Shown here: positions 1 to 64,000 of the stretch, piece by piece
How the letters are laid out: every line of letters begins with the position of its first letter
Position numbering within the stretch: position 1 is the stretch's first letter
IMG/VR virus record: IMGVR_UViG_3300037294_000266
Location: 124,001-188,000 of that record
Origin: a virus
Direction: 5' to 3' (one strand)
Length of the DNA: 64,000 nucleotides
Program-made: the position numbers and the translations under genes
The notes under the pieces: generated by a model
What the model saw: the letters and a program-made list of their open reading frames with translations, nothing else
The model's database searches: none
What the model was told of the DNA's origin: nothing

Positions 1-140
1 CTGCCTTTGTAGCTGCATGGTTTTTCAGGAACGTGGATCTTCGATGACGCTGTTACCTCTCGCACGTTCGTGCCAGAACAATCCGCGCATTTGTGAGAAG
101 CCTTCAAATCCAACGAAGCCTGACCGTCTGTGATCAACAT
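1..140 (-). CDS. Partial unknown protein with a CxxC pair (runs off left edge)
   Basis: The frame is open from an ATG whose first base is 140 down to base 1, so only the first 46 residues are visible. They contain a KCADCSG motif around residues 17-23, which could be half of a zinc-binding knuckle. The rest is outside the window and I do not recognise the family. Support for a real gene comes from the promoter-like motifs at 166-176 and 202-212 placed just upstream, and from the terminator of the preceding minus-strand operon at 237-252. No strong Shine-Dalgarno sequence is visible before this ATG, so the start is tentative. Confidence 0.55.
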   Translation of the reverse strand, partial: MLITDGQASLDLKASHKCADCSGTNVREVTASSKIHVPEKPCSYKG

Positions 141-165
141 GTCTTTTGTTAGAATAACTGTGGTC

Positions 166-176
166 ATTACAATGTA
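166..176 (-). promoter_or_regulatory. Putative early promoter motif (TACATTGTAAT)
   Basis: Minus-strand TACATTGTAAT lies 26 nt upstream of the ATG at 140, between the operon terminator and the partial gene. It is one of ten similar sites in the window, all suited to minus-strand genes. A degenerate third copy (GTACATTAAAC) lies at 190-200. Confidence 0.5.
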
Positions 177-201
177 GTCCGTTTGGATTGTTTAATGTAC
201 C

Positions 202-212
202 TTATAATGTAG
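202..212 (-). promoter_or_regulatory. Putative early promoter motif (CTACATTATAA), tandem with the previous
   Basis: Minus-strand CTACATTATAA, preceded by CATGG three bases upstream of the TACATTAT core. The same CATGG-N3-TACATT arrangement occurs at the sites near 8755, 31295 and 45666. Confidence 0.5.
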
Positions 213-236
213 TTCCATGCAAAAGTGGAATAAAGA

Positions 237-252
237 GGGGGCCGAAGCCCCC
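237..252 (-). terminator. Rho-independent-type terminator
   Basis: Six-base-pair GC stem (GGGGGC/GCCCCC) with a TTCG loop on the minus strand, followed by a T-rich tract. It closes the minus-strand operon 256-2671. Confidence 0.8.
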
Positions 253-255
253 TTT

Positions 256-678
256 CTATTTCTTACCGCCAGTGGCCCCATCCATTAAGTTCTGAACAGC
301 GGTGTCTTCCTTGGTCGATACAGTATCGCATCGTTTAAGGACGGCATCTGCTCGATCTCGCGGCAACTTGAGGAACTCGCTAAACGACATGCCTGTGAAT
401 TTAAGTACGTTGGCAACCAAGTACCGTTCAAGGTAGACGTCATACGCGTCGACAGCTACAACATCTTCAGGGTCATGCATGGCAACAGAAGCAAAGTTAG
501 ATTCACCAAACTTACTGTTGCTATAGATCCCGAAGTAATCGTCGTAACATTCTATCGCAACGATCTGGGCAGGAATACTGGTCAGTAATGCATCAGACTC
601 GGCCAGTACAGTGTCAAGGATCGAAGGTTCATCAGACTCAAGTTGTCTGGTGCCGAAAGGGCGGTCACTGACATGCAT
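256..678 (-). CDS. Unknown 140-residue protein
   Basis: I do not recognise this protein. The frame is open up to 810, but the upstream gene occupies that region until 693, so I take the ATG at 678 (N-terminus MHVSDRPF), 15 nt after the upstream stop. The predicted protein is acidic with a central segment rich in Tyr and Asp, ends in a Lys-rich tip (GGKK), and shows no membrane segment or metal motif. It is the last gene of a three-gene minus-strand operon (2276-2671, 693-2279, this one) and is followed by a strong hairpin terminator. The ribosome site is weak, so translation may be coupled to the upstream gene. Confidence 0.7.
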   Translation of the reverse strand: MHVSDRPFGTRQLESDEPSILDTVLAESDALLTSIPAQIVAIECYDDYFGIYSNSKFGESNFASVAMHDPEDVVAVDAYDVYLERYLVANVLKFTGMSFSEFLKLPRDRADAVLKRCDTVSTKEDTAVQNLMDGATGGKK

Positions 679-692
679 GCCAATCGGCAAGT

Positions 693-2279
693 TTACACGG
701 CCGCGCCTTCGACTAGGCTGATCTTCAGCACGGCTAGGGTGAAAAAAACGTAGCCTATGTCGATCGGGATGAGGTGAGGATGCGACTGGTCTTCCGGCTC
801 CTGCTGGCATGACGGACAGGCAGACTTTGGCAGACCAACGTAGCTTACCGTTGTCTTACGCACCCATTCAATGATACGCTTCGTCAACGCCAGAGAGATC
901 TCTGGGTCTTCAGTCAACATATCGAGCATCCGATCTTTGTTCTGAAGGTCTTCGATGATACGCGGCTGACTGTCAGGATCGGTGGTGTGTTCAAACTGCT
1001 TGATCCAGTGACTATGTTGCCGCAGACCGCTGATAGCACCAGAACGCATGATGTGACGGACACGTTCCATGTCGGACAGGCGGGCGCCGAAGGCATTGCT
1101 GGTAGCCTTAGAGATACCGTCTACCCACATGTGACCTGCATCGATCTGATCTGCCAATGATGGAACGGCCAATACAGCTACCAGTCCACGCCCAAGATCA
1201 ACACGTTCTTCAAAGAACGTAAAGTCAGCTTGATATTCTGCCAGTTGCAGCGCTGTCTTCTTGTCCTTACGGTTCGCCATCATGCGCGCTTGTTTCTCAG
1301 TGATCTTGTCCCGGTCGGTGAAGCCCATCCGAGCAAAGTTGAGAAGCAATTCGTCCATGTGCTCGCACTTGTCCGTGTTGGCAACGCATGGCTGACGGAA
1401 GGGGTAACCGTCAGGATACATCGCAGTAACCAGACCCAGGCACATCTGTTGGTAATCACGGTTACGGATCACGCCAAGCAGTTCTTCAACAGCATCGCTG
1501 GTCTCGAGCTTATACGTAGTCGAGATAACGTGTTCCAATACGAACCGCATGTAGAGTTCGACCGTGTACACTTCGACGTTCGAGAAGACCATGCCATTAG
1601 TCGAGCGACCAAGATTCATCTTCTCAAGGCGAGCGCGTTGATCGAAGTCCAGGAGTTCTTGTACCGTCGGTGCTTTGACCGAGATCCAGATGCCTGTGTT
1701 CCAGAGAGGGACTTGGATAACAGTGCCTTGACCAAACGTGGCGCGGATGGCCATGATTGGGTCGGACATCGTTTCTACTTTAAAACGCCCGATGCCGAGG
1801 CGGCTGGTATCATGCTGAACTGCCTGATGCCAGTTGCCTGTTTTATCGATGTCGTCGAAATAGACGTCTTGCCAGATCTGAGTCAGGCTGCGGGACAGTG
1901 AGACCAAACGTCTGTCGCTGTTGGACAGTTTCTCGATAGCGGAGTCGTCGAGATCGACCAGGCCGCGTGCTTGCAGAATGGATTCGAGTTCGTCGATGTC
2001 CATTTTCAAAGCGGCGATGTACGGCACGTTGGGATTGAGCTTCTGGCGCTTGGTGACAGGGTTGTCAACCGTTACGCTCATATTAGGCACAGCGTTGAAG
2101 CTGAAGCCGTCTGACTCATCACTGCCGATGCTGGTGGCAGGTTCCATAACTGACGCAGCCACTGTTGCAGCTTCGGAGGTGGCTTGTTCGAACGCAGCGG
2201 CTACAGGAACATCGACATTCGAGATTAAACCGTCGTCCGGAGAACCTTCTGCTTCGTCCAGGGTATTTTCGTCACTCAT
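693..2279 (-). CDS. Unknown 528-residue protein with C-terminal CxxC
   Basis: No family recognised. The N-terminal 75 residues are acidic, Ala/Ser/Val-rich and probably disordered. The remainder is a mixed globular sequence with a run of conserved-looking aromatic residues. Near the C-terminus there is CPSCQ followed by an HPH segment, a possible zinc site, and then a hydrophobic stretch (about 20 residues containing IGYVFFTLAVL) that could be a buried helix or an end anchor. The ATG at 2279 overlaps the stop of the upstream gene (2276-2671) by four bases, indicating coupled translation. phiKZ relatives carry an unknown protein near their vRNAP gp80-type gene, and this may be its counterpart, but that is inference only. 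Confidence 0.8.
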   Translation of the reverse strand: MSDENTLDEAEGSPDDGLISNVDVPVAAAFEQATSEAATVAASVMEPATSIGSDESDGFSFNAVPNMSVTVDNPVTKRQKLNPNVPYIAALKMDIDELESILQARGLVDLDDSAIEKLSNSDRRLVSLSRSLTQIWQDVYFDDIDKTGNWHQAVQHDTSRLGIGRFKVETMSDPIMAIRATFGQGTVIQVPLWNTGIWISVKAPTVQELLDFDQRARLEKMNLGRSTNGMVFSNVEVYTVELYMRFVLEHVISTTYKLETSDAVEELLGVIRNRDYQQMCLGLVTAMYPDGYPFRQPCVANTDKCEHMDELLLNFARMGFTDRDKITEKQARMMANRKDKKTALQLAEYQADFTFFEERVDLGRGLVAVLAVPSLADQIDAGHMWVDGISKATSNAFGARLSDMERVRHIMRSGAISGLRQHSHWIKQFEHTTDPDSQPRIIEDLQNKDRMLDMLTEDPEISLALTKRIIEWVRKTTVSYVGLPKSACPSCQQEPEDQSHPHLIPIDIGYVFFTLAVLKISLVEGAAV

Positions 2280-2671
2280 GATACGACCTTGTCTTGAGGG
2301 TTAAAAGCGTCTTCCTTAATCAGGTTAATCAGCTCGAGACTATGGGGAGTCAGGGTAGCAGTCACTTGATCAATGAAGGTGAAGTAATCACCGCCGGCCT
2401 GTAACATGACCGGATGATGTGGGTTAGCAAGCACACCACTGGTAATCGTAGTGCGGTGTTTCTCCTTGATATCGATGAGCTTTGTATTGAACTCTTCGAC
2501 GTCACGTTTGATGAACCTGATTAATTCGGCAGCGCGAGATGACAGCGCCGAGGAGTTCCATTGGTGACCCGCAGCGTCACGAGCGGCAGTTGCAAAACCG
2601 TAAAGCAGCTTAAGCGCTTCTTGGTGAACGTTATCTAGCCCCTGTTTAGGAGTCGGTTTGACATCTCGCAT
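2276..2671 (-). CDS. Unknown 131-residue protein
   Basis: Not recognised. The sequence is mostly amphipathic-helix-like, with charged residues and no Cys motif or transmembrane segment. It is the first gene of the minus-strand operon ending at 256. A purine-rich AAGGGG lies about 12 nt upstream of the ATG. The 96-bp space to the divergent plus-strand gene at 2768 must hold both promoters. The stop overlaps the next ATG by four bases. Confidence 0.75.
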   Translation of the reverse strand: MRDVKPTPKQGLDNVHQEALKLLYGFATAARDAAGHQWNSSALSSRAAELIRFIKRDVEEFNTKLIDIKEKHRTTITSGVLANPHHPVMLQAGGDYFTFIDQVTATLTPHSLELINLIKEDAFNPQDKVVS

Positions 2672-2767
2672 CTCGGTTAAGCCCCTTACTTTATAAAATG
2701 GTCAGCCCAATTATTTGTACTTCACTCATAATAGGCTACATAAACTTTTTTTATTAAGGAACGTACC
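2672..2767. promoter_or_regulatory. Divergent intergenic promoter region
   Basis: This 96-bp AT-rich gap separates a minus-strand operon (first gene 2276-2671) from the plus-strand vRNAP operon (first gene 2768). It contains TATAAA on the plus strand near 2692 and a T7 run before the ribosome site AAGGA of the plus-strand gene. No clear TACATTAT motif is present, so these operons are probably not in the same class as the motif-bearing ones. Confidence 0.4.
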
Positions 2768-3598
2768 ATGTTCGAAGAACTCTCCAATATCCTTAGAGAC
2801 CGCGTTAGCCCCGAGGTCGGATCAGGGGTAGCTGAACTGGTCTCGGCACTTGAAAAACATAATGCAGTCATGTACAAAGACCGCATCAATAACTTAGCCA
2901 TGGATGCTAACAATCGCGAAAGCATCACTCTTGCAGATGAAGCCATCTCTATTGTCTACAGTCAGGCAAATGCTCTTCTCCAACAGATGCATTTAGAGCT
3001 GGATGTAGAAGCCATACAGATGTCCCGATTGGCGCTAATTCTCGATGCCTTGTTGTTTGACAAAAGCGATGACGACGACGAGATCAGTCGTATCATTGAA
3101 GAGGGTGAGGACTCGGTCGATGTCTTCTGTGAGATCCTTGCAGTGAAACTCAACCTGCAGCCAGAGCATCTAATGGACATCGTAATTGGTGTGCCTGAAG
3201 AATGCATCGCGGCCATCGAAGAAAAGATCACTAAGAACCTCAGTCATTCTGACGAAGCAGTCGATGGCGTTGAGGCTATTGCCAGACTTCTCAATCGTCA
3301 TCAGGACCTCGTAGGTGCAAGTACCATCGGGATGGAGTCGTATTCTGACAGTAATGCCGTTGTCGGTATCGATCCAATGGTTGTCATTGAACGTCGTAAA
3401 GATGAGCTGCTCAAGCTAAGTCCTGAAGACCTTGCTGATCAACTTATCTCTATCGCTATCCTGGCTGACGTTTCTCTCGACACGCTTCAAGCCGAAGTGA
3501 TGCTGTATGTTGAGATGATCATCCACGATCCATTCGCTGTTCAGAAAGCTTATAAGCGTACCGTTAGCCGAATGGCTGGGTTGAGGAATGTGTCATGA
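2768..3598 (+). CDS. Unknown 276-residue helical protein
   Basis: Not recognised. Predicted mostly alpha-helical and acidic (an EEGEDSVD segment near residue 117 and a DDDDE run near 99). No Cys cluster or membrane segment. A good AAGGA ribosome site precedes the ATG by seven bases. Its stop overlaps the ATG of the RNA polymerase fragment at 3595 by four bases, so the two are co-translated. It is likely to be a virion or vRNAP-associated product because it heads that operon, but its own sequence does not show this. Confidence 0.8.
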   Translation: MFEELSNILRDRVSPEVGSGVAELVSALEKHNAVMYKDRINNLAMDANNRESITLADEAISIVYSQANALLQQMHLELDVEAIQMSRLALILDALLFDKSDDDDEISRIIEEGEDSVDVFCEILAVKLNLQPEHLMDIVIGVPEECIAAIEEKITKNLSHSDEAVDGVEAIARLLNRHQDLVGASTIGMESYSDSNAVVGIDPMVVIERRKDELLKLSPEDLADQLISIAILADVSLDTLQAEVMLYVEMIIHDPFAVQKAYKRTVSRMAGLRNVS

Positions 3599-4944
3599 AG
3601 AAACTTGAATTCTACGTCGAGGCACTTAAGGCCAAAGCATATCATCGCAAAGACTGGGTGATCAGTGCATTTGCCGTGGTGCGTGAAGCGCCTCGCAAGG
3701 ACATGACAGGTGTAGTCCTCTCTATTGAAAATGAGGTTCCTGCCGCTGGACCTGGATTGTACAGTATTCGATACAACCGTGAATCGACTGAGGTGTATGT
3801 TTCATCTTTGGAAGGGGATGTATGGGTCAGTATCGATGACACAACGCCAATGACCCCTCTGTTCTACGCCTCTGACGAACTTCTTGTCACGTCTGATGTA
3901 ATCCCAAATTGTTCTGAGAACGTCAAATCTACATACGGCGATCTTCTCTTCAATTGGATGGTTCTTGTCGAACCCTTCGGTGCCCGAATTGCTTATCAGA
4001 CAGGTCCTGTCTCGATTTCTAAGATCGAGCGGATGATTGCTAAGAAATTGGTTGACGATCCATCGGTGGCTGGCCGTGTTCCGGCGGACGACGAGATACC
4101 TGTTGGCATGTACATGCGCTTTGGGCGCTGCATGGGTGCTCTGGCAGGGTTTGTTCAAGTGTTTGTACCGACACTGACGCCTAAGTCACTAACGACTGAC
4201 CCGGCCATCAGAGCGCGTCGTACAGAGCTCTTGGCAGAAAGCGCAGACCGCCTTCAGGATCCCGTTGTGGTATCAAAGATCCAGAACGAACTCATCCTCA
4301 TGGATAAGGAATGGATTAAAGACGATCCGTCCGAAGGGTTCTTGTTGTCCAACAAGACGTTTGCCACCGCCCGTAAGCGGATGTTCATCATCCACGGTCC
4401 TGAAGCCGGGTTTAATGAAGGCGGTAACGCTGATCTGGTTGTAAACAGTCTTAATGAAGGTTGGGACCTTGATAAGATCGTTCCAATGTTCAACTCGACT
4501 CGTGCGGGTTCGTTCTATCGTGGGGCATTGACCGCATTGGGTGGTGAGGCTGTGAAGTTCTTTATGCGGGTGTTCCAGAACGTTAACATCAGTGAAGATG
4601 ACTGCGGCAGTACTCTCGGCGTGTTCCGCACCATTGAGAAAGGTCAGGCAGAATACTACACTGGGCTGTGGGAGTTAACCAAAACAGGTCTGGCTGTGGT
4701 AACTGAAGAACGTGCTAAGGCAATGGAAGGTAAAACCATCCTGACCCGGTCGCCTTTGTTCTGTAAAACCGGTGAGACAGACTTCTGTGCTAAGTGTGTG
4801 GGTGAGGCACTTGCGGCCATCCCCAATGCCATCAGTTCAGAGAACACGTCGGTAGCGTCGAACTTCATGAGTATCATGATGGCTTCTGCTCACGCCAAAG
4901 AACTGAACACCGCACAGCTTAACTTCGAAGAAGCATTTACCTAA
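3595..4944 (+). CDS. Virion RNA polymerase beta-prime-like subunit, C-terminal part (phiKZ gp80-type)
   Basis: A 449-residue fragment resembling the C-terminal half of bacterial RNA polymerase beta-prime. The key evidence is near the C-terminus: SPLFCKTGETDFCAKCVGEAL matches the second zinc-like region of beta-prime (C...CxxC-G-x-L), followed by a segment ending HAKELNTAQLN that fits the trigger-loop neighbourhood. The protein stops soon afterwards, so the rest of beta-prime must be on other polypeptides, as in phiKZ-like phages. This window has a second, separate copy of this region at 12745-14808. Since that one sits in the nvRNAP cluster, I assign this plus-strand copy to the vRNAP packaged in the virion that transcribes early genes. 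GAGGA precedes the start, and the gene overlaps 2768-3598 by four bases. Confidence 0.75.
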   Translation: MKKLEFYVEALKAKAYHRKDWVISAFAVVREAPRKDMTGVVLSIENEVPAAGPGLYSIRYNRESTEVYVSSLEGDVWVSIDDTTPMTPLFYASDELLVTSDVIPNCSENVKSTYGDLLFNWMVLVEPFGARIAYQTGPVSISKIERMIAKKLVDDPSVAGRVPADDEIPVGMYMRFGRCMGALAGFVQVFVPTLTPKSLTTDPAIRARRTELLAESADRLQDPVVVSKIQNELILMDKEWIKDDPSEGFLLSNKTFATARKRMFIIHGPEAGFNEGGNADLVVNSLNEGWDLDKIVPMFNSTRAGSFYRGALTALGGEAVKFFMRVFQNVNISEDDCGSTLGVFRTIEKGQAEYYTGLWELTKTGLAVVTEERAKAMEGKTILTRSPLFCKTGETDFCAKCVGEALAAIPNAISSENTSVASNFMSIMMASAHAKELNTAQLNFEEAFT

Positions 4945-4956
4945 TCAAGGTGCGCC

Positions 4957-7785
4957 ATGAGCGACAAACAACACGACAATTATCCAGAAGCATGGTCACA
5001 GTCAGACATTGACTTCTTCGTCGCCACTGGCAAAGAACCTTCGAAAACATCGAACGGTCTCTGGACAGGTGACCTTGTCCGTGAACAGAAAGAACTTGCC
5101 GACTGGAGCATGGCAGAACTATTTGCTCTGGTCAGCGGTGAGTTATTCACTAAGAAGGTCATTGGCGACGATACCTTCTACAAAGTCGTTCGAGGCAAAG
5201 CGCTTCTCGAAGACTCAGACGCTATTCGTTGGGGTGAAGAAGACCTCATGGAGTGGCTCCTTCATGAAAAGACACCTGCACGTAGTCCTGGCGGTTTCTA
5301 TTTGAATGACCCTGAGCGTTGGACTAAGGACGGTGATCACTGGCAGACGCCTGAACTGATTGACCTCGGTCTGGGTTACTTCGGTGAGTTAGAACGCAGT
5401 AATCAGTACATCCTCGATGAGATCAGTGATCGGTTCGAACTGCCGTTTGGCATTACGTTCGATGCGTTCAAACTCTACGTCGAGAAGAATGTCCGGCCTG
5501 AAGTAACTAAGGGCGGTGTTCTCATTGATGACCGTCGTCGTGCCGGTAAGCTCCTGAGTGCTTGGACAGACGATGAAGTGGAAGCATGGGCACGTGGTGA
5601 GATTGAAAGTGATCTCAAGGGTCTTCTAGAGCGTGGCATCGAGCAATTCGGTGGCGAGTGGTACTGGGATCGCGATGCCCTTAAGTTCTGGGTTGAGACG
5701 GGCGATATGCCTGCTTTCGTACACGACTATCAAAGTTATTCTGATGAGCAGTTGAATCTTCTCATCACTAAGGAAGATGACAGCGGTGCTAAGGAAGAAT
5801 GGATTAAGCGTCAGCCTGAACCAGAAGCTGTCGAGGAAGAACAGTCCGTTGAACTGGACGAGGCTGTTATCGAAGAGCCGTTCCAAGATGAAGAACCTGT
5901 TGTTGAAGTTCCGGTGGAAGAGGAAGACGAAGTCAGTCCTGTCGAAGAGCCAGAAGTGGTCGTCGACGTCCGAGATACCAACTGGGTTGAGCTGGTTAGA
6001 GAAGACACTCCTCTTCACCTGGCGATGGTAGGTGAGACTTCTGTAGATGTCATTGAAGACCTCGACCGTCGGAAGCTTCTAAGTGCCAGTCGTTGGACAC
6101 CTGAAGAACTGGCTGGTTGGGTTCGTGGATTAATCCCCATGGGCAACAACACCAGCGTCAGTACTCTGATGACAGCCATCAGAGGCCACTGTGGAGCGTT
6201 TGTCACTAACTGGACAGATGGTGCGGTTAAAGCATTCATTCTCTCTCAGGAGCTTCCTAAGGGCTTTAACGAAGGCATGTTGGCTGAAGACATCGTCCGG
6301 GATAAGAAACACCCTGGAAGTTGGACTGATGACGAGTTAGTAGCCTGGGCACGTGGTGAGATCATCACTACGTCAGACCCTAAGCAAGTGCTGTTCAGCA
6401 TGCGTGTTCGAATGAAGGTTCCTGATCGACTGACTTCAGAGCAGGCGATGACATACGTCGCTACTGGGAAATTACCTGTGGATGCAATCCCTGCAATTGA
6501 AGCCGGCAAGCCCGTTTCAGAACGGCAGCTATTGGCCTGGTTGAAAGGTGACTTGAAGTTATCTGCCGGTTTCGACACCAAGCCTTTATTTGATCTTGTA
6601 CGGTCGATGTTTAGGATTGATGTTCATTGGACAGATGACTGCATCATTGGTTGTTACCGTAACGGCACTGTTCCAGCGGTATTGGAAGGTGGTGTCTTGG
6701 TCAACGACCGTCTTCGTAATCTTGACAGCCCAGGTAACTGGTCGTGGAAAGAACTTCGTTGCTTGGCAAAAGGCGAGATCCATGCTAACTTCGAAATCGA
6801 AGATGCAATCGACCGCGTTCGTCGTTTGATCGAGATTCAATTTGGCATTGGTGCAGCACACTGGGGCGTTACTGAAGTACTTGGCTTCTTAATGACAGAG
6901 ACCAAACCAAAGTCATTAAGCGACGGGGTCATGGTCAACGATCCTACTCGTCAGGCTAAGGATCTTTCTAACTGGCGCGATGCTGAACTGAAAGCTTGGT
7001 TACGTGCTGAGATCGAACTTCCGGTTAAATATACAGAAGATGACGCATGGTCTGAGGTTTATAGCCGGTTTAAAGTACCGTTGTTCTGGTATCGTGAAGA
7101 TGCTAAGACGTTTGTTCTTACAGGGACTGAAGTTAAATCCCTGCCGTCTGGTATCTGGGTACGCGACATCAACCGAGATGCTCGACCTGCACGTCACTGG
7201 ACTCGCCGTGAAATCAAGGCATGGGCCCGTGGACAAATCGTACCGGGCATTAAAGCGTCTGAAAAAGAACTGGCTCAGCAGGCAGTTAAACTGTTCGGGC
7301 TTTCGATTTACCTTGATCTTGATGGTATCAAGAGTCGGGTAAGTTCCATCACTGAGGAATCAATCACCATGACAATTGCGTTTGTACTCCAAGATCTCGA
7401 TGCCTATGAAAAGGGTCGGAAAGAAGCAGGCGACAATGCCACCGTTGCTGCGCCATTCCAATCCATGTTGGATCGTTGCATCAACCGCGTCATCAAGCTG
7501 GAAGGTGAAGACTTCAACCAAGGCTGGACTGAGCTGTTGAAGTTCTACCATAAGAACCAAAATGGCTGCTGTTCGTTGAAGCAGGCTTACACAGGCGTTG
7601 GCCAGATGGCCATCACTCCTAAGTCGCTTCGTCAGTTCCAGAACATGACGACTATTCTCGTCCGGACGTGCGATCCTTCTAAAGCAGCAGCCGCTGCCAA
7701 GTTGATCGATTGGACAGTGGCTTTGAAAGAAGTGACTAACGAGAAGTCGCGGCAACAACTGCTTGCTTATTACGGCATTCAGTAA
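4957..7785 (+). CDS. 942-residue protein built from a repeated two-part module
   Basis: Residues 1-765 are made of about nine to ten diverged modules of roughly 75-90 residues. Each has a first half resembling F-V-x-T-G-x-x-P with a following G-[VI]-x-V-x-D, and a second half resembling W-[TS]-x-x-E-L-x-A-W-x-x-G-E-I. Examples of the second half start at residues 50, 203, 380, 456, 595, 673 and 748. A Glu/Val/Pro-rich linker (about residues 283-340) interrupts the array between modules. The last 175 residues are a different, non-repeated domain. The AW-x-RGE signature resembles small helix-extended-loop-helix DNA-binding repeats of the SAP or Rho-N type, but this is an impression from pattern only. 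It follows the vRNAP fragment by 12 nt, has an AAGG ribosome site, and is likely co-expressed with it, so a virion-carried nucleic-acid-binding role is possible. Confidence 0.8.
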   Translation: MSDKQHDNYPEAWSQSDIDFFVATGKEPSKTSNGLWTGDLVREQKELADWSMAELFALVSGELFTKKVIGDDTFYKVVRGKALLEDSDAIRWGEEDLMEWLLHEKTPARSPGGFYLNDPERWTKDGDHWQTPELIDLGLGYFGELERSNQYILDEISDRFELPFGITFDAFKLYVEKNVRPEVTKGGVLIDDRRRAGKLLSAWTDDEVEAWARGEIESDLKGLLERGIEQFGGEWYWDRDALKFWVETGDMPAFVHDYQSYSDEQLNLLITKEDDSGAKEEWIKRQPEPEAVEEEQSVELDEAVIEEPFQDEEPVVEVPVEEEDEVSPVEEPEVVVDVRDTNWVELVREDTPLHLAMVGETSVDVIEDLDRRKLLSASRWTPEELAGWVRGLIPMGNNTSVSTLMTAIRGHCGAFVTNWTDGAVKAFILSQELPKGFNEGMLAEDIVRDKKHPGSWTDDELVAWARGEIITTSDPKQVLFSMRVRMKVPDRLTSEQAMTYVATGKLPVDAIPAIEAGKPVSERQLLAWLKGDLKLSAGFDTKPLFDLVRSMFRIDVHWTDDCIIGCYRNGTVPAVLEGGVLVNDRLRNLDSPGNWSWKELRCLAKGEIHANFEIEDAIDRVRRLIEIQFGIGAAHWGVTEVLGFLMTETKPKSLSDGVMVNDPTRQAKDLSNWRDAELKAWLRAEIELPVKYTEDDAWSEVYSRFKVPLFWYREDAKTFVLTGTEVKSLPSGIWVRDINRDARPARHWTRREIKAWARGQIVPGIKASEKELAQQAVKLFGLSIYLDLDGIKSRVSSITEESITMTIAFVLQDLDAYEKGRKEAGDNATVAAPFQSMLDRCINRVIKLEGEDFNQGWTELLKFYHKNQNGCCSLKQAYTGVGQMAITPKSLRQFQNMTTILVRTCDPSKAAAAAKLIDWTVALKEVTNEKSRQQLLAYYGIQ

Positions 7786-7800
7786 CAAAGAAAAAAAGAT

Positions 7801-7826
7801 AGAGTAGGGGCTTCGGCCCCTACTCT
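7801..7826. terminator. Bidirectional terminator with UUCG loop
   Basis: An 11-bp perfect stem (AGAGTAGGGGC and its complement) with a TTCG loop sits between the converging genes 4957-7785 and 7862-8101. An A-rich tract on its left gives a long U-run for minus-strand transcripts. Confidence 0.85.
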
Positions 7827-7861
7827 ATTCTGTCAGTCAATAAATATAACCGAGACCTTGG

Positions 7862-8101
7862 CTACGTTATATAAAAGAAATCCGAGGCAGTGGCTTCAGC
7901 CATTACCTTGGTGAAGCGCATCCGATTTCTTAGACCGTACTCAATATACTCAATCTTAATGTGGTCGTCTCCATCCTTTAGGATAGCCACAATCGCTCTA
8001 CCAGCTAAACGCGCTACGATCTTCTTAGCATGGTTATACTCCATGCCATAATCGAGGACGACTCGGAAGTTCGCGTTTATGTTGTTATAAAGTATATTCA
8101 T
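7862..8101 (-). CDS. Unknown 79-residue protein
   Basis: Not recognised. A small basic protein with alternating hydrophobic and charged residues. GGGAG lies seven bases before the ATG. It is 30 nt downstream of the HD-domain gene and ends before the shared terminator at 7801-7826, so both are one minus-strand unit driven by the motif at 8755-8765. Confidence 0.75.
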   Translation of the reverse strand: MNILYNNINANFRVVLDYGMEYNHAKKIVARLAGRAIVAILKDGDDHIKIEYIEYGLRNRMRFTKVMAEATASDFFYIT

Positions 8102-8131
8102 ACGAACTCCCGTCCTTGGTTAATTGAGTGA

Positions 8132-8725
8132 TTACATGTTCATGATGGTGTCACGTTGCTGTTCTAACTGCTCGCCAAACACAGCCGAATACATCTCTGG
8201 ATACCGCGCATAACCGCTATGGCCAAACTTCTCTTTAAGGTGTTTGACCGACTCTTCCATACTCTGGTCGTCGGACATCTGAGGAAAGTGCTTCTTACGA
8301 TAAAGAATGGCTCTCGACAACATCTGACCTACATCACCCGGCAATTCACGATCTGCTGAGTTGATAAGCGCACTGAACCGTGATTTGAAATCGCCACGGA
8401 AAGATGCCCGGTGTTGATAACACGCCCAGGCCACTGCGTTCTGTTCGCTTGGATTGAGATTATCGATGATCAACGGATGATCAGTGCCTTGAATAAAATG
8501 AAGTGCCAATTCATGGTGATTAACGCGACTCCATGCAAACAGATCATGGAAGTAAGCAGAAAACATGATAAGTTTAGGATCAAACTCATTATTCAAATGT
8601 TCATTGATAACCATGCCACATTTGAATACGTTTTCAAAGTGTATTTGACGATGGGCTAAATCATTGCATTCCCACTTATCTTCAAATGCTGTAATGATCT
8701 GGTTGCGCAATACATTGATGTCCAT
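8132..8725 (-). CDS. HD-domain metal-dependent phosphohydrolase
   Basis: The 197-residue sequence carries the HD signature spaced as in the superfamily: H29, the HD pair H60-D61 (in SAYFHDLF), H70/H71, H105, and D125 in NSADREL. These would bind one or two divalent metals. Family members hydrolyse phosphate bonds in nucleotides, for example dNTPs or cyclic (di)nucleotides; the substrate cannot be read from the sequence. It is first in a two-gene minus-strand unit, 30 nt downstream of a promoter-like TACATTGTAAT, so early expression is likely. Either adjusting nucleotide pools or destroying a host signalling nucleotide would fit an early phage gene; both are speculation. Confidence 0.75.
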   Translation of the reverse strand: MDINVLRNQIITAFEDKWECNDLAHRQIHFENVFKCGMVINEHLNNEFDPKLIMFSAYFHDLFAWSRVNHHELALHFIQGTDHPLIIDNLNPSEQNAVAWACYQHRASFRGDFKSRFSALINSADRELPGDVGQMLSRAILYRKKHFPQMSDDQSMEESVKHLKEKFGHSGYARYPEMYSAVFGEQLEQQRDTIMNM

Positions 8726-8754
8726 TATAATTCCTTGGTTATGGTTTACTCGTC

Positions 8755-8765
8755 ATTACAATGTA
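8755..8765 (-). promoter_or_regulatory. Putative early promoter motif (TACATTGTAAT)
   Basis: Minus-strand motif 30 nt upstream of the HD gene. A 23-nt stretch starting at 8755 is identical to one starting at 45666, including the motif, a CATGG box and TTATCATGG upstream, although the downstream genes are unrelated. Confidence 0.6.
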
Positions 8766-8793
8766 CTGCCATGATAAACTCCAATCAAAAAAA

Positions 8794-8817
8794 GAACGGG
8801 GGCCGAAGCCCCTGTTC
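8794..8817 (-). terminator. Terminator with UUCG loop
   Basis: A 10-bp stem with TTCG loop on the minus strand followed by seven T. It ends the transcript carrying 9889-10380 and 8901-9878 and insulates the promoter at 8755. Confidence 0.85.
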
Positions 8818-8900
8818 TATTCCGTCATACCGTTATTTACGGTAAGGACATCGGTCGCAGACATTGTAACGTCCGCAGCAGCTTTGGTTAACAGGAATCA

Positions 8901-9878
8901 TTATTCAACATCCCGATTTAGTTTCAACTTGTGGTGGTTTTCCAAAAGATCCGTTACCACGGAGTCTAATGACTTAATGATATCGCGTACCAACAATGGA
9001 TTACGATGCCAGTTGTATGCCGACGTGAATTTACCGTCTTCATGTACTTTGCTCACCGAGCAGAGTTTAAGGACACGTATTCCAGAATGGTGTCCCCAGT
9101 CCTGAACGGTGTCAAGACGCAAGCGATAGCCATTATCCATAATGACGTCGGCATAAGAATCGTAATTGTCGCCGTAATCATGGCCAGACAGTAGTTTGAT
9201 CAGTTCGTGGACAGGGTGGTCTTCGAGGACTTCTTTCTTGTTTTCGACAGTGCCGAAGAAATGATTCATGATCATGTATTTTTCATCAAACGGTTCGAGA
9301 TGCTCGTCTCCGACCATGGCATGATAGATACGGTTGAACACATTTTCTTCGACCCAAGTCTTGTCGATGAACATCTCGTACGGTTCTTCGAACATCTTAC
9401 ATTGCAGCAAACATTTAGACGACATGATGTTTTCGATGTCGATCGTGATGTCGCTGTCTACAAACGAGATACGGGCTCGTTTAGAATGAGAATCGAATGT
9501 AAGGCCCGCGTTTGGAAGACCGAGCTGAATGGAATTGACAGCAGACGGACGATTAGCCACCATGTAATCGCAGATGTCATTTAAAGGAATCATCGTGAGA
9601 GTAGGTGAGCCGTCTAACTGGTGGCTGATAATTCCTTCTGGGATGCGGAGTTGACGACCTGTAACCATTTCATAGACCTTAGCCCCCAATGTCTTGCCGT
9701 ACAGTATCTCATCACGAGACAGCGCCACTACCATGCGAATTATATTATCCACATTACAGGCAATGTTGGTCATGTATGGAGACATTGCTGGATATGCGTT
9801 TATGGCATTGCGGTCTGAAATAGCACAGAACAGTGTCTTGCATTGTTCGAGGAGTTCTTTTTCATTTGAAGGGGTCAT
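8901..9878 (-). CDS. Unknown 325-residue protein
   Basis: Not recognised. A mixed alpha/beta, acidic protein with several His and Met residues and no zinc cluster or membrane segment. AAGGA lies seven bases before the ATG. It is ten bases downstream of the zinc-ribbon gene 9889-10380 and is followed by the terminator at 8794-8817. The two genes form one unit that also follows the helicase gene, from which it is separated by the terminator at 10402-10421. Confidence 0.8.
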   Translation of the reverse strand: MTPSNEKELLEQCKTLFCAISDRNAINAYPAMSPYMTNIACNVDNIIRMVVALSRDEILYGKTLGAKVYEMVTGRQLRIPEGIISHQLDGSPTLTMIPLNDICDYMVANRPSAVNSIQLGLPNAGLTFDSHSKRARISFVDSDITIDIENIMSSKCLLQCKMFEEPYEMFIDKTWVEENVFNRIYHAMVGDEHLEPFDEKYMIMNHFFGTVENKKEVLEDHPVHELIKLLSGHDYGDNYDSYADVIMDNGYRLRLDTVQDWGHHSGIRVLKLCSVSKVHEDGKFTSAYNWHRNPLLVRDIIKSLDSVVTDLLENHHKLKLNRDVE

Positions 9879-9888
9879 GGTACGTTCC

Positions 9889-10380
9889 TTAACGGCGGTT
9901 GAAGTGGTCGAGAGGGGTAATAAAAGAGATGCCGTACGGCGACAGTTTCTCAGACTTTGGGAGGATTTCCCCCAGACGTTTTACAGTTGCCTGATGACTG
10001 TGATCCATCAGTCGTTGGATGATTTGTTTATTGACCTTCGGCGCGGTCTCCTCAAGTGCTTTACGCACTACTGCTTGTGATTCAAGCAGTTCCGAATAAG
10101 CCTTACGCCACTCGAGTTCATCCATGGTGTCTTTACAACAGCACGTATATCCGTGAGTATTGAAGCTGACAGAATCTTGGATTGGCAACGCTCTATTTCC
10201 ACAGTAGGCACATACTGGGATGCCAGTGACATGCATCACTATAGCTGTAGGGCGTAAATCCTCGTGCATGGAGTCCCAATGCGTCATGCGGGATGTGCCG
10301 TTATCACCATGACCTGTTCCAACAAACCCTGTGTTATAAAACCGAAGGGCGCGTTTATCAGCGTGTTCGTGAATTGGCAT
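9889..10380 (-). CDS. Unknown 163-residue protein with zinc-binding Cys motifs
   Basis: The N-terminal half contains CAYCGN (about residues 63-68) and a second cluster CCCKD about 25 residues later, a spacing typical of a zinc ribbon. The C-terminal half is charged and helix-rich with Lys/Arg and Gln, suitable for nucleic acid or protein contact. No family name can be given. AGGAG precedes the ATG by seven bases. It is the first gene after the helicase terminator at 10402-10421, though no clear promoter motif is visible between them. Confidence 0.75.
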   Translation of the reverse strand: MPIHEHADKRALRFYNTGFVGTGHGDNGTSRMTHWDSMHEDLRPTAIVMHVTGIPVCAYCGNRALPIQDSVSFNTHGYTCCCKDTMDELEWRKAYSELLESQAVVRKALEETAPKVNKQIIQRLMDHSHQATVKRLGEILPKSEKLSPYGISFITPLDHFNRR

Positions 10381-10401
10381 TTGTAGCTCCTAGCGAATAA
10401 A

Positions 10402-10421
10402 GGGAGGGCCGGAGCCCTCCC
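10402..10421 (-). terminator. Terminator after the helicase gene
   Basis: Eight-bp stem GGGAGGGC/GCCCTCCC with a four-base loop, starting five bases after the helicase stop and followed by TTTATT on the minus strand. Confidence 0.8.
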
Positions 10422-10425
10422 TGTG

Positions 10426-12585
10426 TCAAGGTATTTCTAAAGCGTAGCGTGACACCACTTCGTTATGAGACAGTACCTTCCGATGAAAGAAGTCTTTCTT
10501 ATTACGGTGGTATTTACAATGCTGCTCGATCTCAAGACACATGAAGTAAATGAATTCAGGTGAGACATCAGGGAAATCAATGAGCGGGCGGGTTCGACCC
10601 AATACCTGTTCATTAGACTGACGTGAGTCTACTGCGGTGGTCATGAATGAACAACGCAGGTTCTTCAAGTCGATTGCTGTACCACCAGAACCAAGCGTGG
10701 TTACACCGATGTCACATTCCAACAAGTCCTCGTAGGGATCGTTCTCAGACCCTGCATAGCGAACAACGTTGAACTCCGGATACATCTTCTTAAGGCGCTC
10801 GACCATCAACGTACACAGGTCAACCCGTGAGAAGAACACTAAAGCTTTCTGCCCTTCTTCCCTCACTGAGACGTAACGGTTGTAGATCGCATCATCGATG
10901 ATTTTAAGGTAGCTCTTAAGCAACCCTTTATGTCGCATGATGGATTCTTCAAACGTCGTGTGAGAGTAACCCTGCGCGCCCATGAACTTAAGACGTATGT
11001 CCTGGTCCATGTGGTACATCATTGCTGTCACGTCAATGTAAACGTGATACCCGCCACCGTCATGTCGCTGGTTAATCGGATAGCCGATGTCGTACACACG
11101 GTTCTTGAAAGCATCTGAACTTGTCATGGTAGCAGACAGGCCCAGTGATTTAGGGACGTGGGTATACAGATCGATCCTGTAGTTGTTATGGAACTCTTGG
11201 TGAAGTTCGTCAGTCACGCGAAAGCCGACATTGAGCTTTGGATAGAAATCGATAGGCTTGATTGGATAGAGCTTACTCAGGCCGTTAGATTCTTCGTAGT
11301 TCTTAATGTAGTCACGCATCGTAGCCGAGGTGATGATGATGACCTGAGCTTTCAGATCACCGTCTAACGCCATCTGCTGCAACGCAATCATGTCCTTCGC
11401 ACCACGGACAACAAAGAAGTCGCCGCGCTTGAATTTGAAGGTCTTCTCGAGGTCATCCTTCCAGCGACTGACATAGCCGCCTTTGAAGTGAATGACTGTC
11501 CTGACCTTCATCTGGTTCATGCAGTACTGTGCCACGTACGTGTTGTGAGTGACAATGAAGTCTTTCACAACAAACAACTTCGACGGATGTGCCACCGCTA
11601 TACATACCGCTTCACCAGGCACTGGCAGGGGGATGATAGACTTGATTGCGAGCAATCCGGACTTAGGCCTGAGTTCGATCGACACTGACACTCGATCGTC
11701 ACCCATATCTCGCAAGGTAGCCAAGCCGCCAATTGAACGTACTGCAAATACCACTCGCTTAGCTGTCGCACCGTCGAGTACATATACGCCATCTGCTGCA
11801 CGGCCAAGGCATCTGACAATGCCTACAAATCGTTCACGGAGCCCAGCACGTTCAGGTTCAATCAATGGCACGCTGACAGCCGTCTTACGGATCAGCATGT
11901 TCATGACTGTTTCAGTGGTTACTGTCCGCCAGCCTGAGAACGAATTAACGTGCCAAAGGTGCTCGAGGTCTGCATCGACGAAACGACCGTCTTCGAACGT
12001 TACGCGGTAAAGCTTCTTAGGGCCTTGTGGGTAGACACCTGTGACTTCGGTGGACGTGCCGTCTTTAGACACGACAAGATCGCCTACCTTTAACTGTCCC
12101 ATTAGTTTCCAGCCACCAGGAACACGGACAGGCGTCTTAGCGCAGAGTGCTTTACCACCACCTGTCTGCAACGTTACCATTTTAATAATGGGATCCCACT
12201 TTGGGTTCTCAGTATCAAGTACGTATTCGATGATCCCTATCTGCTTCTCACGAGGCGGGAACATGTGACGGACATCGAACTCAACCTTAGGGATGTCCGC
12301 AATGGTCACTCCATGGTGCACAATGGGGACTAGGTGTTCGACGTAGCCATTCATCCTAAAGAGATGACGTTTTAATTCCTCGAGTTGGTTCCTATGGAAA
12401 CTGAATTCCTTTCGGTCGCGTGTTGCTGCTGCGTATGTGCGCAGACCCTTTGGTATGAATCGTTTACCTTTCTTCTCGAAGCCCATCTCGATAAGTGGTT
12501 TGCAAAACGAAAGCATTGCCTGTAGGTCGCGTTCATTCAACACATCTCTAACTTTGATGGTGTGGCTATAAACGTCAATTTTCAT
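10426..12585 (-). CDS. SF2 DNA/RNA helicase interrupted by an intein
   Basis: The 719-residue precursor is a superfamily 2 helicase. Walker A is split: TGGGK ends at residue 145 and the matching T is residue 349, with a 203-residue intein between them. Downstream are the Walker B box DELH (459-462), motif III-like GLSATM (482-487) and motif VI-like QVLGRTRP near residue 670. The spliced product would be 516 residues, with an N-terminal accessory region of about 110 residues. phiKZ has a helicase (gp75) directly after its gp74 RNA polymerase subunit, and this gene holds the same position, so it is probably the counterpart; role in replication, recombination or transcription is inferred. Without splicing the ATP site is broken. 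TAGGAT lies six bases before the ATG; terminator follows. Confidence 0.85.
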   Translation of the reverse strand: MKIDVYSHTIKVRDVLNERDLQAMLSFCKPLIEMGFEKKGKRFIPKGLRTYAAATRDRKEFSFHRNQLEELKRHLFRMNGYVEHLVPIVHHGVTIADIPKVEFDVRHMFPPREKQIGIIEYVLDTENPKWDPIIKMVTLQTGGGKALCAKTPVRVPGGWKLMGQLKVGDLVVSKDGTSTEVTGVYPQGPKKLYRVTFEDGRFVDADLEHLWHVNSFSGWRTVTTETVMNMLIRKTAVSVPLIEPERAGLRERFVGIVRCLGRAADGVYVLDGATAKRVVFAVRSIGGLATLRDMGDDRVSVSIELRPKSGLLAIKSIIPLPVPGEAVCIAVAHPSKLFVVKDFIVTHNTYVAQYCMNQMKVRTVIHFKGGYVSRWKDDLEKTFKFKRGDFFVVRGAKDMIALQQMALDGDLKAQVIIITSATMRDYIKNYEESNGLSKLYPIKPIDFYPKLNVGFRVTDELHQEFHNNYRIDLYTHVPKSLGLSATMTSSDAFKNRVYDIGYPINQRHDGGGYHVYIDVTAMMYHMDQDIRLKFMGAQGYSHTTFEESIMRHKGLLKSYLKIIDDAIYNRYVSVREEGQKALVFFSRVDLCTLMVERLKKMYPEFNVVRYAGSENDPYEDLLECDIGVTTLGSGGTAIDLKNLRCSFMTTAVDSRQSNEQVLGRTRPLIDFPDVSPEFIYFMCLEIEQHCKYHRNKKDFFHRKVLSHNEVVSRYALEIP
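11542..12150 (-). other. Mini-intein with class 3 signature (residues 146-348 of the helicase)
   Basis: The insertion starts with Ala (ALCAKTPVRV) directly after the Walker A Lys and ends VTHN before Thr, exactly where removal restores GGGKT. The N-terminal block continues GGWKLMGQLKVGD, typical of Hint domains. Class 3 inteins lack a nucleophile at position 1 and instead use a Trp/Cys/Thr triplet. Here W211 is in the HLWHV block, C328 in VCIAVAH of block F, and T346 in THN, all fitting. At 203 residues, no LAGLIDADG or HNH endonuclease is seen; the region 215-320 could hold a decayed linker. Confidence 0.85.
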
Positions 12586-12744
12586 GTTGTGATCCTAACC
12601 TAACGACATATGTCTCGTTACATATCAATCCACTGATAAATGATTAAAAACAAGATCCTTGACTGTCCGATACCGTCCAATAAGGTTCTATAACATCCAA
12701 AAGAAATAAAAGTGATAAAGGAGGGCCGAAGCCCTCCCTTATGT
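12586..12744 (-). promoter_or_regulatory. Intergenic leader of the helicase gene
   Basis: 159 bp between the nvRNAP beta-prime C gene and the helicase gene. It contains the terminator at 12720-12737 and about 120 bp of AT-rich leader with no recognisable TACATTAT site. A short palindrome ACATATGT lies near 12608. A helicase promoter is expected here but cannot be named. Confidence 0.35.
12720..12737 (-). terminator. Terminator after the nvRNAP beta-prime C gene
   Basis: Seven-bp stem GGAGGGC/GCCCTCC with TTCG loop on the minus strand followed by TTTATCAC. Confidence 0.8.
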
Positions 12745-14808
12745 TTACATATTGATAACTTCAGGGAATACAAACGGATCTAGGAGACCTGGTGGACGAT
12801 CTTTGATCAGGTAGCTATCCGGATCTTCAATCATGTCAGGCTGCCGCTCGTAAGCCAATTCCTGACCAAGTGAACGGTACTGCATCAGCGTGCGGTGCTC
12901 TTCAAACTTAGCTGGCCGATCATACGGCGGCAAGCGATAGTCATCGGGATCATCTGCTGGACGCATCAGCGTCAGAAGGATTACTTCCAGGTGCTTGATG
13001 TTCACGAACAACTGTGAGTTAACCAAGTCAGCGAAGTCCAGCAGTGCTGCCACTGGATCTGTGTAGCTGGTCAGCATTCGACCATTGAACCCGTTACGCT
13101 CAGACTTCTTAGCTGGAGAGCGAATAAACGCTTCTACCGCTGCCATGAAGTCGAGGGTGCTGGCATGCCGGCGGGGCAAGGAGAAGGCTGGTGCTGCAAA
13201 GTCCCAATTACTCAGGTCGATACAGAAGTTACCATTCTCATCAACAGTGTAGCCATTTTCCTGGATGTAGTACACCATCACCCGAGACAAGGAGCCGTGA
13301 CGTGCACCCTGACTAACAGGAATGTACACTTCAACTTTCTCACCACGGAGGTTGGTTACCTTCAACTGCACTTCACGGAACGAAGTGAAGCGGTGGATGT
13401 TAAGACGTTCTACGATAGTGTCCTTGGTGAGACCGCCTAAGTTAGCACCGTTCTCCAATGTCTTATCCCCAATAGCAGGGAGGATCATCATAGGGGACAT
13501 CTTCTGCATGCGAGGATTGAACTTCAACAGCGAACTCTCACGAGCCGACTGAGGAATCTCTTCACCCAACAATGCTTCATCAACTACATCGCCATCTGGA
13601 TCGGATGACGCTACCTGGATGTACGGTGAATATTCTTCGTCGATGATGATCTCTTCGGTTTCAGAACTACCGTCCAAGTGCTTTACCGACAGTGTACGTT
13701 GAGAACCTTCACGACACAGTTCGGTAGACGATACATGACCCAGCGACGTGCCACGCGGTACTGCCCAAGCCAGTTCGCCAAAGCAAACGTGACAGACAGC
13801 GCCATCGCCCCGATACTTACAGAACATCGGAGAGCGCATGCGGATCGTCTGACCTTTCAGGTGGTGATCATTCTCACGCACCGGTGTCAGCTTGTTGTCT
13901 TCGTCCAGGTAGATCGAACCTTCAATGTAACGGAGGTTGGATGAGTTGACCGGGAAGTCAACGTACGTGTCACTGCCGCAATCGTCCCAGACAAGCTTGT
14001 CAACCACTGTAGCCGAGAGCTGCATCTTACGGTTGAAGTACTCGACGATACGCAGAGGCTTCTTGGTAAACAACAATGCTTTCTTGGCAGAGCAGGATTC
14101 GATCATGATGTCATGAAGCGACGTCAGGCCTTCAAAGAACCCTGTTGTGATTGGCTTACGGAAGATCACCTGGTCAGCATCGGTCAGGTAACCACGGCAA
14201 ATCAGGATCTGCAAGAACTGGCCCATCTTGATCTGCTTGGAACGCAGACCACGACAGATAGGATTGTTCAGGAGAGCCGGATCTTTCATCAGGATCGTTG
14301 AGGCACGGTCGTAGGCCCGACTGATAGACAGCTGGTTAGGCTGAATGTCAGTGCGTACTTCCTTAATGGCCGGGTATAGATAAAGCTCGAGCAAGTGGAA
14401 CGCGTTGATCGATACGTGCCATTCTTCCAGGAAGATACTCAGGATGTTGTAGATCTCGTTAGAGACGTTCTTCACCTCTGACCAGACCTGTTCACGATCA
14501 TAACAAAGATCGTGATTAACATTGGCATTTGGATCGAAGTACACGTAGTGCAAGTCGCGCACGATGTTGGACAGGATCTTAGGTACCGTGTCAGCACTCG
14601 GGAAGTCGTTGCCCATGTGGTGACATATATTCAACGGCAGTCGTGGGAACTTCCGATGCAGTTCCCAACAGAACCAACTGAGCATTGTGCGACGGGATGT
14701 TGTTTCAATGATCCCGTCGTCAAACTCAATTCGTAGCCGTTCATCTATGAGTGGCCATTCGCCTGGAACGTCCAGGTTCATGAATTCACGTGCTTTGATT
14801 TGACGCAT
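12745..14808 (-). CDS. Non-virion RNA polymerase beta-prime-like subunit, C-terminal part (phiKZ gp74-type)
   Basis: This 687-residue protein contains, from about residue 330, a segment ending VCHVCFGELA followed by GTSLGHVSSTELCREGSQ and RTLSVKHLDG. This lines up with bacterial beta-prime zinc region 2 (CxxCYGRDLA), the bridge/GEAVG stretch and the trigger helix (GTQLTMRTFH), so the assignment to the beta-prime C-terminal half is strong. It is next to the beta C-terminal-like gene (15090-17300), as gp74 is next to gp71-73 in phiKZ, and is therefore assigned to nvRNAP, the enzyme made in infected cells that transcribes later genes. AAGGGGG lies ten bases before the ATG. Confidence 0.85.
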   Translation of the reverse strand: MRQIKAREFMNLDVPGEWPLIDERLRIEFDDGIIETTSRRTMLSWFCWELHRKFPRLPLNICHHMGNDFPSADTVPKILSNIVRDLHYVYFDPNANVNHDLCYDREQVWSEVKNVSNEIYNILSIFLEEWHVSINAFHLLELYLYPAIKEVRTDIQPNQLSISRAYDRASTILMKDPALLNNPICRGLRSKQIKMGQFLQILICRGYLTDADQVIFRKPITTGFFEGLTSLHDIMIESCSAKKALLFTKKPLRIVEYFNRKMQLSATVVDKLVWDDCGSDTYVDFPVNSSNLRYIEGSIYLDEDNKLTPVRENDHHLKGQTIRMRSPMFCKYRGDGAVCHVCFGELAWAVPRGTSLGHVSSTELCREGSQRTLSVKHLDGSSETEEIIIDEEYSPYIQVASSDPDGDVVDEALLGEEIPQSARESSLLKFNPRMQKMSPMMILPAIGDKTLENGANLGGLTKDTIVERLNIHRFTSFREVQLKVTNLRGEKVEVYIPVSQGARHGSLSRVMVYYIQENGYTVDENGNFCIDLSNWDFAAPAFSLPRRHASTLDFMAAVEAFIRSPAKKSERNGFNGRMLTSYTDPVAALLDFADLVNSQLFVNIKHLEVILLTLMRPADDPDDYRLPPYDRPAKFEEHRTLMQYRSLGQELAYERQPDMIEDPDSYLIKDRPPGLLDPFVFPEVINM

Positions 14809-14848
14809 TACGCTGGTCCCCCTTAAAGCCTTCCTTGGCGATTAGTCG

Positions 14849-15079
14849 CTAGAACCGATTAGGCGAAGCTTCAACTGACTTGATCCAAACACCATTTGAA
14901 TCATGAATATGGTAAGTACGACCACATGCCTCAGTAGGACTGCCGGGGATGTTCTCGATCAGACCATCGATAGCATCTTCTGCCGCACTAACGGTTGGAT
15001 GATTGGACGATTTATCGAATGGCGGTTCGCCTTGATATTCGCACGACACCTTGTAAGTTAACGATGGGTCTTGAGTCAT
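14849..15079 (-). CDS. Unknown 76-residue protein between two RNA polymerase genes
   Basis: Not recognised. A small acidic protein (N-terminus MTQDPSL) with two Cys residues and a central AAEDAIDGL helix. An ATG at 15097 also exists but overlaps the upstream stop. The ATG at 15079 has AAGGTGG placed close upstream, right after the stop of 15090-17300. Its place between nvRNAP beta C and beta-prime C genes suggests it is co-expressed with the polymerase; whether it touches the enzyme is unknown. Confidence 0.65.
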   Translation of the reverse strand: MTQDPSLTYKVSCEYQGEPPFDKSSNHPTVSAAEDAIDGLIENIPGSPTEACGRTYHIHDSNGVWIKSVEASPNRF

Positions 15080-15089
15080 GGTGGCCACC

Positions 15090-17300
15090 TTAATCATTGG
15101 TTAACTGCTTACCGGAACACTCGAACATGTTACGCATGTACGCCAACGGACGGTGTCCACCAACCGGCACTACGTTAACGTCAATCAAGACATCGATGTT
15201 CGTAGGTGTCGGGTGAGTGAGCATGTTACGCAGGGCGTGACTGTGCGCGATCGGGTTGTTACTGGCATCTTTCTGTGCGGCGATAGCTTCACCACCACAT
15301 GCAGCAGCCTGAGCACGGAACTCGGCTTCACCGACACGACTGGACGAGATACGGCCAGGTGAGTTAAACTTATCGGCGTTACTGAGACGAGCGGTTGTAC
15401 CGAACACGTTGCACTTTGCAGAGGAGGCTGCCATCCAGGCATCTTCTGCTGTCTTTTCCAAGTTAATGTAGTATGACGGTGCAATCAACATCGGCTCACG
15501 GGAGACTTTCATCTTTCCGTCACGCCCACGGAACCGTACCGGCGTAATGAACGGCGGCCAACGATCACGGATTGCTTCGATCACATCAGGCATGTGCACC
15601 GGGTTGTTGGTCGGCATGTACAGATCCAGACCATGGTAATGATCTAGCAATGCAGCCGAAACCGAAGTGTACATGTATTCTGGATTGCTACGGCGATAAT
15701 CTGGATCCAGTTCATCGGCGTATTGGATGGGCGTCACTACCTTGTAGAACTCGAGGAGCTCATTGTAAGCAGCTTCTACCAGATCGACGTTGCCGGCAGC
15801 GTAAACCGCATCTTCTACCTGATCTTCGGTCAGTTGAAGGTTACGGTCAAACCCAAATGTTTCTTGGAGACGCTTTGCCAAGTCACGTCCTGCCGCGCCA
15901 ATCATCATTTCAATTGGAGAAGCTGGAGTCACTCGGTTCCAACGCGAGTTAGGGTCTACAACGATATCTGCCACCACGCCATTCTCATCGACTGGCATGT
16001 CATCGTCGTCAACCACTTCGACCACAACGGACTTATCGCCGTGGATGTCAGTGATCTTATAGCCTTTGTTCGGGATGGACAGGTACTTGAACGTGATCTC
16101 TACACGCCATGCATCGAGCTTGACGCCACGATAGACTTTCTCTACCTTCTGGTTATCGTCAGCTGAACGTGACATGCCGCCGTCTGGCTTGGCATAGTCA
16201 GCACCCAATCGACCAATGGCTTCATATACCAGACGCCCAAACTCAGGCTCCAGACGAAGTTCCATACGCAGATCAGCACATGACTTACGCAAGCGCTTCC
16301 AGACATCGAAGATCTTGCGATAGAACTCAGTGTCAGCGTTGTAATACTTAAACAGCTGGTCATCCATGCCGACGGGTAATGGCGGGATGTTGATAGAGGT
16401 ATTGCGCTCTACCTTGATGTCCACTACTTCTGCATCGATATGCTGAACGAAACGCTTGCGGTCAAAGATATAGTCTGGCTGTTGTAACGCCTCGACTGTC
16501 ATGTTTGCCACAGCACTGATCGGATCGTACCGGCGCAACGCTACCAGCAAGCCAGTCGAATTGACTTTCTCACCGATGTCGGGGAAGATCTTATAGACGT
16601 TGGGGTCTGAAGATTGGTTGATCGGATAGAACTCACGCCCGAATTCGAAGACACGCTTCTCAAATCCTGTGGGGGCAAGCTTCTCCAGATAACCACGACG
16701 TGCCTTAACACCGTCTTCAGTACCTGCTACGTCAGACGCCATCAGTACGTTGGTCTCACGACCGTACATATAGTTGCCGTACTCGTCAATTGCAGGAGAT
16801 TGTGTGAGCTTAGTGCCCTTAGCTACAAAGGCATCTTTACGCAATTGCTCTACAACATCACGATTACGCTTGTACTCAGTACCGAAGTGCTGGTGCGCGA
16901 TGTGATAGTCAGACAACATGACCACACCGATCTCATTGGTGCGGTAGTTCTCGTAAATGATCGCTGTCTGTGGCGAGTGACGAATCCGGTTCATACCGGC
17001 CGTACCACCAAAACGCGGAATCACGTCAAGGATCTTGACGTCATCGTCGAATTCAATAGAGAAGGTTGCTTCACCAAAGGCACGTTCCATACCGCCCATG
17101 ATTTTCTTACGGGTTGGCTCTTTGATGACAACCATCTGAGCAAGGTTACCGGTAAACATAGCTGCTCGAGAAGCAGAGATGTGCCGGATAAATGGATTGA
17201 GGCCATAGAGAGACATCAGCTCAGGGTGCAGTTCCACGTGATTAGCAAGTGGCTTATACTTCTGAGCAATTTGTTCTGCAGCCGTTAGTTTCTCGGACAT
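15090..17300 (-). CDS. Non-virion RNA polymerase beta-like subunit, C-terminal part (phiKZ gp71-73-type)
   Basis: A 736-residue protein. The clearest match is near the C-terminus: SSSRVGEAEFRAQA followed by a segment ending NIDVLIDVNVV resembles the bacterial beta C-terminal R-x-GE-x-E-x-W-A block that clamps beta-prime. The N-terminal third contains a conserved-looking RIRHSPQTA and several basic loops expected near the active centre. In phiKZ the corresponding gene (gp71-73) is split by a group I intron; here the frame is continuous. GGGAG precedes the ATG, and a TACATTAT motif lies 47 nt upstream, so it would be transcribed early by the vRNAP. It begins the 12745-17300 unit. Confidence 0.8.
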   Translation of the reverse strand: MSEKLTAAEQIAQKYKPLANHVELHPELMSLYGLNPFIRHISASRAAMFTGNLAQMVVIKEPTRKKIMGGMERAFGEATFSIEFDDDVKILDVIPRFGGTAGMNRIRHSPQTAIIYENYRTNEIGVVMLSDYHIAHQHFGTEYKRNRDVVEQLRKDAFVAKGTKLTQSPAIDEYGNYMYGRETNVLMASDVAGTEDGVKARRGYLEKLAPTGFEKRVFEFGREFYPINQSSDPNVYKIFPDIGEKVNSTGLLVALRRYDPISAVANMTVEALQQPDYIFDRKRFVQHIDAEVVDIKVERNTSINIPPLPVGMDDQLFKYYNADTEFYRKIFDVWKRLRKSCADLRMELRLEPEFGRLVYEAIGRLGADYAKPDGGMSRSADDNQKVEKVYRGVKLDAWRVEITFKYLSIPNKGYKITDIHGDKSVVVEVVDDDDMPVDENGVVADIVVDPNSRWNRVTPASPIEMMIGAAGRDLAKRLQETFGFDRNLQLTEDQVEDAVYAAGNVDLVEAAYNELLEFYKVVTPIQYADELDPDYRRSNPEYMYTSVSAALLDHYHGLDLYMPTNNPVHMPDVIEAIRDRWPPFITPVRFRGRDGKMKVSREPMLIAPSYYINLEKTAEDAWMAASSAKCNVFGTTARLSNADKFNSPGRISSSRVGEAEFRAQAAACGGEAIAAQKDASNNPIAHSHALRNMLTHPTPTNIDVLIDVNVVPVGGHRPLAYMRNMFECSGKQLTND

Positions 17301-17346
17301 CGATTACTCCCATTACGAAAGGTTAGCGCAAGCTTTCCACTTCTTT

Positions 17347-17356
17347 ATAATGTATC
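17347..17356 (-). promoter_or_regulatory. Putative early promoter motif (GATACATTAT)
   Basis: Minus-strand GATACATTAT 47 nt upstream of the nvRNAP beta C gene. Read on the plus strand the same bases give TATAAT 31-39 nt before the gene at 17387, so direction is ambiguous, but all other copies favour minus. Confidence 0.55.
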
Positions 17357-17386
17357 TCTGAAGAAAATTCAAACGAGGATTGTGCA

Positions 17387-17725
17387 ATGAGCGCGCTTTT
17401 AACATCAACCATGGTGGCTAGCGGTAATGTGATGTACCATTCCGCAGAGTTTCTGAGCTTTGTCCATAGTCACGAAACGTATTTGAAGAATGCGTGCATC
17501 TCCACTCCTCTTGACCCAGGCATCGTCCATAAGTTCGAATTCAACTTCATGTCCCTTCTGGTGGAATTGGGATATCCGGTGGAAGACCTGATCATTTTCA
17601 TGGTGGTCAATGACTTCAACTGCATCACCGATATGACGGCGGACTTTAAAGAGATCCGTATTCCTGACCTTGCAGTCGTCGAGAACCTAAAGACCCTTTA
17701 CCGTCAGACTCCCGGCAGAATCTAA
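17387..17725 (+). CDS. Unknown 112-residue protein
   Basis: Not recognised. A lone plus-strand gene placed between two minus-strand RNA polymerase region units. GAGGA lies seven bases before the ATG, and a strong hairpin terminator follows the stop, which supports it being real. The sequence is hydrophobic in the middle (FMSLLVELGY and DLIIFMVVND) but not long enough for a sure membrane helix. Confidence 0.8.
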   Translation: MSALLTSTMVASGNVMYHSAEFLSFVHSHETYLKNACISTPLDPGIVHKFEFNFMSLLVELGYPVEDLIIFMVVNDFNCITDMTADFKEIRIPDLAVVENLKTLYRQTPGRI

Positions 17726-17733
17726 CAAAGAAA

Positions 17734-17758
17734 GAGGAGAGGGGTTTCCCCTCTCCTC
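17734..17758. terminator. Bidirectional terminator
   Basis: An 11-bp perfect stem (GAGGAGAGGGG) with a TTT loop between the converging genes 17387-17725 and 17777-19114, with an A-rich tract on the left for the minus direction. Confidence 0.85.
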
Positions 17759-17776
17759 TATGCCGCTTTACTGCAC

Positions 17777-19114
17777 TTAGAACGAAGTACGCCCGTGGCC
17801 AGAACCGAACGGACGACTGTCGCGGCCACGGCCGCCACGATCATCACGACGGAAATCACGCTCGCTGAAACGAGAACTGCGCTCTTCACGATCGCGATCA
17901 CGACCTAGTCCGAGATCGAACCGAGGCCCGCTATCACGTTCACTGAAGCGGCCGCCACGCCCACCACGGTCATCGCGATCACGCCCACGACCAAAACGAC
18001 TGTCACGATCTTCATCGCGATCACGCCCACGGGAGTTACCGAGGAAATCGTCAAGGGACTTACCTTCACGACGAGGAGCATCGCCACGCACTGTTGTTAC
18101 AGGCGCTTTGGCGTCATCGTCCCACGGCAGATCGATCTTTTCTTCACGGGCGTTACGAGTAGCTGCTTGCTCACGTACCGGCGGCGCAATGCGCGTTGCC
18201 AGTTTATCAGCCACACGCTCACGTTCTTTCTTGGTGCTGACGATGATCTCGCCTTCGTTGCCTTCCTGAGGCGGTACCTTCTTGCGCAGGTCACCTAGAT
18301 CGTCCATTGCTTCATACCAGCTCAGGTCGATCTGTAGTTCTTCGTAGAAGTCGTTACCCAGAAGCTTCTTGTGCTTCTTGGCCACGCCATTCAAACGAGT
18401 CGCTACATTGTAGAAACCAGACATCAACGCATGGAAGTACGGAGCTGTCAGGTTCTTACTGCCGAAGTCGTACGACGCACGTTCTTCATCATTGCCCAGA
18501 ATTACTTCGAACAATGCAATCAGATTGGCACGAGCTTTCTTCGATGGGTATTTGACGCCCAGGAGATCTTTATCATTTTCCAGCAGGGCGTCCATGACAG
18601 GGAAGCTGAACTTCACTGCACGACGAACGCCTTCGCCTTCTTCCGCTTTACGCAGACTTACCGAGACCAAACGCTTTTCAGGTTCAGCCCCGATCTTCAT
18701 GAGAACCTTCTTCAGGAAATCATAAGTCTTCTCGTCCATCTCACGCATAGCCTTGAGATATTCGGAGGAGCTGGCATCCAGTCGCTTGTGCTCGCTGTCT
18801 GTGGCAGCAACACGGCCCAATTCGGACAGCAGTGCCACAGCGTTGTAGGTCAGTTTGAACATGATCGTATCGCGCAAGGCTTTGATCATGTCGCTCTGGC
18901 CACGAGTGATGTTCTCGCTCAGCGGATGATACACGATGGTGCTATCGGAGCTTTCACGCAAGTGCTCCGATGTAGGCAGCACAACACGCTTCTTGCCAAT
19001 CATGAAAGGCTGGAGATTATCCTCACTGATTACGCGAGACAGATGACCGCTACCCGTCTCATCAATGATGCCTACCGAGTTGAGGACTCGGATGTTGAAC
19101 TCTTTAAGATCCAT
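17777..19114 (-). CDS. Unknown 445-residue protein with RGG/RD-rich disordered tail (phiKZ gp70 position)
   Basis: Residues 1 to about 290 form a helical, charged globular part of unknown family. After a linker (about 290-345) the last 100 residues are almost only Arg, Asp, Gly, Ser and Phe, with repeats such as GRGRDRDD, DRGGRGG, and RFSERD three times. Such RGG/RD tails commonly bind RNA and drive condensate formation in other proteins. Its position between the candidate import factor and the nvRNAP beta C gene matches phiKZ gp70. GGAGAG lies before the ATG and the stop is followed by a bidirectional terminator. Role in RNA handling or localisation within the phage nucleus is inference. Confidence 0.75.
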   Translation of the reverse strand: MDLKEFNIRVLNSVGIIDETGSGHLSRVISEDNLQPFMIGKKRVVLPTSEHLRESSDSTIVYHPLSENITRGQSDMIKALRDTIMFKLTYNAVALLSELGRVAATDSEHKRLDASSSEYLKAMREMDEKTYDFLKKVLMKIGAEPEKRLVSVSLRKAEEGEGVRRAVKFSFPVMDALLENDKDLLGVKYPSKKARANLIALFEVILGNDEERASYDFGSKNLTAPYFHALMSGFYNVATRLNGVAKKHKKLLGNDFYEELQIDLSWYEAMDDLGDLRKKVPPQEGNEGEIIVSTKKERERVADKLATRIAPPVREQAATRNAREEKIDLPWDDDAKAPVTTVRGDAPRREGKSLDDFLGNSRGRDRDEDRDSRFGRGRDRDDRGGRGGRFSERDSGPRFDLGLGRDRDREERSSRFSERDFRRDDRGGRGRDSRPFGSGHGRTSF

Positions 19115-19126
19115 GGATCTCTCCTA

Positions 19127-20626
19127 TTAAAAGTTATAACCAGTCATGGGTTTACCACGAACATCGACGATGCTGTCGTTGAACTCGTTCTTGGAAGAAC
19201 CAAACTCACCAACGATTTTTGCAATGGTCTCACCCATCGCCGTAACGTCGTCATTGTTGTTAGCAATGATTGGTGACACAAGTGAATCACAGAACACCGG
19301 GAAGACGAAGTCCGCTGGGTCTTCATCATCCAACTGCATGTCGATGTGAATGTCCACACCCAAGTCTGCCTTGATACGAAGATCATAACGGCAATCTTCC
19401 CATGGCAACATTTCGATGAACAGTTCTGTCTGAAGGCGTTGCTCCAGTGCAGACAATGCGCGTTCGTCGACTTTGTTACCAAGAAGCGGCAGGACGTTGG
19501 ACACCAGGATGATCGGCTGACCACCCAATGAGGTGTTGTTGGCTTCGAACTGGATGAACCCGATCTGGTGGAACGCCATGTAGCTAGGCAGGCCACGAGC
19601 CAGGATGTTTGCAGCGATGGTCGAGTTATCGCGACCACCCCAGCTCGAAGTGGAACGGAGATCGCGCTGAACATCTTGATCAAGGAAGTAGACCTTGACG
19701 TCATCCCAATGGAAATCAGGATTCAGCGCGGCCAGCTCACCGTAGGTGATGAACCCTTGTTCCAGGATGTTGGTTTCACGCGACAGTTCAGCAAGCGGAC
19801 GCCATGATACCAAGTTCTTTTCAGGGACTTGACGACGGGCATCGGTAATCACCTTGTTGGTGTCAATGTCCATGGCGTTGTAGTTTTCACCGTACTGCTC
19901 ACCATCGGTGGCTGTAGCCAGAGCGTTGATAGAGCGGTTCAGGTAACGGGTAGACGAGTCATTCCAACGAGTGGACATGCGCAGTTGCCGATCGGCGAAA
20001 CCGAAGCGACCGTCGATGAAGTTCTCGGTCGTGGCTTTACGTTCAAACGAACGCTGCATGACAGAAGAACCGCTCGAACGGAAGATGTCGCTAGGACGCA
20101 TGGTGACGGTGCCAGGCGCAGCACGTTCACGGGAGAAGTCCGGCATGGTCTGTGGAATGATCACGTGGTTGGAACTGCAGACACGAGTCTTCCAACCACC
20201 ACCGCCACGAACACCTGTGTTGTCGTACAACTGCTCGACTTCGGTAACCGAGTTAAAGTACAGAGCCATTTCGGATGGGAACTTAATCCCACGGAGGCCG
20301 TTATGGACTTCTGCGTTATCGGTATAGCCGGAGATTTCGAGCGTGGTGAAGACTGTGTTGGAACGACGGACTTCCACAGTCATGATAAACATGTAACGCT
20401 TCTCGTCCCAACCGTTGGCAATGATTGCTTTGCCACGCGATTCGGCTACAGGACGAATGATCCGCCCGGCAGTACCTGCCAGCGATGCTGGTGTCAGGTC
20501 AGTGCCTTGGTTGGTATCGTGACACAACTGATGAATAAGGTCGTCAGTTGCATCAGCACCGAATGGACGGAGTTGCATATCGCGATACGCAGGACGTTCA
20601 CGGAAAACGATATTGATGATCTTCAT
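19127..20626 (-). CDS. Candidate nucleus protein-import factor (phiKZ gp69, Imp1/PicA position)
   Basis: A 499-residue protein. No short motif identifies it; the assignment rests on synteny: it sits between the 517-residue gp68-like gene and the gp70-like gene, where phiKZ encodes gp69, reported as an essential factor for selective protein import into the phage nucleus (Imp1/PicA). The sequence has a Gly-rich turn (GVRGGGGW, near residue 140), a basic middle region, a hydrophobic core segment, and an acidic segment near residue 425. No membrane helix. Its ATG overlaps the upstream stop by four bases with GGGGAG ahead, and 12 nt separate it from the next gene, so it is part of the 17777-22176 operon started by the motif at 22213. 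Confidence 0.5.
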   Translation of the reverse strand: MKIINIVFRERPAYRDMQLRPFGADATDDLIHQLCHDTNQGTDLTPASLAGTAGRIIRPVAESRGKAIIANGWDEKRYMFIMTVEVRRSNTVFTTLEISGYTDNAEVHNGLRGIKFPSEMALYFNSVTEVEQLYDNTGVRGGGGWKTRVCSSNHVIIPQTMPDFSRERAAPGTVTMRPSDIFRSSGSSVMQRSFERKATTENFIDGRFGFADRQLRMSTRWNDSSTRYLNRSINALATATDGEQYGENYNAMDIDTNKVITDARRQVPEKNLVSWRPLAELSRETNILEQGFITYGELAALNPDFHWDDVKVYFLDQDVQRDLRSTSSWGGRDNSTIAANILARGLPSYMAFHQIGFIQFEANNTSLGGQPIILVSNVLPLLGNKVDERALSALEQRLQTELFIEMLPWEDCRYDLRIKADLGVDIHIDMQLDDEDPADFVFPVFCDSLVSPIIANNNDDVTAMGETIAKIVGEFGSSKNEFNDSIVDVRGKPMTGYNF

Positions 20627-22176
20627 TGCTTACTCCCCTGGGTGTTATTAACGTGGATGACCATGTCAGCCAGTTGTCGCTTGATATCGCCTGAGATATA
20701 GAAGTGCCCCATCTGCGGAAGCATTGGGATCCGTTCTACCAAATCACGCGGTGCATGTGGTTTCCAAGCACGGCCCGACATCCAATCAACCACTTGGTCG
20801 ATGGCAGTGACCGCAACGTTATTACGCTTACCCGGTTCGGAGCGCTTGGTTTCTTGACGATAATAGGGGTACTGAGCATCCAGTACTTCCAACTGTTGTT
20901 TTGTGATTTTGTTACGAGGTTCACTTGGCATGAACACATCACCATCATCACTCACGTACTCTTCTGCAGAGATCAGGACTGCAAGTTCATGGAACCCCCA
21001 GTGATCCAGCACGGCTTGTGCAATACCCATGAGACGGAAACCAGTCCGCTTCAAGAGGATCTCACGCGCCTCAGGAGAGATTGAACGAATCACCCAGTAA
21101 ATGATAGCCTTCTGGAAAGGTTCGATCGGACGCAATTCACGGCGAGAGCAGATGCTAATGCATTGTTGCACACGAGCCATCGGCACTTCACACAGTGTGC
21201 GCTTAAGGATGTTCTCAACACCCTCGCTGTACACTTCAATAACCTGCCGGTCACCTTCAGTGATCTCAGTTGTTTGCGCCATGTCATCCCAGACAGAGGA
21301 GTTATCCTCATCGCCTTTATCTAGGTTGCGATGACGCTTTGCTTGAACGACGCCTGTCACACTCTGGAAACGTCCGTCCATCCGTAGATGGGTAAACGTT
21401 ACGTAGTTAAACAAGCTGCGTGCAAGACTGTCTCGCTCAGACGTAGTAGACAACGGTCCGATTGAGATCTTACGTACCAGTGCCATTGCCATCAATAGCC
21501 GTGGTACTTCTTCAGAAGACAGTCCTGCCATGACCATGGTCATGGTGGTTTCTTTCTCCACCGATGCTTCAATGTACTCGTTCATGCGGATGTAAGGCGG
21601 CCATTCGCCAAGGCCTGCGAGTTCGATCAACTTGACCGCTTCGGATTCCTTGTACGCATTGCCATTGACACCAGTTACAGTCTGGACGTAAACCCCCCAT
21701 ACCGGAACCACGAAACGCAGACCCAGAGCCAAGGCCACCATGTCGATGTAATCCGAACGGATGTACGTACGCTCACGGTAGTTACGGCCACGGTCGCTGT
21801 ACTCTTCGAACTTCTCGCTGACATCAGCTGGGATGAGCAGGCGTGCATGTGCTACGTAGTTGCTCAGGACTTCGTAGGTAACGATTTGATAGATATCCTT
21901 AACCACCTGTTCAATTTCTGCACGTACGAAGTACGAAGAACGGAGGTCGTCGGTAGACAAGTAGTCGCGGACACGCTTATAGATTTCCCAGAGCTTGTTC
22001 TGACTGTCTTTAGGCAGCGTAGCGAGGAATTCATTAGTCTCTTTGAACAGCTCGTCACGATTGATGATAGCCGCCGAATGGTAGCTACCGGCAGAAAGGA
22101 TGATGGTCTCACCGAGATGCTCGACGCTGATCGCGGTGATACCTTTTCCTGACTTATCATGAACGTTTATTTGCAT
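20623..22176 (-). CDS. Candidate fifth subunit of the non-virion RNA polymerase (phiKZ gp68-type)
   Basis: A 517-residue protein, close to the length I recall for phiKZ gp68 (about 520), the subunit specific to the phiKZ nvRNAP and linked to promoter recognition. It lies upstream of the gp69-, gp70- and gp71-73-like genes in the same order as phiKZ. Sequence-level evidence is limited: mixed alpha/beta with basic segments (VVQAKRHRN around residue 280) and no zinc site. AAGGAT lies before the ATG. The promoter-like motif is 37 nt upstream. The alternative is an unrelated early protein of similar size. Confidence 0.5.
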   Translation of the reverse strand: MQINVHDKSGKGITAISVEHLGETIILSAGSYHSAAIINRDELFKETNEFLATLPKDSQNKLWEIYKRVRDYLSTDDLRSSYFVRAEIEQVVKDIYQIVTYEVLSNYVAHARLLIPADVSEKFEEYSDRGRNYRERTYIRSDYIDMVALALGLRFVVPVWGVYVQTVTGVNGNAYKESEAVKLIELAGLGEWPPYIRMNEYIEASVEKETTMTMVMAGLSSEEVPRLLMAMALVRKISIGPLSTTSERDSLARSLFNYVTFTHLRMDGRFQSVTGVVQAKRHRNLDKGDEDNSSVWDDMAQTTEITEGDRQVIEVYSEGVENILKRTLCEVPMARVQQCISICSRRELRPIEPFQKAIIYWVIRSISPEAREILLKRTGFRLMGIAQAVLDHWGFHELAVLISAEEYVSDDGDVFMPSEPRNKITKQQLEVLDAQYPYYRQETKRSEPGKRNNVAVTAIDQVVDWMSGRAWKPHAPRDLVERIPMLPQMGHFYISGDIKRQLADMVIHVNNTQGSKQ

Positions 22177-22212
22177 CGCAGGTTATCCTTGATGGTTACT
22201 GGATTCAATGAG

Positions 22213-22221
22213 ATAATGTAT
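22213..22221 (-). promoter_or_regulatory. Putative early promoter motif (AATACATTAT)
   Basis: Minus-strand TACATTAT core 37 nt upstream of the gp68-like gene and after the terminator at 22267-22296. An AT-rich CGATTTAA box lies 10-20 nt further upstream. Confidence 0.55.
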
Positions 22222-22266
22222 TGTCTTAAATCGTTTCAGTAAAAATACGGCAAGAGGGGATAAGGA

Positions 22267-22296
22267 CGACACAGAGCCCTAACGGACTCTGTGTCG
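22267..22296 (-). terminator. Terminator after the SSB-like gene
   Basis: A 10-bp stem CGACACAGAG/CTCTGTGTCG with two further possible pairs inside and a short loop. The downstream minus-strand sequence is moderately T-rich. Confidence 0.7.
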
Positions 22297-22317
22297 ATTC
22301 ATCACAGGGATGATTGG

Positions 22318-23106
22318 CTATAAAGGTACGTCGTCGTCGAAGTTGAAATTGTCGCCTTGGGAGGTCTGTGCACTTTGAGCGCCCTGGTTACTTTTCCAGT
22401 TGTTATTGCCGCCACCGCCGGAGTTGTTATTGCCACCCCAGTTGTTATTGCCGCCACCACCTTGCTGTTGCTGACCGCCACCGCGATTGCCCCAGTTGTT
22501 ATTGCCGCCTTGTTGCTGACCGCCACCGGAGTTACGATCCATCCAAGCAGGACGCTTGTAATGACGCTCGATGACTTTGCCCATGTACTCACGCATTACA
22601 TCGACCCAAGCCAGTGCGTAGAGGCGTGAAGCCACTGCAACACCCATGGCACCATTACCATCACGGAAATTGTGATAGGTGGTGTCGAGGAATGGGAATT
22701 CGATCAACGGACGGTTCTTACCTGCACTGATGCAGATCGAGACGACGCCTTCGTTGTTCTTTTCGATCTTGATGCTGCTCATGATCGATGGATTCGGGTC
22801 GCGCTTCTTATCTACGAAGCGGTGGCCTTTGTTGTCCATCATGATGATGCACGCTTCTTTGCTGGTTGCCACAGCTTCTACAGCACGCATGACTGCGAAG
22901 AAGGCATGATTGCTCAGCGCCGCTTCGATCTTGCCATGGTTTTTGTCGTTCGGGACTTTAGTCTTGACGACAAGACGGGGATTGTTTTCGTAGTAGGCTG
23001 GGCGCAGGGTAGGCTCGCCTTCCATACCGTCTTCTTTTTTGCCTTTAAGGGCCAGGGCCGGATCGTCGAGGATAGTTTCCGGTTTGGCGTTCTGGTCGTC
23101 ACTCAT
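22318..23106 (-). CDS. Candidate single-stranded DNA-binding protein with N/G/Q-rich linker
   Basis: Three parts are visible in 262 residues. Residues 1-45 are charged; 45-190 form a beta-rich folded domain of unknown family; from about 192 the chain is Gly/Asn/Gln-rich with three NNNW repeats; and the last residues are FNFDDDVPL. This ending is very close to the bacterial SSB tail (DFDDDIPF) that recruits replication partners, and the Gly/Gln/Asn linker is also SSB-like. I cannot confirm an OB fold. GGAG precedes the ATG. In a phage with its own replication compartment, an abundant SSB is expected. It may instead be another nucleic acid-binding protein that mimics the SSB tail. Confidence 0.6.
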   Translation of the reverse strand: MSDDQNAKPETILDDPALALKGKKEDGMEGEPTLRPAYYENNPRLVVKTKVPNDKNHGKIEAALSNHAFFAVMRAVEAVATSKEACIIMMDNKGHRFVDKKRDPNPSIMSSIKIEKNNEGVVSICISAGKNRPLIEFPFLDTTYHNFRDGNGAMGVAVASRLYALAWVDVMREYMGKVIERHYKRPAWMDRNSGGGQQQGGNNNWGNRGGGQQQQGGGGNNNWGGNNNSGGGGNNNWKSNQGAQSAQTSQGDNFNFDDDVPL

Positions 23107-23180
23107 TAAAGTGTCTCCGAAATAGCATTGATAAGTTTCCCAAACTATAGAGTCTGGTCTTTATTTTTTACCCTAGACAA

Positions 23181-24050
23181 TCAATTTTTCGAGTACAGGT
23201 TACGGATCAGTTTCTCCAGCTCTGGCTCACCGGCCTTCTGGATACAACTGATAATGTAGTCCTTTGTCGTTAACGTATTCCAACGGTTCTTAGTCGCTAT
23301 ATCGAGAAGAACTCTACGATACTTGATTGGGAAACCGGTGAACAAGTTACCGCCATCACCGAAGAACTGTATGGTCATCTGATCGAATGGGATGTTCGTC
23401 AGTTCCTTACCGCCCGTCAACTTGCTGTGCCACATTGCCTGGGACTTAACCGCGCCAGTGTGAGACTCTAGTAGTGTGAGTGCTGAAAAACTATACCGCT
23501 GGAGGAGATCAACCGCGTAGCTAGTGAGCATCAGGACTTTACGAGGATCTGGCTTCAGTTCCGTGTCAGTCTCGATGATTCTAATCTGCGGTTGTTGTTG
23601 CAACAACGTCTTCAATTCGAAAACAGTGTTCTCTTCACGCAATGCTGCCATTCTCTGTCGATCTGTATTAGCATTCTTCAGAATACCGAACGGATAACGC
23701 TTCGGAATGTCCCGGTAGTTGCAAAGATATACCTGGGTTTTAACTCGACCATTTGTCGCTGAAGCAATCGCTTGCTCAACAATGGTGATCTCGTTGATCA
23801 GGGTCGCTGCCATGTCTTCAGGGAACACTGATGGCAAATCGTCAGGCGCTATCGCGCCCACCAGATTACGAACCATGGTACGGAGGTTGATGTATACAAC
23901 GTCAACCCTGTTGATGATGGGCGATTGATCATGGTTATCTTCGAGGATGCCAAACGCACCCTCTAGAGCCAAACTGGTACCAATAGAAACGGGTATCTGC
24001 CCTGTATCTCTGGCAGATACCACTTCCAACGCCCGAGGATCAGTAATCAT
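23181..24050 (-). CDS. Unknown 289-residue protein
   Basis: Not recognised. A mixed alpha/beta protein with a basic C-terminus. TAGGAGG precedes the ATG. Only eight bases separate it from the phosphoesterase stop, so it is the last gene of a unit that includes 24059-25216 and 25182-25775. No terminator hairpin is obvious before the SSB-like gene, 74 bp downstream. Confidence 0.8.
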   Translation of the reverse strand: MITDPRALEVVSARDTGQIPVSIGTSLALEGAFGILEDNHDQSPIINRVDVVYINLRTMVRNLVGAIAPDDLPSVFPEDMAATLINEITIVEQAIASATNGRVKTQVYLCNYRDIPKRYPFGILKNANTDRQRMAALREENTVFELKTLLQQQPQIRIIETDTELKPDPRKVLMLTSYAVDLLQRYSFSALTLLESHTGAVKSQAMWHSKLTGGKELTNIPFDQMTIQFFGDGGNLFTGFPIKYRRVLLDIATKNRWNTLTTKDYIISCIQKAGEPELEKLIRNLYSKN

Positions 24051-24058
24051 ACGACCTC

Positions 24059-25216
24059 CTAGGCAGCGGTGTCCTTATACTTATCAAGCACAGCAAGTAC
24101 ATTCAATACCGATGGGTCTGAATCATCTCGGCCCTGCTTCTTCATCCGATCCAACACAAGGTGTGAGATGTTAGTCGGCGTGATACTGATAGGCTTTATG
24201 GTGCGCTGCTTATCTTGAACAAGCGATTGTTTCTCCTGCTCTTTCAATTCGTCCATGTGAGTGACGATACGGAATTGAGGGAAACGGTTACGTAGGTCTT
24301 TGATACCGTGCTGTACGGCACCGCCTCGAGCGATCATGAGCCTGAAATTGGAATTGTCAGGTTCGTTCTCATACTCGACCATCATTTCGATGGTTTCGTC
24401 AACAGACAGCGTACGACAGTCAAGGGTCTTATAAATCCGAGCGCCCGTGTTCTCAACAAACCAGTGGCGATTGCCTTTAGACGAGATAATAGCGCGGTAA
24501 TGGCCCTTAGCTGACTCTTCGCCCATGGAGAGTCTATCGAAAGACCCTTGGGCTAAAATCTTTCCGCCCTTCTCAGTGCGGATGTGAACATGCCCGATCC
24601 CGATGTAATGATTAACGATCGACATGTATTTATTACTGTCATGGTTCTTCACCGACTCGATTGGGAGCTGGTAATCAAACGAACCATGCATACAGCCTAC
24701 GTCTACGCTCTCAAGGCCGTGGATGGCCATCAGTTCGTTGACTTGCTTCCAAGTGACACTGGCGTCAGCATTCCACTCATCGGGCACATACAGTACACTG
24801 AGGCCGCCGTGCTTCTCAATGATCTCGATACTTAACGTATCTACATATTTAAGATCAGCAGGAGTACCCAGTGAATTGTTGACGTTGACGAATTGCTTTG
24901 ATTGGCGCCAGTCGTGGCTAGGCGTGCCTTCAAGGACACGCACCATGATGTTCCATTTGACGCAGGTTCGAAGAAGATCGGTAATCCAATCCTGTATTGC
25001 GTCTACCTCTACTTGAGGTAAGTTCATCAGGCGGTCAAATACATCACCGGCTAAGAACAAGATATCCAATTTACCCGTTTCAGCATTATCTGGGAAGGCT
25101 TTACGCAAATTCCCGATGATGTGGTAGGTGTCGGTGCGAGGATGCGCCAAGTGGATATCTGAGATGAACGCAATGCAGACATCACATTGGTTCCACGTCT
25201 TCTTGATCAAGCTCAT
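24059..25216 (-). CDS. Calcineurin-like metallophosphoesterase (SbcD/Mre11-like)
   Basis: All five metal-binding blocks are visible: SDIHL (D20, H22), AGDVFDR (D58, D61), EGTPSHD (97-102, in place of the usual GNH[ED]), CMHG (H177) and GHVH (208-211). This is the pattern of the SbcD/Mre11 group of nucleases and other DNA phosphoesterases. No Rad50/SbcC-like ATPase is next to it. The frame is open to 25240, but the ATG at 25216 has AAGGA at a good distance and is preferred; it overlaps the upstream gene by 35 bases. Role in DNA end processing during replication or recombination is likely. The C-terminal 170 residues are less conserved and may hold a partner-binding region. Confidence 0.8.
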   Translation of the reverse strand: MSLIKKTWNQCDVCIAFISDIHLAHPRTDTYHIIGNLRKAFPDNAETGKLDILFLAGDVFDRLMNLPQVEVDAIQDWITDLLRTCVKWNIMVRVLEGTPSHDWRQSKQFVNVNNSLGTPADLKYVDTLSIEIIEKHGGLSVLYVPDEWNADASVTWKQVNELMAIHGLESVDVGCMHGSFDYQLPIESVKNHDSNKYMSIVNHYIGIGHVHIRTEKGGKILAQGSFDRLSMGEESAKGHYRAIISSKGNRHWFVENTGARIYKTLDCRTLSVDETIEMMVEYENEPDNSNFRLMIARGGAVQHGIKDLRNRFPQFRIVTHMDELKEQEKQSLVQDKQRTIKPISITPTNISHLVLDRMKKQGRDDSDPSVLNVLAVLDKYKDTAA

Positions 25217-25775
25217 CGAAACTATTTCCTTGTATGCCAACAGCGCTCTCTGTTTTAGTCAAACCCAGAGCTCGTTCTACTTCAGAGGCATTCTCACCAA
25301 AGAGACGCTCGAGTGGAATGTTGTACCGGCGATAGATCTGTGCCCACATCAGCGAATAGACCATTGAGATAGCATCGTTCGGTGAGTAGTTAAGATGCAT
25401 GAGACGCTGGACAAACGAATCGATGACTGCTGCCGGATGGTTAGTACTGATCTCGGCTTCAAACTGTGCTGAGAGTTCACCTACATCACTGGCCGGAGTG
25501 GCAGTCATGGTACGAATAATCATCGGAGTTGGTGAGATGAGTGGCGGGATGGTGTAAAGGACTTTATTCTGGTCCTTATCACTTACCACATCAATCATCC
25601 GAAGCGGACTGCCTGCTGCTGCTACATAGATCTCGACAGGACGCTGCTTGGGGTTCTCAGGATCAGGGATCAAATGAGGAAGCAGGTGCTTGACGACTTC
25701 ACTTTCCCGTAGACGAGCATTGGAATTCTTATCCATCTCTTCCAGGGCTTCGAAATCCGAATCTGTAAGGGCCAT
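25182..25775 (-). CDS. Unknown 197-residue protein
   Basis: Not recognised. An acidic protein with a Pro-rich centre (IPPLISPTPM) and a C-terminal helix rich in Glu. AGGAGG precedes the ATG. It overlaps the phosphoesterase start, indicating coupled translation. It follows the terminator at 25790-25810. Confidence 0.75.
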   Translation of the reverse strand: MALTDSDFEALEEMDKNSNARLRESEVVKHLLPHLIPDPENPKQRPVEIYVAAAGSPLRMIDVVSDKDQNKVLYTIPPLISPTPMIIRTMTATPASDVGELSAQFEAEISTNHPAAVIDSFVQRLMHLNYSPNDAISMVYSLMWAQIYRRYNIPLERLFGENASEVERALGLTKTESAVGIQGNSFDELDQEDVEPM

Positions 25776-25789
25776 AATAGCCTCCTAAA

Positions 25790-25810
25790 CAGGGTGGGGG
25801 TGCCACCCTG
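25790..25810 (-). terminator. Terminator between unknown genes
   Basis: Eight-bp stem CAGGGTGG/CCACCCTG with a five-base loop, in the 47-bp gap between 25823-26584 and 25182-25775. Confidence 0.7.
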
Positions 25811-25822
25811 CTATGTAGTTGA

Positions 25823-26584
25823 TCAGTGAGTGGTCGCAGGAACGTCTACGCTCTTCACCACAGCCTGTGCTTCAGCAGCAATGGCCTCACGGTAGTCTTC
25901 AAGCGCAACGTCTTCGGTGATGAAGTAGAAGCGGCCTTGTTCAGCACCGTGGGACAGCAGCAGGTTACCGAAGGTGGTAACGAGTTGCTCACTACGCATT
26001 TGCTCAGGCAGACCTTCGCCGGTAACCCAAACGCCTTCCTTATCCAGCATTTCGATGTGGGCAAAGCCCTCTTCGGTCAGCTTGGCACGGATCACACAAC
26101 CGGGGATCATGGTGTCAACCACAACCAACTTAGGGGCACGGTTACGCGAGGACTTGGCTTTGTGCGCAATGGCATTGGCCGCCGCAATGAAGAAGCGCTG
26201 TGCCAGGGAATCGATCATGACCTCGTCTTTAAAGACCGCTTCGACGTGGGTGGCAGTCAGTTCGACAATGGTACGGTGCATGTGTTGGACTGCTTGGTTG
26301 TTGGCGACCAGCGCGGTCTCTAACGTGCTAATGCGGGCTTCCATCAGAGCAATGCGCCGCTCGGCCAGCAGTGCGGCTGATTCTGCACATTCTTCCAATG
26401 TAGGAATAGCCACGACAGCGTCAATCGTTTCAAGCATGACGGAACCTTGAACCACGTGCTTTACAACGTCGCCTACCAGCAATTTATCTGCTGTAGTGAG
26501 GCTACCATCTTCCAGTTCAAAAGCCGTGTCAGCTTCTACCAGTTTTACAGCGCCGTTGAGAGTGATGTTGAATTGCTTTGACAT
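25823..26584 (-). CDS. Unknown 253-residue protein
   Basis: Not recognised. Ala/Glu/Val-rich and likely helical, with a central coiled-coil-like stretch (about residues 70-120, heptad-like Leu/Ala/Val). GGAG precedes the ATG. GC content and codon use look higher than in the flanking genes, suggesting strong expression. It ends shortly before the terminator at 25790-25810. Confidence 0.75.
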   Translation of the reverse strand: MSKQFNITLNGAVKLVEADTAFELEDGSLTTADKLLVGDVVKHVVQGSVMLETIDAVVAIPTLEECAESAALLAERRIALMEARISTLETALVANNQAVQHMHRTIVELTATHVEAVFKDEVMIDSLAQRFFIAAANAIAHKAKSSRNRAPKLVVVDTMIPGCVIRAKLTEEGFAHIEMLDKEGVWVTGEGLPEQMRSEQLVTTFGNLLLSHGAEQGRFYFITEDVALEDYREAIAAEAQAVVKSVDVPATTH

Positions 26585-26599
26585 GTTGCACTCCAGTTG

Positions 26600-27016
26600 T
26601 TAAGAATCTGCCAAAAAGATTGGCTTTCCGTTGTTTTGCAGATCAATGATACTGCGTATTTTCGAATCGCTCGCTGCTACAACGTGAGCGACATCTATAC
26701 TTCGGTTACCGTCTCGTAGGATAGCAGTGATTCGTAAATCAATACTCGATCCGTTCACATCCGACTTAACCGTAAGGTCCACTTGGTCAAACTGACGTTC
26801 CAAGTAAGCACCTAGGACACGCTGGATCTCCGTTGGGAGGTCTACAGTGTTGTTACCAAGACGAGAGATGATCTCCCCCAGGCTGGCAATAGATCCTCGA
26901 TACATGTCTGACTGAGAGCGTTGAGAGATGTAGAAGTTAGACATGGCCTCATCGGCCTTTATCGTCATGTCAGTGGCAAAGCCAGCACTTCCCAATACAG
27001 GGATTACACGCGCCAT
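26600..27016 (-). CDS. Unknown 138-residue protein
   Basis: Not recognised. The frame is open up to 27070, but the first ATG with a proper ribosome site (AGGAG, six bases ahead) is at 27016 (N-terminus MARVIPVLG). The C-terminal half has two beta-strand-like segments with a DGNRSIDV turn. It follows the terminator at 27095-27114 by about 80 bp and is 15 nt ahead of 25823-26584. Confidence 0.75.
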   Translation of the reverse strand: MARVIPVLGSAGFATDMTIKADEAMSNFYISQRSQSDMYRGSIASLGEIISRLGNNTVDLPTEIQRVLGAYLERQFDQVDLTVKSDVNGSSIDLRITAILRDGNRSIDVAHVVAASDSKIRSIIDLQNNGKPIFLADS

Positions 27017-27094
27017 AAGGTTCTCCTGAGGACAAAAAGAAAGGGACACTCGTGAGGGTAAGTTGTTCACATACCATCCGCTACAAAAAGAAAA

Positions 27095-27114
27095 GAGGGT
27101 GGCGAACCACCCTC
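27095..27114 (-). terminator. Terminator with UUCG loop
   Basis: Eight-bp stem GAGGGTGG/CCACCCTC with TTCG loop on the minus strand followed by TTTTCTTTTT, right after the stop at 27122. Confidence 0.85.
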
Positions 27115-27121
27115 AATCTTC

Positions 27122-27745
27122 TTACAGTGAACCATTCTCTTTATCGCTAGGATCATCCTGCCCAAGATCCAAGATAGACGAGAAGTTCGCCCACATGGAG
27201 TCACGGATGGTGGTCTGTCGTCCAAAGGTCAGTTCGGTACGGCCGTCGTCGTCTAACAGATGAAGGTACTGGGTCGCTACCGCGTTGCCCTCATCGTCAA
27301 AGTCAAACAGACCGTGAGTTACTTGCTGGTAATCAGGGTCGTCTTCGCCAAACTTCCCAGGGAAGCGTGACTTGTGAGAACCGCGATAACCGTTGATCAT
27401 GTCTTTCTCGAACAGTCGCTTGGCTCGAGGGTTAGCCATGATCCAGCGTTGTTGCTCTGGTCCGGCCTGTTGGAAGTCGCCGATGTTGCACATCGGACGA
27501 ATTTCGTCATGGTCGAACAGGTGAGTGATGCGGCGTTTCAGTGCATCAATCTTTCGCTCGATCTTATCGAAGTTAAATGAGTTGAAACGACCCATTGCTC
27601 GGTCGTACATCTCACTACCCACCATTCCATAGGAACGTGCGGTATTCTCTAACCGACTACGGATAGCTGCACGGTCTTCAGACCGGGGGAGACCATAGTG
27701 CATGGCTCCAAATTCCGTGTCGTCAGCGTAGATAGCTATCGCCAT
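27122..27745 (-). CDS. Unknown 207-residue protein
   Basis: Not recognised. A polar, charged protein with many Arg, Asp and Phe residues and a central FDHDEIRP segment; no Cys cluster. AAGGAG precedes the ATG. It is ten bases downstream of the nvRNAP beta-prime N gene and ends at a strong terminator, so it is the last gene of the ChmA-to-here minus-strand stretch. Confidence 0.75.
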   Translation of the reverse strand: MAIAIYADDTEFGAMHYGLPRSEDRAAIRSRLENTARSYGMVGSEMYDRAMGRFNSFNFDKIERKIDALKRRITHLFDHDEIRPMCNIGDFQQAGPEQQRWIMANPRAKRLFEKDMINGYRGSHKSRFPGKFGEDDPDYQQVTHGLFDFDDEGNAVATQYLHLLDDDGRTELTFGRQTTIRDSMWANFSSILDLGQDDPSDKENGSL

Positions 27746-27755
27746 AACTCACTCC

Positions 27756-29219
27756 TTATACAGATAGTTGATCACCCTCGATGATCCAGTTGGTGATAGA
27801 TGCGATCAACGGCGCCGGCAGCGTCGTATTACGCGAGACCGAGAACGGTTTGTTCAGGTCCATTACACCAGTGACCGGGTCATGACGGCTCATGATCTTC
27901 GCGTTCTTGTTGTCCAGCGGCAGTTCGCCCCAGAGCGCGTCACCATCGAAGTCAGCGTTTTTGTCGATCAGGTTCAACGGCGACATCGAGATGGTGTTGT
28001 CAGTTGGATCAAACTTGATGCTGTCGATCTGGTTGTACCCTACCGAACCACGGGTCAGGGTTGGGTTACGACCAAATATGGTTGGGATGGTTCCGTTGGG
28101 TGACTCTGCCAACAGTTCCTTGAACAGCCTATCCAGCTCCGGGTGCCAGCGTAGCGTGTTCTCGTAAATCATCGCCTGCATCTCATTGGGCGTGTAGCCC
28201 TGAGGGAGCAGTTTGTTCTGCAGATGCACTTTGAACAACAGTACGCTCAACGACCAAGGCATCTCGATCGCGTCCTGACGGTGAGGCTTCTGTCGGGATG
28301 TGATAACTCCACGAAACCCCCAATACGGACGAGTACCGTAAATCAACTTACGTGCCACGCCGGGCTTACGGAAGATGATGTCTGCCTCGAAAGTCTTGTA
28401 GTAACTATCAAAGCTGAGTAGCGCACTTACAACGCGAGCTTCTTTAAGCGGTTGTGCCAATGGCAACTGGCTGTCAGAGGCTTCACGATTATCAACCCCG
28501 ATCAGGATGTGCGCTGCGTTAACAGCGTCAACCATCTTAGGGTCGGCAGTGATGCGGTTGTTTGCACTTTCCTTAATGAAGCTAAGGCGAGTAGGGAACG
28601 GGAGGTATTGCGAGAACGTTCTGTCAAGGTTCTCCTGCAAGAAACGCAAGATCTTCTTACGGCGTCGTGCAGATGCCGATGGGCCGACTAGCCCAGCCTT
28701 GAATAAACCGGTGATAATTGATTCGTAGTTAAGGACGAAGTTGTTATAACCGCGTGTTATCTCCAGACGCTCCAACTTACGCAGCTTATCAGGCGGCAGG
28801 TTGTTGGGAGCAATGTACCGAGGGTTACACAGATGCTCGAGGATACTGAAGTTGGAGTGGGTTAGGTTCTTCGAAAGAATCCGCCACACTGTCAGGTTGA
28901 TGAATGATTCGATCCCAGCCGGTACACGTAGCCACAGGAGAGACTCCATTGGCTTTTCAGTGATCGGTGTGACCAACGACAGACACTCTTTACAACGAAT
29001 GCCGTAGTTATCCATACTCGTGATTTCACCGCAATCGCAGCTTGCACTGCTACTCAGCGAATCCCCATCGAGACTGGCATAAATCAGGTTGTTGAGCTTC
29101 GCACGATCGGCCTCAAGGTCGATGTTGAAGTCATTCATCATGATTGCCGGGTGTTGCAGCCGATGAAACTTCTCATCGTAACCAATCACTCGAAGGTAGA
29201 CGCCCTTACGATTCTTCAT
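27756..29219 (-). CDS. Non-virion RNA polymerase beta-prime-like subunit, N-terminal catalytic part (phiKZ gp55-type)
   Basis: Two hallmarks identify this 487-residue protein. The catalytic loop NADFDGD is at residues 421-427, whose three Asp bind the active-site magnesium. Near the N-terminus, CDCG (61-64) and CKEC (76-79) match the beta-prime zinc-binding domain (CxCG...CxxC). It ends about 60 residues after the active-site loop, so the beta-prime subunit continues in a separate gene (12745-14808). In phiKZ gp55 follows the nucleus shell gene gp54, as here. I choose the ATG at 29219 (MKNRKG), which has AAGG nine bases upstream, over the longer frame reaching 29279. Confidence 0.9.
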   Translation of the reverse strand: MKNRKGVYLRVIGYDEKFHRLQHPAIMMNDFNIDLEADRAKLNNLIYASLDGDSLSSSASCDCGEITSMDNYGIRCKECLSLVTPITEKPMESLLWLRVPAGIESFINLTVWRILSKNLTHSNFSILEHLCNPRYIAPNNLPPDKLRKLERLEITRGYNNFVLNYESIITGLFKAGLVGPSASARRRKKILRFLQENLDRTFSQYLPFPTRLSFIKESANNRITADPKMVDAVNAAHILIGVDNREASDSQLPLAQPLKEARVVSALLSFDSYYKTFEADIIFRKPGVARKLIYGTRPYWGFRGVITSRQKPHRQDAIEMPWSLSVLLFKVHLQNKLLPQGYTPNEMQAMIYENTLRWHPELDRLFKELLAESPNGTIPTIFGRNPTLTRGSVGYNQIDSIKFDPTDNTISMSPLNLIDKNADFDGDALWGELPLDNKNAKIMSRHDPVTGVMDLNKPFSVSRNTTLPAPLIASITNWIIEGDQLSV

Positions 29220-29264
29220 TCGCTGACCTTCTCTTATTGACACCGTTTGAAAAATAAAAGGCAT

Positions 29265-29293
29265 AGCAAGGGGGAGCACATGCTCCCCCTGCT
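29265..29293 (-). terminator. Terminator after chmA
   Basis: A long stem (AGCAAGGGGGAGCA paired with TGCTCCCCCTGCT, one mismatch) between chmA and the nvRNAP beta-prime N gene. The minus-strand sequence after it is T-rich (CCTTTTATTTTTC). Read-through would be needed if the downstream gene has no own promoter. Confidence 0.75.
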
Positions 29294-29307
29294 ACTAACA
29301 GCTTGGC

Positions 29308-31218
29308 TTAGAATCCAGGGCCGTGACCGAAGCCATTGCCCACGCCACCGCGCTGGTTACGCGAACCATCACCCATAGTGCGACGACCAGAGGTCATGCC
29401 ATGAGTCAGATCGCCACCAACGAAACCACGTACCTGGCTGTTACCACGAACGCGACGAGCGCCGAAGTTGTAGTGAGCCTGACGCTGATCGATGTTGATC
29501 TTGCAATCAACGATCGCTGCGGCGATAGCTTCCACGAACTTCGGATCGATGTACGCCAGTTCAACGTAACGAGCGAAGTGAACGCCGGACGCAGTCAGAG
29601 CCTGGGTCAGCTGGTCATACTGCTCGGATACGCGGATCTCAACATCGAGATCAGTACGACCAACGATGTCTTGGTAACGCATGGCCGACTCACCTTCGTC
29701 AGAAGGATTGGTAGCCATCCAGCGCAGCAGGTCCCAGTCGCGCAGGTCGCGCACTTTGCCGTTCTCGTCGATCCAGGTACCGGTCAGGTAACGAGCACCC
29801 GAGGCAACCAGAGGAGTTTCCACGCCCAGTTCGCGAGCACGACGAGTGAAGTTGCCGTTGGTCAGACGATCGCAGTATGCGTACAGACGGCGTACAGCCG
29901 AACCGTCAGCGCTGGTATCGTTAGCGGCATCGGACAGCAGGCTGGTCAGCCAGCTATTGTCGCCACCTTCTTCCAGCTCGATCGCCCATGCCAACTTGTC
30001 GTCAACGAGGGAGAAGAAGTACTGACCCCACTTGTTCACATCCAGGCTCGAACGGCCGTCGAATACCACTGGCGAATTATCTTCGTCAGGGCCGAGGATG
30101 TTCAGCAGACCGGTGTCCTTGAAATCGGTCTCGCCACGGGCAAGATCGTTTGGCAGGAAGGTCTGTGCCCACGCCTGGTCTTTGGTTACAACGGAAGCAG
30201 CACCCAGGGCCAGAAGCAGCAGCTCAGGAGTGATGGCGTTGTTGGCCGAGTCCATGCGGTTGATGATGAAGGTCGGGGTGTAATGAGGCTCACCACGACG
30301 GCCAGCAGGTTTCCAGCGCTCTTCTTGAGCTGGCGGAGTGTAGACCAGTTCAACGTAACCGCCGATCGAAGACAGGCCGATTGGCAGCGACTGCTCGCCT
30401 TTGCGGATGATGCCGGCTACCGAGATCGACAGATCAGAGCGACGCGGCAGGCCATCAGCGGTGTAGCTTTCACGACCGGACATGTCGACGTTGATTTCCA
30501 ACGAAGATTGCTTGCTCAGCCAATCCAGGTTGAAGTAGACGTCGTTGTTGAACGCATCGTTGTTGGTGGAGGTCAGAGCCACCTGGCTGTAGAACACAAC
30601 CGAGCGCACTTCAGTGGATTCAGGATCGTTGAAGTCAACACCCTTATCCACGATACGCCAGCCGGCGCGAACGATTTCGATGCTGCGGCGCGTGGCTTCG
30701 AACTTCTTCTTGACGATATCGTCGATCAAGGCCAGGTAGGACTCGGTCACGTAGTCAGAAGGAACGACTGGCAGCGGGTAGGTGCGGCCGGAGATTTCGA
30801 CGTTGCGAACGGCAACTTCGTCGAGCAGCGATTGGCCGAGGGCCAGGGAGTGGACCAGAACCTTAACACCGTTGTTGGTTTCGATTGGCAGAGCCAGGAT
30901 AACCGACGACAGGGAAACGTTATGTTCAGTGGCTTCCAGACCCATGATCTCGATCTTGCTGAGATCGATGTTCGAAGAACCGGCGACGTTACGCTCTGGA
31001 TCGAACCAGAACTTTACGGCTTTGATAGCAGATACCAGGACTTCGCCGCTGGTACGGCGGGACATCGGAGCGCCCAGGAGGCGGTTGATATCGAGCAGAC
31101 CGGCCTGATAACCTTGGCTTTCGCGAGCAGGGCGTTCAGTGCGGGTTTGAGCTTGTGCTTGATCGCGACGTTCTTGGCCGAGACCGTCGTTGTTGGTGCT
31201 TTCGTCATTGACTGCCAT
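29308..31218 (-). CDS. chmA: Phage nucleus shell protein chimallin
   Basis: A 636-residue protein in the position of phiKZ gp54, directly upstream of the gp55-type RNA polymerase subunit; the known shell proteins are about 600-630 residues. It assembles the proteinaceous shell that encloses phage DNA, replication and transcription and excludes host nucleases. The sequence has a flexible polar N-terminus (about 40 residues, Gln/Arg-rich), a globular core, and a C-terminal tail rich in Gly and Arg (RRTMGDG, NGFGHGPGF), consistent with the flexible N- and C-terminal segments that link protomers in ChmA lattices. Codon use is strongly biased to C/G-ending codons compared with neighbours, as expected for a very abundant protein. 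Its own promoter-like motif lies 77 nt upstream; GGAG before the ATG. Confidence 0.88.
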   Translation of the reverse strand: MAVNDESTNNDGLGQERRDQAQAQTRTERPARESQGYQAGLLDINRLLGAPMSRRTSGEVLVSAIKAVKFWFDPERNVAGSSNIDLSKIEIMGLEATEHNVSLSSVILALPIETNNGVKVLVHSLALGQSLLDEVAVRNVEISGRTYPLPVVPSDYVTESYLALIDDIVKKKFEATRRSIEIVRAGWRIVDKGVDFNDPESTEVRSVVFYSQVALTSTNNDAFNNDVYFNLDWLSKQSSLEINVDMSGRESYTADGLPRRSDLSISVAGIIRKGEQSLPIGLSSIGGYVELVYTPPAQEERWKPAGRRGEPHYTPTFIINRMDSANNAITPELLLLALGAASVVTKDQAWAQTFLPNDLARGETDFKDTGLLNILGPDEDNSPVVFDGRSSLDVNKWGQYFFSLVDDKLAWAIELEEGGDNSWLTSLLSDAANDTSADGSAVRRLYAYCDRLTNGNFTRRARELGVETPLVASGARYLTGTWIDENGKVRDLRDWDLLRWMATNPSDEGESAMRYQDIVGRTDLDVEIRVSEQYDQLTQALTASGVHFARYVELAYIDPKFVEAIAAAIVDCKINIDQRQAHYNFGARRVRGNSQVRGFVGGDLTHGMTSGRRTMGDGSRNQRGGVGNGFGHGPGF

Positions 31219-31548
31219 TTGGACAGACTCCTTGGTATTTAAAAGTGTTACTAGGACCTAGTGAACACGAAGCTGTACTCCGGTATTCAACTTGATAATG
31301 TATCACCATGAGAAAGTTGAGTGGAATTTGCATTCCAGGTCTCATTATGATTAAGCCCCAGCGTTTTAATTTACAGCTTGCCCACGATGGAAAAGGAAAT
31401 ACCTTCCCGTTGAGACAGGCCATAACCTGCCAGGAATTGTTCTCCTATACAATAGGGGGTAATGTGTTATTTTTTACTAGATGTAAATGCCTTCATTATA
31501 AGGATGGACTGTATCCTTTGAGACTTCTTAGTCATTGGAACCCATCCC
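31219..31548. promoter_or_regulatory. 330-bp divergent intergenic region
   Basis: Lies between chmA (minus) and the plus-strand gene at 31549. It holds the chmA promoter motif at 31295-31304 and a plus-strand leader with T-rich and TATAAT-like stretches (for example TTCATTATAAGG near 31494). A plus-strand open frame from 31308 has no ribosome site and runs through the start of 31549-32655, so I do not annotate it. Confidence 0.6.
31295..31304 (-). promoter_or_regulatory. Putative early promoter motif (GATACATTAT) of chmA
   Basis: Minus-strand GATACATTAT 77 nt upstream of chmA, with CATGG three bases before TACATTAT, the same box as at 204 and 8755. Confidence 0.6.
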
Positions 31549-32655
31549 ATGTATACTCTATTCAATACACCACCTCGACAGCGTCAGACCAACATCGCTA
31601 CTTACGGTCTTGACTATGTTAAGCGTGAGTTGATGAGCACTCAAGTAGAACGCTATCGGCAGTACAGGGCTTTAAACCCAGGCTTCTTAAAGAACGACCA
31701 TATCCTCCCTAGATTACTTGGAATGATCGACATTCCTTTTGACGGAGACCTACCTGACTATTACCTGCGTGTATCTGGCATTGTCAACCGCCTAGCCGGT
31801 CAGATGGGAATGGTAACAGCCGCTCACCATGGCCGTGTTCGGGATAAGAGCTATTTCTACGGTGCGGGCGTCAATGAAATCATCATCGCTGTATCTAACG
31901 ATGACATCACACCTGCCGACATCTGGTTTAACTGGAAGAATCTAAGTCCCATTCGAGTACTATCCCATCCTATCATGGGGTGTGGGGTCATTGAACTCAA
32001 TGGCGCTAACACGTTCAAGGGTATGAAGCCAGGCTCTACAGCTGTCATCGAGATCGACATTCCTTTACTGGCATGTCAGTATCATCTTTGGAGAATGGCA
32101 GTCAGTACAATGGCACCTGAGGGGACGTCATTACCAATGGCGCACTTCCTCACTCAAGTAATCATTCCTAACATGTTAGGTAGTCATCTTGACATTGCTG
32201 TCATGAACACCATTCATTTCCTTATCGGATCTGACGATTACTTGAAAGTTGACAGCGACATGCCGTTCTACACGGCCGACTATTATCCTAAATTGGAAGC
32301 CGGTCTGAAAGAACTGGTTGGGCGATTCAGTCGTGAGACCTACGTCTATAAAGAAATCCTTGAGAACATTCCGGTGTTTAACAAGGATACACTGATGCAG
32401 GTCATCACCATGCCTGACATTGCCTTTACCAACCAAGCGATCTGGGCGTTGACCATTGCGCGTTTGCCGGTGATTGCAATGCTACTTAAGTTTGACAGAC
32501 TGAGCAACAACCGTAAGAACGATTCTGATAAGAACCGTATCCGACGGAGTCTGTTAGAAGCTGAAAGTGGCAAGTACCTTGTCAACCAGATACCTTCTAA
32601 CGTGTCTGCTTCGATCATGGCGTATATTGACACCAACATCAGACCGTACTTGTAA
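31549..32655 (+). CDS. Unknown 368-residue protein
   Basis: Not recognised. Predicted mixed alpha/beta with several hydrophobic stretches but no clear transmembrane helix, and a basic region near residue 325 (NNRKNDSDKNRIRR). A lone plus-strand gene between two large minus-strand units, with GGAA about nine bases before the ATG and a strong bidirectional terminator behind. Plus-strand genes in this window include the structural ones, so a late role is possible. Confidence 0.8.
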   Translation: MYTLFNTPPRQRQTNIATYGLDYVKRELMSTQVERYRQYRALNPGFLKNDHILPRLLGMIDIPFDGDLPDYYLRVSGIVNRLAGQMGMVTAAHHGRVRDKSYFYGAGVNEIIIAVSNDDITPADIWFNWKNLSPIRVLSHPIMGCGVIELNGANTFKGMKPGSTAVIEIDIPLLACQYHLWRMAVSTMAPEGTSLPMAHFLTQVIIPNMLGSHLDIAVMNTIHFLIGSDDYLKVDSDMPFYTADYYPKLEAGLKELVGRFSRETYVYKEILENIPVFNKDTLMQVITMPDIAFTNQAIWALTIARLPVIAMLLKFDRLSNNRKNDSDKNRIRRSLLEAESGKYLVNQIPSNVSASIMAYIDTNIRPYL

Positions 32656-32657
32656 GT

Positions 32658-32695
32658 CGACATAGAGAGGAGCCGTGAGGCTCCTCTCTATGTCG
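32658..32695. terminator. Bidirectional terminator
   Basis: A 17-bp perfect stem with a GTGA loop between the converging genes 31549-32655 and 32700-33011. Confidence 0.85.
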
Positions 32696-32699
32696 GCAG

Positions 32700-33011
32700 T
32701 CAATAACAGCCAGGTGGTAGATTGACCTCGTACGTGGCTTCTGCTTGGCGCTCCAGCGTCATCTGACCGTTAGGATCGATGTCTGCCAATTGCTTCGACA
32801 GCGCTTGGTACAGCTCCTTCAGAGTACACTCAGCAGGGAGTGAGAACTCATGAAGAACATCTCGGTAATGAACCTTGAGAGGCACTGTCATGAAGCGCCT
32901 GTTATCAAGCACAGCGGTTATGCTACCATCAGAACACACTAAACCTGTGGAGTCTAAGATTCCAACTGAATTTATAATGCTCAATGGCAATTTTCCATCT
33001 TCCTCAGACAT
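32700..33011 (-). CDS. Unknown 103-residue protein
   Basis: Not recognised. A small acidic protein with beta-rich pattern (ILDSTGLVCSDGS, FMTVPLKVHY). GGAGG lies five bases before the ATG. It is ten bases downstream of the DNA polymerase gene, so probably co-transcribed with it. Confidence 0.75.
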   Translation of the reverse strand: MSEEDGKLPLSIINSVGILDSTGLVCSDGSITAVLDNRRFMTVPLKVHYRDVLHEFSLPAECTLKELYQALSKQLADIDPNGQMTLERQAEATYEVNLPPGCY

Positions 33012-33021
33012 GACGGCCTCC

Positions 33022-35307
33022 TTAATCCCAGTTAGCTTCTTCGCTGTCTTCGTCGATCATGTCATCGATTTCTTCATCGACTTGAATGAGCGAGTTAAAG
33101 TCCATAGCACCTGGTTGCAGATTCAGTTCACCTGGTGGCTCGTAGATATCACTTACCAACCGAACATACTTACTGTCAACTTGGAAGATACCTAGTGATT
33201 CAAGAATCATGTAAAACGATTCAAGGATCTCATAGGTCAGACGGCGAATGTTAATCATCGGCATTACTTCTTTAGGCATACCGATGCCTGACAGGATGGA
33301 CAGTGGAAGATATAGCGTCTTGATCATATCTCGACCAGACTTCTCCATGTAGTCCTTAAGGCGTTCTGCAAACTCAGGGTTCACCTTGGCCGATTCTGTC
33401 AGCCACATCTGCATGTCGGTCTTGTTATTGATCGACAGCGGCACCTTAATTACACTGAATGGCGGCGATTCCACATGGCCGTACGTCGGAGCAAAGACAG
33501 TCTCCCAGAAGTGATAATGACGATAGTTCGTCTTCTCACGATAAGGATCCTCTTTATTCATGTTCGGGTAGGCTTCCTGAATCTGTGCAGACTTCAGGTA
33601 TTTATGCTCACCTTTGGCAATCGACGTATAGATGTCTTGTTCGTGAATCCATGCCTTACGGTACAGTTCTTCAAGAGAGAACTGTTCATTACGGTCAGCA
33701 CGGTACATGACTTCTTTCATCATGGCCTTGGCCGACTTAATGATCGCCACAGGAACTGTAGACGACCGTAGAGCCACGCCTTTGATTTCCATGTCGTATT
33801 CACTGAACACGTTGCCTTCACGGCAGCTCATGAAAGCAAAGTAGTGTTTTGCACGACTGGTAAGCGTGAATACCGGAAACGCATATTCATTCTTCATGGT
33901 CAGGCGGTGTAGGTCTTCTTGAATCACACCCATGTTAGCTGACAGTTTAGCCAGCACGTGGATGATACATTGACAAGCGATATAAGTAGTGGTGTACCAG
34001 ATACCATCGCCTTCACGAGTCCGGTTCTGGTCGTGAGTGTACCACTCGACCCAGTCCTGCGTGGTAAAGATCGTAGAGTCGGTGTCAGACGCCAACACCA
34101 CACGGCGCAGTATGCCCTTGATATTCGCCACAGACGGACACAACTGACTAGGTGTCAGGAATGTACGGATGAACTCAAAGTGTTCCTGCATGACGCTCTG
34201 GATACGTACAGCAGTACGAGCGATCTTTACAAGGACATCGGTTTGACCTTTCTCAAGCATGGACTCGAAGTTCTCACCGCGAGCAATGTCTGCGTTTAGA
34301 TAGGTTGCCAAGATCTTGGTGTCTTCGTCAACCGCCTTCCCTTTAAGGAACGCAAACGGATCGTCGAACTGAGTGTCGTCAGTCGAAGGGTCGTACTTAA
34401 CGACCTTGTCCATAAACCCACGTACATACGCATCATTAAAACGAGCAATGTGGTAGAGATCGCCGGTATACACGACAATCGCTCGTTCCAACGGGGTCAT
34501 GTTTGTAATGAACTCAATGATCTGGGAGAACTTGGCTTCGTTTCTCCAGTACAGATCAGTAGACCGACGGATGCACTCGGTGGTCTGCTCAACAGTTGGA
34601 TAAACAAGGTTGCAGGATTCCATTGCATTCTCAAATGCAACGTGACACTGTCCTGTTACCAAAGCGGACATGTTCGCCACAGTGATCGTCGGTGAAGCAT
34701 AATGACGACTGCCTGCCAAAAGACGTTCGTTACTCGCATTACCATAGCCAGTAGCAGAACGGCACATTGAGGTCAGGCTGGAGTGACCTGATTTAACGAA
34801 TAGAATATTACCGGCAAAACCGTGCATGCCTGACAGCGAGTTGATCGCAATCTTCTTAGCATTCTGTTCAGCATCCTTGATCTTCTCAAGGACCTCATCG
34901 CCAGCAACCTTAGCAAAGAACATTTCATTCTTAGCTTTCTTACGGCCTGCAATGCCCGATTCCACAAACTTAGCGGACGGTGACTTCAACACCTTGGGGT
35001 TTTCGTAGCAGACCATGGAAGGCGACAGGATGCGGTTTGTATCTGTAACCGTACCAATATAATCCAGTAGGGACATCTCGTCACGTACGCGATTACCGGG
35101 GCTGTCCTGACGCAGTATGAACATGTTAGGGTCGGTAAGTGGGAACGCGCCAGTGCGAGACAGAGTCTTATTAAGGTACGCTCGTACGTTTTGCTCAGTC
35201 TGGGCTGTCATGCGCCGAAGGAAGTAGGCATTTTGCTCGTAGTAACCCTGCACTAGGTTAAGGTCACGAACATATTGGTCTTTAGGAAGTACGAATGGAT
35301 TTTCCAT
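33022..35307 (-). CDS. B-family-like DNA polymerase, palm domain without visible exonuclease
   Basis: The 761-residue sequence has a family B motif C, ASDTDS (406-411), and a motif B, KKIAINSLSGMHGFAG (151-166; compare KxxxNSxYGxxG), followed by a T4-like ATGYGN segment. A weak candidate for motif A (DTNRILSPSMV, 89-99) precedes it. The N-terminal 3'-5' exonuclease seen in typical B polymerases has no room, because motif B starts near residue 150. Motifs B and C are about 240 residues apart, against about 60 in T4-like enzymes, so a large insert is present. Function: replication of the phage genome in the phage nucleus. AAGG precedes the ATG. A proofreading subunit would have to be encoded elsewhere. 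Confidence 0.75.
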   Translation of the reverse strand: MENPFVLPKDQYVRDLNLVQGYYEQNAYFLRRMTAQTEQNVRAYLNKTLSRTGAFPLTDPNMFILRQDSPGNRVRDEMSLLDYIGTVTDTNRILSPSMVCYENPKVLKSPSAKFVESGIAGRKKAKNEMFFAKVAGDEVLEKIKDAEQNAKKIAINSLSGMHGFAGNILFVKSGHSSLTSMCRSATGYGNASNERLLAGSRHYASPTITVANMSALVTGQCHVAFENAMESCNLVYPTVEQTTECIRRSTDLYWRNEAKFSQIIEFITNMTPLERAIVVYTGDLYHIARFNDAYVRGFMDKVVKYDPSTDDTQFDDPFAFLKGKAVDEDTKILATYLNADIARGENFESMLEKGQTDVLVKIARTAVRIQSVMQEHFEFIRTFLTPSQLCPSVANIKGILRRVVLASDTDSTIFTTQDWVEWYTHDQNRTREGDGIWYTTTYIACQCIIHVLAKLSANMGVIQEDLHRLTMKNEYAFPVFTLTSRAKHYFAFMSCREGNVFSEYDMEIKGVALRSSTVPVAIIKSAKAMMKEVMYRADRNEQFSLEELYRKAWIHEQDIYTSIAKGEHKYLKSAQIQEAYPNMNKEDPYREKTNYRHYHFWETVFAPTYGHVESPPFSVIKVPLSINNKTDMQMWLTESAKVNPEFAERLKDYMEKSGRDMIKTLYLPLSILSGIGMPKEVMPMINIRRLTYEILESFYMILESLGIFQVDSKYVRLVSDIYEPPGELNLQPGAMDFNSLIQVDEEIDDMIDEDSEEANWD

Positions 35308-35344
35308 CAGAGAGACCTTTTATAACGACAAAAGAAAAAAGAAG

Positions 35345-35368
35345 TGGGAGCTCATAGTAGAGCTCCCA
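35345..35368 (-). terminator. Terminator before the polymerase gene
   Basis: Eight-bp stem TGGGAGCT/AGCTCCCA with an eight-base loop followed by T-rich sequence. It ends the long minus-strand small-gene cluster 35384-39739. Confidence 0.75.
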
Positions 35369-35383
35369 TTCGTTTTTATTGAA

Positions 35384-35938
35384 TCAATCATCGTAACAAC
35401 GGACGAACGTATAGATCATTGTGTCGTCTTCTCTGATCGGTGTGACCGATTCCAACATGATCCCGTCGTCGTGTCTCATGATCTGGGCCAGGTAAGCAAT
35501 TGCTGCCGGATGGTTACCATTGCAATGTATCTCGATAAGTTCTTCAAGAATATCTGAAGCGACTGCATCTGAGAACTCTGCGTAGATTTCATCCTGAATG
35601 AATTCTGTCTGACTAGTATCGCCGTACGACTCTTGAACCATCGTCGACACGATCGTAGTTAGATCGCAGATAGAAAACATTCTTGCTTGGGAGACATCGT
35701 CCAGGCCATGCTGCGTGACTATCTTATCAAGACGGTCTAACAGGTCACCAAAAGACACCATAAGAGCGTCGTCAAATGGGAGAAGGACATGATTGCTTTC
35801 TCCTCCCACAAAGCGCTGAGGTACCAGACTGCCCTTAGCTCGGTACTTCGGTCGATCCAATAGTTTCGATAATGAAGTTCGAGATCCCATTTTGAAGGAG
35901 CGCCTGTCTGACAAGCTGTTCAGTAGATTCACTGACAT
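35384..35938 (-). CDS. Unknown protein of the small-gene cluster (up to 184 residues)
   Basis: Not recognised. The start is uncertain: the ATG at 35938 gives 184 residues but overlaps the upstream gene by 104 bases; a later ATG at 35890 (168 residues) overlaps by 56. Neither has a strong ribosome site. The C-terminal end DDTMIYTFVRCYDD fits the beta-hairpin ending seen in several cluster members. It is the last gene of the cluster and is followed by the terminator at 35345-35368. Confidence 0.65.
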   Translation of the reverse strand: MSVNLLNSLSDRRSFKMGSRTSLSKLLDRPKYRAKGSLVPQRFVGGESNHVLLPFDDALMVSFGDLLDRLDKIVTQHGLDDVSQARMFSICDLTTIVSTMVQESYGDTSQTEFIQDEIYAEFSDAVASDILEELIEIHCNGNHPAAIAYLAQIMRHDDGIMLESVTPIREDDTMIYTFVRCYDD

Positions 35939-36251
35939 CGCTAACGGTTACAAAGAGCCGACGGCTGGTGATGACTTCGATAGACTCGTCGTCAATCCAA
36001 GGCACCCCAAGGATTTCTGTCTCACCATTGCCGTAACGGATTTTAACGTAACTGTACGCCCCAGCCGACTGCGGCAGTGACTGGATGTAGTTACGCACTT
36101 GGACGTGCTTGGAGCGAACGTCTGCTAAAACAGCCGCTGTTTCCAAGTCTAGGATGGCCACCACGGTCGCGTTCTCACGACCAGCCCCCAGAACACCAGG
36201 AGCCAGTGTGTTGAAACGCACGGTGCTGCCGTTGTAATCCGCAATACTCAT
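35835..36251 (-). CDS. Unknown 138-residue protein of the small-gene cluster
   Basis: Not recognised. Beta-rich, acidic. GAGGA lies nine bases before the ATG. It is three bases downstream of 36255-36554 and runs into the start region of the next gene, so translation is likely coupled. No Cys motif or membrane segment. Confidence 0.75.
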   Translation of the reverse strand: MSIADYNGSTVRFNTLAPGVLGAGRENATVVAILDLETAAVLADVRSKHVQVRNYIQSLPQSAGAYSYVKIRYGNGETEILGVPWIDDESIEVITSRRLFVTVSDVSESTEQLVRQALLQNGISNFIIETIGSTEVPS

Positions 36252-36254
36252 GTC

Positions 36255-36554
36255 TTAATGTTCCTCGAAGATTAGGATGTAAGTGCCTTCGGTATCGATA
36301 ACTTCAATGTCGATCCAGCGCTTTTCTTGGACATTGGATAGAAATCGATCAGTCCTCAGCAAAACGAGCCAATCGTTATCGTAGTACTGGTCATTGTTAA
36401 GAACGTGGTAGAACGCATGCATGATCATATCACGCAGGTGTCTTCTCATCATTCGTGGCAAGTCAGTCTCTTCGAAAGGAACGTCGGGATCGAAAGCAAA
36501 GTAGACCTCAGGCAACAGTTCAGCAATCACTTGTGAAGTATTGATGACGATCAT
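36255..36554 (-). CDS. Unknown 99-residue protein of the small-gene cluster
   Basis: Not recognised. Helical middle (LRDMIMHAFYHVL), then a beta-hairpin end IDIEVIDTEGTYILIFEEH, a pattern repeated at the C-termini of neighbours. GAGGA precedes the ATG by five bases. Nine bases after the upstream stop at 36564. Confidence 0.75.
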   Translation of the reverse strand: MIVINTSQVIAELLPEVYFAFDPDVPFEETDLPRMMRRHLRDMIMHAFYHVLNNDQYYDNDWLVLLRTDRFLSNVQEKRWIDIEVIDTEGTYILIFEEH

Positions 36555-36563
36555 GGGTTCCTC

Positions 36564-36920
36564 TTAACGCACCAAAACCATGATGTGGCCATCATCTGGA
36601 TTGCAGGCAGCATGTACTACGCCGCGCCTGTCTAGATGAGGTGTCATTTGATCAAGTGTGCAGTAAAGGTTTATCATAGCATTTCTCAATGCCACTTGGT
36701 TGTCCTCAGCTTCGTCTTGCTCTTCTTGGGCCGAGGTCGGATAGATCGGGTACATACGTTGGACATAGCTATCTACGAAAACTTCTCCACGGCGACACCA
36801 GTCAGCGTACATCATGAAGAGCTCGTCTACATGATAGTGGTGATCCATGACGCGACTGAGGTCATCCACGAACTGTTTGTACGCAACGACACCGTCCAGA
36901 AGGATGGTGGTTTCATTCAT
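36564..36920 (-). CDS. Unknown 118-residue protein of the small-gene cluster
   Basis: Not recognised. Rich in acidic residues (EEQDEAEDNQ) with a helical N-terminal half and a C-terminal end NPDDGHIMVLVR that fits the cluster hairpin pattern. I use the ATG at 36920, seven bases of overlap with the upstream gene, with GTGAG upstream; a TTG at 36926 is less likely. Confidence 0.7.
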   Translation of the reverse strand: MNETTILLDGVVAYKQFVDDLSRVMDHHYHVDELFMMYADWCRRGEVFVDSYVQRMYPIYPTSAQEEQDEAEDNQVALRNAMINLYCTLDQMTPHLDRRGVVHAACNPDDGHIMVLVR

Positions 36921-37161
36921 TGGCAATTCTCACAACGATCGAGCCATCGACAGGGTCGAACACCAGTAAGTCCGTGATCAATTGATCTTCCGTGGAATAA
37001 ATACTGAGTTGTCTGGCGATGCCCGTGAATATAGGTACGACCGATTCGAATGCTTCTTCAACCTGCATCATTAGTCGGTCGCGTGACACACCTATATTAC
37101 TCTCTTGCTGTGTCCAGTACGAAAGTACCGCACCGTATTCGTAAGAAAGTCTATTCCACAC
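36913..37161 (-). CDS. Unknown 82-residue protein of the small-gene cluster (GTG start)
   Basis: The frame is open to 37434, but the upstream part is low complexity and lies inside another gene. A GTG at 37161 has GAGAGGAG directly upstream and overlaps the upstream stop by 11 bases, which is a good fit. The protein is helical, then ends VFDPVDGSIVVRIANE, the clearest example of the cluster's C-terminal hairpin. Function unknown. Confidence 0.65.
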   Translation of the reverse strand: MWNRLSYEYGAVLSYWTQQESNIGVSRDRLMMQVEEAFESVVPIFTGIARQLSIYSTEDQLITDLLVFDPVDGSIVVRIANE

Positions 37162-37726
37162 GACTCCTCTCAAGACGTACGATATTACTGCCCTTAATAA
37201 GACGGGGGGTGTTTCTAACAGCGGCTTTGGGTCGAGCGAAAGCATCAGTGTTAGCGGGAGTAATCCGTTTCGATCTTGGTTCTTTAGGGGCAACCTCAAT
37301 GATGGCGGAATTATCAAGCTCATCGACCTTAATGAGTCTGAACTCTCCGATCTGTTCAGCGATACCGCTGGTTTCTTGATTGAGCTGTTCGATAAGGCCT
37401 CCCATGAGGCCAGTGATGGTCTGCGCCTCAGCATCAGGAAATCTCCCGTTAATCAATGGACTCTGTACAAACCGATCAAACTGATGTGCCACGGCCGCCT
37501 CGGCCAGATAAGCAAAAAGTTCTTCTAAGTTCATCCCCGTAGCTGCTAGTACGATTGCCACGTTCGAGAGGAACGTTCCACTCGCTTCCATATTTACTAT
37601 CACCATCGTCCCTGGACGCTCCGATAAAGACGCTGTCGTCTGACCTGAAGTACGTGACAATAAGGAGCCTGTAGTGGCGTTGCCTAATATAGTCCGAACG
37701 TGATGTCGGTCCATTACTTGTTTCAT
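37151..37726 (-). CDS. Unknown 191-residue protein of the small-gene cluster
   Basis: Not recognised. The ATG at 37726 has GAGGA seven bases upstream, so the start looks good, yet this start lies 251 bases inside the upstream gene 37476-37985. A helical segment (MNLEELFAYLAEAA) and a hairpin-like LDNSAIIEVAP are present, followed by a basic Arg/Lys tail. An ATG near 37534 (MNLEELFAY) would reduce the overlap to about 60 bases but has no good ribosome site. Either start gives the same C-terminal part. Confidence 0.6.
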   Translation of the reverse strand: MKQVMDRHHVRTILGNATTGSLLSRTSGQTTASLSERPGTMVIVNMEASGTFLSNVAIVLAATGMNLEELFAYLAEAAVAHQFDRFVQSPLINGRFPDAEAQTITGLMGGLIEQLNQETSGIAEQIGEFRLIKVDELDNSAIIEVAPKEPRSKRITPANTDAFARPKAAVRNTPRLIKGSNIVRLERSRVE

Positions 37727-37985
37727 AAAGCGTCCTCAGATCCTCGATCATCTGGTAATAGTTGGAGTAGAAGTCTTCCAACCACCACATTAATTCATCA
37801 GTAAGTTCTGGATAATTCTCCGAGAGATCTTCCAAGAAGTACGATTCGTCAAATACAAAGTATGCCAACGCGGCATAAAGAAGGGCGGAGGCGCCAATAC
37901 GATCAGCCAGTCCGTCGCCGAGCATATTGAACGCCGTCTCATAGACAAGATTCAAAGTTATTGAGAGTGTCGAATCGGATGACAC
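37476..37985 (-). CDS. Unknown 169-residue protein of the small-gene cluster (GTG start)
   Basis: Not recognised. A GTG at 37985 has a strong GGAGG six bases upstream. The N-terminal 90 residues are rich in Tyr, Phe, Leu and acidic residues (FVFDESYFLEDLSENYPELT), followed by YRLLIVTYFRSDDSVFIGA, again hairpin-like. The last 83 codons share DNA with 37151-37726 in another frame, so either this long overlap is real or one of the two genes is shorter than shown. Confidence 0.6.
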   Translation of the reverse strand: MSSDSTLSITLNLVYETAFNMLGDGLADRIGASALLYAALAYFVFDESYFLEDLSENYPELTDELMWWLEDFYSNYYQMIEDLRTLYETSNGPTSRSDYIRQRHYRLLIVTYFRSDDSVFIGASRDDGDSKYGSEWNVPLERGNRTSSYGDELRRTFCLSGRGGRGTSV

Positions 37986-38400
37986 GACGTACCTCCACTA
38001 GCAGTGTGCCATCTACGTATTCAGACGCAAGGCATGAAAATCCAGGATATGCCAACAGTCTGCCAAACCCTTTTGATAATTCGGTATTGATGCGTTCAAT
38101 GTCAGGAGACTCATTGTCTCTGAAACGCCGTCCTGCGCGAGTAAACCTAACGTCAATACCATTGATGCCACAATTCACCATGTCTACCAATGACAACACA
38201 ATCCCGAAGCCTGTTAACCCTCGATGAAGTTCTTCGAACTGATCGTGTTCCATTGGAGAGATGATTATAGCGTATCTTACCATGTTTTCAGATACAGGCA
38301 CCGTCACTCGGGTAACTGTGTACTGACTACATGCTAGAGCTAACTTCGTCGAATGCACGGCGTAGTCGCTCTGGATAGTAATCTCCTTGCTCAATCGCAT
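37939..38400 (-). CDS. Unknown 153-residue protein of the small-gene cluster
   Basis: Not recognised. The ATG at 38400 has GGAGG eight bases upstream and lies 74 bases inside the upstream gene. The C-terminal part YVDGTLLVEVRRVIRF fits the hairpin pattern of the cluster. No membrane segment or metal motif. It overlaps the next gene's GTG start by 47 bases. Confidence 0.7.
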   Translation of the reverse strand: MRLSKEITIQSDYAVHSTKLALACSQYTVTRVTVPVSENMVRYAIIISPMEHDQFEELHRGLTGFGIVLSLVDMVNCGINGIDVRFTRAGRRFRDNESPDIERINTELSKGFGRLLAYPGFSCLASEYVDGTLLVEVRRVIRFDTLNNFESCL

Positions 38401-38767
38401 GGTGATATACCTCCATCAACACCTCAGCTGGATTCTGGGGTGGTCTGATCGTCTGTTTCACCACAACGGTGTTTTCAGCTGGCCAGTGTTCCAGAGTAAC
38501 AAGATGCTGAACAGGATCTGCATTCGATTCGATTAACCGAATGAACAGACGGGCGAATAACTCGGCGGTATCGTACTCATCAAACGTGTAATGAGGAGAA
38601 CCTATGATAGCATCGACAATGCCATCAGAGCCGGAGTGGTTATAGTGATCAACCATTCTTCCGACCATTGCTGCAGGGATATTGACGAAGCAGGAACCTA
38701 ACACTTCCGCAATGGAGGTTTCGATAACCTCCTCCAGACTGAGCACTGACACCAGTAATGGTACCAT
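38327..38767 (-). CDS. Unknown 146-residue protein of the small-gene cluster
   Basis: Not recognised. The frame is open to 38911, but the ATG at 38767 has AAGGA seven bases upstream, just after the stop at 38778. Helical with a segment HWPAENTVVVKQTI like the cluster hairpin, here followed by about 35 more residues. Confidence 0.7.
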   Translation of the reverse strand: MVPLLVSVLSLEEVIETSIAEVLGSCFVNIPAAMVGRMVDHYNHSGSDGIVDAIIGSPHYTFDEYDTAELFARLFIRLIESNADPVQHLVTLEHWPAENTVVVKQTIRPPQNPAEVLMEVYHHAIEQGDYYPERLRRAFDEVSSSM

Positions 38768-38777
38768 GACACATTCC

Positions 38778-39392
38778 TTATTGGCGGTTGATAGTCTCGA
38801 TGAAGATTCGTTTGATCTCATCGCGCACAGCAGGACTGGACGACGAGTTGAATATTTCAGCAACGACTTCAGTGATATGTGATTCCACATCGTCAAGATC
38901 TGCAAGCTCACGTACTTTACGCAGTGGTTGGAGCTTACGGACCCGACCTAGAAGTTCTTTGTATCGAGCAAGGACAATGTCTTCGCCCAATTCGATAACC
39001 AGTTCTTCAGTGAGTTTGTCATGATAGATCTCGACTTTCTTGGAGCCGACGATTTCCATCAGTGGCACGGTCATCACGTCACAGATGACAACCATGTCAA
39101 GAAACATTTCATCAAGCTCTGTGCAGAGCTCATCGATCAGCGTACTGCCTTCACTGGTGACTTCGTCTTTATAACCAATGGCTATCAGGAAATCAGCCAT
39201 TGGATCAGGTTTCTTACGAAGGTAACGCAGGTTAACTCGGATGTAGCCTGAGACAAACTGGGCTACCGCCTCGACGATCATTTCAGTCCGCTTGGCAGAT
39301 TCTTTAGGCAGGTTATGGCCCGGCGGGAATTCGTGCGAAACATCTCGTACGTAACTCACAACTTCAGCAATGGGAAGGATTAACTTCTGCAC
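38778..39392 (-). CDS. Unknown 204-residue protein of the small-gene cluster (GTG start)
   Basis: Not recognised. The GTG at 39392 has AGGGAG six bases upstream and overlaps the upstream stop by 13 bases; a TTG at 39410 would add six residues. The sequence is acidic with long helical stretches and several Val/Ile pairs, and ends EIKRIFIETINRQ. Confidence 0.7.
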   Translation of the reverse strand: MQKLILPIAEVVSYVRDVSHEFPPGHNLPKESAKRTEMIVEAVAQFVSGYIRVNLRYLRKKPDPMADFLIAIGYKDEVTSEGSTLIDELCTELDEMFLDMVVICDVMTVPLMEIVGSKKVEIYHDKLTEELVIELGEDIVLARYKELLGRVRKLQPLRKVRELADLDDVESHITEVVAEIFNSSSSPAVRDEIKRIFIETINRQ

Positions 39393-39739
39393 ATGTGACT
39401 CCCTAGGCAATATTTTCTTTTGATGATGACCAGATCTTCTCTAGTCAGTGCTATCTCCACCACATACTCAGCTAGATGCTCTAAGATGTGTGGAGTCAGT
39501 CTATCAGCTATGCTTAACGAATACCGTTCCAAAAGCCCCTGGATTAACTTATACTGCTTAGTTAATGAAGGACATTTAGGAAAAGCACTTACCACGGTGA
39601 GACCCGCTTTTTCGACTAGCTCTCGTTCAATCACAAACTGCCATGCAAGAAGAGATAAAACATTTCCCTCATCGATGGCACTGGTCATGTAAGAAAGATC
39701 GAATATGAGCGCCTCAGGGCCCTTTAAATCGATATTCAT
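39380..39739 (-). CDS. Unknown 119-residue protein, first gene of the small-gene cluster
   Basis: Not recognised. GGGGAG lies close before the ATG. Helical, with a C-terminal hairpin-like EIALTREDLVIIKRKYC and a Cys-containing tail. It is the first gene after the terminator at 39806-39833, and the 66-bp gap has an AT-rich stretch (TTATAAAAAG on the minus strand) that may be its promoter. Confidence 0.7.
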   Translation of the reverse strand: MNIDLKGPEALIFDLSYMTSAIDEGNVLSLLAWQFVIERELVEKAGLTVVSAFPKCPSLTKQYKLIQGLLERYSLSIADRLTPHILEHLAEYVVEIALTREDLVIIKRKYCLGSHMCRS

Positions 39740-39805
39740 AGCTCCCCCCTACAGGATAGTAGCGAGATGCTTTTTATAACTAGCATAGATTAGTAAAAAA
39801 TAAGC

Positions 39806-39833
39806 ACAGGAGACGGGACATCCCGTCTCCTGT
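39806..39833 (-). terminator. Strong terminator
   Basis: A 13-bp perfect stem with a two-base apparent loop (realistically four bases) followed on the minus strand by TTATTTTTTAC. Ends the 39843-42776 unit. Confidence 0.85.
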
Positions 39834-39842
39834 ATTTGGGTG

Positions 39843-40049
39843 TTAACTGAAGCTGGCATTCATGCCACTTGGGTCTGGTTTATTCAATGCCGGACCATGG
39901 TAATCGAAGTTATAACGCTCTTCTGGGAATTGGTGGTGCCACTCACCATTTTTACAACGATGGCAGGTATAACCAACAGAAGTCTGCGGGGTGGCGTGGA
40001 TATTATCAACGTTGCCGCAAGACTCGCATTCAAAGACATCAGTACTCAT
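39843..40049 (-). CDS. Small zinc-ribbon protein, 68 residues
   Basis: Two knuckles, CESCG (residues 8-12) and CHRCK (29-33), with an aromatic GEWHHQFP stretch after the second pair, make a compact zinc ribbon. Similar small proteins are common in phage genomes; their function is mostly unknown. AGGAG precedes the ATG. It overlaps the upstream stop at 40046 by four bases and ends before a strong terminator. Confidence 0.75.
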   Translation of the reverse strand: MSTDVFECESCGNVDNIHATPQTSVGYTCHRCKNGEWHHQFPEERYNFDYHGPALNKPDPSGMNASFS

Positions 40050-40654
40050 TTCTGTCTCCTAAAACGAGGCAATTCAAATAACGGTTTAACACGCCCTTCG
40101 GTACCGTTCATGCGGGTGTGCATGATTTTTAGAGGTTGCCAGGCTTCGGCAACTTCTTCTTCAGTTTTACCTTCGACCATTGTCCACGGATACACATGTT
40201 CGGTACCGTCCGCTGCTCTCACACGCACTTCGCCAACTTTATGATTGCGTATGAAGACAATCTGATCGATATCGACAAGTAGTATCTCGTCGATAGGTAT
40301 GGTTGGCATGAGGCCATTAGATAACACACGCCGTCCGAAGCTCATGTAATGGACAGTATCACGACCAATGCTCCGATGGATCTTACGAATCCGTTTTCCT
40401 TGTTGGATCCGGCCTTTATCGCGCCATGTGTCTTTGAGGCGTTTCCCAGCATAACCGATATTCAAATCGGCTTCAATGAGTTTTCCGTCGAATGCTTCTA
40501 AATGGTTAATGCCGGCACGCTTCGCATAGTCCATAAGTTTGTACAGATGGTTCATGCGAGCAGGTGTTCCACGATGTGGGTAGTTGTCGGACTGGCGCTG
40601 CATGTTACGCCATGCCTGTAGACGATATCGCTCTACGTTCTCACCATAGGTCAT
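40046..40654 (-). CDS. Unknown 202-residue basic protein
   Basis: Not recognised. Strongly basic with an Arg/Lys-rich middle (KGRIQQGKRIRKIHRSIGR), which suggests nucleic-acid contact, then beta-rich sequence and a basic C-terminus. GGAG lies eight bases before the ATG. Three bases after the stop of 40658-40912. Confidence 0.75.
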   Translation of the reverse strand: MTYGENVERYRLQAWRNMQRQSDNYPHRGTPARMNHLYKLMDYAKRAGINHLEAFDGKLIEADLNIGYAGKRLKDTWRDKGRIQQGKRIRKIHRSIGRDTVHYMSFGRRVLSNGLMPTIPIDEILLVDIDQIVFIRNHKVGEVRVRAADGTEHVYPWTMVEGKTEEEVAEAWQPLKIMHTRMNGTEGRVKPLFELPRFRRQK

Positions 40655-40657
40655 TAT

Positions 40658-40912
40658 CTAAGCTCCGTAATTCGCTGAAATAAGCACGCGGTGCTGGCCT
40701 GATTGAACAGGTTGGTCTGGATGTACGTCATGGTACTCGTAGATGCCGACTACACGGTTATCTTCGGTGACGTATGCATAGTCACAGCCAGGAAGCTGGC
40801 GGTTGGCATTGCACGCATCCAGGGCTTCAATGGTTGTCGGGTAGGGCGGACTGGTCTGCACCAGTCGCTTATCCGAATACTCCGCTACTTGAGGATCAGG
40901 TTGGTTACTCAT
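40658..40912 (-). CDS. Unknown 84-residue protein
   Basis: Not recognised. The frame is open to 40999, but the ATG at 40912 (MSNQPDPQ) with AGG upstream overlaps the upstream stop by eight bases and is preferred. The C-terminal half has a beta-hairpin-like VTEDNRVVGIYEYH. Confidence 0.65.
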   Translation of the reverse strand: MSNQPDPQVAEYSDKRLVQTSPPYPTTIEALDACNANRQLPGCDYAYVTEDNRVVGIYEYHDVHPDQPVQSGQHRVLISANYGA

Positions 40913-41123
40913 CACTACCTCGCGTATTCGTCTTGATGCGGATGACCACCTCTGACGAACTAATCTTGTTGCCTGTACTGGAGGTAGAGGTAACTTCAAT
41001 CACCGAGTCTGGATGGTCTTCAGAAAGGCGGTTGATAGCATTGGCTATATCTCGTGAAACCCCCCATGCAAACCCATTTGCCTCAAGTGTTTTCTCGACA
41101 CGGGTTTTCATATCGTCAGACAT
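40905..41123 (-). CDS. Unknown 72-residue protein
   Basis: Not recognised. A small protein with a helical first half and a Ser/Thr-rich beta-like second half (SVIEVTSTSSTGN). GGGGA precedes the ATG. Overlaps both neighbours by eight bases. Confidence 0.65.
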   Translation of the reverse strand: MSDDMKTRVEKTLEANGFAWGVSRDIANAINRLSEDHPDSVIEVTSTSSTGNKISSSEVVIRIKTNTRGSDE

Positions 41124-41577
41124 CTAAGTCATCCCCTTTAACCGACAGCGTGGAAAGGAACTTGAGCAGATCGCTTTCAGTGTCCATTGACTCGCTCATG
41201 TCTGCTTGAAACAGACGGAGCTTGTGAGTCCCTAGCGCCGAGAGAAGGTGATCGTAACGAGCACCTTTCTCAATCAAGGACATGTCGTGAACAGTGGGTC
41301 GCATCGGCAGTTGAGTGGTTGTCAGAGTCTGAGCGTCATCTACCGTAAAGGTGACGCCGTTCTCATCGATGAAACCCACTTGATGATAATGTTGACCGAA
41401 TGTTGTATCGATCCGATACAGTGCAGCAGCACACCAACTATCTTCCAACTGATTGACCAGGTCTTGGAACGGGTCAATCAAAGCACCGCGGGTTGGAAAT
41501 GCCGAGTCTGTAAGCATCTCGCCCATTTCTGACAATTCGGCCGGATTAAGAGCCAGTTTCAGCAAAGTAGTTTTCAT
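41116..41577 (-). CDS. Unknown 153-residue protein
   Basis: Not recognised. Acidic, mixed alpha/beta, with a C-terminal helix (SDLLKFLSTL). GAGGA precedes the ATG by eight bases. Three bases after the stop of 41581-42279. Confidence 0.75.
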   Translation of the reverse strand: MKTTLLKLALNPAELSEMGEMLTDSAFPTRGALIDPFQDLVNQLEDSWCAAALYRIDTTFGQHYHQVGFIDENGVTFTVDDAQTLTTTQLPMRPTVHDMSLIEKGARYDHLLSALGTHKLRLFQADMSESMDTESDLLKFLSTLSVKGDDLDV

Positions 41578-41580
41578 AGA

Positions 41581-42279
41581 TTAATCCTCCATGTTCATGG
41601 TGGTTGGTAGATCGCCTTCGGTCTTATCGAAGGCGATAAGCTGCTGACCCAATACACGGGCTTGCTCAAGAGTATTGGTCGGGCGGAAGGTTACTTCCAG
41701 AGCAGTCCAGCTGACGTAGCTGTCTTGGAATTCTTTGTCTTCATGGACGCCGTATTCCAACTGATGGCTGTTCAATTGAATTGCATAATCGCAATCTTCA
41801 CTGTAGCCAACGATTGACTGTTCGGTTTCAGGATTGTAGATGCGCCATACGCCACAACGTGGCGGCTTCACTTCAAACCCATCGGCATGGACTTCCTTTA
41901 GCCACTCTGGCTCAGGGAAGTTAGCATTGAAGCCGTAATGCGGGCAGCCTTCTTGAAAGACTGTGATTTCAGTGGCTTCTGGCCAGTAAGTCTTGATGTC
42001 CGAAAGACTCTCGACATACGCCATCAGTACGTTGGCATCGGCCGACATACGGACTACCCAATACGGATGGTAGATGGGCCATGCAATCGGGCGGCTGTCA
42101 TGTACGTAAGCGCCATCAGTGGCGTGGCGTGGAGGTAGTGGCGACAAGAAACCTACACGGAGAAGCGGAAGACTGCCATAGACAGGTTTCCATGCAAACG
42201 CTTGTTGAGAGTGAGCCTTGGTGATGAACTCGTACATTGGCTTACCGTCAACACCGAGAATGACTTCTTTATTTTGCAT
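41581..42279 (-). CDS. Unknown 232-residue protein
   Basis: Not recognised. Aromatic-rich (many Trp and Tyr, for example WPIYHPYW), beta-rich and acidic at the C-terminus. GGAG lies six bases before the ATG. Eleven bases downstream of 42291-42776, in the same minus-strand unit. Confidence 0.75.
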   Translation of the reverse strand: MQNKEVILGVDGKPMYEFITKAHSQQAFAWKPVYGSLPLLRVGFLSPLPPRHATDGAYVHDSRPIAWPIYHPYWVVRMSADANVLMAYVESLSDIKTYWPEATEITVFQEGCPHYGFNANFPEPEWLKEVHADGFEVKPPRCGVWRIYNPETEQSIVGYSEDCDYAIQLNSHQLEYGVHEDKEFQDSYVSWTALEVTFRPTNTLEQARVLGQQLIAFDKTEGDLPTTMNMED

Positions 42280-42290
42280 GATGTGCTCCG

Positions 42291-42776
42291 TTATGGCTGG
42301 GTGAGAAGTTGTACAAAGGAAGGAACTGGTCCATTAGGCGCATGTTCTTCGAGGTTAGAATCTAGAACGGTGACCATTCCTGTCTCAGGATCGAGGAGGC
42401 AGTCAATCACAGCCTGGCCATGAGGGACTGTCAGTTCTACGATGAGTGCCCGAGTACATGTGGTGTTGACCGTAGAGCATTCATCGCCATGTAGGGATGA
42501 TGTAGCTACCTTAAGGTTGATGTCGTAATACTGATTGACTACCTTGTAATGATAGCGGTTAGCCTTAGCCTGCTCGACTGTTACGTAGAACTCGTCGCCT
42601 TTTTGTAGACGAGTGCGTTGCATTGTCAGTGTATAGCCGCCTTCAATAAGACGGCCAAGGCCTTTACGCAAAGCAGTGTTTGATTCTGCTTCGGTGTTGA
42701 AATTGTCCGGAATGCAGAAAGCAACAAAGTCTTGAAGTTCTGCTGCGGTGATGACGCCAGTGGCTTTGGTAGACAT
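42291..42776 (-). CDS. Unknown 161-residue protein
   Basis: Not recognised. The ATG at 42776 (MSTKATGV) has AGGGA seven bases upstream and is preferred over a start at 42800. Mixed alpha/beta with a C-terminal LDPETGMVTVLDSN hairpin-like element. First gene after the terminator that follows phuZ, so it starts the 39843-42776 unit or is read through from phuZ. Confidence 0.75.
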   Translation of the reverse strand: MSTKATGVITAAELQDFVAFCIPDNFNTEAESNTALRKGLGRLIEGGYTLTMQRTRLQKGDEFYVTVEQAKANRYHYKVVNQYYDINLKVATSSLHGDECSTVNTTCTRALIVELTVPHGQAVIDCLLDPETGMVTVLDSNLEEHAPNGPVPSFVQLLTQP

Positions 42777-42805
42777 GTTTGTTTCCCTAGGTATCGGCAT
42801 AAAGA

Positions 42806-42825
42806 CTGTGGGAGTTACCCCACAG
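42806..42825 (-). terminator. Terminator after phuZ
   Basis: Seven-bp stem CTGTGGG/CCCACAG with a six-base loop followed by TCTTTAT on the minus strand. Confidence 0.75.
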
Positions 42826-42837
42826 CCCTAGCCACAA

Positions 42838-43821
42838 TTACAGGAACAAGCCGGTGTCGCTTGCTTGCTCATTACCGTCCAAGAACGTGAAAGATTCAGC
42901 GCGGGTAGTGCGCTGCATTTCCATTTCTTTCTTCAGGCCATTCAGCTCACGGATTACTTCGCCGAACGAGATGTTCTCGATACCGAAGAAGTAACTGGTG
43001 GTTGCTTGAACGATCTGCGGCATGAAGCCATCGCAGCTGTACGGAACGAAGACGCTTGGTTGCAGATCATCTTGGTTACGCTTGAGATAAGCGGCTGAGA
43101 TTGGCTCTTTAACGATGTCGTCGAAATCTTCGATCGTGCCGGCCATATGCAGGCGTGCCAGGCACGGTGCAACGTCGGTCGTCTTGCTGAATTCCAGGAA
43201 GCTGGTGATGTCTGCAGTGTCGAGACCGTGGTTACGGCGTGAGCAGAGGACAGACATGGAACGAATGATCAGATGCGCTTCGACGTCGATCTTGGAGCGC
43301 GGGATGTTCGGCTTGTTCATGCCGAAGTGAATGACCACTGGTTTGTTGGTAGCACGGCTGATGCCATCGAGAGTCTTCATGGTGCCGATGGTATTCTCGG
43401 CAGTCTTGATGCTCTCATGCGAACCCGTCACAACACCAATAGTGCTGTGGCCGTCGGCCAGCAGTTGCTTCAGGATCAGTGGACCGGCTACAGAACCCGT
43501 ACCGCCCGAGGCAGTGAAGACCACGATGTTCAAGTCACCTGGGGTGAACTTGCGCAGGATGTCCGGGATAGCCTTGGCAATCACTTTGTCGTTAGCGCTG
43601 CGGATCTTGCCCGAACCATCAAGGTCTTTGAACAACCAGCAGTTGTCCACCAGACGATCGTCAAGGTTCGAATCAGAAGTGTCGATGAAAGCGACTTGGA
43701 TGTCCGCTACGTCGGCACTGTGCCCATCGGTCAGATACTCCTTACCGATGTTGATACCACCACCGCCGCACGCAAAAATTCTCACTTTGCCAGCAGGACG
43801 ATTGGAGAGACCATTACTCAT
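42838..43821 (-). CDS. phuZ: Phage tubulin/FtsZ-like GTPase PhuZ
   Basis: At 327 residues it is close to known PhuZ proteins (about 315-320). The GTP-binding signatures are visible: CGGGGINIG (18-26) and the tubulin signature TASGGTGS (103-110). PhuZ polymerises into a bipolar, dynamically unstable spindle that centres the phage nucleus and carries capsids to it. The C-terminal tail is acidic and aromatic (SFTFLDGNE...), as needed for PhuZ filament contacts. I use the ATG at 43821 with AAGAGGAA upstream; the open frame reaches 43956 but its extra 45 residues lack tubulin character. A promoter-like motif lies 63 nt upstream, and phuZ is a single-gene unit with its own terminator. Confidence 0.93.
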   Translation of the reverse strand: MSNGLSNRPAGKVRIFACGGGGINIGKEYLTDGHSADVADIQVAFIDTSDSNLDDRLVDNCWLFKDLDGSGKIRSANDKVIAKAIPDILRKFTPGDLNIVVFTASGGTGSVAGPLILKQLLADGHSTIGVVTGSHESIKTAENTIGTMKTLDGISRATNKPVVIHFGMNKPNIPRSKIDVEAHLIIRSMSVLCSRRNHGLDTADITSFLEFSKTTDVAPCLARLHMAGTIEDFDDIVKEPISAAYLKRNQDDLQPSVFVPYSCDGFMPQIVQATTSYFFGIENISFGEVIRELNGLKKEMEMQRTTRAESFTFLDGNEQASDTGLFL

Positions 43822-43883
43822 TGGGTATTCCTCTTTACTTGGAGTGGGTGTTGATTTACGATGCGGTATACTCATCCACATGT

Positions 43884-43893
43884 ATAATGTATC
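43884..43893 (-). promoter_or_regulatory. Putative early promoter motif (GATACATTAT) of phuZ
   Basis: Minus-strand GATACATTAT 63 nt upstream of the phuZ ATG. Between them is a leader containing TATACAT. The remaining plus-strand side (43900-44117) carries only the leader of 44118-44945. Confidence 0.6.
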
Positions 43894-44117
43894 CTTACAG
43901 AATCTTCGGATAAGTAGCGTCTCTTTGAAGAACTTACCGTTTGCGGCAGTGTACATAAGAAACGCGCGATTATAAAGATGAGACCCATCATGTGTACCTT
44001 TATCACTTATAATTCAGTGCCTGCTCCAGCGACATGCCGCACTCGTTTAATCGCTTCCATAACTTCCTGTAAGGAATGTTGTACTGGAGCCCCTAATTTC
44101 ATAAGAGGTATCTTTAT

Positions 44118-44945
44118 ATGGACATCGTGACCATCGCTTTGGATCGAGTCAAATTCGAAATTCCGCAAGAGGTGTTGAGATACACTTTCTCGCCAACACG
44201 TTACGACCCATCTCGCAATGGTCTCGTTCGTGATTACAGTACGGGTGCCAGCAACGATACTGTCATTCGTCGCAAAGTTGTAGAAGGCCGTGTGCTGGTT
44301 GACATGGATCTTTGTTCTGGGGTGGAGATCTTCATTCCACTGATGGGTAATATCGAAATTGAACGGATTGACAACTGGACGTATGTCTACCGTATCTCTA
44401 AGGAACTGACTCAGGGTCGAAGTATCACAGAAGTCTACGGGCTTGCTTACGGCATGGGTAATCAGATGGGTGCTGTTGGAGCTACTTCCACTGACCGGTC
44501 TGACGTACTTGAATCGACCGCTGCGTTGATGGCGTCAAATCAATCGTGGACTCAGGTGCAGACTGCTCACGTTTCCCTGGTGGCTGACAACACTGTCATG
44601 GTTACCAACATGGCACGTGTGCCAGGGATTTCGTATCTTCGGTGCCTGGTGAGTCATGACCCTAACCTGAACAACATCCCTAAGGCGTACACTGACAAGT
44701 TTACTGAATTGGTGATTCTGGCCGTTAAGGCTTACATCTACAACTCAGCAATCATTCAGTTAGACGAAGGCGCTATTCGTGGCGGTGCTTCATTAGGCCG
44801 TATTCGCGAGATCGTTGATAGTTACGCTGACTCTAACACCATGTACAAAGAGTACTTACGTGACCAATGGCGTAAAGCAGGTCTGATGGCAAACAAAGAC
44901 CAACATCGCCGGTTCATGCGCTATACGGTGGGGAGTCGTCGCTGA
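44118..44945 (+). CDS. Unknown 275-residue protein
   Basis: Not recognised. A basic, beta-rich protein with an N-terminal sheet-like region (EIPQEVLRYTF) and a C-terminal Arg-rich end (MRYTVGSRR). AGAGG lies before the ATG and a bidirectional terminator follows. A lone plus-strand gene between phuZ and a minus-strand group; by analogy with other plus-strand genes in the window it may be a late or virion gene. Confidence 0.8.
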   Translation: MDIVTIALDRVKFEIPQEVLRYTFSPTRYDPSRNGLVRDYSTGASNDTVIRRKVVEGRVLVDMDLCSGVEIFIPLMGNIEIERIDNWTYVYRISKELTQGRSITEVYGLAYGMGNQMGAVGATSTDRSDVLESTAALMASNQSWTQVQTAHVSLVADNTVMVTNMARVPGISYLRCLVSHDPNLNNIPKAYTDKFTELVILAVKAYIYNSAIIQLDEGAIRGGASLGRIREIVDSYADSNTMYKEYLRDQWRKAGLMANKDQHRRFMRYTVGSRR

Positions 44946-45013
44946 CTCATTGCACTCGTTCAGAGTATGAGTCAATTACGTATTTCTTTACAGTAACAAA
45001 TAAAAAAAGAAAG

Positions 45014-45035
45014 GAGAGGGGCGTCAGCCCCTCTC
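45014..45035. terminator. Bidirectional terminator
   Basis: Nine-bp stem GAGAGGGGC/GCCCCTCTC with a GTCA loop between converging genes 44118-44945 and 45044-45373, with an A7 run at left that gives U-runs to the minus direction. Confidence 0.85.
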
Positions 45036-45043
45036 TTATTCCG

Positions 45044-45373
45044 TCAGCTAAAATCTTCTACCGGTCTGACGTAATCCATCAGTAGGTAAAAGAGGCAGAA
45101 CCCAATTACAGTAAGACTGCTAGCAACCACGTAAACGTAATGGTTACAAGAAATCATCCAGGCGTAAATCCCGATGTTACTTGTCCAAAATACCAGAGTG
45201 ATGTAATTAAACGACCCTGCTGCTATTTTGGCGCTGGCAAGTACCAGATCGATGAACTTATAAACACAGTACTGGTCCCCAAAGATGAGGCGGTTGGTCG
45301 CTATGGAGGCTATGACCCCAGCCATAAATAGCGTACTGGCCGTGATATCAAAAAAGGCAGCTACATCGTTCAT
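45044..45373 (-). CDS. Small membrane protein, 109 residues
   Basis: Predicted three to four transmembrane helices: around residues 12-28 (STLFMAGVIASIA), 40-60, 64-82 and 84-100 (VVASSLTVIGFCLFYLL). A short charged C-terminus (VRPVEDFS) follows. No family recognised; small polytopic phage proteins often act in the inner membrane, for example in lysis control or superinfection exclusion, but nothing here shows which. Forms a unit with the next gene 45418-45618. Confidence 0.75.
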   Translation of the reverse strand: MNDVAAFFDITASTLFMAGVIASIATNRLIFGDQYCVYKFIDLVLASAKIAAGSFNYITLVFWTSNIGIYAWMISCNHYVYVVASSLTVIGFCLFYLLMDYVRPVEDFS

Positions 45374-45417
45374 GAGTCAATCAATCCCTGAATTTAGGTT
45401 ATGGGTTCTGCTGAAGC

Positions 45418-45618
45418 TTATGCTTCGGAGCTTTTGGTATCGGAAGTGCCGGCAATGTTATCAGCTGCCGATTTAACGACATCAGTCACAGCACCACCGA
45501 CTTCACCGACTGCTTCGCCAGCAGCCACGATCTTGTCAATGGCCATCTTCTTTTTACGCTCTTCAGCGTAATGAGTAATGACTGCACCGATGATGATACC
45601 GAGGAAGAAACGTTTCAT
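45418..45618 (-). CDS. Small membrane-anchored protein, 66 residues
   Basis: A short N-terminal hydrophobic segment (FFLGIIIGAVI, residues 4-14) is followed by a basic stretch (ERKKKM) and a soluble, Ala/Gly/Val-rich amphipathic region, so a single-pass anchor with the C-terminus likely cytoplasmic. Function unknown. A TACATTGTAAT motif with upstream box identical to that at 8755 lies 48 nt upstream. AAGGATA lies before the ATG. Confidence 0.7.
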   Translation of the reverse strand: MKRFFLGIIIGAVITHYAEERKKKMAIDKIVAAGEAVGEVGGAVTDVVKSAADNIAGTSDTKSSEA

Positions 45619-45665
45619 GGCAATATCCTTAATGGGAGGGTAACGGAGATGGTTGTTATCTCACT

Positions 45666-45676
45666 ATTACAATGTA
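45666..45676 (-). promoter_or_regulatory. Putative early promoter motif (TACATTGTAAT)
   Basis: Minus-strand motif 48 nt upstream of 45418-45618; the 23 nt starting here are identical to those at 8755. Confidence 0.6.
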
Positions 45677-45714
45677 CTGCCATGATAATTTCGAATAAGA
45701 TCACGTGGCATAAA

Positions 45715-45732
45715 GGCAGACCAGAGTCTGCC
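45715..45732 (-). terminator. Terminator of the 45739-46951 unit
   Basis: Seven-bp stem GGCAGAC/GTCTGCC with a TCTG loop on the minus strand, followed by TTTATG. Confidence 0.7.
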
Positions 45733-45738
45733 AGTACG

Positions 45739-46224
45739 TTAGTCTTCAAGCCACGATTCGTCATCGAAGTATTTCTTCTGCAATGCGTACCACAGCAGCA
45801 GGTGGTTATCCTCATCGCGGACTGCATTGCGAAGTATCGCATCACTCATGACATCGAGACCTGCCAGCGATGCTGCCAACGTACGGACATAGTCCGCTGT
45901 CTCTTCTTCTTTGCAGATGTCCAAATATCCGTCAAGGATAGGTGCCACTTGACGATAGAGTTCTTCGATAACAAGACGACGATCGCGCGGGATGTCTTCC
46001 AGTACGAATACTTCAAGTTGCGCCACCAAGATCGTATCGACGCCGAATAGTTCTTCCAGCTTACTATACGTCTCTGGGTATGCAGCGCGTGCAAACTCCC
46101 CTTGGCGTTGTGCCAGGAAATGCATAGGTCGGTAGAGGTAGGACAGTTCTAACCATGGGTAGTCAACATGGCAGCGCTTTATTGCCTTGGCTACACTGAT
46201 GACGGCTTGATTTACAGTGGACAT
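45739..46224 (-). CDS. Unknown 161-residue protein
   Basis: Not recognised. Largely helical, acidic at the C-terminus (DDESWLED), with a positive patch near the N-terminus. GGGAG precedes the ATG. Fifteen bases downstream of 46240-46560 and followed by the terminator at 45715-45732. Confidence 0.75.
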   Translation of the reverse strand: MSTVNQAVISVAKAIKRCHVDYPWLELSYLYRPMHFLAQRQGEFARAAYPETYSKLEELFGVDTILVAQLEVFVLEDIPRDRRLVIEELYRQVAPILDGYLDICKEEETADYVRTLAASLAGLDVMSDAILRNAVRDEDNHLLLWYALQKKYFDDESWLED

Positions 46225-46239
46225 GTATTTCTCCCAGCA

Positions 46240-46560
46240 TCAACCCGCTTCCGGATGATACCCTCGTTTCATGGATTGAAAGATGAAGAATGCAATCTGG
46301 AATGCCCAGACGCAAAGCGCTGCTGAGGCCAATGGGAAAGCAGCTCCGATGAAAAACAGTATCGCCAAGGCGGCTGCTAATTCCACAGCATAGTGCTGGC
46401 TGCAGCTGTAGACAATATCGTAATAGACATTGCCTAACTCAGAGCCAGTTACTCCTTCATCATATCCCTTTTTCACAAGGTTGATAATGTAAGGCACTGT
46501 GATGAAAGCTACAATGAGCCAAACCAACAACCCTTCAACGATATTCATGATCGTTTGCAT
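46240..46560 (-). CDS. Membrane protein, 106 residues
   Basis: Two to three transmembrane helices: residues 7-27 (VEGLLVWLIVAFITVPYI), about 57-76 (VELAAALAILFFIGAAF) and about 78-95 (ASAALCVWAFQIAFFIF), with a Lys/Arg/His tail. Function unknown. GAGGAGG precedes the ATG, which is 26 bases inside the upstream gene's C-terminus. Confidence 0.75.
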   Translation of the reverse strand: MQTIMNIVEGLLVWLIVAFITVPYIINLVKKGYDEGVTGSELGNVYYDIVYSCSQHYAVELAAALAILFFIGAAFPLASAALCVWAFQIAFFIFQSMKRGYHPEAG

Positions 46561-46951
46561 GCATGTCCTCCTCGTCTAATAGACCCAACGCTTCAGCCAG
46601 TTCTTTAACCCGGCCTTCATGACTCACTCGTACTTTACCGTTTTCCACAGTCAGCACAGGAATCCCTTCAATGGCATTTTCCGGCAAGCCCTTATAGTAA
46701 AACAACGTAGCTGGCATGACGCCTAGATGAATAGGATCTTCTTTAATAATCCCGTTAACCGACGTCTCCATCGAAGCCGTGGCTGAGGACGTAGGAATGA
46801 TCGTGACGCTACGACCAGAGTTGTAGATCTGAGCAGCAGCGTTATTGACGTTCTCATCCCAGTCATGGACCAGCAAGCCGACATCAGGCGCCTTATCAGG
46901 GGTGATAGGATTAAGAGCTTCTTCCAGCGAAACAAACGGACTTACATTCAT
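46535..46951 (-). CDS. Unknown 138-residue protein
   Basis: Not recognised with certainty. The sequence order beta-alpha-beta ... GVMPATLFYYKG ... GIPVLTVENGKV ... helix is like a thioredoxin or glutaredoxin fold without any CxxC, so a redox role is not supported. Short spacing from a GGTGAT ribosome site; four bases after the upstream stop region at 46956. Confidence 0.65.
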   Translation of the reverse strand: MNVSPFVSLEEALNPITPDKAPDVGLLVHDWDENVNNAAAQIYNSGRSVTIIPTSSATASMETSVNGIIKEDPIHLGVMPATLFYYKGLPENAIEGIPVLTVENGKVRVSHEGRVKELAEALGLLDEEDMHANDHEYR

Positions 46952-46955
46952 GACA

Positions 46956-47597
46956 TCACCATTTAAACGAAGCTGGGGTTACAGTGATAGGTTCTCGGAC
47001 ATCAGAACCTATCACTACGACATTTCTAGATTCAACTTTGATCTCGCCTGATTTAGGGTAGATCATCAAGTGAGGAACATTGGAAGCATATCGATGTTTG
47101 CTCGTTTCCCAATCGCTTCTCTTCCGGGCCGCTTTATAAAGCTGTTCGGTCTTACCTTTATTCAAAGAGATTTGTTTCAGTAACAATTCTTTACTGGCGC
47201 CGATCTCACCCCACTCCAACATTTTCGAGTCAATGAGTTCAAACCACATGGCCAAAAGTTTTGGATCGTCACTTACCCAATTATGTTCTTTACTAAATTG
47301 ATCATAGAGAGCTGTCTTTCTAACGCTCTCTACCACGTGAAATAATACATCTCTGTCAAGGACATCTGTATTGACTACATGTTCTATAAGACGATTGCTT
47401 TTAAACCATGCGTGATGATCATCACCAAACAAAGACGCTACCGTCTTAGATGGAATTGGATCGAAGAAGAAGGAGATGTGTTGGTCGTAGGGCGGGTCGG
47501 TAATGTCTGGTATCTTAACGGGTCGTCGATTACCGGAGGCAGCATATTTGGTTAATAGACTACGTCTGATTTCTGGAGAGTAATGGTAAATGAGCAC
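46956..47597 (-). CDS. Unknown 213-residue protein (GTG start)
   Basis: Not recognised. Distinctive N-terminal part (LIYHYSPEIRRSLLTK) followed by a DPPYDQHISFFFDPIP segment and a middle rich in His and Trp, then a basic stretch and a beta-rich C-terminus. I choose GTG at 47597 with GAGGAG eight bases upstream; the frame reaches 47639 but the added 14 residues lack a ribosome site. A terminator-like hairpin at 47643-47666 lies immediately upstream, so a promoter must lie between them or transcription reads through. Confidence 0.75.
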   Translation of the reverse strand: MLIYHYSPEIRRSLLTKYAASGNRRPVKIPDITDPPYDQHISFFFDPIPSKTVASLFGDDHHAWFKSNRLIEHVVNTDVLDRDVLFHVVESVRKTALYDQFSKEHNWVSDDPKLLAMWFELIDSKMLEWGEIGASKELLLKQISLNKGKTEQLYKAARKRSDWETSKHRYASNVPHLMIYPKSGEIKVESRNVVVIGSDVREPITVTPASFKW

Positions 47598-47642
47598 GAT
47601 GCCTATCTCCTCGTTGCCTATAGAGTTACAGTGAATCAAAAT

Positions 47643-47666
47643 AAAAAACGTCAGCTTAGTGCTGAC
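47643..47666 (-). terminator. Terminator hairpin at the end of a non-coding stretch
   Basis: Six-bp stem GTCAGC/GCTGAC with a five-base loop, followed on the minus strand by GTTTTTTATTTT. It lies upstream of the gene starting at 47597, so it ends transcription coming from 47670-47960. Confidence 0.75.
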
Positions 47667-47934
47667 TGTTAAACTACTGTAGTAATAAATTACATGGTAG
47701 ACATATCACGTGTACCGTCTTCTAAAAACCTATATAGAGAGGCTTCGCCTCTCAGAAGAGCTCGTGCTACGCCTGTCCTACAGACAGTCTCCACACACAG
47801 ACATTACCCTTCCTACTCCTACCCCCAGATTAATTCCTCACTACGTTCGTCATTAATCTTACCCCCTTCCTCTTCCTTCCCGAGAAAACAGATAAGACTC
47901 GCATACAATACCAAAACGGACAAAAAAAGAAAGA
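47667..47934 (-). ncRNA. Candidate small RNA in a gene-free stretch
   Basis: This 268-bp stretch is gene-free, bounded by the terminator of 47963-48376 at 47935-47956 and a second terminator at 47643-47666, so a transcript starting inside it would end there. It holds three possible minus-strand hairpins: GAGAGGC/GCCTCTC at 47737-47753, CTGTC/GACAG near 47777-47793, and AGATTAAT/ATTAATCT at 47827-47859, the last flanked by direct repeats TACCCCC at 47820-47826 and 47860-47866. The minus strand is purine-rich around 47800-47880. No known RNA family was recognised. It could also be a spacer left from deletion. Confidence 0.4.
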
Positions 47935-47956
47935 GGAGAGAGCATTACCTCCCTCC
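47935..47956 (-). terminator. Terminator of 47963-48376
   Basis: Eight-bp stem with one G-T pair (GGAGGGAG/CTCTCTCC on the minus strand) and a six-base loop, followed by TCTTTCTTTTTTT. It starts seven bases after the stop codon. Confidence 0.8.
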
Positions 47957-47962
47957 ATTTCT

Positions 47963-48376
47963 TCAATGGTACGTAGACAGCATGAGTACTTCAGTTTTAC
48001 GAAATACAGCAATGAGTTTCTCAGGATCAAGACCACGAGCAATTGGACAATGCAGCATCTGACCAGATGCCCGATCGACAATCTCTCCCATCAGAGACCC
48101 TTGGTGTACTGAGATGAAGTAACTCAGATTGGCTTCACTGAGGGTTTGGTGAATATCAGCCCTGTGGACTGAGATAGTGCGTACTAGGTCGTCCAGATCA
48201 GCTATCGGTAACGCGGGATCAAGACCACACACCAACTGCGTAAGGTCCCAGACAGCATCGCGGCAACGGTCTCCAAATACAGACTGTTCCTCTTCAGTCT
48301 TCCCACCTTCAGTAAGGACGAGTTCATTTACATTCTGGATGATGTTATTGATGTTCATCCGTTTCATTTCATTCAT
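47963..48376 (-). CDS. Unknown 137-residue protein
   Basis: Not recognised. Helical N-terminus (MNINNIIQNVNELVL), acidic middle with two Cys. AGGA precedes the ATG. Its start is only 15-22 bases after the U-run of the long hairpin at 48399-48468, so its translation or transcription could depend on how that hairpin behaves. Confidence 0.75.
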   Translation of the reverse strand: MNEMKRMNINNIIQNVNELVLTEGGKTEEEQSVFGDRCRDAVWDLTQLVCGLDPALPIADLDDLVRTISVHRADIHQTLSEANLSYFISVHQGSLMGEIVDRASGQMLHCPIARGLDPEKLIAVFRKTEVLMLSTYH

Positions 48377-48390
48377 CGGTACTGTCCTAC

Positions 48391-48468
48391 AAAAAAAAGA
48401 TCCATCACCGGCTGGTCATTAAATGACAAGGGGGTGTCAACGACCAGCTTAGGGGTCGGTGATGGATC
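48391..48468 (-). terminator. Complex nested hairpin terminator
   Basis: An outer stem of 12 bp (48399-48410 with 48457-48468) continues on the left side into an inner stem of 7 bp (48411-48417 with 48442-48448), giving a right-side bulge of eight bases. The loop contains a smaller TGACA/TGTCA hairpin (48424-48428 with 48435-48439). A run of eight A at 48391-48398 makes a U-run after the stem on the minus strand. It lies just after the stop of 48477-49067. Confidence 0.75.
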
Positions 48469-48476
48469 AAAGGTTA

Positions 48477-49067
48477 TTACACGTCAAAGGTGATGTAAAA
48501 GGTAGGAGTCATGCCGCCAACAGGAAAATGTAATTCCTCTTTCGGCTTAGGGAGGTCAAGCATCCCAGACACACCGTTTACAAAATCGATAGAACGTTGA
48601 TTACGGCTGGCGAACATCGGCTTATGTTCACGCACACCACGATTCATCTTGGAAGCATTGAGGCCGATGGAAACCTTGCCTTCGCATTTGTCGTATGCAG
48701 CTACGACACCGATTTCTTCCAAGGTATCAAAGACTGTAAATAGTTCGCCAGCGGCATGTGCTTTACGAATCTCTTCGACGATCAATGGGTATGCAGGATG
48801 TTCGTACATCTTGGCCCGGAACTCGCACTGAAGAGTACATTCTTCAGTATCACTGGCCAGCGTGCGAACACGACTGGTGAGAGTACCCACGACAGGCTTA
48901 GACGGAGTGATCGGATTCGACGCTACTGTCACTACACGGCAAGCCAGTATGCTGTTGTCTTCATTCATCACGCGTTCCAATTCCTTGTCGTCAATGTCCA
49001 CTTGAAAGAGGTCGGCTACGTTGGTTGCAAGAGTAGCAAAAATCGGATGTGCTTTGAGGTGGTTCAT
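48477..49067 (-). CDS. Unknown 196-residue protein
   Basis: Not recognised. Mixed alpha/beta with a central CTLQCEFR segment and a beta-rich C-terminus (FPVGGMTPTFYITFDV). The ATG at 49067 with AAGGA seven bases upstream is preferred over a TTG at 49073. The promoter-like motif at 49112 lies 45 nt upstream. Confidence 0.75.
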   Translation of the reverse strand: MNHLKAHPIFATLATNVADLFQVDIDDKELERVMNEDNSILACRVVTVASNPITPSKPVVGTLTSRVRTLASDTEECTLQCEFRAKMYEHPAYPLIVEEIRKAHAAGELFTVFDTLEEIGVVAAYDKCEGKVSIGLNASKMNRGVREHKPMFASRNQRSIDFVNGVSGMLDLPKPKEELHFPVGGMTPTFYITFDV

Positions 49068-49111
49068 GGTCAATTCCTTACGCCATTGGTTATGTTGTTT
49101 TACTCACCCTT

Positions 49112-49121
49112 ATCATGTATC
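49112..49121 (-). promoter_or_regulatory. Putative early promoter motif (GATACATGAT)
   Basis: Minus-strand GATACATGAT 45 nt upstream of 48477-49067; a CGAATAAAT box lies about 15 bases further upstream, similar to the one before the site at 63173. Confidence 0.55.
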
Positions 49122-49202
49122 GTTGTAATTTATTCGATTTAACTAAAACTGAAGCCGTATCGCTATGATACTTGGCCTACTGTCTTCAACAGGATATACG
49201 TT

Positions 49203-50462
49203 ATGTCAGCCAACCAACCGACTGTAAAGTCTCTGTTTGATGAGGCCTGCAAGCACGTCGTGCTCGACCGTACCTTCATTCGGCGACTCCAAACATACCG
49301 TCAGAATTTCGCTAACAAGAATGACGAACACGTCGCTTTCTTTGGCGGTAACTTGATGGGAGTTCAAGATGTACGTTTTACAAAGACTGATCGATTGGAA
49401 TGGTTCGCTAACATTCTCGATATCGATGACGTGTCGTTACAAGAAGATCTTTACACCCTCAGCACCCTTGTCCCCGATCCAGCGAAGATCCGGTTCGTAT
49501 CTACCGATGTGATGAACCTGTCATGTCTGTGGATTGTCCACGCTATCCATGCATCGAAACTCAGCGCTGCCGATAAACACCAGGGCATCATTGATACGTT
49601 GCTTATTCTCGAATATAAGTTCATCACTTCTATTCTGGCGTACTGGTTTCCACACCGAGCTGATGAAGCTGTGGCGGTGGCGACCTATGCTCGTCTGCCT
49701 AAGAAATACAAGCTGAAGGAGTTGGGTAGTTGGGGAGCTTTGCTAAACTATCGTGCAGAAGCCACGATCGCCAACGATTCACCTCATGTCAAGAACAAGA
49801 CCGTAGAGCGGTTTGACGACGACTTAAACATCGTCTACATGGTCAATGACATACAAGGTCGGATCAAAGGCTACCTGAAGAACATCCGCGACGTATTTGA
49901 AATAGTGCGCCGTGATCCCAGTGCATTGATTCGCAGTACATCCAACACCACGTTGAATATCGATGGTGAAGTGGTCGTCAAGAACCGTAAGAACGTGTAT
50001 TCCACGTATCGTCGGTACCTTGAAGAAGTTATGTCAGACCGCAATAGCTTCATCATTCCAGAGCTGGCTGAGATTGTGGCAGGCGTGATGCCTAAGCTTC
50101 CATACCACAACATGCAGCAGTGTCTTGAATACATCACAAAGAACTCTTCCAAATTGAAGGGCGACCCTAATGTACTCAAGCTGGCCGACTTGACGCTAGA
50201 GCATCTGTTTGACTTCATCGCATCTAACCGAAACACAATCTCCACACGTGACATTGCAGGTCTGTTGAATAAGCTTTGTAATCTCTACAAAGCGTCTCGT
50301 GCCAACAACGACCTGTTGTTAGGAATGCGTGATGTGGGCGAGAAGGTGGTTCGTAAAGCGGTGAAGACTAAGAACGCTAACCTGGTCTCATCAATCCGGA
50401 CGGGTGTTGTTTTGTACATTGTAGCTCGTACCATCACAATGAACTACTATCGGAAGAGCTGA
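49203..50462 (+). CDS. Unknown 419-residue protein, possible virion protein
   Basis: Not recognised. Helix-rich, with charged, basic C-terminal region ending TMNYYRKS. CAGGA precedes the ATG. It is followed after one base by 50464-51333, a tight two-gene unit on the plus strand that converges with terminase. Location next to terminase and structural genes suggests a virion or assembly role, but no domain shows it. Confidence 0.75.
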   Translation: MSANQPTVKSLFDEACKHVVLDRTFIRRLQTYRQNFANKNDEHVAFFGGNLMGVQDVRFTKTDRLEWFANILDIDDVSLQEDLYTLSTLVPDPAKIRFVSTDVMNLSCLWIVHAIHASKLSAADKHQGIIDTLLILEYKFITSILAYWFPHRADEAVAVATYARLPKKYKLKELGSWGALLNYRAEATIANDSPHVKNKTVERFDDDLNIVYMVNDIQGRIKGYLKNIRDVFEIVRRDPSALIRSTSNTTLNIDGEVVVKNRKNVYSTYRRYLEEVMSDRNSFIIPELAEIVAGVMPKLPYHNMQQCLEYITKNSSKLKGDPNVLKLADLTLEHLFDFIASNRNTISTRDIAGLLNKLCNLYKASRANNDLLLGMRDVGEKVVRKAVKTKNANLVSSIRTGVVLYIVARTITMNYYRKS

Positions 50463-50463
50463 T

Positions 50464-51333
50464 ATGGTCACTGTTGAAACTTATTTGCGTCAGCAGTACG
50501 CCAATGAATATTCAGAGCCGTCAATGGAGTCTGGCCTGGAAGAGATGTTTGGGAAGTTCATGATGCCCAGTCTCTTCTCAGCAGCTCCTCTTTCATCCGG
50601 TCCATGGAACGATCCGTCTAAGGTCAATAAGCTTACAGTAGAATTTCTTAAACGTGCTCGGTACAAGGAGGTTGATGTATCGTTCCAGACACCGGTCGGT
50701 TCGTGGCTTTGGCAAGCCGGACAACCCCTGTCGTTCGAGGAAGTAATTGTCTCGCTGAATGCCGAACTGCTCACCTACGTGAATCTCATGAATACGGCAT
50801 GGCCAATCATTCGTGAGTATACTCGCTGGGCAGTGCATGTAACGAACTCTATTGAGACTGCCAATCTAGATGAACAAATGACTCGCCGTCCTAAAACAGT
50901 GGCTGAGGTGTTTGCTAATTTAGAGATAGGTTTCATTGGAATGGAAGGGCGTCGTCCACTGACCGTCTCTGTGCCCTTTAAAGACGATGTTCTGACCACC
51001 CTCAGGATACAGCAACGTCCAGACCATAAAGCTTACAACTACATGATTCAACTTGACGCAGATAAGGCCATTAAGTTGTTTGATCTGATCAATCAATTTG
51101 ATCGGCTTGCTTCGGGGATAGATGACAAGTTCATTTACTTCTCCAGAACAATCGAGCGCCTTAAATCGTTCCGAGAACTGGCACGTACTGACGAACCAGA
51201 TCATCCGATCTATAAGTTCCTTGACCGTGAGATGATGGGTGTGTTTAACCATGATCTACATTGCGCTATGTTCAATCGAGCAACATCAATTAGCAATCAT
51301 CTTCGGATGCAGATTTACTGTAGCGCAGACTGA
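50464..51333 (+). CDS. Unknown 289-residue protein, possible virion protein
   Basis: Not recognised. Helix-rich with an aromatic first third (GSWLWQAGQPLSF) and a basic centre. It starts one base after the stop of 49203-50462, with a GGAAGAGCTG context as ribosome site, and is followed by a strong terminator. Confidence 0.75.
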   Translation: MVTVETYLRQQYANEYSEPSMESGLEEMFGKFMMPSLFSAAPLSSGPWNDPSKVNKLTVEFLKRARYKEVDVSFQTPVGSWLWQAGQPLSFEEVIVSLNAELLTYVNLMNTAWPIIREYTRWAVHVTNSIETANLDEQMTRRPKTVAEVFANLEIGFIGMEGRRPLTVSVPFKDDVLTTLRIQQRPDHKAYNYMIQLDADKAIKLFDLINQFDRLASGIDDKFIYFSRTIERLKSFRELARTDEPDHPIYKFLDREMMGVFNHDLHCAMFNRATSISNHLRMQIYCSAD

Positions 51334-51336
51334 CGA

Positions 51337-51368
51337 CATACAGGCCGGGCATTAGCCCGGCCTGTATG
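51337..51368. terminator. Bidirectional terminator
   Basis: A 14-bp perfect stem with an ATTA loop between the converging genes 50464-51333 and terL. Confidence 0.85.
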
Positions 51369-51373
51369 CTGAC

Positions 51374-53590
51374 TTACCGCATGACAACAGCTCCAGCCAT
51401 CTCCGAACGACGTGCATATCGAATTGAACCAAGATCAAGAGGTTTGTCGATGTTCATTGCACGACCAGGTCCGAATGAACGGTTGTTAATGGTCTTCAAC
51501 TCCCGACTGTTTTCTTTGATCTGATCCATGCTGGCAATGCCATCCATATTGAACTCATCGGTGATCTGAGACACTAACAGATCAAGACGATGCTGCATCT
51601 TAATCCGCTCGTACACCCCACGCTCACTTTTAAGTTTCTCACCCAGTTGAGTGATCTCATCACGAAGTGCCTGTTGCTTATCGTACTTACGTTGCTCATC
51701 CCAAGACAACTTGTGCTCGGCCTCATAGACACGACGTTTCACTTCACTGAGTGTAATGCCATAGTGCTCAAGGTTACGAGCGTATGTCAGGAACCAGTGA
51801 CATAGCAACCAGCTGATTACATGGTCATCGTGACCAGACTGATCGTGATCAATACGACCATTACGTTCTACCAAGCGAGAGATCTCTCCCTGCAACTTAG
51901 AATCTCGTACCAGACTGCCTGTCTTCTTAGCAGCTTCTTGCAATACTGGACCGTAGATGATGTCCCGAAGATCTTTGTTTGTCGGGAACCCGAAGTACTT
52001 GCGGTACGACCGGTAATTATCGCGACAGCCAATGAACTCGTTATACCGCTTACGATCAGAAGAGGATTCGTCACTCACATCCACCAGCGTAGCGTAGATA
52101 CGTCGTGCAGGATCGACCTTGTAGTTTGGCAGTGTCAACAACAATGTATCCAAGATCCCAATCCATGTAGACTTGGCTTCTGGGACAATGGTCATCTTCG
52201 GATACTTGACAATCACCTTACCCAACCACATGGCAAACGCCGTTAGGTTAGAATCGTTAATAGTCCAACACCCAACAACTTCCAACGTACTGTTGTCCAA
52301 GATCACACCTGTGATGTTATCTCGACCTACCGCGTTAGACGTATCGACACCCATGACCATTTCACGGTTGGGGATGCCTGCATCCACTTCAGCCTTAGGA
52401 ATGTACCATCGGATGGAGTAATGTTCGTCCTTGTCGATCTCAAGATACGACGGTTTCATGATACTGCCGTGGATCTTACGCAACGTGTCCTTTGACAACG
52501 GGTTGCGGGCGTTACCTGACGTCCACTCATTCAAGAAGTCGCGTCTTACCTCATCACCTGTCTGACGAGATTCAGCAATCTTCTTCCTGAGCCACGCATC
52601 ACTGAAACCAAGCTGTTGGTGGTTGAACGTACCGTTGATCAAGATAGCTTCTTTGTTACGACATTGTTTCTTCACGACCTCGTACAATTCTTTCTGATCG
52701 TGACAATCGTAGAAGGCATCATTCCACTCGGCACCACCTGTCATCAGGTCGTATGCATACGCTCCTTCAGTGGTATCCAATTCACCAGCGGTGGTAGTAA
52801 AGATGTTACCGTACGGCAGGCCGTTGAGCTCTGCTTCCTCACGAGCAGCACCACCACCCGCAAGCATTACACCCAACGAAATGTGTACGTTCTTAAGGAA
52901 TGCTATTTCATCCGTGTGACTGTGAGGTGTGGTCAGACCACGACCTAAGTTACGCGCTGCCTCTTCATCCTTCTGAGGAATGTACACCACCATGCGGTTA
53001 CCCTGAGACATGTTGGTGAATTCTTTCTGGTTGTCTGTATCTTTCTTGACAGTGTTAACCAGATACTTCGGCAGAAGGTTACGAAGTTTCTTGAGACGTG
53101 CAATGTGTTCTTTAAACAAGTCACCCTTGGTGAACAAGTTAGAACGGGAGTTACGTGCACCAAATACCTGGTACCATACTGAGATACCGTCAGAATTCAA
53201 GGACTTACCTGTCTGACGAATCTGTACAAGAAAATAGTCGATGTGGTTAAGGAAACACCACCACAAAGAAATGTTACCTCGGTTAGCATTGAGCTTAACC
53301 GGATTGTCACCAGCCGCAGGTGGCACCCTCATGACTTCTCGGATGAAGTACCATGGATTGAACGTACACTCGATCTTGACCTTAAGCTTCATTGCATCAC
53401 TGAGCAACGGGTCGTGAGGATTCACCCCCTGAAGATCAGGCTGCATCAAGGTCAACATGAACTTGTGATTTTCAATGCCCATGGTCTCGAGCAAGCCGGC
53501 AAATTCCAAGAATGATTTGTTGGGAGTCTTAAGATCCCAAATGGCAGTTGGGTATCGCTCCCAATCGCGTTTGAACAATACCGTTTCCAT
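51374..53590 (-). CDS. terL: Terminase large subunit
   Basis: A 738-residue packaging motor protein. The Walker A box is RQTGKS (125-130) and Walker B is the DE of HTDEIAFL near residue 230. The C-terminal nuclease begins with MGVDTSNAVG near residue 415, the first Asp of the RNase H-like active site, with further acids downstream. It drives DNA into procapsids and cuts the genome. I choose the ATG at 53590 with AGGAGA six bases upstream; the frame is open to 53629. Length is larger than in T4-like phages (about 610), due mainly to a C-terminal coiled region. phiKZ gp25 is the counterpart by position, upstream of the three large structural genes. Confidence 0.9.
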   Translation of the reverse strand: METVLFKRDWERYPTAIWDLKTPNKSFLEFAGLLETMGIENHKFMLTLMQPDLQGVNPHDPLLSDAMKLKVKIECTFNPWYFIREVMRVPPAAGDNPVKLNANRGNISLWWCFLNHIDYFLVQIRQTGKSLNSDGISVWYQVFGARNSRSNLFTKGDLFKEHIARLKKLRNLLPKYLVNTVKKDTDNQKEFTNMSQGNRMVVYIPQKDEEAARNLGRGLTTPHSHTDEIAFLKNVHISLGVMLAGGGAAREEAELNGLPYGNIFTTTAGELDTTEGAYAYDLMTGGAEWNDAFYDCHDQKELYEVVKKQCRNKEAILINGTFNHQQLGFSDAWLRKKIAESRQTGDEVRRDFLNEWTSGNARNPLSKDTLRKIHGSIMKPSYLEIDKDEHYSIRWYIPKAEVDAGIPNREMVMGVDTSNAVGRDNITGVILDNSTLEVVGCWTINDSNLTAFAMWLGKVIVKYPKMTIVPEAKSTWIGILDTLLLTLPNYKVDPARRIYATLVDVSDESSSDRKRYNEFIGCRDNYRSYRKYFGFPTNKDLRDIIYGPVLQEAAKKTGSLVRDSKLQGEISRLVERNGRIDHDQSGHDDHVISWLLCHWFLTYARNLEHYGITLSEVKRRVYEAEHKLSWDEQRKYDKQQALRDEITQLGEKLKSERGVYERIKMQHRLDLLVSQITDEFNMDGIASMDQIKENSRELKTINNRSFGPGRAMNIDKPLDLGSIRYARRSEMAGAVVMR

Positions 53591-53628
53591 GGATGTCTCC
53601 TGGATATAATGAGACCTTGCCGACAGCA

Positions 53629-53662
53629 CACTGGACTGCCAGGTTTCCCCAGCAGTCCAGTG
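53629..53662 (-). terminator. Terminator after 53669-55345
   Basis: An 11-bp stem CACTGGACTGC/GCAGTCCAGTG with a 12-base loop between the structural gene and terL. The following minus-strand sequence is only weakly T-rich, so it may act as a processing site instead. Confidence 0.6.
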
Positions 53663-53668
53663 CGTCTA

Positions 53669-55345
53669 TCAGTTACTCTGTTCGACAGCCAGGCCAGTAA
53701 CCCCGAGTTGGAGTTGTGAGTTGGCTGTTTCGCGAAGCCACCGGATGTAGATGGTTTCGCCTTCAGCAGCGTCATTCAAGATCGGGAATTCCTGATCCCA
53801 TGCTGCTACACTGAACTGGTACTCGCGAGTCTTTGTGTGAATCACGAAGTGAGTCGGTTCAGGTGCTGACACTTCAGTAGTGTCATCGAACAGATGATTG
53901 AGAGGGTAGTACAGCTTGTTCAGCCAATCGCCGATGTCAAGCGCACCGACCTTCAGGTCGAGGTAAGAAAGGTTGACGTTGACAAAGCGGTTCTTAGCAG
54001 CTTTACCGGCACCGAAGAATTTCGCTTGGGCTGGATCGCATTTAACTTGCCACTTGTCGCCTGGTTCGGTGCCGGCCTTCGACACCACGATTTCAACAGA
54101 CTGAACATGCTTGTAGTTTGGCAGGATCGTGTCCACATTACTCAGCTCAACACCAAACTTCAGGCGCTGCAAAGTAGTGAAGTCTTGACCGTCGAACGGC
54201 ACTTCATTGTCTGGGATTTCCACAACACTGCGTGGTACGCGATAATACACGTCACGGTCAATATTGAAAAGCCAGAAATCCAGATCGTAACGCCCTGCTG
54301 GAGAGTTCCAGGTAGGGAAGGCGTATAGACGCACACTATAAGCACCATCAGCCGCAACAGCACGAATAGTGAATGGCGCAGCAATTGCGCCATTTTCAGT
54401 CACACCATGTACCAGCGAGTATTCGTCTTCACTCAGGCGATAAGCCAAGGTCAGGTCTTTCGGATATGCTTGGATGGTCGGTGAGTACCAGATAAGTCCA
54501 TGGAGACTCATCTTACCCGTACCGTCCAAGATCACTGGGATTTCCATCTCTTCACCAGTGTTGTACCGAACGACGCCAGTCATTACCGCTGTTTTAAGGT
54601 CGATATTGATTGGCACAACCAACTGACTTGGATCGGCTTCTGACAAATACGGGCTGCGTAGACCGATAGACACCACTTGCTTCAACCCTGCGGCCGTACG
54701 GCGCACCAGGGCGGTGTTCTGCACCAACATCGATGCATGGCTCAGCATGTGACCGTCTGCGCTGTACAGGACGACTGTGACAACCTCGCCGTCATGCATG
54801 CGCCGGTTGGTATTGCCAGCAGCCGGTGCCCAGATGGCCCAGTTGTTGATGTCGTCATGACCTACGTGTTCGAGACCAATGTTCTCGCCTACAAATTCGC
54901 CAGACGGGGTGTAACTTGCGCTGACCAAGGTACCGTTAGCTGTAAGATCAGTGCCAAGGAAAACCTTGTAGTAATCTGCATCACTGCGATACAAATGTAA
55001 CCGCCCGTCGATCTGCATCGAGTAAGGCATTTGGCGGGTGTCAACATAGACACGCCAAGTTTCACGTTGATCGGCAGTACCTACGCCTAACAACGAATCC
55101 ACGATCACGTTATTCTGAGTGATGTTAGGAAGTTGCCAAGGAATGTACGTGCACCGGCCAGTGGTGATGTCGATCGTAGTGACCAGATACCAACCAGAAA
55201 TCAGATCAATGATCAGATCATTTACATTGGGACAATAAAGCCCTGTGCCTGGCAGACCTGTAAAGATCTGGTTCATGAACCAGATCCGTTGTTCCGCTTC
55301 AAGGTCGACTATACCGACCTGAGGAATGTCTTGAACAGTACTCAT
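53669..55345 (-). CDS. Putative virion structural protein, 558 residues
   Basis: Not recognised by motif. Beta-rich throughout, with repeated segments of about 100 residues of the type seen in tail or baseplate proteins (alternating Tyr, Thr, Asp and Val). Position between terL and the next large genes matches the phiKZ gp26-gp28 block. The ribosome site is weak, and a GC-rich hairpin at 55354-55374 lies nine bases upstream of the ATG. Confidence 0.7.
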   Translation of the reverse strand: MSTVQDIPQVGIVDLEAEQRIWFMNQIFTGLPGTGLYCPNVNDLIIDLISGWYLVTTIDITTGRCTYIPWQLPNITQNNVIVDSLLGVGTADQRETWRVYVDTRQMPYSMQIDGRLHLYRSDADYYKVFLGTDLTANGTLVSASYTPSGEFVGENIGLEHVGHDDINNWAIWAPAAGNTNRRMHDGEVVTVVLYSADGHMLSHASMLVQNTALVRRTAAGLKQVVSIGLRSPYLSEADPSQLVVPINIDLKTAVMTGVVRYNTGEEMEIPVILDGTGKMSLHGLIWYSPTIQAYPKDLTLAYRLSEDEYSLVHGVTENGAIAAPFTIRAVAADGAYSVRLYAFPTWNSPAGRYDLDFWLFNIDRDVYYRVPRSVVEIPDNEVPFDGQDFTTLQRLKFGVELSNVDTILPNYKHVQSVEIVVSKAGTEPGDKWQVKCDPAQAKFFGAGKAAKNRFVNVNLSYLDLKVGALDIGDWLNKLYYPLNHLFDDTTEVSAPEPTHFVIHTKTREYQFSVAAWDQEFPILNDAAEGETIYIRWLRETANSQLQLGVTGLAVEQSN

Positions 55346-55353
55346 CTATTCAT

Positions 55354-55374
55354 CACGGGGGATGTACCCCCGTG
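55354..55374 (-). terminator. Hairpin between two structural genes
   Basis: Eight-bp stem CACGGGGG/CCCCCGTG with a five-base loop in the 41-bp gap. It is either a terminator or a hairpin controlling the start of 53669-55345, as no T-run of note follows. Confidence 0.6.
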
Positions 55375-55386
55375 CTCCCGAGTCAG

Positions 55387-57954
55387 TTAAATGGGCAGGT
55401 GATGGATCGTGACAGAGTTCGTGATGTCGATAGCATCATCAAGCATCACACGAATCGCCCGCGCCACAAAGTTGTATTGGTAGATCGGCAACTCTGTAGT
55501 TACGTTGTGTTCATGTGCACTGATTGATACATAGCGCTCATCAAACCCTTTCATGGTCGGTTCATACTTAAGCAACCAGACATACGGCTCACACCATTGA
55601 CGCACTTGTACGTCGGTGTAGGCCTGCATGAGAGGCTCGGAGTCGATGTAACCTGACTGGAGATCGTGGATGATCTTCCCGACAAATGGACTATAAAGCT
55701 TATGTCGATATGGAATGAGGTTTACCTCAGGAGGATCTACCTCATCAATCCGTGTCGTCATGTAGTCTTCGATTTCCAAGTCAGTCGCTTCAGCCAATGC
55801 CCTGAGATCGAACGCTGCGGCGTAGGTCAACCCGCGCAATGGGATTAACGGTTCGGTGACCTGATAAGGGGCGCCGTTACGTACAGAATCCAGACGAACA
55901 GTAGGACGATCTTCAGCCCAGTTCAATTCGTCCGAAGAGAACAGTCGCCCATCTGCAATCACTCGAATGACTTTATCATCACGAAGATTCCAGCGGTTGT
56001 TTCGACTGAGCAATCCGTCCTCAACAAAACCAAACTCGCTTTCCTTGACCCTCGACATGTCAGCATTACAGAACCCTGTGGATCGGACAGTGATGACATC
56101 ACCGCCTTCGCCAAAGTTACGGTACTGTTTGTTAACAATGAAGAACTCACGATCTTCCATGAACCAATCCAAACCTTCAATGATCGGATGGCCATTGAGC
56201 CAGAACTCTAAGAGCCCTGATGGTATTTCAACCAGTCCGTTATACAAGATCCCGTCGATGCGAATCTCTTTAACGTTTAGATGGAAACGCAACAGCCCGT
56301 CTTGATAGTTCAAATGGAGGTTGTAGGTCAGGAACGTATCATCCATCTTGATGGCGGTATAGAACTCGCTCGGATTGACTTTCCAGACCATTTCACCTGA
56401 CAGCAAGTCGTAGTAAGTACCGTTATCAGTGACATCGATCCAATCGCCATTCGGCACGCCGTTAACAATCGGACACACGTAACAGCGATATGCAATGCCT
56501 ACAGGAGGTTTGTAGTTAGCCGCATACTTCGTCGACTGTACTTCAGACCCACGACCTACGATGCCTTCAATGTAGCGACAATCTACCGAACGTGGTACGT
56601 ACCATTGAACGTTCTGATTAGGGTACCAGTTTAACAGTACGCCATTGCCATCGTATTCATAAACAGTACTTTCGCCACGCAACGCAAATGGCAATTCGAC
56701 CCAGGCTTTCGGAGTCGGTACTTTCTGAGGAGTGTCGGCCACAATCTTGGTGATCGTGTTATAACCGTAAGCTTCCTCGACCATTTGACGAGTGACTGTT
56801 CCAGCATGTGCCCGCATGATACCAGGATACATTGATTTCTCAAGTTCCTCAACCCGCCACACGCTTACGACTGCATCGGTACCGATGATTGCATTCAACC
56901 AGTCTTCTTCGCCAAGGCGATAAAGTTCTTGGATGTGATGCGCTTCACTCATCAGAGTCTTGTCCATACCAGACCGACGGATTACCAACTGAAGGGTCAG
57001 TTGATTAGCCACAGCCCAGTTAGGGTTCATTGCAACGAAGCGTGAGACGTACACTGCTGGAATGGAATAGTCGCGATGAGTGACATGACGGACAGCGTCT
57101 TCCTGATTCTTGTGGAAGAATACACCTTTGTGAATGAACGGTGTGCGCTTGTACATCAGAAACAAATCGATGTCGTCTCGATACCGGATCAGATCACTGC
57201 CATCTCTAGCAGGATGGATCAGGTACTTCTGCTTACTGTCCAGTTCGGATAAAAAGACGGGAAGGTCTTCAACTTGGAATTCCTCCACACGCTCCACAGA
57301 CGCGTCACGTACCATCTCAACATAGTCGCCTTTAACTACAGTAGCTGTGTTGAGATCATTGACCCGCCAGCCGTTTACAAAGGTGAATACATAGCCGGGT
57401 TTGGCCTGCCATGTACGTAACTTGTTAGTAAGCTGGTTGATGCCAGAAGCATTCGCAGGAACGACGTAGTGATACTCGATACCGTCAGTAGGGTCTTCCA
57501 TGTCCAGACGATTGAAGTACTCGTTACTGTAGAACCTTACGTAGATATCGTCAGTACCGAAATTACCAATCGTTGGCAAATGTTCCAAAGCGATAGCCAG
57601 GTTGCCGTCATCCGTATAAAGGAAGTAGGCCAAGCGCCGCGGATACATCAATCCCTTGTCACTGTAAATATCGATGAGCACATTGTTCTTAACCATCTCA
57701 ACACTCGAACTGACCCACGTGTTACGTGGAAGATCCAGATTCAAATTACTGAGAGCGATGTTCGAGAATGTGAATACGTGATACCGTGGACCTTGCGTCG
57801 GGAGAGTGACGTTCTTCCACAGCACATCGATTGAACCACGAGCCCCGATCTTAGGGCTAATGCGCGCTGGACGTAAGACGTGTTGACGGTCTTGTTCTGG
57901 AGCGCACCACACACTCTTATAAGCGTGTCTGATCAAGAAATCATCGGAGGTCAT
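55387..57954 (-). CDS. Putative virion structural protein, 855 residues
   Basis: Not recognised by motif. Large, beta-rich and aromatic with many Tyr and Asp residues, several repeated YVPRS/YRYRD-like elements and acidic ends. Beta-rich large proteins of this type next to terminase in phiKZ-like phages are found in the baseplate or tail. Twelve bases after the stop of 57967-58905, with AGGTGA close before the ATG. Confidence 0.7.
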   Translation of the reverse strand: MTSDDFLIRHAYKSVWCAPEQDRQHVLRPARISPKIGARGSIDVLWKNVTLPTQGPRYHVFTFSNIALSNLNLDLPRNTWVSSSVEMVKNNVLIDIYSDKGLMYPRRLAYFLYTDDGNLAIALEHLPTIGNFGTDDIYVRFYSNEYFNRLDMEDPTDGIEYHYVVPANASGINQLTNKLRTWQAKPGYVFTFVNGWRVNDLNTATVVKGDYVEMVRDASVERVEEFQVEDLPVFLSELDSKQKYLIHPARDGSDLIRYRDDIDLFLMYKRTPFIHKGVFFHKNQEDAVRHVTHRDYSIPAVYVSRFVAMNPNWAVANQLTLQLVIRRSGMDKTLMSEAHHIQELYRLGEEDWLNAIIGTDAVVSVWRVEELEKSMYPGIMRAHAGTVTRQMVEEAYGYNTITKIVADTPQKVPTPKAWVELPFALRGESTVYEYDGNGVLLNWYPNQNVQWYVPRSVDCRYIEGIVGRGSEVQSTKYAANYKPPVGIAYRCYVCPIVNGVPNGDWIDVTDNGTYYDLLSGEMVWKVNPSEFYTAIKMDDTFLTYNLHLNYQDGLLRFHLNVKEIRIDGILYNGLVEIPSGLLEFWLNGHPIIEGLDWFMEDREFFIVNKQYRNFGEGGDVITVRSTGFCNADMSRVKESEFGFVEDGLLSRNNRWNLRDDKVIRVIADGRLFSSDELNWAEDRPTVRLDSVRNGAPYQVTEPLIPLRGLTYAAAFDLRALAEATDLEIEDYMTTRIDEVDPPEVNLIPYRHKLYSPFVGKIIHDLQSGYIDSEPLMQAYTDVQVRQWCEPYVWLLKYEPTMKGFDERYVSISAHEHNVTTELPIYQYNFVARAIRVMLDDAIDITNSVTIHHLPI

Positions 57955-57966
57955 GTGTTCACCTGT

Positions 57967-58905
57967 TTATTGACGGTCTTTGCCCCGTGCTTGACCGGCC
58001 AGTGCTTCCATCGAACGGGAGAACTCTTGACCGATGCGGCCAGTAGCGAGTTTCTCAACCAAACGACCGAGATACGTCTTACGCCAAACCTTGGCGTTAG
58101 CGGCGGCTTCAACCAAGGCCAGGAAGGCTGGTGGATATTCTAGAGCAACAGCGGATATTTCTTGAGCACCGTAACCGAACCACGAAGTGTTCAGAGCGCG
58201 TACAATGAAGCCCACGTTGATCTGACTGACACGAGAGTTGTTGGAGAAATGGGCATGAATAGCAGCCACATAATCTTCCAGCAGGTTCATGTACGGCATC
58301 TCATTAACGATGCCTTGGATCAGTGGAACCGGTGACCGAGTCCAACGACTGATCATCTTCACAACCTTTTCTTTACCCTGTACAGAGATGATTTCATCTG
58401 CTGCGTGAAACTGGTGCAGGTAGAAAGTGGCAGTAATGATTTGAAGCTCGCGGCTAACATCGAGATCAATACCGATTTTGTTGCCAATGGCATGACTCAC
58501 CCAGGAGATGTAAGTCTGGGCCGCCAGATCACCGACACGAGTAAAGTCACCTCGTACAGATGGATCATTTACCCAGAGGGCTGTTAGCTCACCAATGCGG
58601 ATAAAGAAATCTGCCTGCAATTGGTTGTTAACGACAAACCCTACATCCGAGCGATTTTCACGACGCATGAACGACCGACCATCCATAAAGACAGCCTTCG
58701 AATCACTGAGCTTTCTGTCAGCGTATTCTTGAGCTGTAATAGGGAGTGTGAATGCCGGAACATTTTCATTCATAGGTGTGACCACAATCACACTTGCACC
58801 TTCTGCAAGCAGACCACCGGAGGCTTTGGCAATCGCCAATTCACTCAATGTGGTGGCCAACTTATGCTGACGCAGCACGGTGGAATTCCAAGGACTGTTG
58901 ATCAT
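57967..58905 (-). CDS. Putative virion structural protein, 312 residues
   Basis: Not recognised. Helix-rich with hydrophobic Ala/Val-rich stretches and a charged C-terminus (QARGKDRQ). GAGGAA precedes the ATG. It is the first gene of the minus-strand unit with 55387-57954 and 53669-55345, and is divergent from the tail sheath gene with 163 bp between them. It lies in the position of phiKZ gp28. Confidence 0.7.
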   Translation of the reverse strand: MINSPWNSTVLRQHKLATTLSELAIAKASGGLLAEGASVIVVTPMNENVPAFTLPITAQEYADRKLSDSKAVFMDGRSFMRRENRSDVGFVVNNQLQADFFIRIGELTALWVNDPSVRGDFTRVGDLAAQTYISWVSHAIGNKIGIDLDVSRELQIITATFYLHQFHAADEIISVQGKEKVVKMISRWTRSPVPLIQGIVNEMPYMNLLEDYVAAIHAHFSNNSRVSQINVGFIVRALNTSWFGYGAQEISAVALEYPPAFLALVEAAANAKVWRKTYLGRLVEKLATGRIGQEFSRSMEALAGQARGKDRQ

Positions 58906-59069
58906 TGCTGGTTCCTCTTCGGTTGAAGCCAGTAAAAAAATACAAATTAGTATGTGGTGGTGGTATCGAACACATTCGAGTACCGTATCCTACGTGTTAT
59001 TGTAGGCAAGGGCCATACCATTCGTAACTTCACGCGCGAAGTTGATTTTATTCCCATGGGAGACGTATA

Positions 59070-61145
59070 ATGTCGTCTGTATCGATGGCTTCATCTTTGC
59101 CGCGCACGGAAGTGCTCGGCTTCAAGGATGTGAGCGGTCAAGGCCAGCCGCTGGAGATCGTAGACCTTCCGATCTTTCTGCCCTGGTCTCCGCTGTTCAC
59201 AGCCTGGGGTCCTTCTGACGCTGCCAATGTGGTAAGCGGCAATGGCTTCAGCACTATCTATGGCGCCGAGACTTTCAGTGCCGGTTCCATCTTCATGAGC
59301 CACCAAGCAGCCATGCTGCAAAAGGTTCTTCAGACAGGTGCTCTGTCCCTCGTTCGCCGGATGAAACCGGAAGATGCTGCTACAGCAACTATCCGTATCT
59401 GGATCGACCTGGTACCAGAAACCCTGAAAGAATACGAGCGTAATCCAGACGGTACTTTCAAGCGCACTAACGGTGCTCTTGTTGAAGTGGATGGCGATGG
59501 TGTTCCTGGCTTCCGTTATCGCTTCCTCGTTGACGAGCCTGGCGAAGAGGGCCTGCGCCAAGGCAGTCCTCAAACTGGCGGCCTGACTAACGAAGAGGGC
59601 GAACCCTCTACCATGTATCCGCTGATCGATATCGACGCCCGTTTCTTTGGTGCGAAAGGTTCGAATTTCGGCATTCGTCTGTCGGCTCCGAATACCAACT
59701 CTACCACTCCGGCTAACGCTGAGCTGGTGGAAGATCAGAATGCATTCATGTATCGCCTGGCGATCTTGGAACGTGTCAATGCGAACAGCACTGGCCAAGT
59801 TCTGATGAACCTGAATGGCAACCCGTTTGTTGAGTTTGCGCTCAAGCAGAATGTTGTCGATTCGAAAACGAATATCAACTACGGCCACGACAAGCGCGTC
59901 TTGTCTGCTTTCGAAGACAACGATCCTGACGTCTTCTCTGGCTACGGTCCGTTGAAATCGTTCCACGTTTACAGCAATCACCTCAAGACAGTTCTCGAGA
60001 TGTTCTACGAAGCTGAAGCGGGTTACGGTTTGCTGCCAAGCACTGGCGAAACTACTGATGCTGCCATGTACGCCAACCTGGTGAACATGATCGGTTGTTC
60101 CGACATCAACGGCGTCCCTTACTACGCGCTTCAACTGGAAGGTCCTACCTCCGGCGGTGTGTTGTTTGGCGACAGCGCTACTCACTGGCTGATCGGTGGT
60201 AAAGACGGCGACGTGTCGCCTGAAGCCTACGACGAAGCCGTGGCTAACGAACTGAACACGTTTGGTGAAGGCGAGATCGCTTACTCTGACCGTGCCAGCT
60301 ATCCGATGTCTGCGTTCATCGATACCGGTTTCACGCTGCAAACCAAGTTGCTCATGGCAAACATCATGGCTGTACGTCCTGATGCATGGGTACTGGCATC
60401 CACTCAGGATGTCATGGAGCCGCTGAACACCTTGGAAGAAGATTCCAACATCGGTGCTTCGTTGCGTAATGCTCTGGCCCTGGTTCCAGAATCCGAGTTC
60501 TACAACACCGGCGCTTGCCGTGCTGTCGTTATGAAGCATGCAGGTCGCTACCTGGACTCCGAGTACACTGGCATCCTGCCGTTCACTGTTGACTTCGCTG
60601 CAAAGATCGCCACCTACATGGGTAGCGCTCGTATGGTCAACGGCTATGCTCCGGATAACGGCTACTACCGTGTTGTGTCTCGCTTCGTCGAGCATAATGC
60701 CAAGTTCCGTCACATCAAGCCACGCAACACCGATTGGCAAGCAGGTATCTCTTCTGCTGAGCCGTTCGATCACCGTGGTCAGGTGTTCTTCCCAGGCATC
60801 CAGACTGTTTACCACGACAATACCTCGGTGTTGAATTCGTTCTTCCCGATGGCTATCTGCTGCCACCTGAACCGTCTGGGCGAATTGGCCTGGCGCATGT
60901 TCACTGGCGACAGTCGTCGTACAGCCGGTGAATACACCACGTTGGTTGACCGTTTCTTGGAAGACCAGATCAAAGACCGTTACGATGGTCGTGCCGACAT
61001 CACCCCGCGTTCCTACTACACCCCGGCTGACACTCAGCGTGGGTACAGCTGGCACACGGATATCGAAGGTCTGTTCGATGGCATGAAGACAGTCGGTGTA
61101 CTGACTGTTGTTGCCGGTCGTCGGGCTGGGCAGGAGACTGAATAA
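59070..61145 (+). CDS. Contractile tail sheath protein (phiKZ gp29-type)
   Basis: The 691-residue protein has the length and layout of phiKZ gp29, the sheath subunit (about 695). Features in the sequence include an N-terminal linker (MSSVSMASSLPRTE), an early LPIFLPWSP and a GAETFSAGSIFMSHQA stretch, and a C-terminal VLTVVAGRRAGQETE typical of sheath end arms that join neighbours in the lattice. The sheath contracts on infection and drives the tube through the cell envelope. Codons are strongly C/G-biased, as in the tube and chmA genes, fitting high expression. The stop overlaps the tube ATG by one base; GGGAG precedes the start. Confidence 0.85.
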   Translation: MSSVSMASSLPRTEVLGFKDVSGQGQPLEIVDLPIFLPWSPLFTAWGPSDAANVVSGNGFSTIYGAETFSAGSIFMSHQAAMLQKVLQTGALSLVRRMKPEDAATATIRIWIDLVPETLKEYERNPDGTFKRTNGALVEVDGDGVPGFRYRFLVDEPGEEGLRQGSPQTGGLTNEEGEPSTMYPLIDIDARFFGAKGSNFGIRLSAPNTNSTTPANAELVEDQNAFMYRLAILERVNANSTGQVLMNLNGNPFVEFALKQNVVDSKTNINYGHDKRVLSAFEDNDPDVFSGYGPLKSFHVYSNHLKTVLEMFYEAEAGYGLLPSTGETTDAAMYANLVNMIGCSDINGVPYYALQLEGPTSGGVLFGDSATHWLIGGKDGDVSPEAYDEAVANELNTFGEGEIAYSDRASYPMSAFIDTGFTLQTKLLMANIMAVRPDAWVLASTQDVMEPLNTLEEDSNIGASLRNALALVPESEFYNTGACRAVVMKHAGRYLDSEYTGILPFTVDFAAKIATYMGSARMVNGYAPDNGYYRVVSRFVEHNAKFRHIKPRNTDWQAGISSAEPFDHRGQVFFPGIQTVYHDNTSVLNSFFPMAICCHLNRLGELAWRMFTGDSRRTAGEYTTLVDRFLEDQIKDRYDGRADITPRSYYTPADTQRGYSWHTDIEGLFDGMKTVGVLTVVAGRRAGQETE

Positions 61146-62011
61146 TGGGCGTCCGTCATCGCGATACGCTCCTGGGCAATGGCCTGGGTTACGGTGAGTT
61201 TAACAACTCACCCATGGTGAACCTGGCGATCGGTGGGCAGAACGCCTACCAGTCTGACCTGCGTTACTTCCATGCGAACACTGACTACGTCCGCCGTAAC
61301 CTGATCATCAAGGTTCTGCAAGCTCCTCGTGGCTTCCAGTATCTAGATAATCCGGACAGCTACTACAAAGCCCTTAAAGGCATTGTAGAGATGCACGCAC
61401 AGACTTGGGACGGCTTCAACCGTACCTTGACCGTGAACAGCGTCGAAGCGCCGGTGTCGGGTGCTGGTGAGATGCAGCAAACACCAAGCAACGTGACGCG
61501 TCAGCGTTCCGATCCTTCCATGACCATCCGTGAGAAGTACGGTCGTCCAGTTCAACGGTTCTTCGAATCGTGGATTACCGAGCTGATCATGGATCCGGAC
61601 TCGAAGGTGCCTGGCATCTCCACTCGCATCAACGGGCCAACTGACCTGCTGCCGGATATGTATTCGATGAGCATCATTGCTTACGAACCAGATCCTTCGT
61701 TCAGCAAAGTCAATGCCGCCTGGCTGATGACCAACATGTATCCGACCACAGCCGGTGATTTCACCGGTCGTCGTGATAAGACCGCTGATGGCGAAGAGCT
61801 CATGCTGACCATTCCGTTTACCGGTATGCAGCAAGTGGGTATCGCAGTCGACCGTTTCGCCCAGCAACTGCTGGATGCGATGCCTAAGACGGGTACTTCT
61901 CCAAACCTGAAACCGGCCTTCATGAGCGCTGTGGAACAGGACGTGCTGAAAGCACAGGTTGGTTTCACAGAGCAGGTAGCGGAGTTCAACCGCACATTCA
62001 TCAAGCTGTAA
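61145..62011 (+). CDS. Tail tube protein (phiKZ gp30-type)
   Basis: The 288-residue protein follows the sheath gene with a one-base overlap, the usual order in contractile phages. It is beta-rich with several helices and a C-terminal helix (AEFNRTFIKL), and its length fits the phiKZ tube gp30. Same codon bias as the sheath. GGAG lies before the ATG. The assignment relies on position and size more than on motifs. Confidence 0.8.
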   Translation: MGVRHRDTLLGNGLGYGEFNNSPMVNLAIGGQNAYQSDLRYFHANTDYVRRNLIIKVLQAPRGFQYLDNPDSYYKALKGIVEMHAQTWDGFNRTLTVNSVEAPVSGAGEMQQTPSNVTRQRSDPSMTIREKYGRPVQRFFESWITELIMDPDSKVPGISTRINGPTDLLPDMYSMSIIAYEPDPSFSKVNAAWLMTNMYPTTAGDFTGRRDKTADGEELMLTIPFTGMQQVGIAVDRFAQQLLDAMPKTGTSPNLKPAFMSAVEQDVLKAQVGFTEQVAEFNRTFIKL

Positions 62012-62044
62012 GGCTTGGCGAAAAAGAAAAAAAGAACGGATGGA

Positions 62045-62066
62045 GAGGGAGCCGAAAGGCTCCCTC
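62045..62066. terminator. Bidirectional terminator with GAAA loop
   Basis: Nine-bp stem GAGGGAGCC/GGCTCCCTC with a GAAA loop, following the tube gene and converging with 62080-63129. An A-rich tract lies on the left. Confidence 0.85.
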
Positions 62067-62079
62067 TTTATGCCGCCGG

Positions 62080-63129
62080 TTACGAAACGTACGTCAGAAC
62101 AAACGGACGTAGATGTTTGGCATCTACCATGAAGGCAGTGCCATCTTCAGTGCGAGTCAAGTGCGACCCAATGGTTACCAGCCCACGCCCTGCACGAGTA
62201 GAGTCTGCCTTCTTGACGATGAACTTCTTCTCTACCGCATCAAAATCACTGATGCGATAAAGCTCTTTCTCACCTTCGACTTCAACGTACTGATGGAACT
62301 GAGGAATCCATGACAACCGCGCTGTATCAGCAACCTGCGGCTTTTCCTGGAACCCAGTGAGCATGGTGACGAAGAACATCGCCGTCACTGTACTGGTCTT
62401 GAACTCAGGTACCGTCATTACAGGAGATGCCCGACCTGTGTTCTCACACACGCGGTAGTAGTGGCAGTTGGAGTCATGACGAAGGAACGTAATGAGCTGC
62501 TCGCCATTGACTTCTGAAATCGCCACATCGACCGAATCGCCAGGGAAGCGCATGCCCTGCTTATCAATGATCGAATAGGCTGCTTTGATCCAACGGCCTT
62601 CCATCAGATGCTGAAGGTATTCGAATGAAGCAACGTCGTCGAACGTAACGCGATAAGTATCGCCACGATCACCATCAAGGTTAACCTGATGGCGAGCAGG
62701 GCGTTGCATCGCGTTGCCATGTTTAACAGCGGCAGTCGGAACGGTGGCCGGATCGTCACCGAATGCCTTAAGGACATCTTCAGCGACGTTACTTGCAGCA
62801 GGTACCCACTTGAAGCTGAACACCGCATAGATAGGACCTGCAAGCGAAGGATAGGCCATCACGGTCCCACAAGCCACCACAATCATCCAATGCTCGACTT
62901 TCCCGTCGGCTACGGTAGTGAGGACCAGTTTGCGATGTTTATTGCCCGACTCCAGTGTGACAATATTGACCTCAGAGTCTTTCGTTAAATTAACAGCGGC
63001 AGCGGTCGTCTGACAACGCACATAGCCGTATTCTTCACACTGCTTGAAAAATGCGTCGAACGAGTTATTGCTAACGAACTTACCGTCGTTAAGTTGTTTG
63101 AAAGTGCCTTTACCAGTAGAAGCTGTCAT
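62080..63129 (-). CDS. Unknown 349-residue protein
   Basis: Not recognised. Two similar-looking beta-rich halves: an N-terminal part with KHRKLVLTTVADGKVEHW and a C-terminal part with EKKFIVKKADSTRAGRGL; two Cys in the middle (NCHYYRVC). GAGAGGAA lies close to the ATG. The promoter-like motif at 63173 is 44 nt upstream, so it is probably early and monocistronic. Confidence 0.8.
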   Translation of the reverse strand: MTASTGKGTFKQLNDGKFVSNNSFDAFFKQCEEYGYVRCQTTAAAVNLTKDSEVNIVTLESGNKHRKLVLTTVADGKVEHWMIVVACGTVMAYPSLAGPIYAVFSFKWVPAASNVAEDVLKAFGDDPATVPTAAVKHGNAMQRPARHQVNLDGDRGDTYRVTFDDVASFEYLQHLMEGRWIKAAYSIIDKQGMRFPGDSVDVAISEVNGEQLITFLRHDSNCHYYRVCENTGRASPVMTVPEFKTSTVTAMFFVTMLTGFQEKPQVADTARLSWIPQFHQYVEVEGEKELYRISDFDAVEKKFIVKKADSTRAGRGLVTIGSHLTRTEDGTAFMVDAKHLRPFVLTYVS

Positions 63130-63172
63130 GTTGGTGTTCCTCTCAGGTGGTTAGGGTTGTATATTCAACTCT

Positions 63173-63182
63173 ATCATGTATC
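63173..63182 (-). promoter_or_regulatory. Putative early promoter motif (GATACATGAT)
   Basis: Minus-strand GATACATGAT 44 nt upstream of 62080-63129, with a CGAATTTG box about 15 bases further upstream. Confidence 0.55.
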
Positions 63183-63209
63183 CGTAAAACAAATTCGAAT
63201 CGACATAAA

Positions 63210-63223
63210 GGCCGGCATCGGCC
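63210..63223 (-). terminator. Weak terminator-like hairpin
   Basis: Five-bp GC stem GGCCG/CGGCC with a four-base loop followed by TTTATG, nine bases after the stop of 63232-63618. Confidence 0.5.
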
Positions 63224-63231
63224 GACCCTAG

Positions 63232-63618
63232 TCAATGAACCTGAGTATGCACTGGATAGTCAAAGACCACCCATCCCTTCGCAGTACGTACCGCCCAGTC
63301 ATTACTCGACCATGTTCTCTTCACATCTCTGCCGTACGGCGTAGCGTGTTTTAGAGGAGGTTGGAGGTTGTTGCGATTCTTGACGAGGTCCAGGATAAAC
63401 GAGCCTGTCCTGATAACGATCCTGATATCTAGAATCGCCTCATTGCTGTCCATGGCGCGTATATCTAAATATCCCTCACTACCATGGCCGTGAATACCGT
63501 TGTCGTCTTCTACAGCCCTTAGAAGAGCTTCCAGGGCTGTATGATTGAAGGCTGACTCGATGGAATCACGCTCACCATCATAAGGAGTGATATACGCACT
63601 CTTTATCTGAACTGTCAT
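63232..63618 (-). CDS. Unknown 128-residue protein
   Basis: Not recognised. Beta-rich, with an internal ESAFNHTALEALLRAVEDD helix and a C-terminal WVVFDYPVHTQVH. Its ATG overlaps the upstream stop by four bases. Followed by a weak hairpin at 63210-63223 and the promoter of the next gene. Confidence 0.7.
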   Translation of the reverse strand: MTVQIKSAYITPYDGERDSIESAFNHTALEALLRAVEDDNGIHGHGSEGYLDIRAMDSNEAILDIRIVIRTGSFILDLVKNRNNLQPPLKHATPYGRDVKRTWSSNDWAVRTAKGWVVFDYPVHTQVH

Positions 63619-64000
63619 GTGTCTTTACTGCCATCGATGACCTTGAAACGTGCTCGCCGTATTTTCTTTTCTTCTGCTGCTATAGCGGTACGGTTAGCAA
63701 GTTCAGCATGCAGTGTTTCACCGACTGTAATAAACGACAGCGCAGAAAGAACGCTACACAGGTCTTCCACCGGATAGAAAACAAAGGCTTCGCCATTATC
63801 AACCATCTGAACATCACCGGCTGCATCCTCCCCCAAGGAATAATCAGGCATGACATTGAATCGATTCTCATCGAGACCGACATCAATGATCATTACATCG
63901 ACAACGCCTTCGTAATCTAGAAACACGATCCGAAGCCGGTAGTCGTAAATATCCCAAGGTGAATTAAAGAACGTGATGTCGATAGAGTCGTTATCAGGAT
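63615..64000 (-). CDS. Partial unknown protein (5' end beyond the right edge)
   Basis: The frame remains open to the window edge: codons above 63926 read coherent protein (SIDITFFNSPWDIYDYRLRI), so a GTG at 63926 is unlikely to be the true start. The visible part (at least 127 residues) is beta-rich and acidic with a DVQMVDNGEAFVFYP segment and a basic Lys/Arg end. Function unknown. Its stop overlaps the next ATG by four bases. Confidence 0.7.
   Translation of the reverse strand, partial: PDNDSIDITFFNSPWDIYDYRLRIVFLDYEGVVDVMIIDVGLDENRFNVMPDYSLGEDAAGDVQMVDNGEAFVFYPVEDLCSVLSALSFITVGETLHAELANRTAIAAEEKKIRRARFKVIDGSKDT

Follow-up and report, generated by a model that had tools for sequence, protein, structure and literature searches.

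A predicted class 3 mini-intein in the Walker A motif of a phiKZ gp75-type helicase

Our analysis of the window, the 64,000-nt stretch spanning positions 124,001 to 188,000 of virus record IMGVR_UViG_3300037294_000266 (266,646 bp in total), points to an intein in a helicase gene read from the minus strand. We put at about 0.92 the probability that a 203-aa insert in this gene is a class 3 mini-intein, one that would excise itself and ligate its exteins between Lys145 and Thr349. A first-pass annotation made from the letters alone had proposed a class 3 mini-intein in the Walker A motif of a phiKZ gp75-type helicase, and every test that we ran supports it.

The open reading frame at 10426-12585 (minus strand) translates into a 719-aa precursor, an SF2 helicase (phiKZ gp75/UvsW-like) carrying the intein. 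It matches the PHROG 16 DNA helicase family (E = 1.2e-28) and is 29% identical to PHIKZ075 of phiKZ across 498 residues. The order of the neighboring RNA polymerase subunit genes is that found around PHIKZ075: an RNA polymerase gene lies directly upstream of the helicase gene both here and in phiKZ, and the helicase gene follows RNA polymerase subunit genes in many relatives as well. Taken together, whole-length homology and gene order place the protein in the phiKZ gp75 helicase family. In phiKZ itself, the intein site is empty, and PHIKZ075 is 537 aa long. The phage of this record probably builds a phage nucleus, since a gene in the window at 29359-30771 (minus strand) encodes a homologue of chimallin (gp54), which forms the nuclear shell of phiKZ (25% identity, E = 4.8e-25).

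Residues 141 to 145 of the precursor read TGGGK and are followed by the insert (residues 146 to 348; 11542-12150, minus strand) and then by Thr349. The N-extein (residues 1 to 145; 12151-12585, minus strand), delimited by alignment with empty alleles, ends in TLQTGGGK, the first part of Walker A; the C-extein (10426-11541, minus strand) holds the DELH box and the C-terminal helicase domain. Joining the two flanks regains GGGKT in a 516-aa helicase with the predicted spliced junction peptide LQTGGGKTYVAQ; its Pfam DEAD match reaches 27.3 bits, above the cut-off of 26, where the precursor scores 20.7. The insert begins with ALCAKTPVRVPGGW, its first residue being Ala, and ends with DFIVTHN. The coordinates and residues given in the first-pass annotation (TGGGK, the 203-aa insert, the Ala start, the VTHN end, W211, C328, T346, and the 516-aa product) are all correct. 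The start that it quoted, GGWKLMGQLKVGD, contains W14, which is not the class 3 Trp; the signature residue is W66 of the intein (W211 of the precursor) in block B, the one that it had in fact picked.

Class 3 inteins are defined by a Trp at B:12, a Cys at F:4, and a Thr at G:5, and they do not need a nucleophile at position 1 (PMC3196547; PMC7664689, the sources of the criteria used here). The window intein has the complete WCT set, namely, W66 (Trp211, block B position 12; 11953-11955, minus strand), C183 (Cys328, block F position 4; 11602-11604, minus strand), and T201 (Thr346). It also has the block B His, H64 (His209, block B position 10; 11959-11961, minus strand), and the C-terminal H202 and N203, which with T201 form the end of block G (Thr346-His347-Asn348; 11542-11550, minus strand). 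The comparison covered 33 inteins, of which 32 occupy this site in members of the helicase family and one, SL2_135, lies in another helicase. The block B His and Trp, the block F Cys, and the terminal Thr-His-Asn are invariant in 33/33, with the Thr-His-Asn conservation partly ascertained in the intein-profile scan, whose search pattern contained DFIVTH, and free of such ascertainment in the helicase-based sets. Residue 1 is Ala in the window intein (12148-12150, minus strand), giving it no position-1 nucleophile, and is A, R, M, L, E, V, D, S, or C among the 33. SL2_135 had been considered as a gp75 orthologue and was rejected; the gp75 orthologue of SL2 lies at 215399-216889.

The predicted structure has a Hint fold. 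An AlphaFold2 model built from 38 sequences reached a pLDDT of 93.0 and a pTM of 0.89, and among PDB entries it matches the class 3 DnaB inteins 6rix, 6riy, and 6bs8 best (E 7e-9, target TM 0.73 to 0.83); a prediction from 7 sequences gave a pLDDT of 77.8, with the C terminus poorly placed. Curated family libraries miss the window intein: searches of Pfam and NCBIfam returned no intein match above cut-off (Hom_end_hint scored 16.4 bits against a required 32.1). Nor did a DNA-level search of the intein against the phage collection give a match; within that collection, its relatives are therefore at the protein level only.

Following the class mechanism, Cys328, the predicted initiating nucleophile by analogy with characterized inteins (PMC6195587; PMC3196547), would attack the Lys145-Ala146 peptide bond with the aid of His209, Trp211, and Thr346. 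The N-extein would then pass to Thr349, the +1 residue of the C-extein and also the Walker A Thr (11539-11541, minus strand). Asn348 would cyclize with the help of His347, and an ester-to-peptide bond rearrangement would leave a ligated helicase that again has GGGKT. We infer each of these chemical steps from the intein family. The same family gives good grounds to expect a precursor without ATPase activity before splicing, because 203 residues of sequence then separate the Lys of Walker A from its Thr and ATP binding should fail.

The window intein appears to descend from a larger mobile element. Full-length inteins of 342 to 343 aa with both LAGLIDADG motifs occupy this same site in L003, L004, and L007, the last matching LAGLIDADG_3 at 1.5e-11. 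The window intein has no counterpart of residues 107 to 200 of the L003 intein, the second LAGLIDADG motif is gone too, and with both motifs absent it is a mini-intein. Its match to a class 3 profile falls into two parts, 1 to 112 and 225 to 336, with nothing between. What is left, as indicated by the alignments, the gap in the profile match, and the model, is a remnant of the second LAGLIDADG half at intein residues 104 to 158 (11677-11841, minus strand), from which the catalytic motif has been lost. When residues 130 to 147 are aligned with the second LAGLIDADG half of L003 and L007, they outscore 500/500 shuffles, but they do no better than chance against some other full inteins; the remnant is thus recognizable but worn. 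In the model it is folded, with helices at 104 to 114 and 127 to 139 and strands at 122 to 126, 143 to 150, and 153 to 159. Neither a LAGLIDADG_3 domain nor another class 3 intein occurs anywhere in the record, so the phage's own genome supplies no LAGLIDADG homing enzyme of that family. We propose that a LAGLIDADG homing intein spread among phiKZ-like phages at this exact site, and that loss of the first endonuclease half and of the catalytic motifs would have left the window intein unable to home by itself. It would persist because losing splicing would wreck the P-loop of a presumably needed helicase.

Decay followed a similar course elsewhere: the seven decayed alleles examined (EL, SL2, LPKP23, phiKT1028, AhC3_1, L002, and the window) all lost the first LAGLIDADG half, and all seven retain the last helix-strand element of the second half, around VRSLGG, as though folding depended on it. 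This consistent half-loss and half-retention, the predicted folding of the remnant in the window intein, and an endonuclease-less mini lineage common to diverged phages would fit a domesticated splicing module whose remnant has a regulatory or structural role, the endonuclease-less inteins of this helicase being kept as working parts and not as dead passengers. We consider that idea unlikely.

The closest characterized systems are M. smegmatis DnaBi1 and M. chimaera DnaB1 (PDB 6bs8 and 6rix), which, like the window intein, are endonuclease-less class 3 inteins with a WCT set. They too sit in a helicase P-loop with a P-loop Ser or Thr as the +1 residue, and they are its best structural matches. 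The host protein is a phage SF2 helicase here and the hexameric DnaB in mycobacteria, and the +1 residue is Thr here and Ser in mycobacterial DnaB. The window intein is also longer (203 aa versus 139 to 145 aa for the mycobacterial DnaB inteins), since it has retained the folded LAGLIDADG remnant.

These systems raise the question as to whether the intein is a retained regulatory switch, with conditional splicing (by redox state, metal, or location in the phage nucleus) gating the helicase. Msm DnaBi1, an endonuclease-less class 3 mini-intein in the DnaB P-loop, is inhibited by peroxide (PMC6195587), and zinc is reported to inhibit mycobacterial DnaB splicing (PMC7360933). Endonuclease-less alleles at 64% identity persist alongside empty ones, one mini lineage is common to phages with 72 to 77% identical exteins, and the phage has a chimallin homologue. 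The first-pass annotation had raised both redox state and entry into the phage nucleus as possible triggers, and the redox form of this proposal fares poorly. The Msm DnaBi1 switch is a disulfide between Cys118 and the nonconserved Cys48 (PMC6195587); unlike Msm DnaBi1, the window intein has Leu47 at the latter position, and a Cys is found there in 0/29 gp75-group inteins compared. A DnaBi1-type redox trap is therefore not supported by these alignments. The other two Cys residues of the window intein, C3 and C114, are missing in its closest relatives, L001 and L006, and only the catalytic Cys is conserved; its oxidation alone is possible, as for any class 3 intein. Moreover, many close relatives live without the intein, and a neutral element lost only by precise deletion would also persist and transfer. 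Gating of the helicase by this intein thus seems quite improbable.

The opposite prospect is that the intein has decayed beyond splicing, leaving the helicase a pseudogene. One such splicing-dead class 3 intein is known, Arthrobacter Arth_1007 (PMC3196547), and the endonuclease of the window intein has itself decayed. However, both residues lost in Arth_1007 (the His at B:10 and the Cys at F:4) are intact here, and the exteins are full length, open, and conserved. Among the three endonuclease-less relatives, silent changes are far commoner than those that alter the protein, with a dN/dS of 0.026 for the mini-intein pair L001 and L006. Most comparisons have a saturated dS, so that for the window's own intein purifying selection is seen only as a pN (0.27) well below pS (0.82). 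We judge a dead intein very unlikely.

A class 1 or 2 intein that had lost its first residue would also begin without a nucleophile, as the Ala start does, and the class 1 intein gp41-1 is a close structural relative. Phylogenetic analysis places the window intein elsewhere. A maximum-likelihood tree built from 106 columns of the splicing blocks puts it with further gp75 inteins and the class 3 references mycobacteriophage ET08 gp202, MchDnaB1, and MsmDnaB1, while the class 1 inteins Npu DnaE, Mxe GyrA, Ssp DnaB, and gp41-1 fall on the opposite side, gp41-1 being the nearest of them. The branch joining all class 3 inteins without gp41-1 is weak (74.3 SH-aLRT/36 bootstrap), and that holding class 3 plus gp41-1 reaches 92.6/92, so that class 3 clade membership has the modest support that 106 columns give. 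With the full, invariant WCT set present, class 1 or 2 identity is rejected as extremely improbable, and we retain the class 3 assignment.

Close relatives carry both empty and occupied versions of the site. A scan of viral contigs with the helicase as a query returned 14 loci, and the phage collection added Pseudomonas phage pPa_SNUABM_DT01, a phiKZ/Noxifer-related jumbo phage (PMC8541153). The site is empty in 7 of the 14 (L008 to L014) and in pPa_SNUABM_DT01, whose helicases are 516 to 518 aa long. L008 to L013 (79 to 81% identity to the joined exteins) and pPa_SNUABM_DT01 (81%) have an uninterrupted TLQTGGGKT, and L014 reads TGQGKT with no insert. The other seven loci bear an insert at exactly the window's site. 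The uninterrupted Walker A of these orthologues, together with the same invariant His, Trp, Cys, and Thr-His-Asn in 32 other inteins, indicates that the insertion is not a chance one: as expected of an intein, it is in frame, its removal restores a conserved motif, and relatives have empty alleles. Relatives that held the stretch inside a folded helicase domain without intein motifs had been named in the first-pass annotation as evidence that would count against it, and the comparison came out in favor of the intein. A native insertion domain of the helicase would likewise be in frame, with its recognizable endonuclease lost and no significant Pfam or NCBIfam intein match, but that reading is refuted and next to impossible, given close orthologues that lack exactly this stretch with Walker A intact, the Hint fold with class 3 best matches and invariant intein catalytic residues, and the near-identical helicases L048 and L049 with quite different inserts.

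Pairwise comparisons of exteins and inteins show turnover of alleles at this site (several contigs recur under two labels: L042 = L006, L044 = L004, L046 = L001, L047 = L003, L048 = L002, and L049 = L007). L048 and L049 have 99% identical exteins, yet their inteins, of which one has decayed and the other has an endonuclease, are 42% identical, and L047 and L044 have 96 to 97% identical exteins and 74% identical inteins. In the other direction, the L049 and L050 inteins are 97% identical with exteins only 70 to 81% identical, and the endonuclease-less inteins of L046 and L042 are 93% identical with exteins at 72 to 77%. The helicase-based scan covered 48 loci, which are not independent; the 18 that are occupied all have Thr as the +1 residue, and the 30 unoccupied ones have Thr (16), Ser (8), or Gly (6) there. 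As judged from these differing identities and the mixed occupancy, the site is an intein homing site where gain, replacement, decay, and absence are found side by side, with full-endonuclease, endonuclease-less, and empty alleles swapped between phages.

The site is not new, being occupied in the public genomes of many related phages, and the window intein is a new, ordinary member of a known phage class. Inteins occur at the same site in Pseudomonas phage EL (ORF040), Xanthomonas phage LucasX (LUCX_80), Erwinia phages Rebecca and Kwan, Proteus phage 10, Klebsiella phage LPKP23, Vibrio phage phiKT1028, and Aeromonas phages. They share the gene family, the K^T site, and the invariant residues with the window intein, whereas their exteins are only about 27 to 38% identical to the window's. 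In most of them the LAGLIDADG endonuclease is complete with two motifs, and a few have decayed, their deletions having other borders. The abstract of the EL genome paper reportedly mentions intein-associated endonucleases. GenBank labels the LucasX gene "intein-containing," the AerS_266 gene is annotated as a "DOD-type homing endonuclease," and the LucasX and AerS_266 papers make no mention of an intein. The first-pass annotation had not known of any gp75-group intein in the literature. The papers that we searched likewise describe none, but inteins are present in many public phage records of this group, the LucasX label among them. The intein of MIJ3 is in DNA polymerase B and not in the gp75 helicase gene (PMC6892783). 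Mycobacteriophages carry class 3 inteins in TerL, within the ATPase domain, and in a RecB-like exonuclease (PMC5050341); these too are class 3 phage inteins, but they sit in other host proteins and on a separate class 3 tree branch. The single intein is ordinary, as a Lys/Thr insertion is the "classic" P-loop insertion (PMC5050341), and the allele collection is of more interest. The collection brings in a large, unstudied group of class 3 inteins at a single site of a jumbo-phage helicase, where close relatives have empty, mobile, or decayed alleles. This set offers a natural system for following the cycle of intein gain, decay, and loss and for asking whether the timing of splicing matters to the helicase in a phage that probably makes a nucleus.

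Several further observations concern the wider helicase family. Homologous helicases in L057, L067, L069 to L071, and L074 have TGxGKG in place of GKT/GKS in Walker A, and all are intein-free. Two intein-bearing helicase genes are split into two reading frames, that of Salmonella phage SA002 (L022:783-3373) within Walker A itself and that of Pseudomonas phage PA1C (L037:2000-5154) within the endonuclease part; either sequencing error or decay could account for these breaks. Finally, inteins of 252 aa occupy the same helicase site in L079 and L081 to L086 and belong, together with L106, L119, and L147, to another class 3 branch, which suggests a second, independent invasion of the site.
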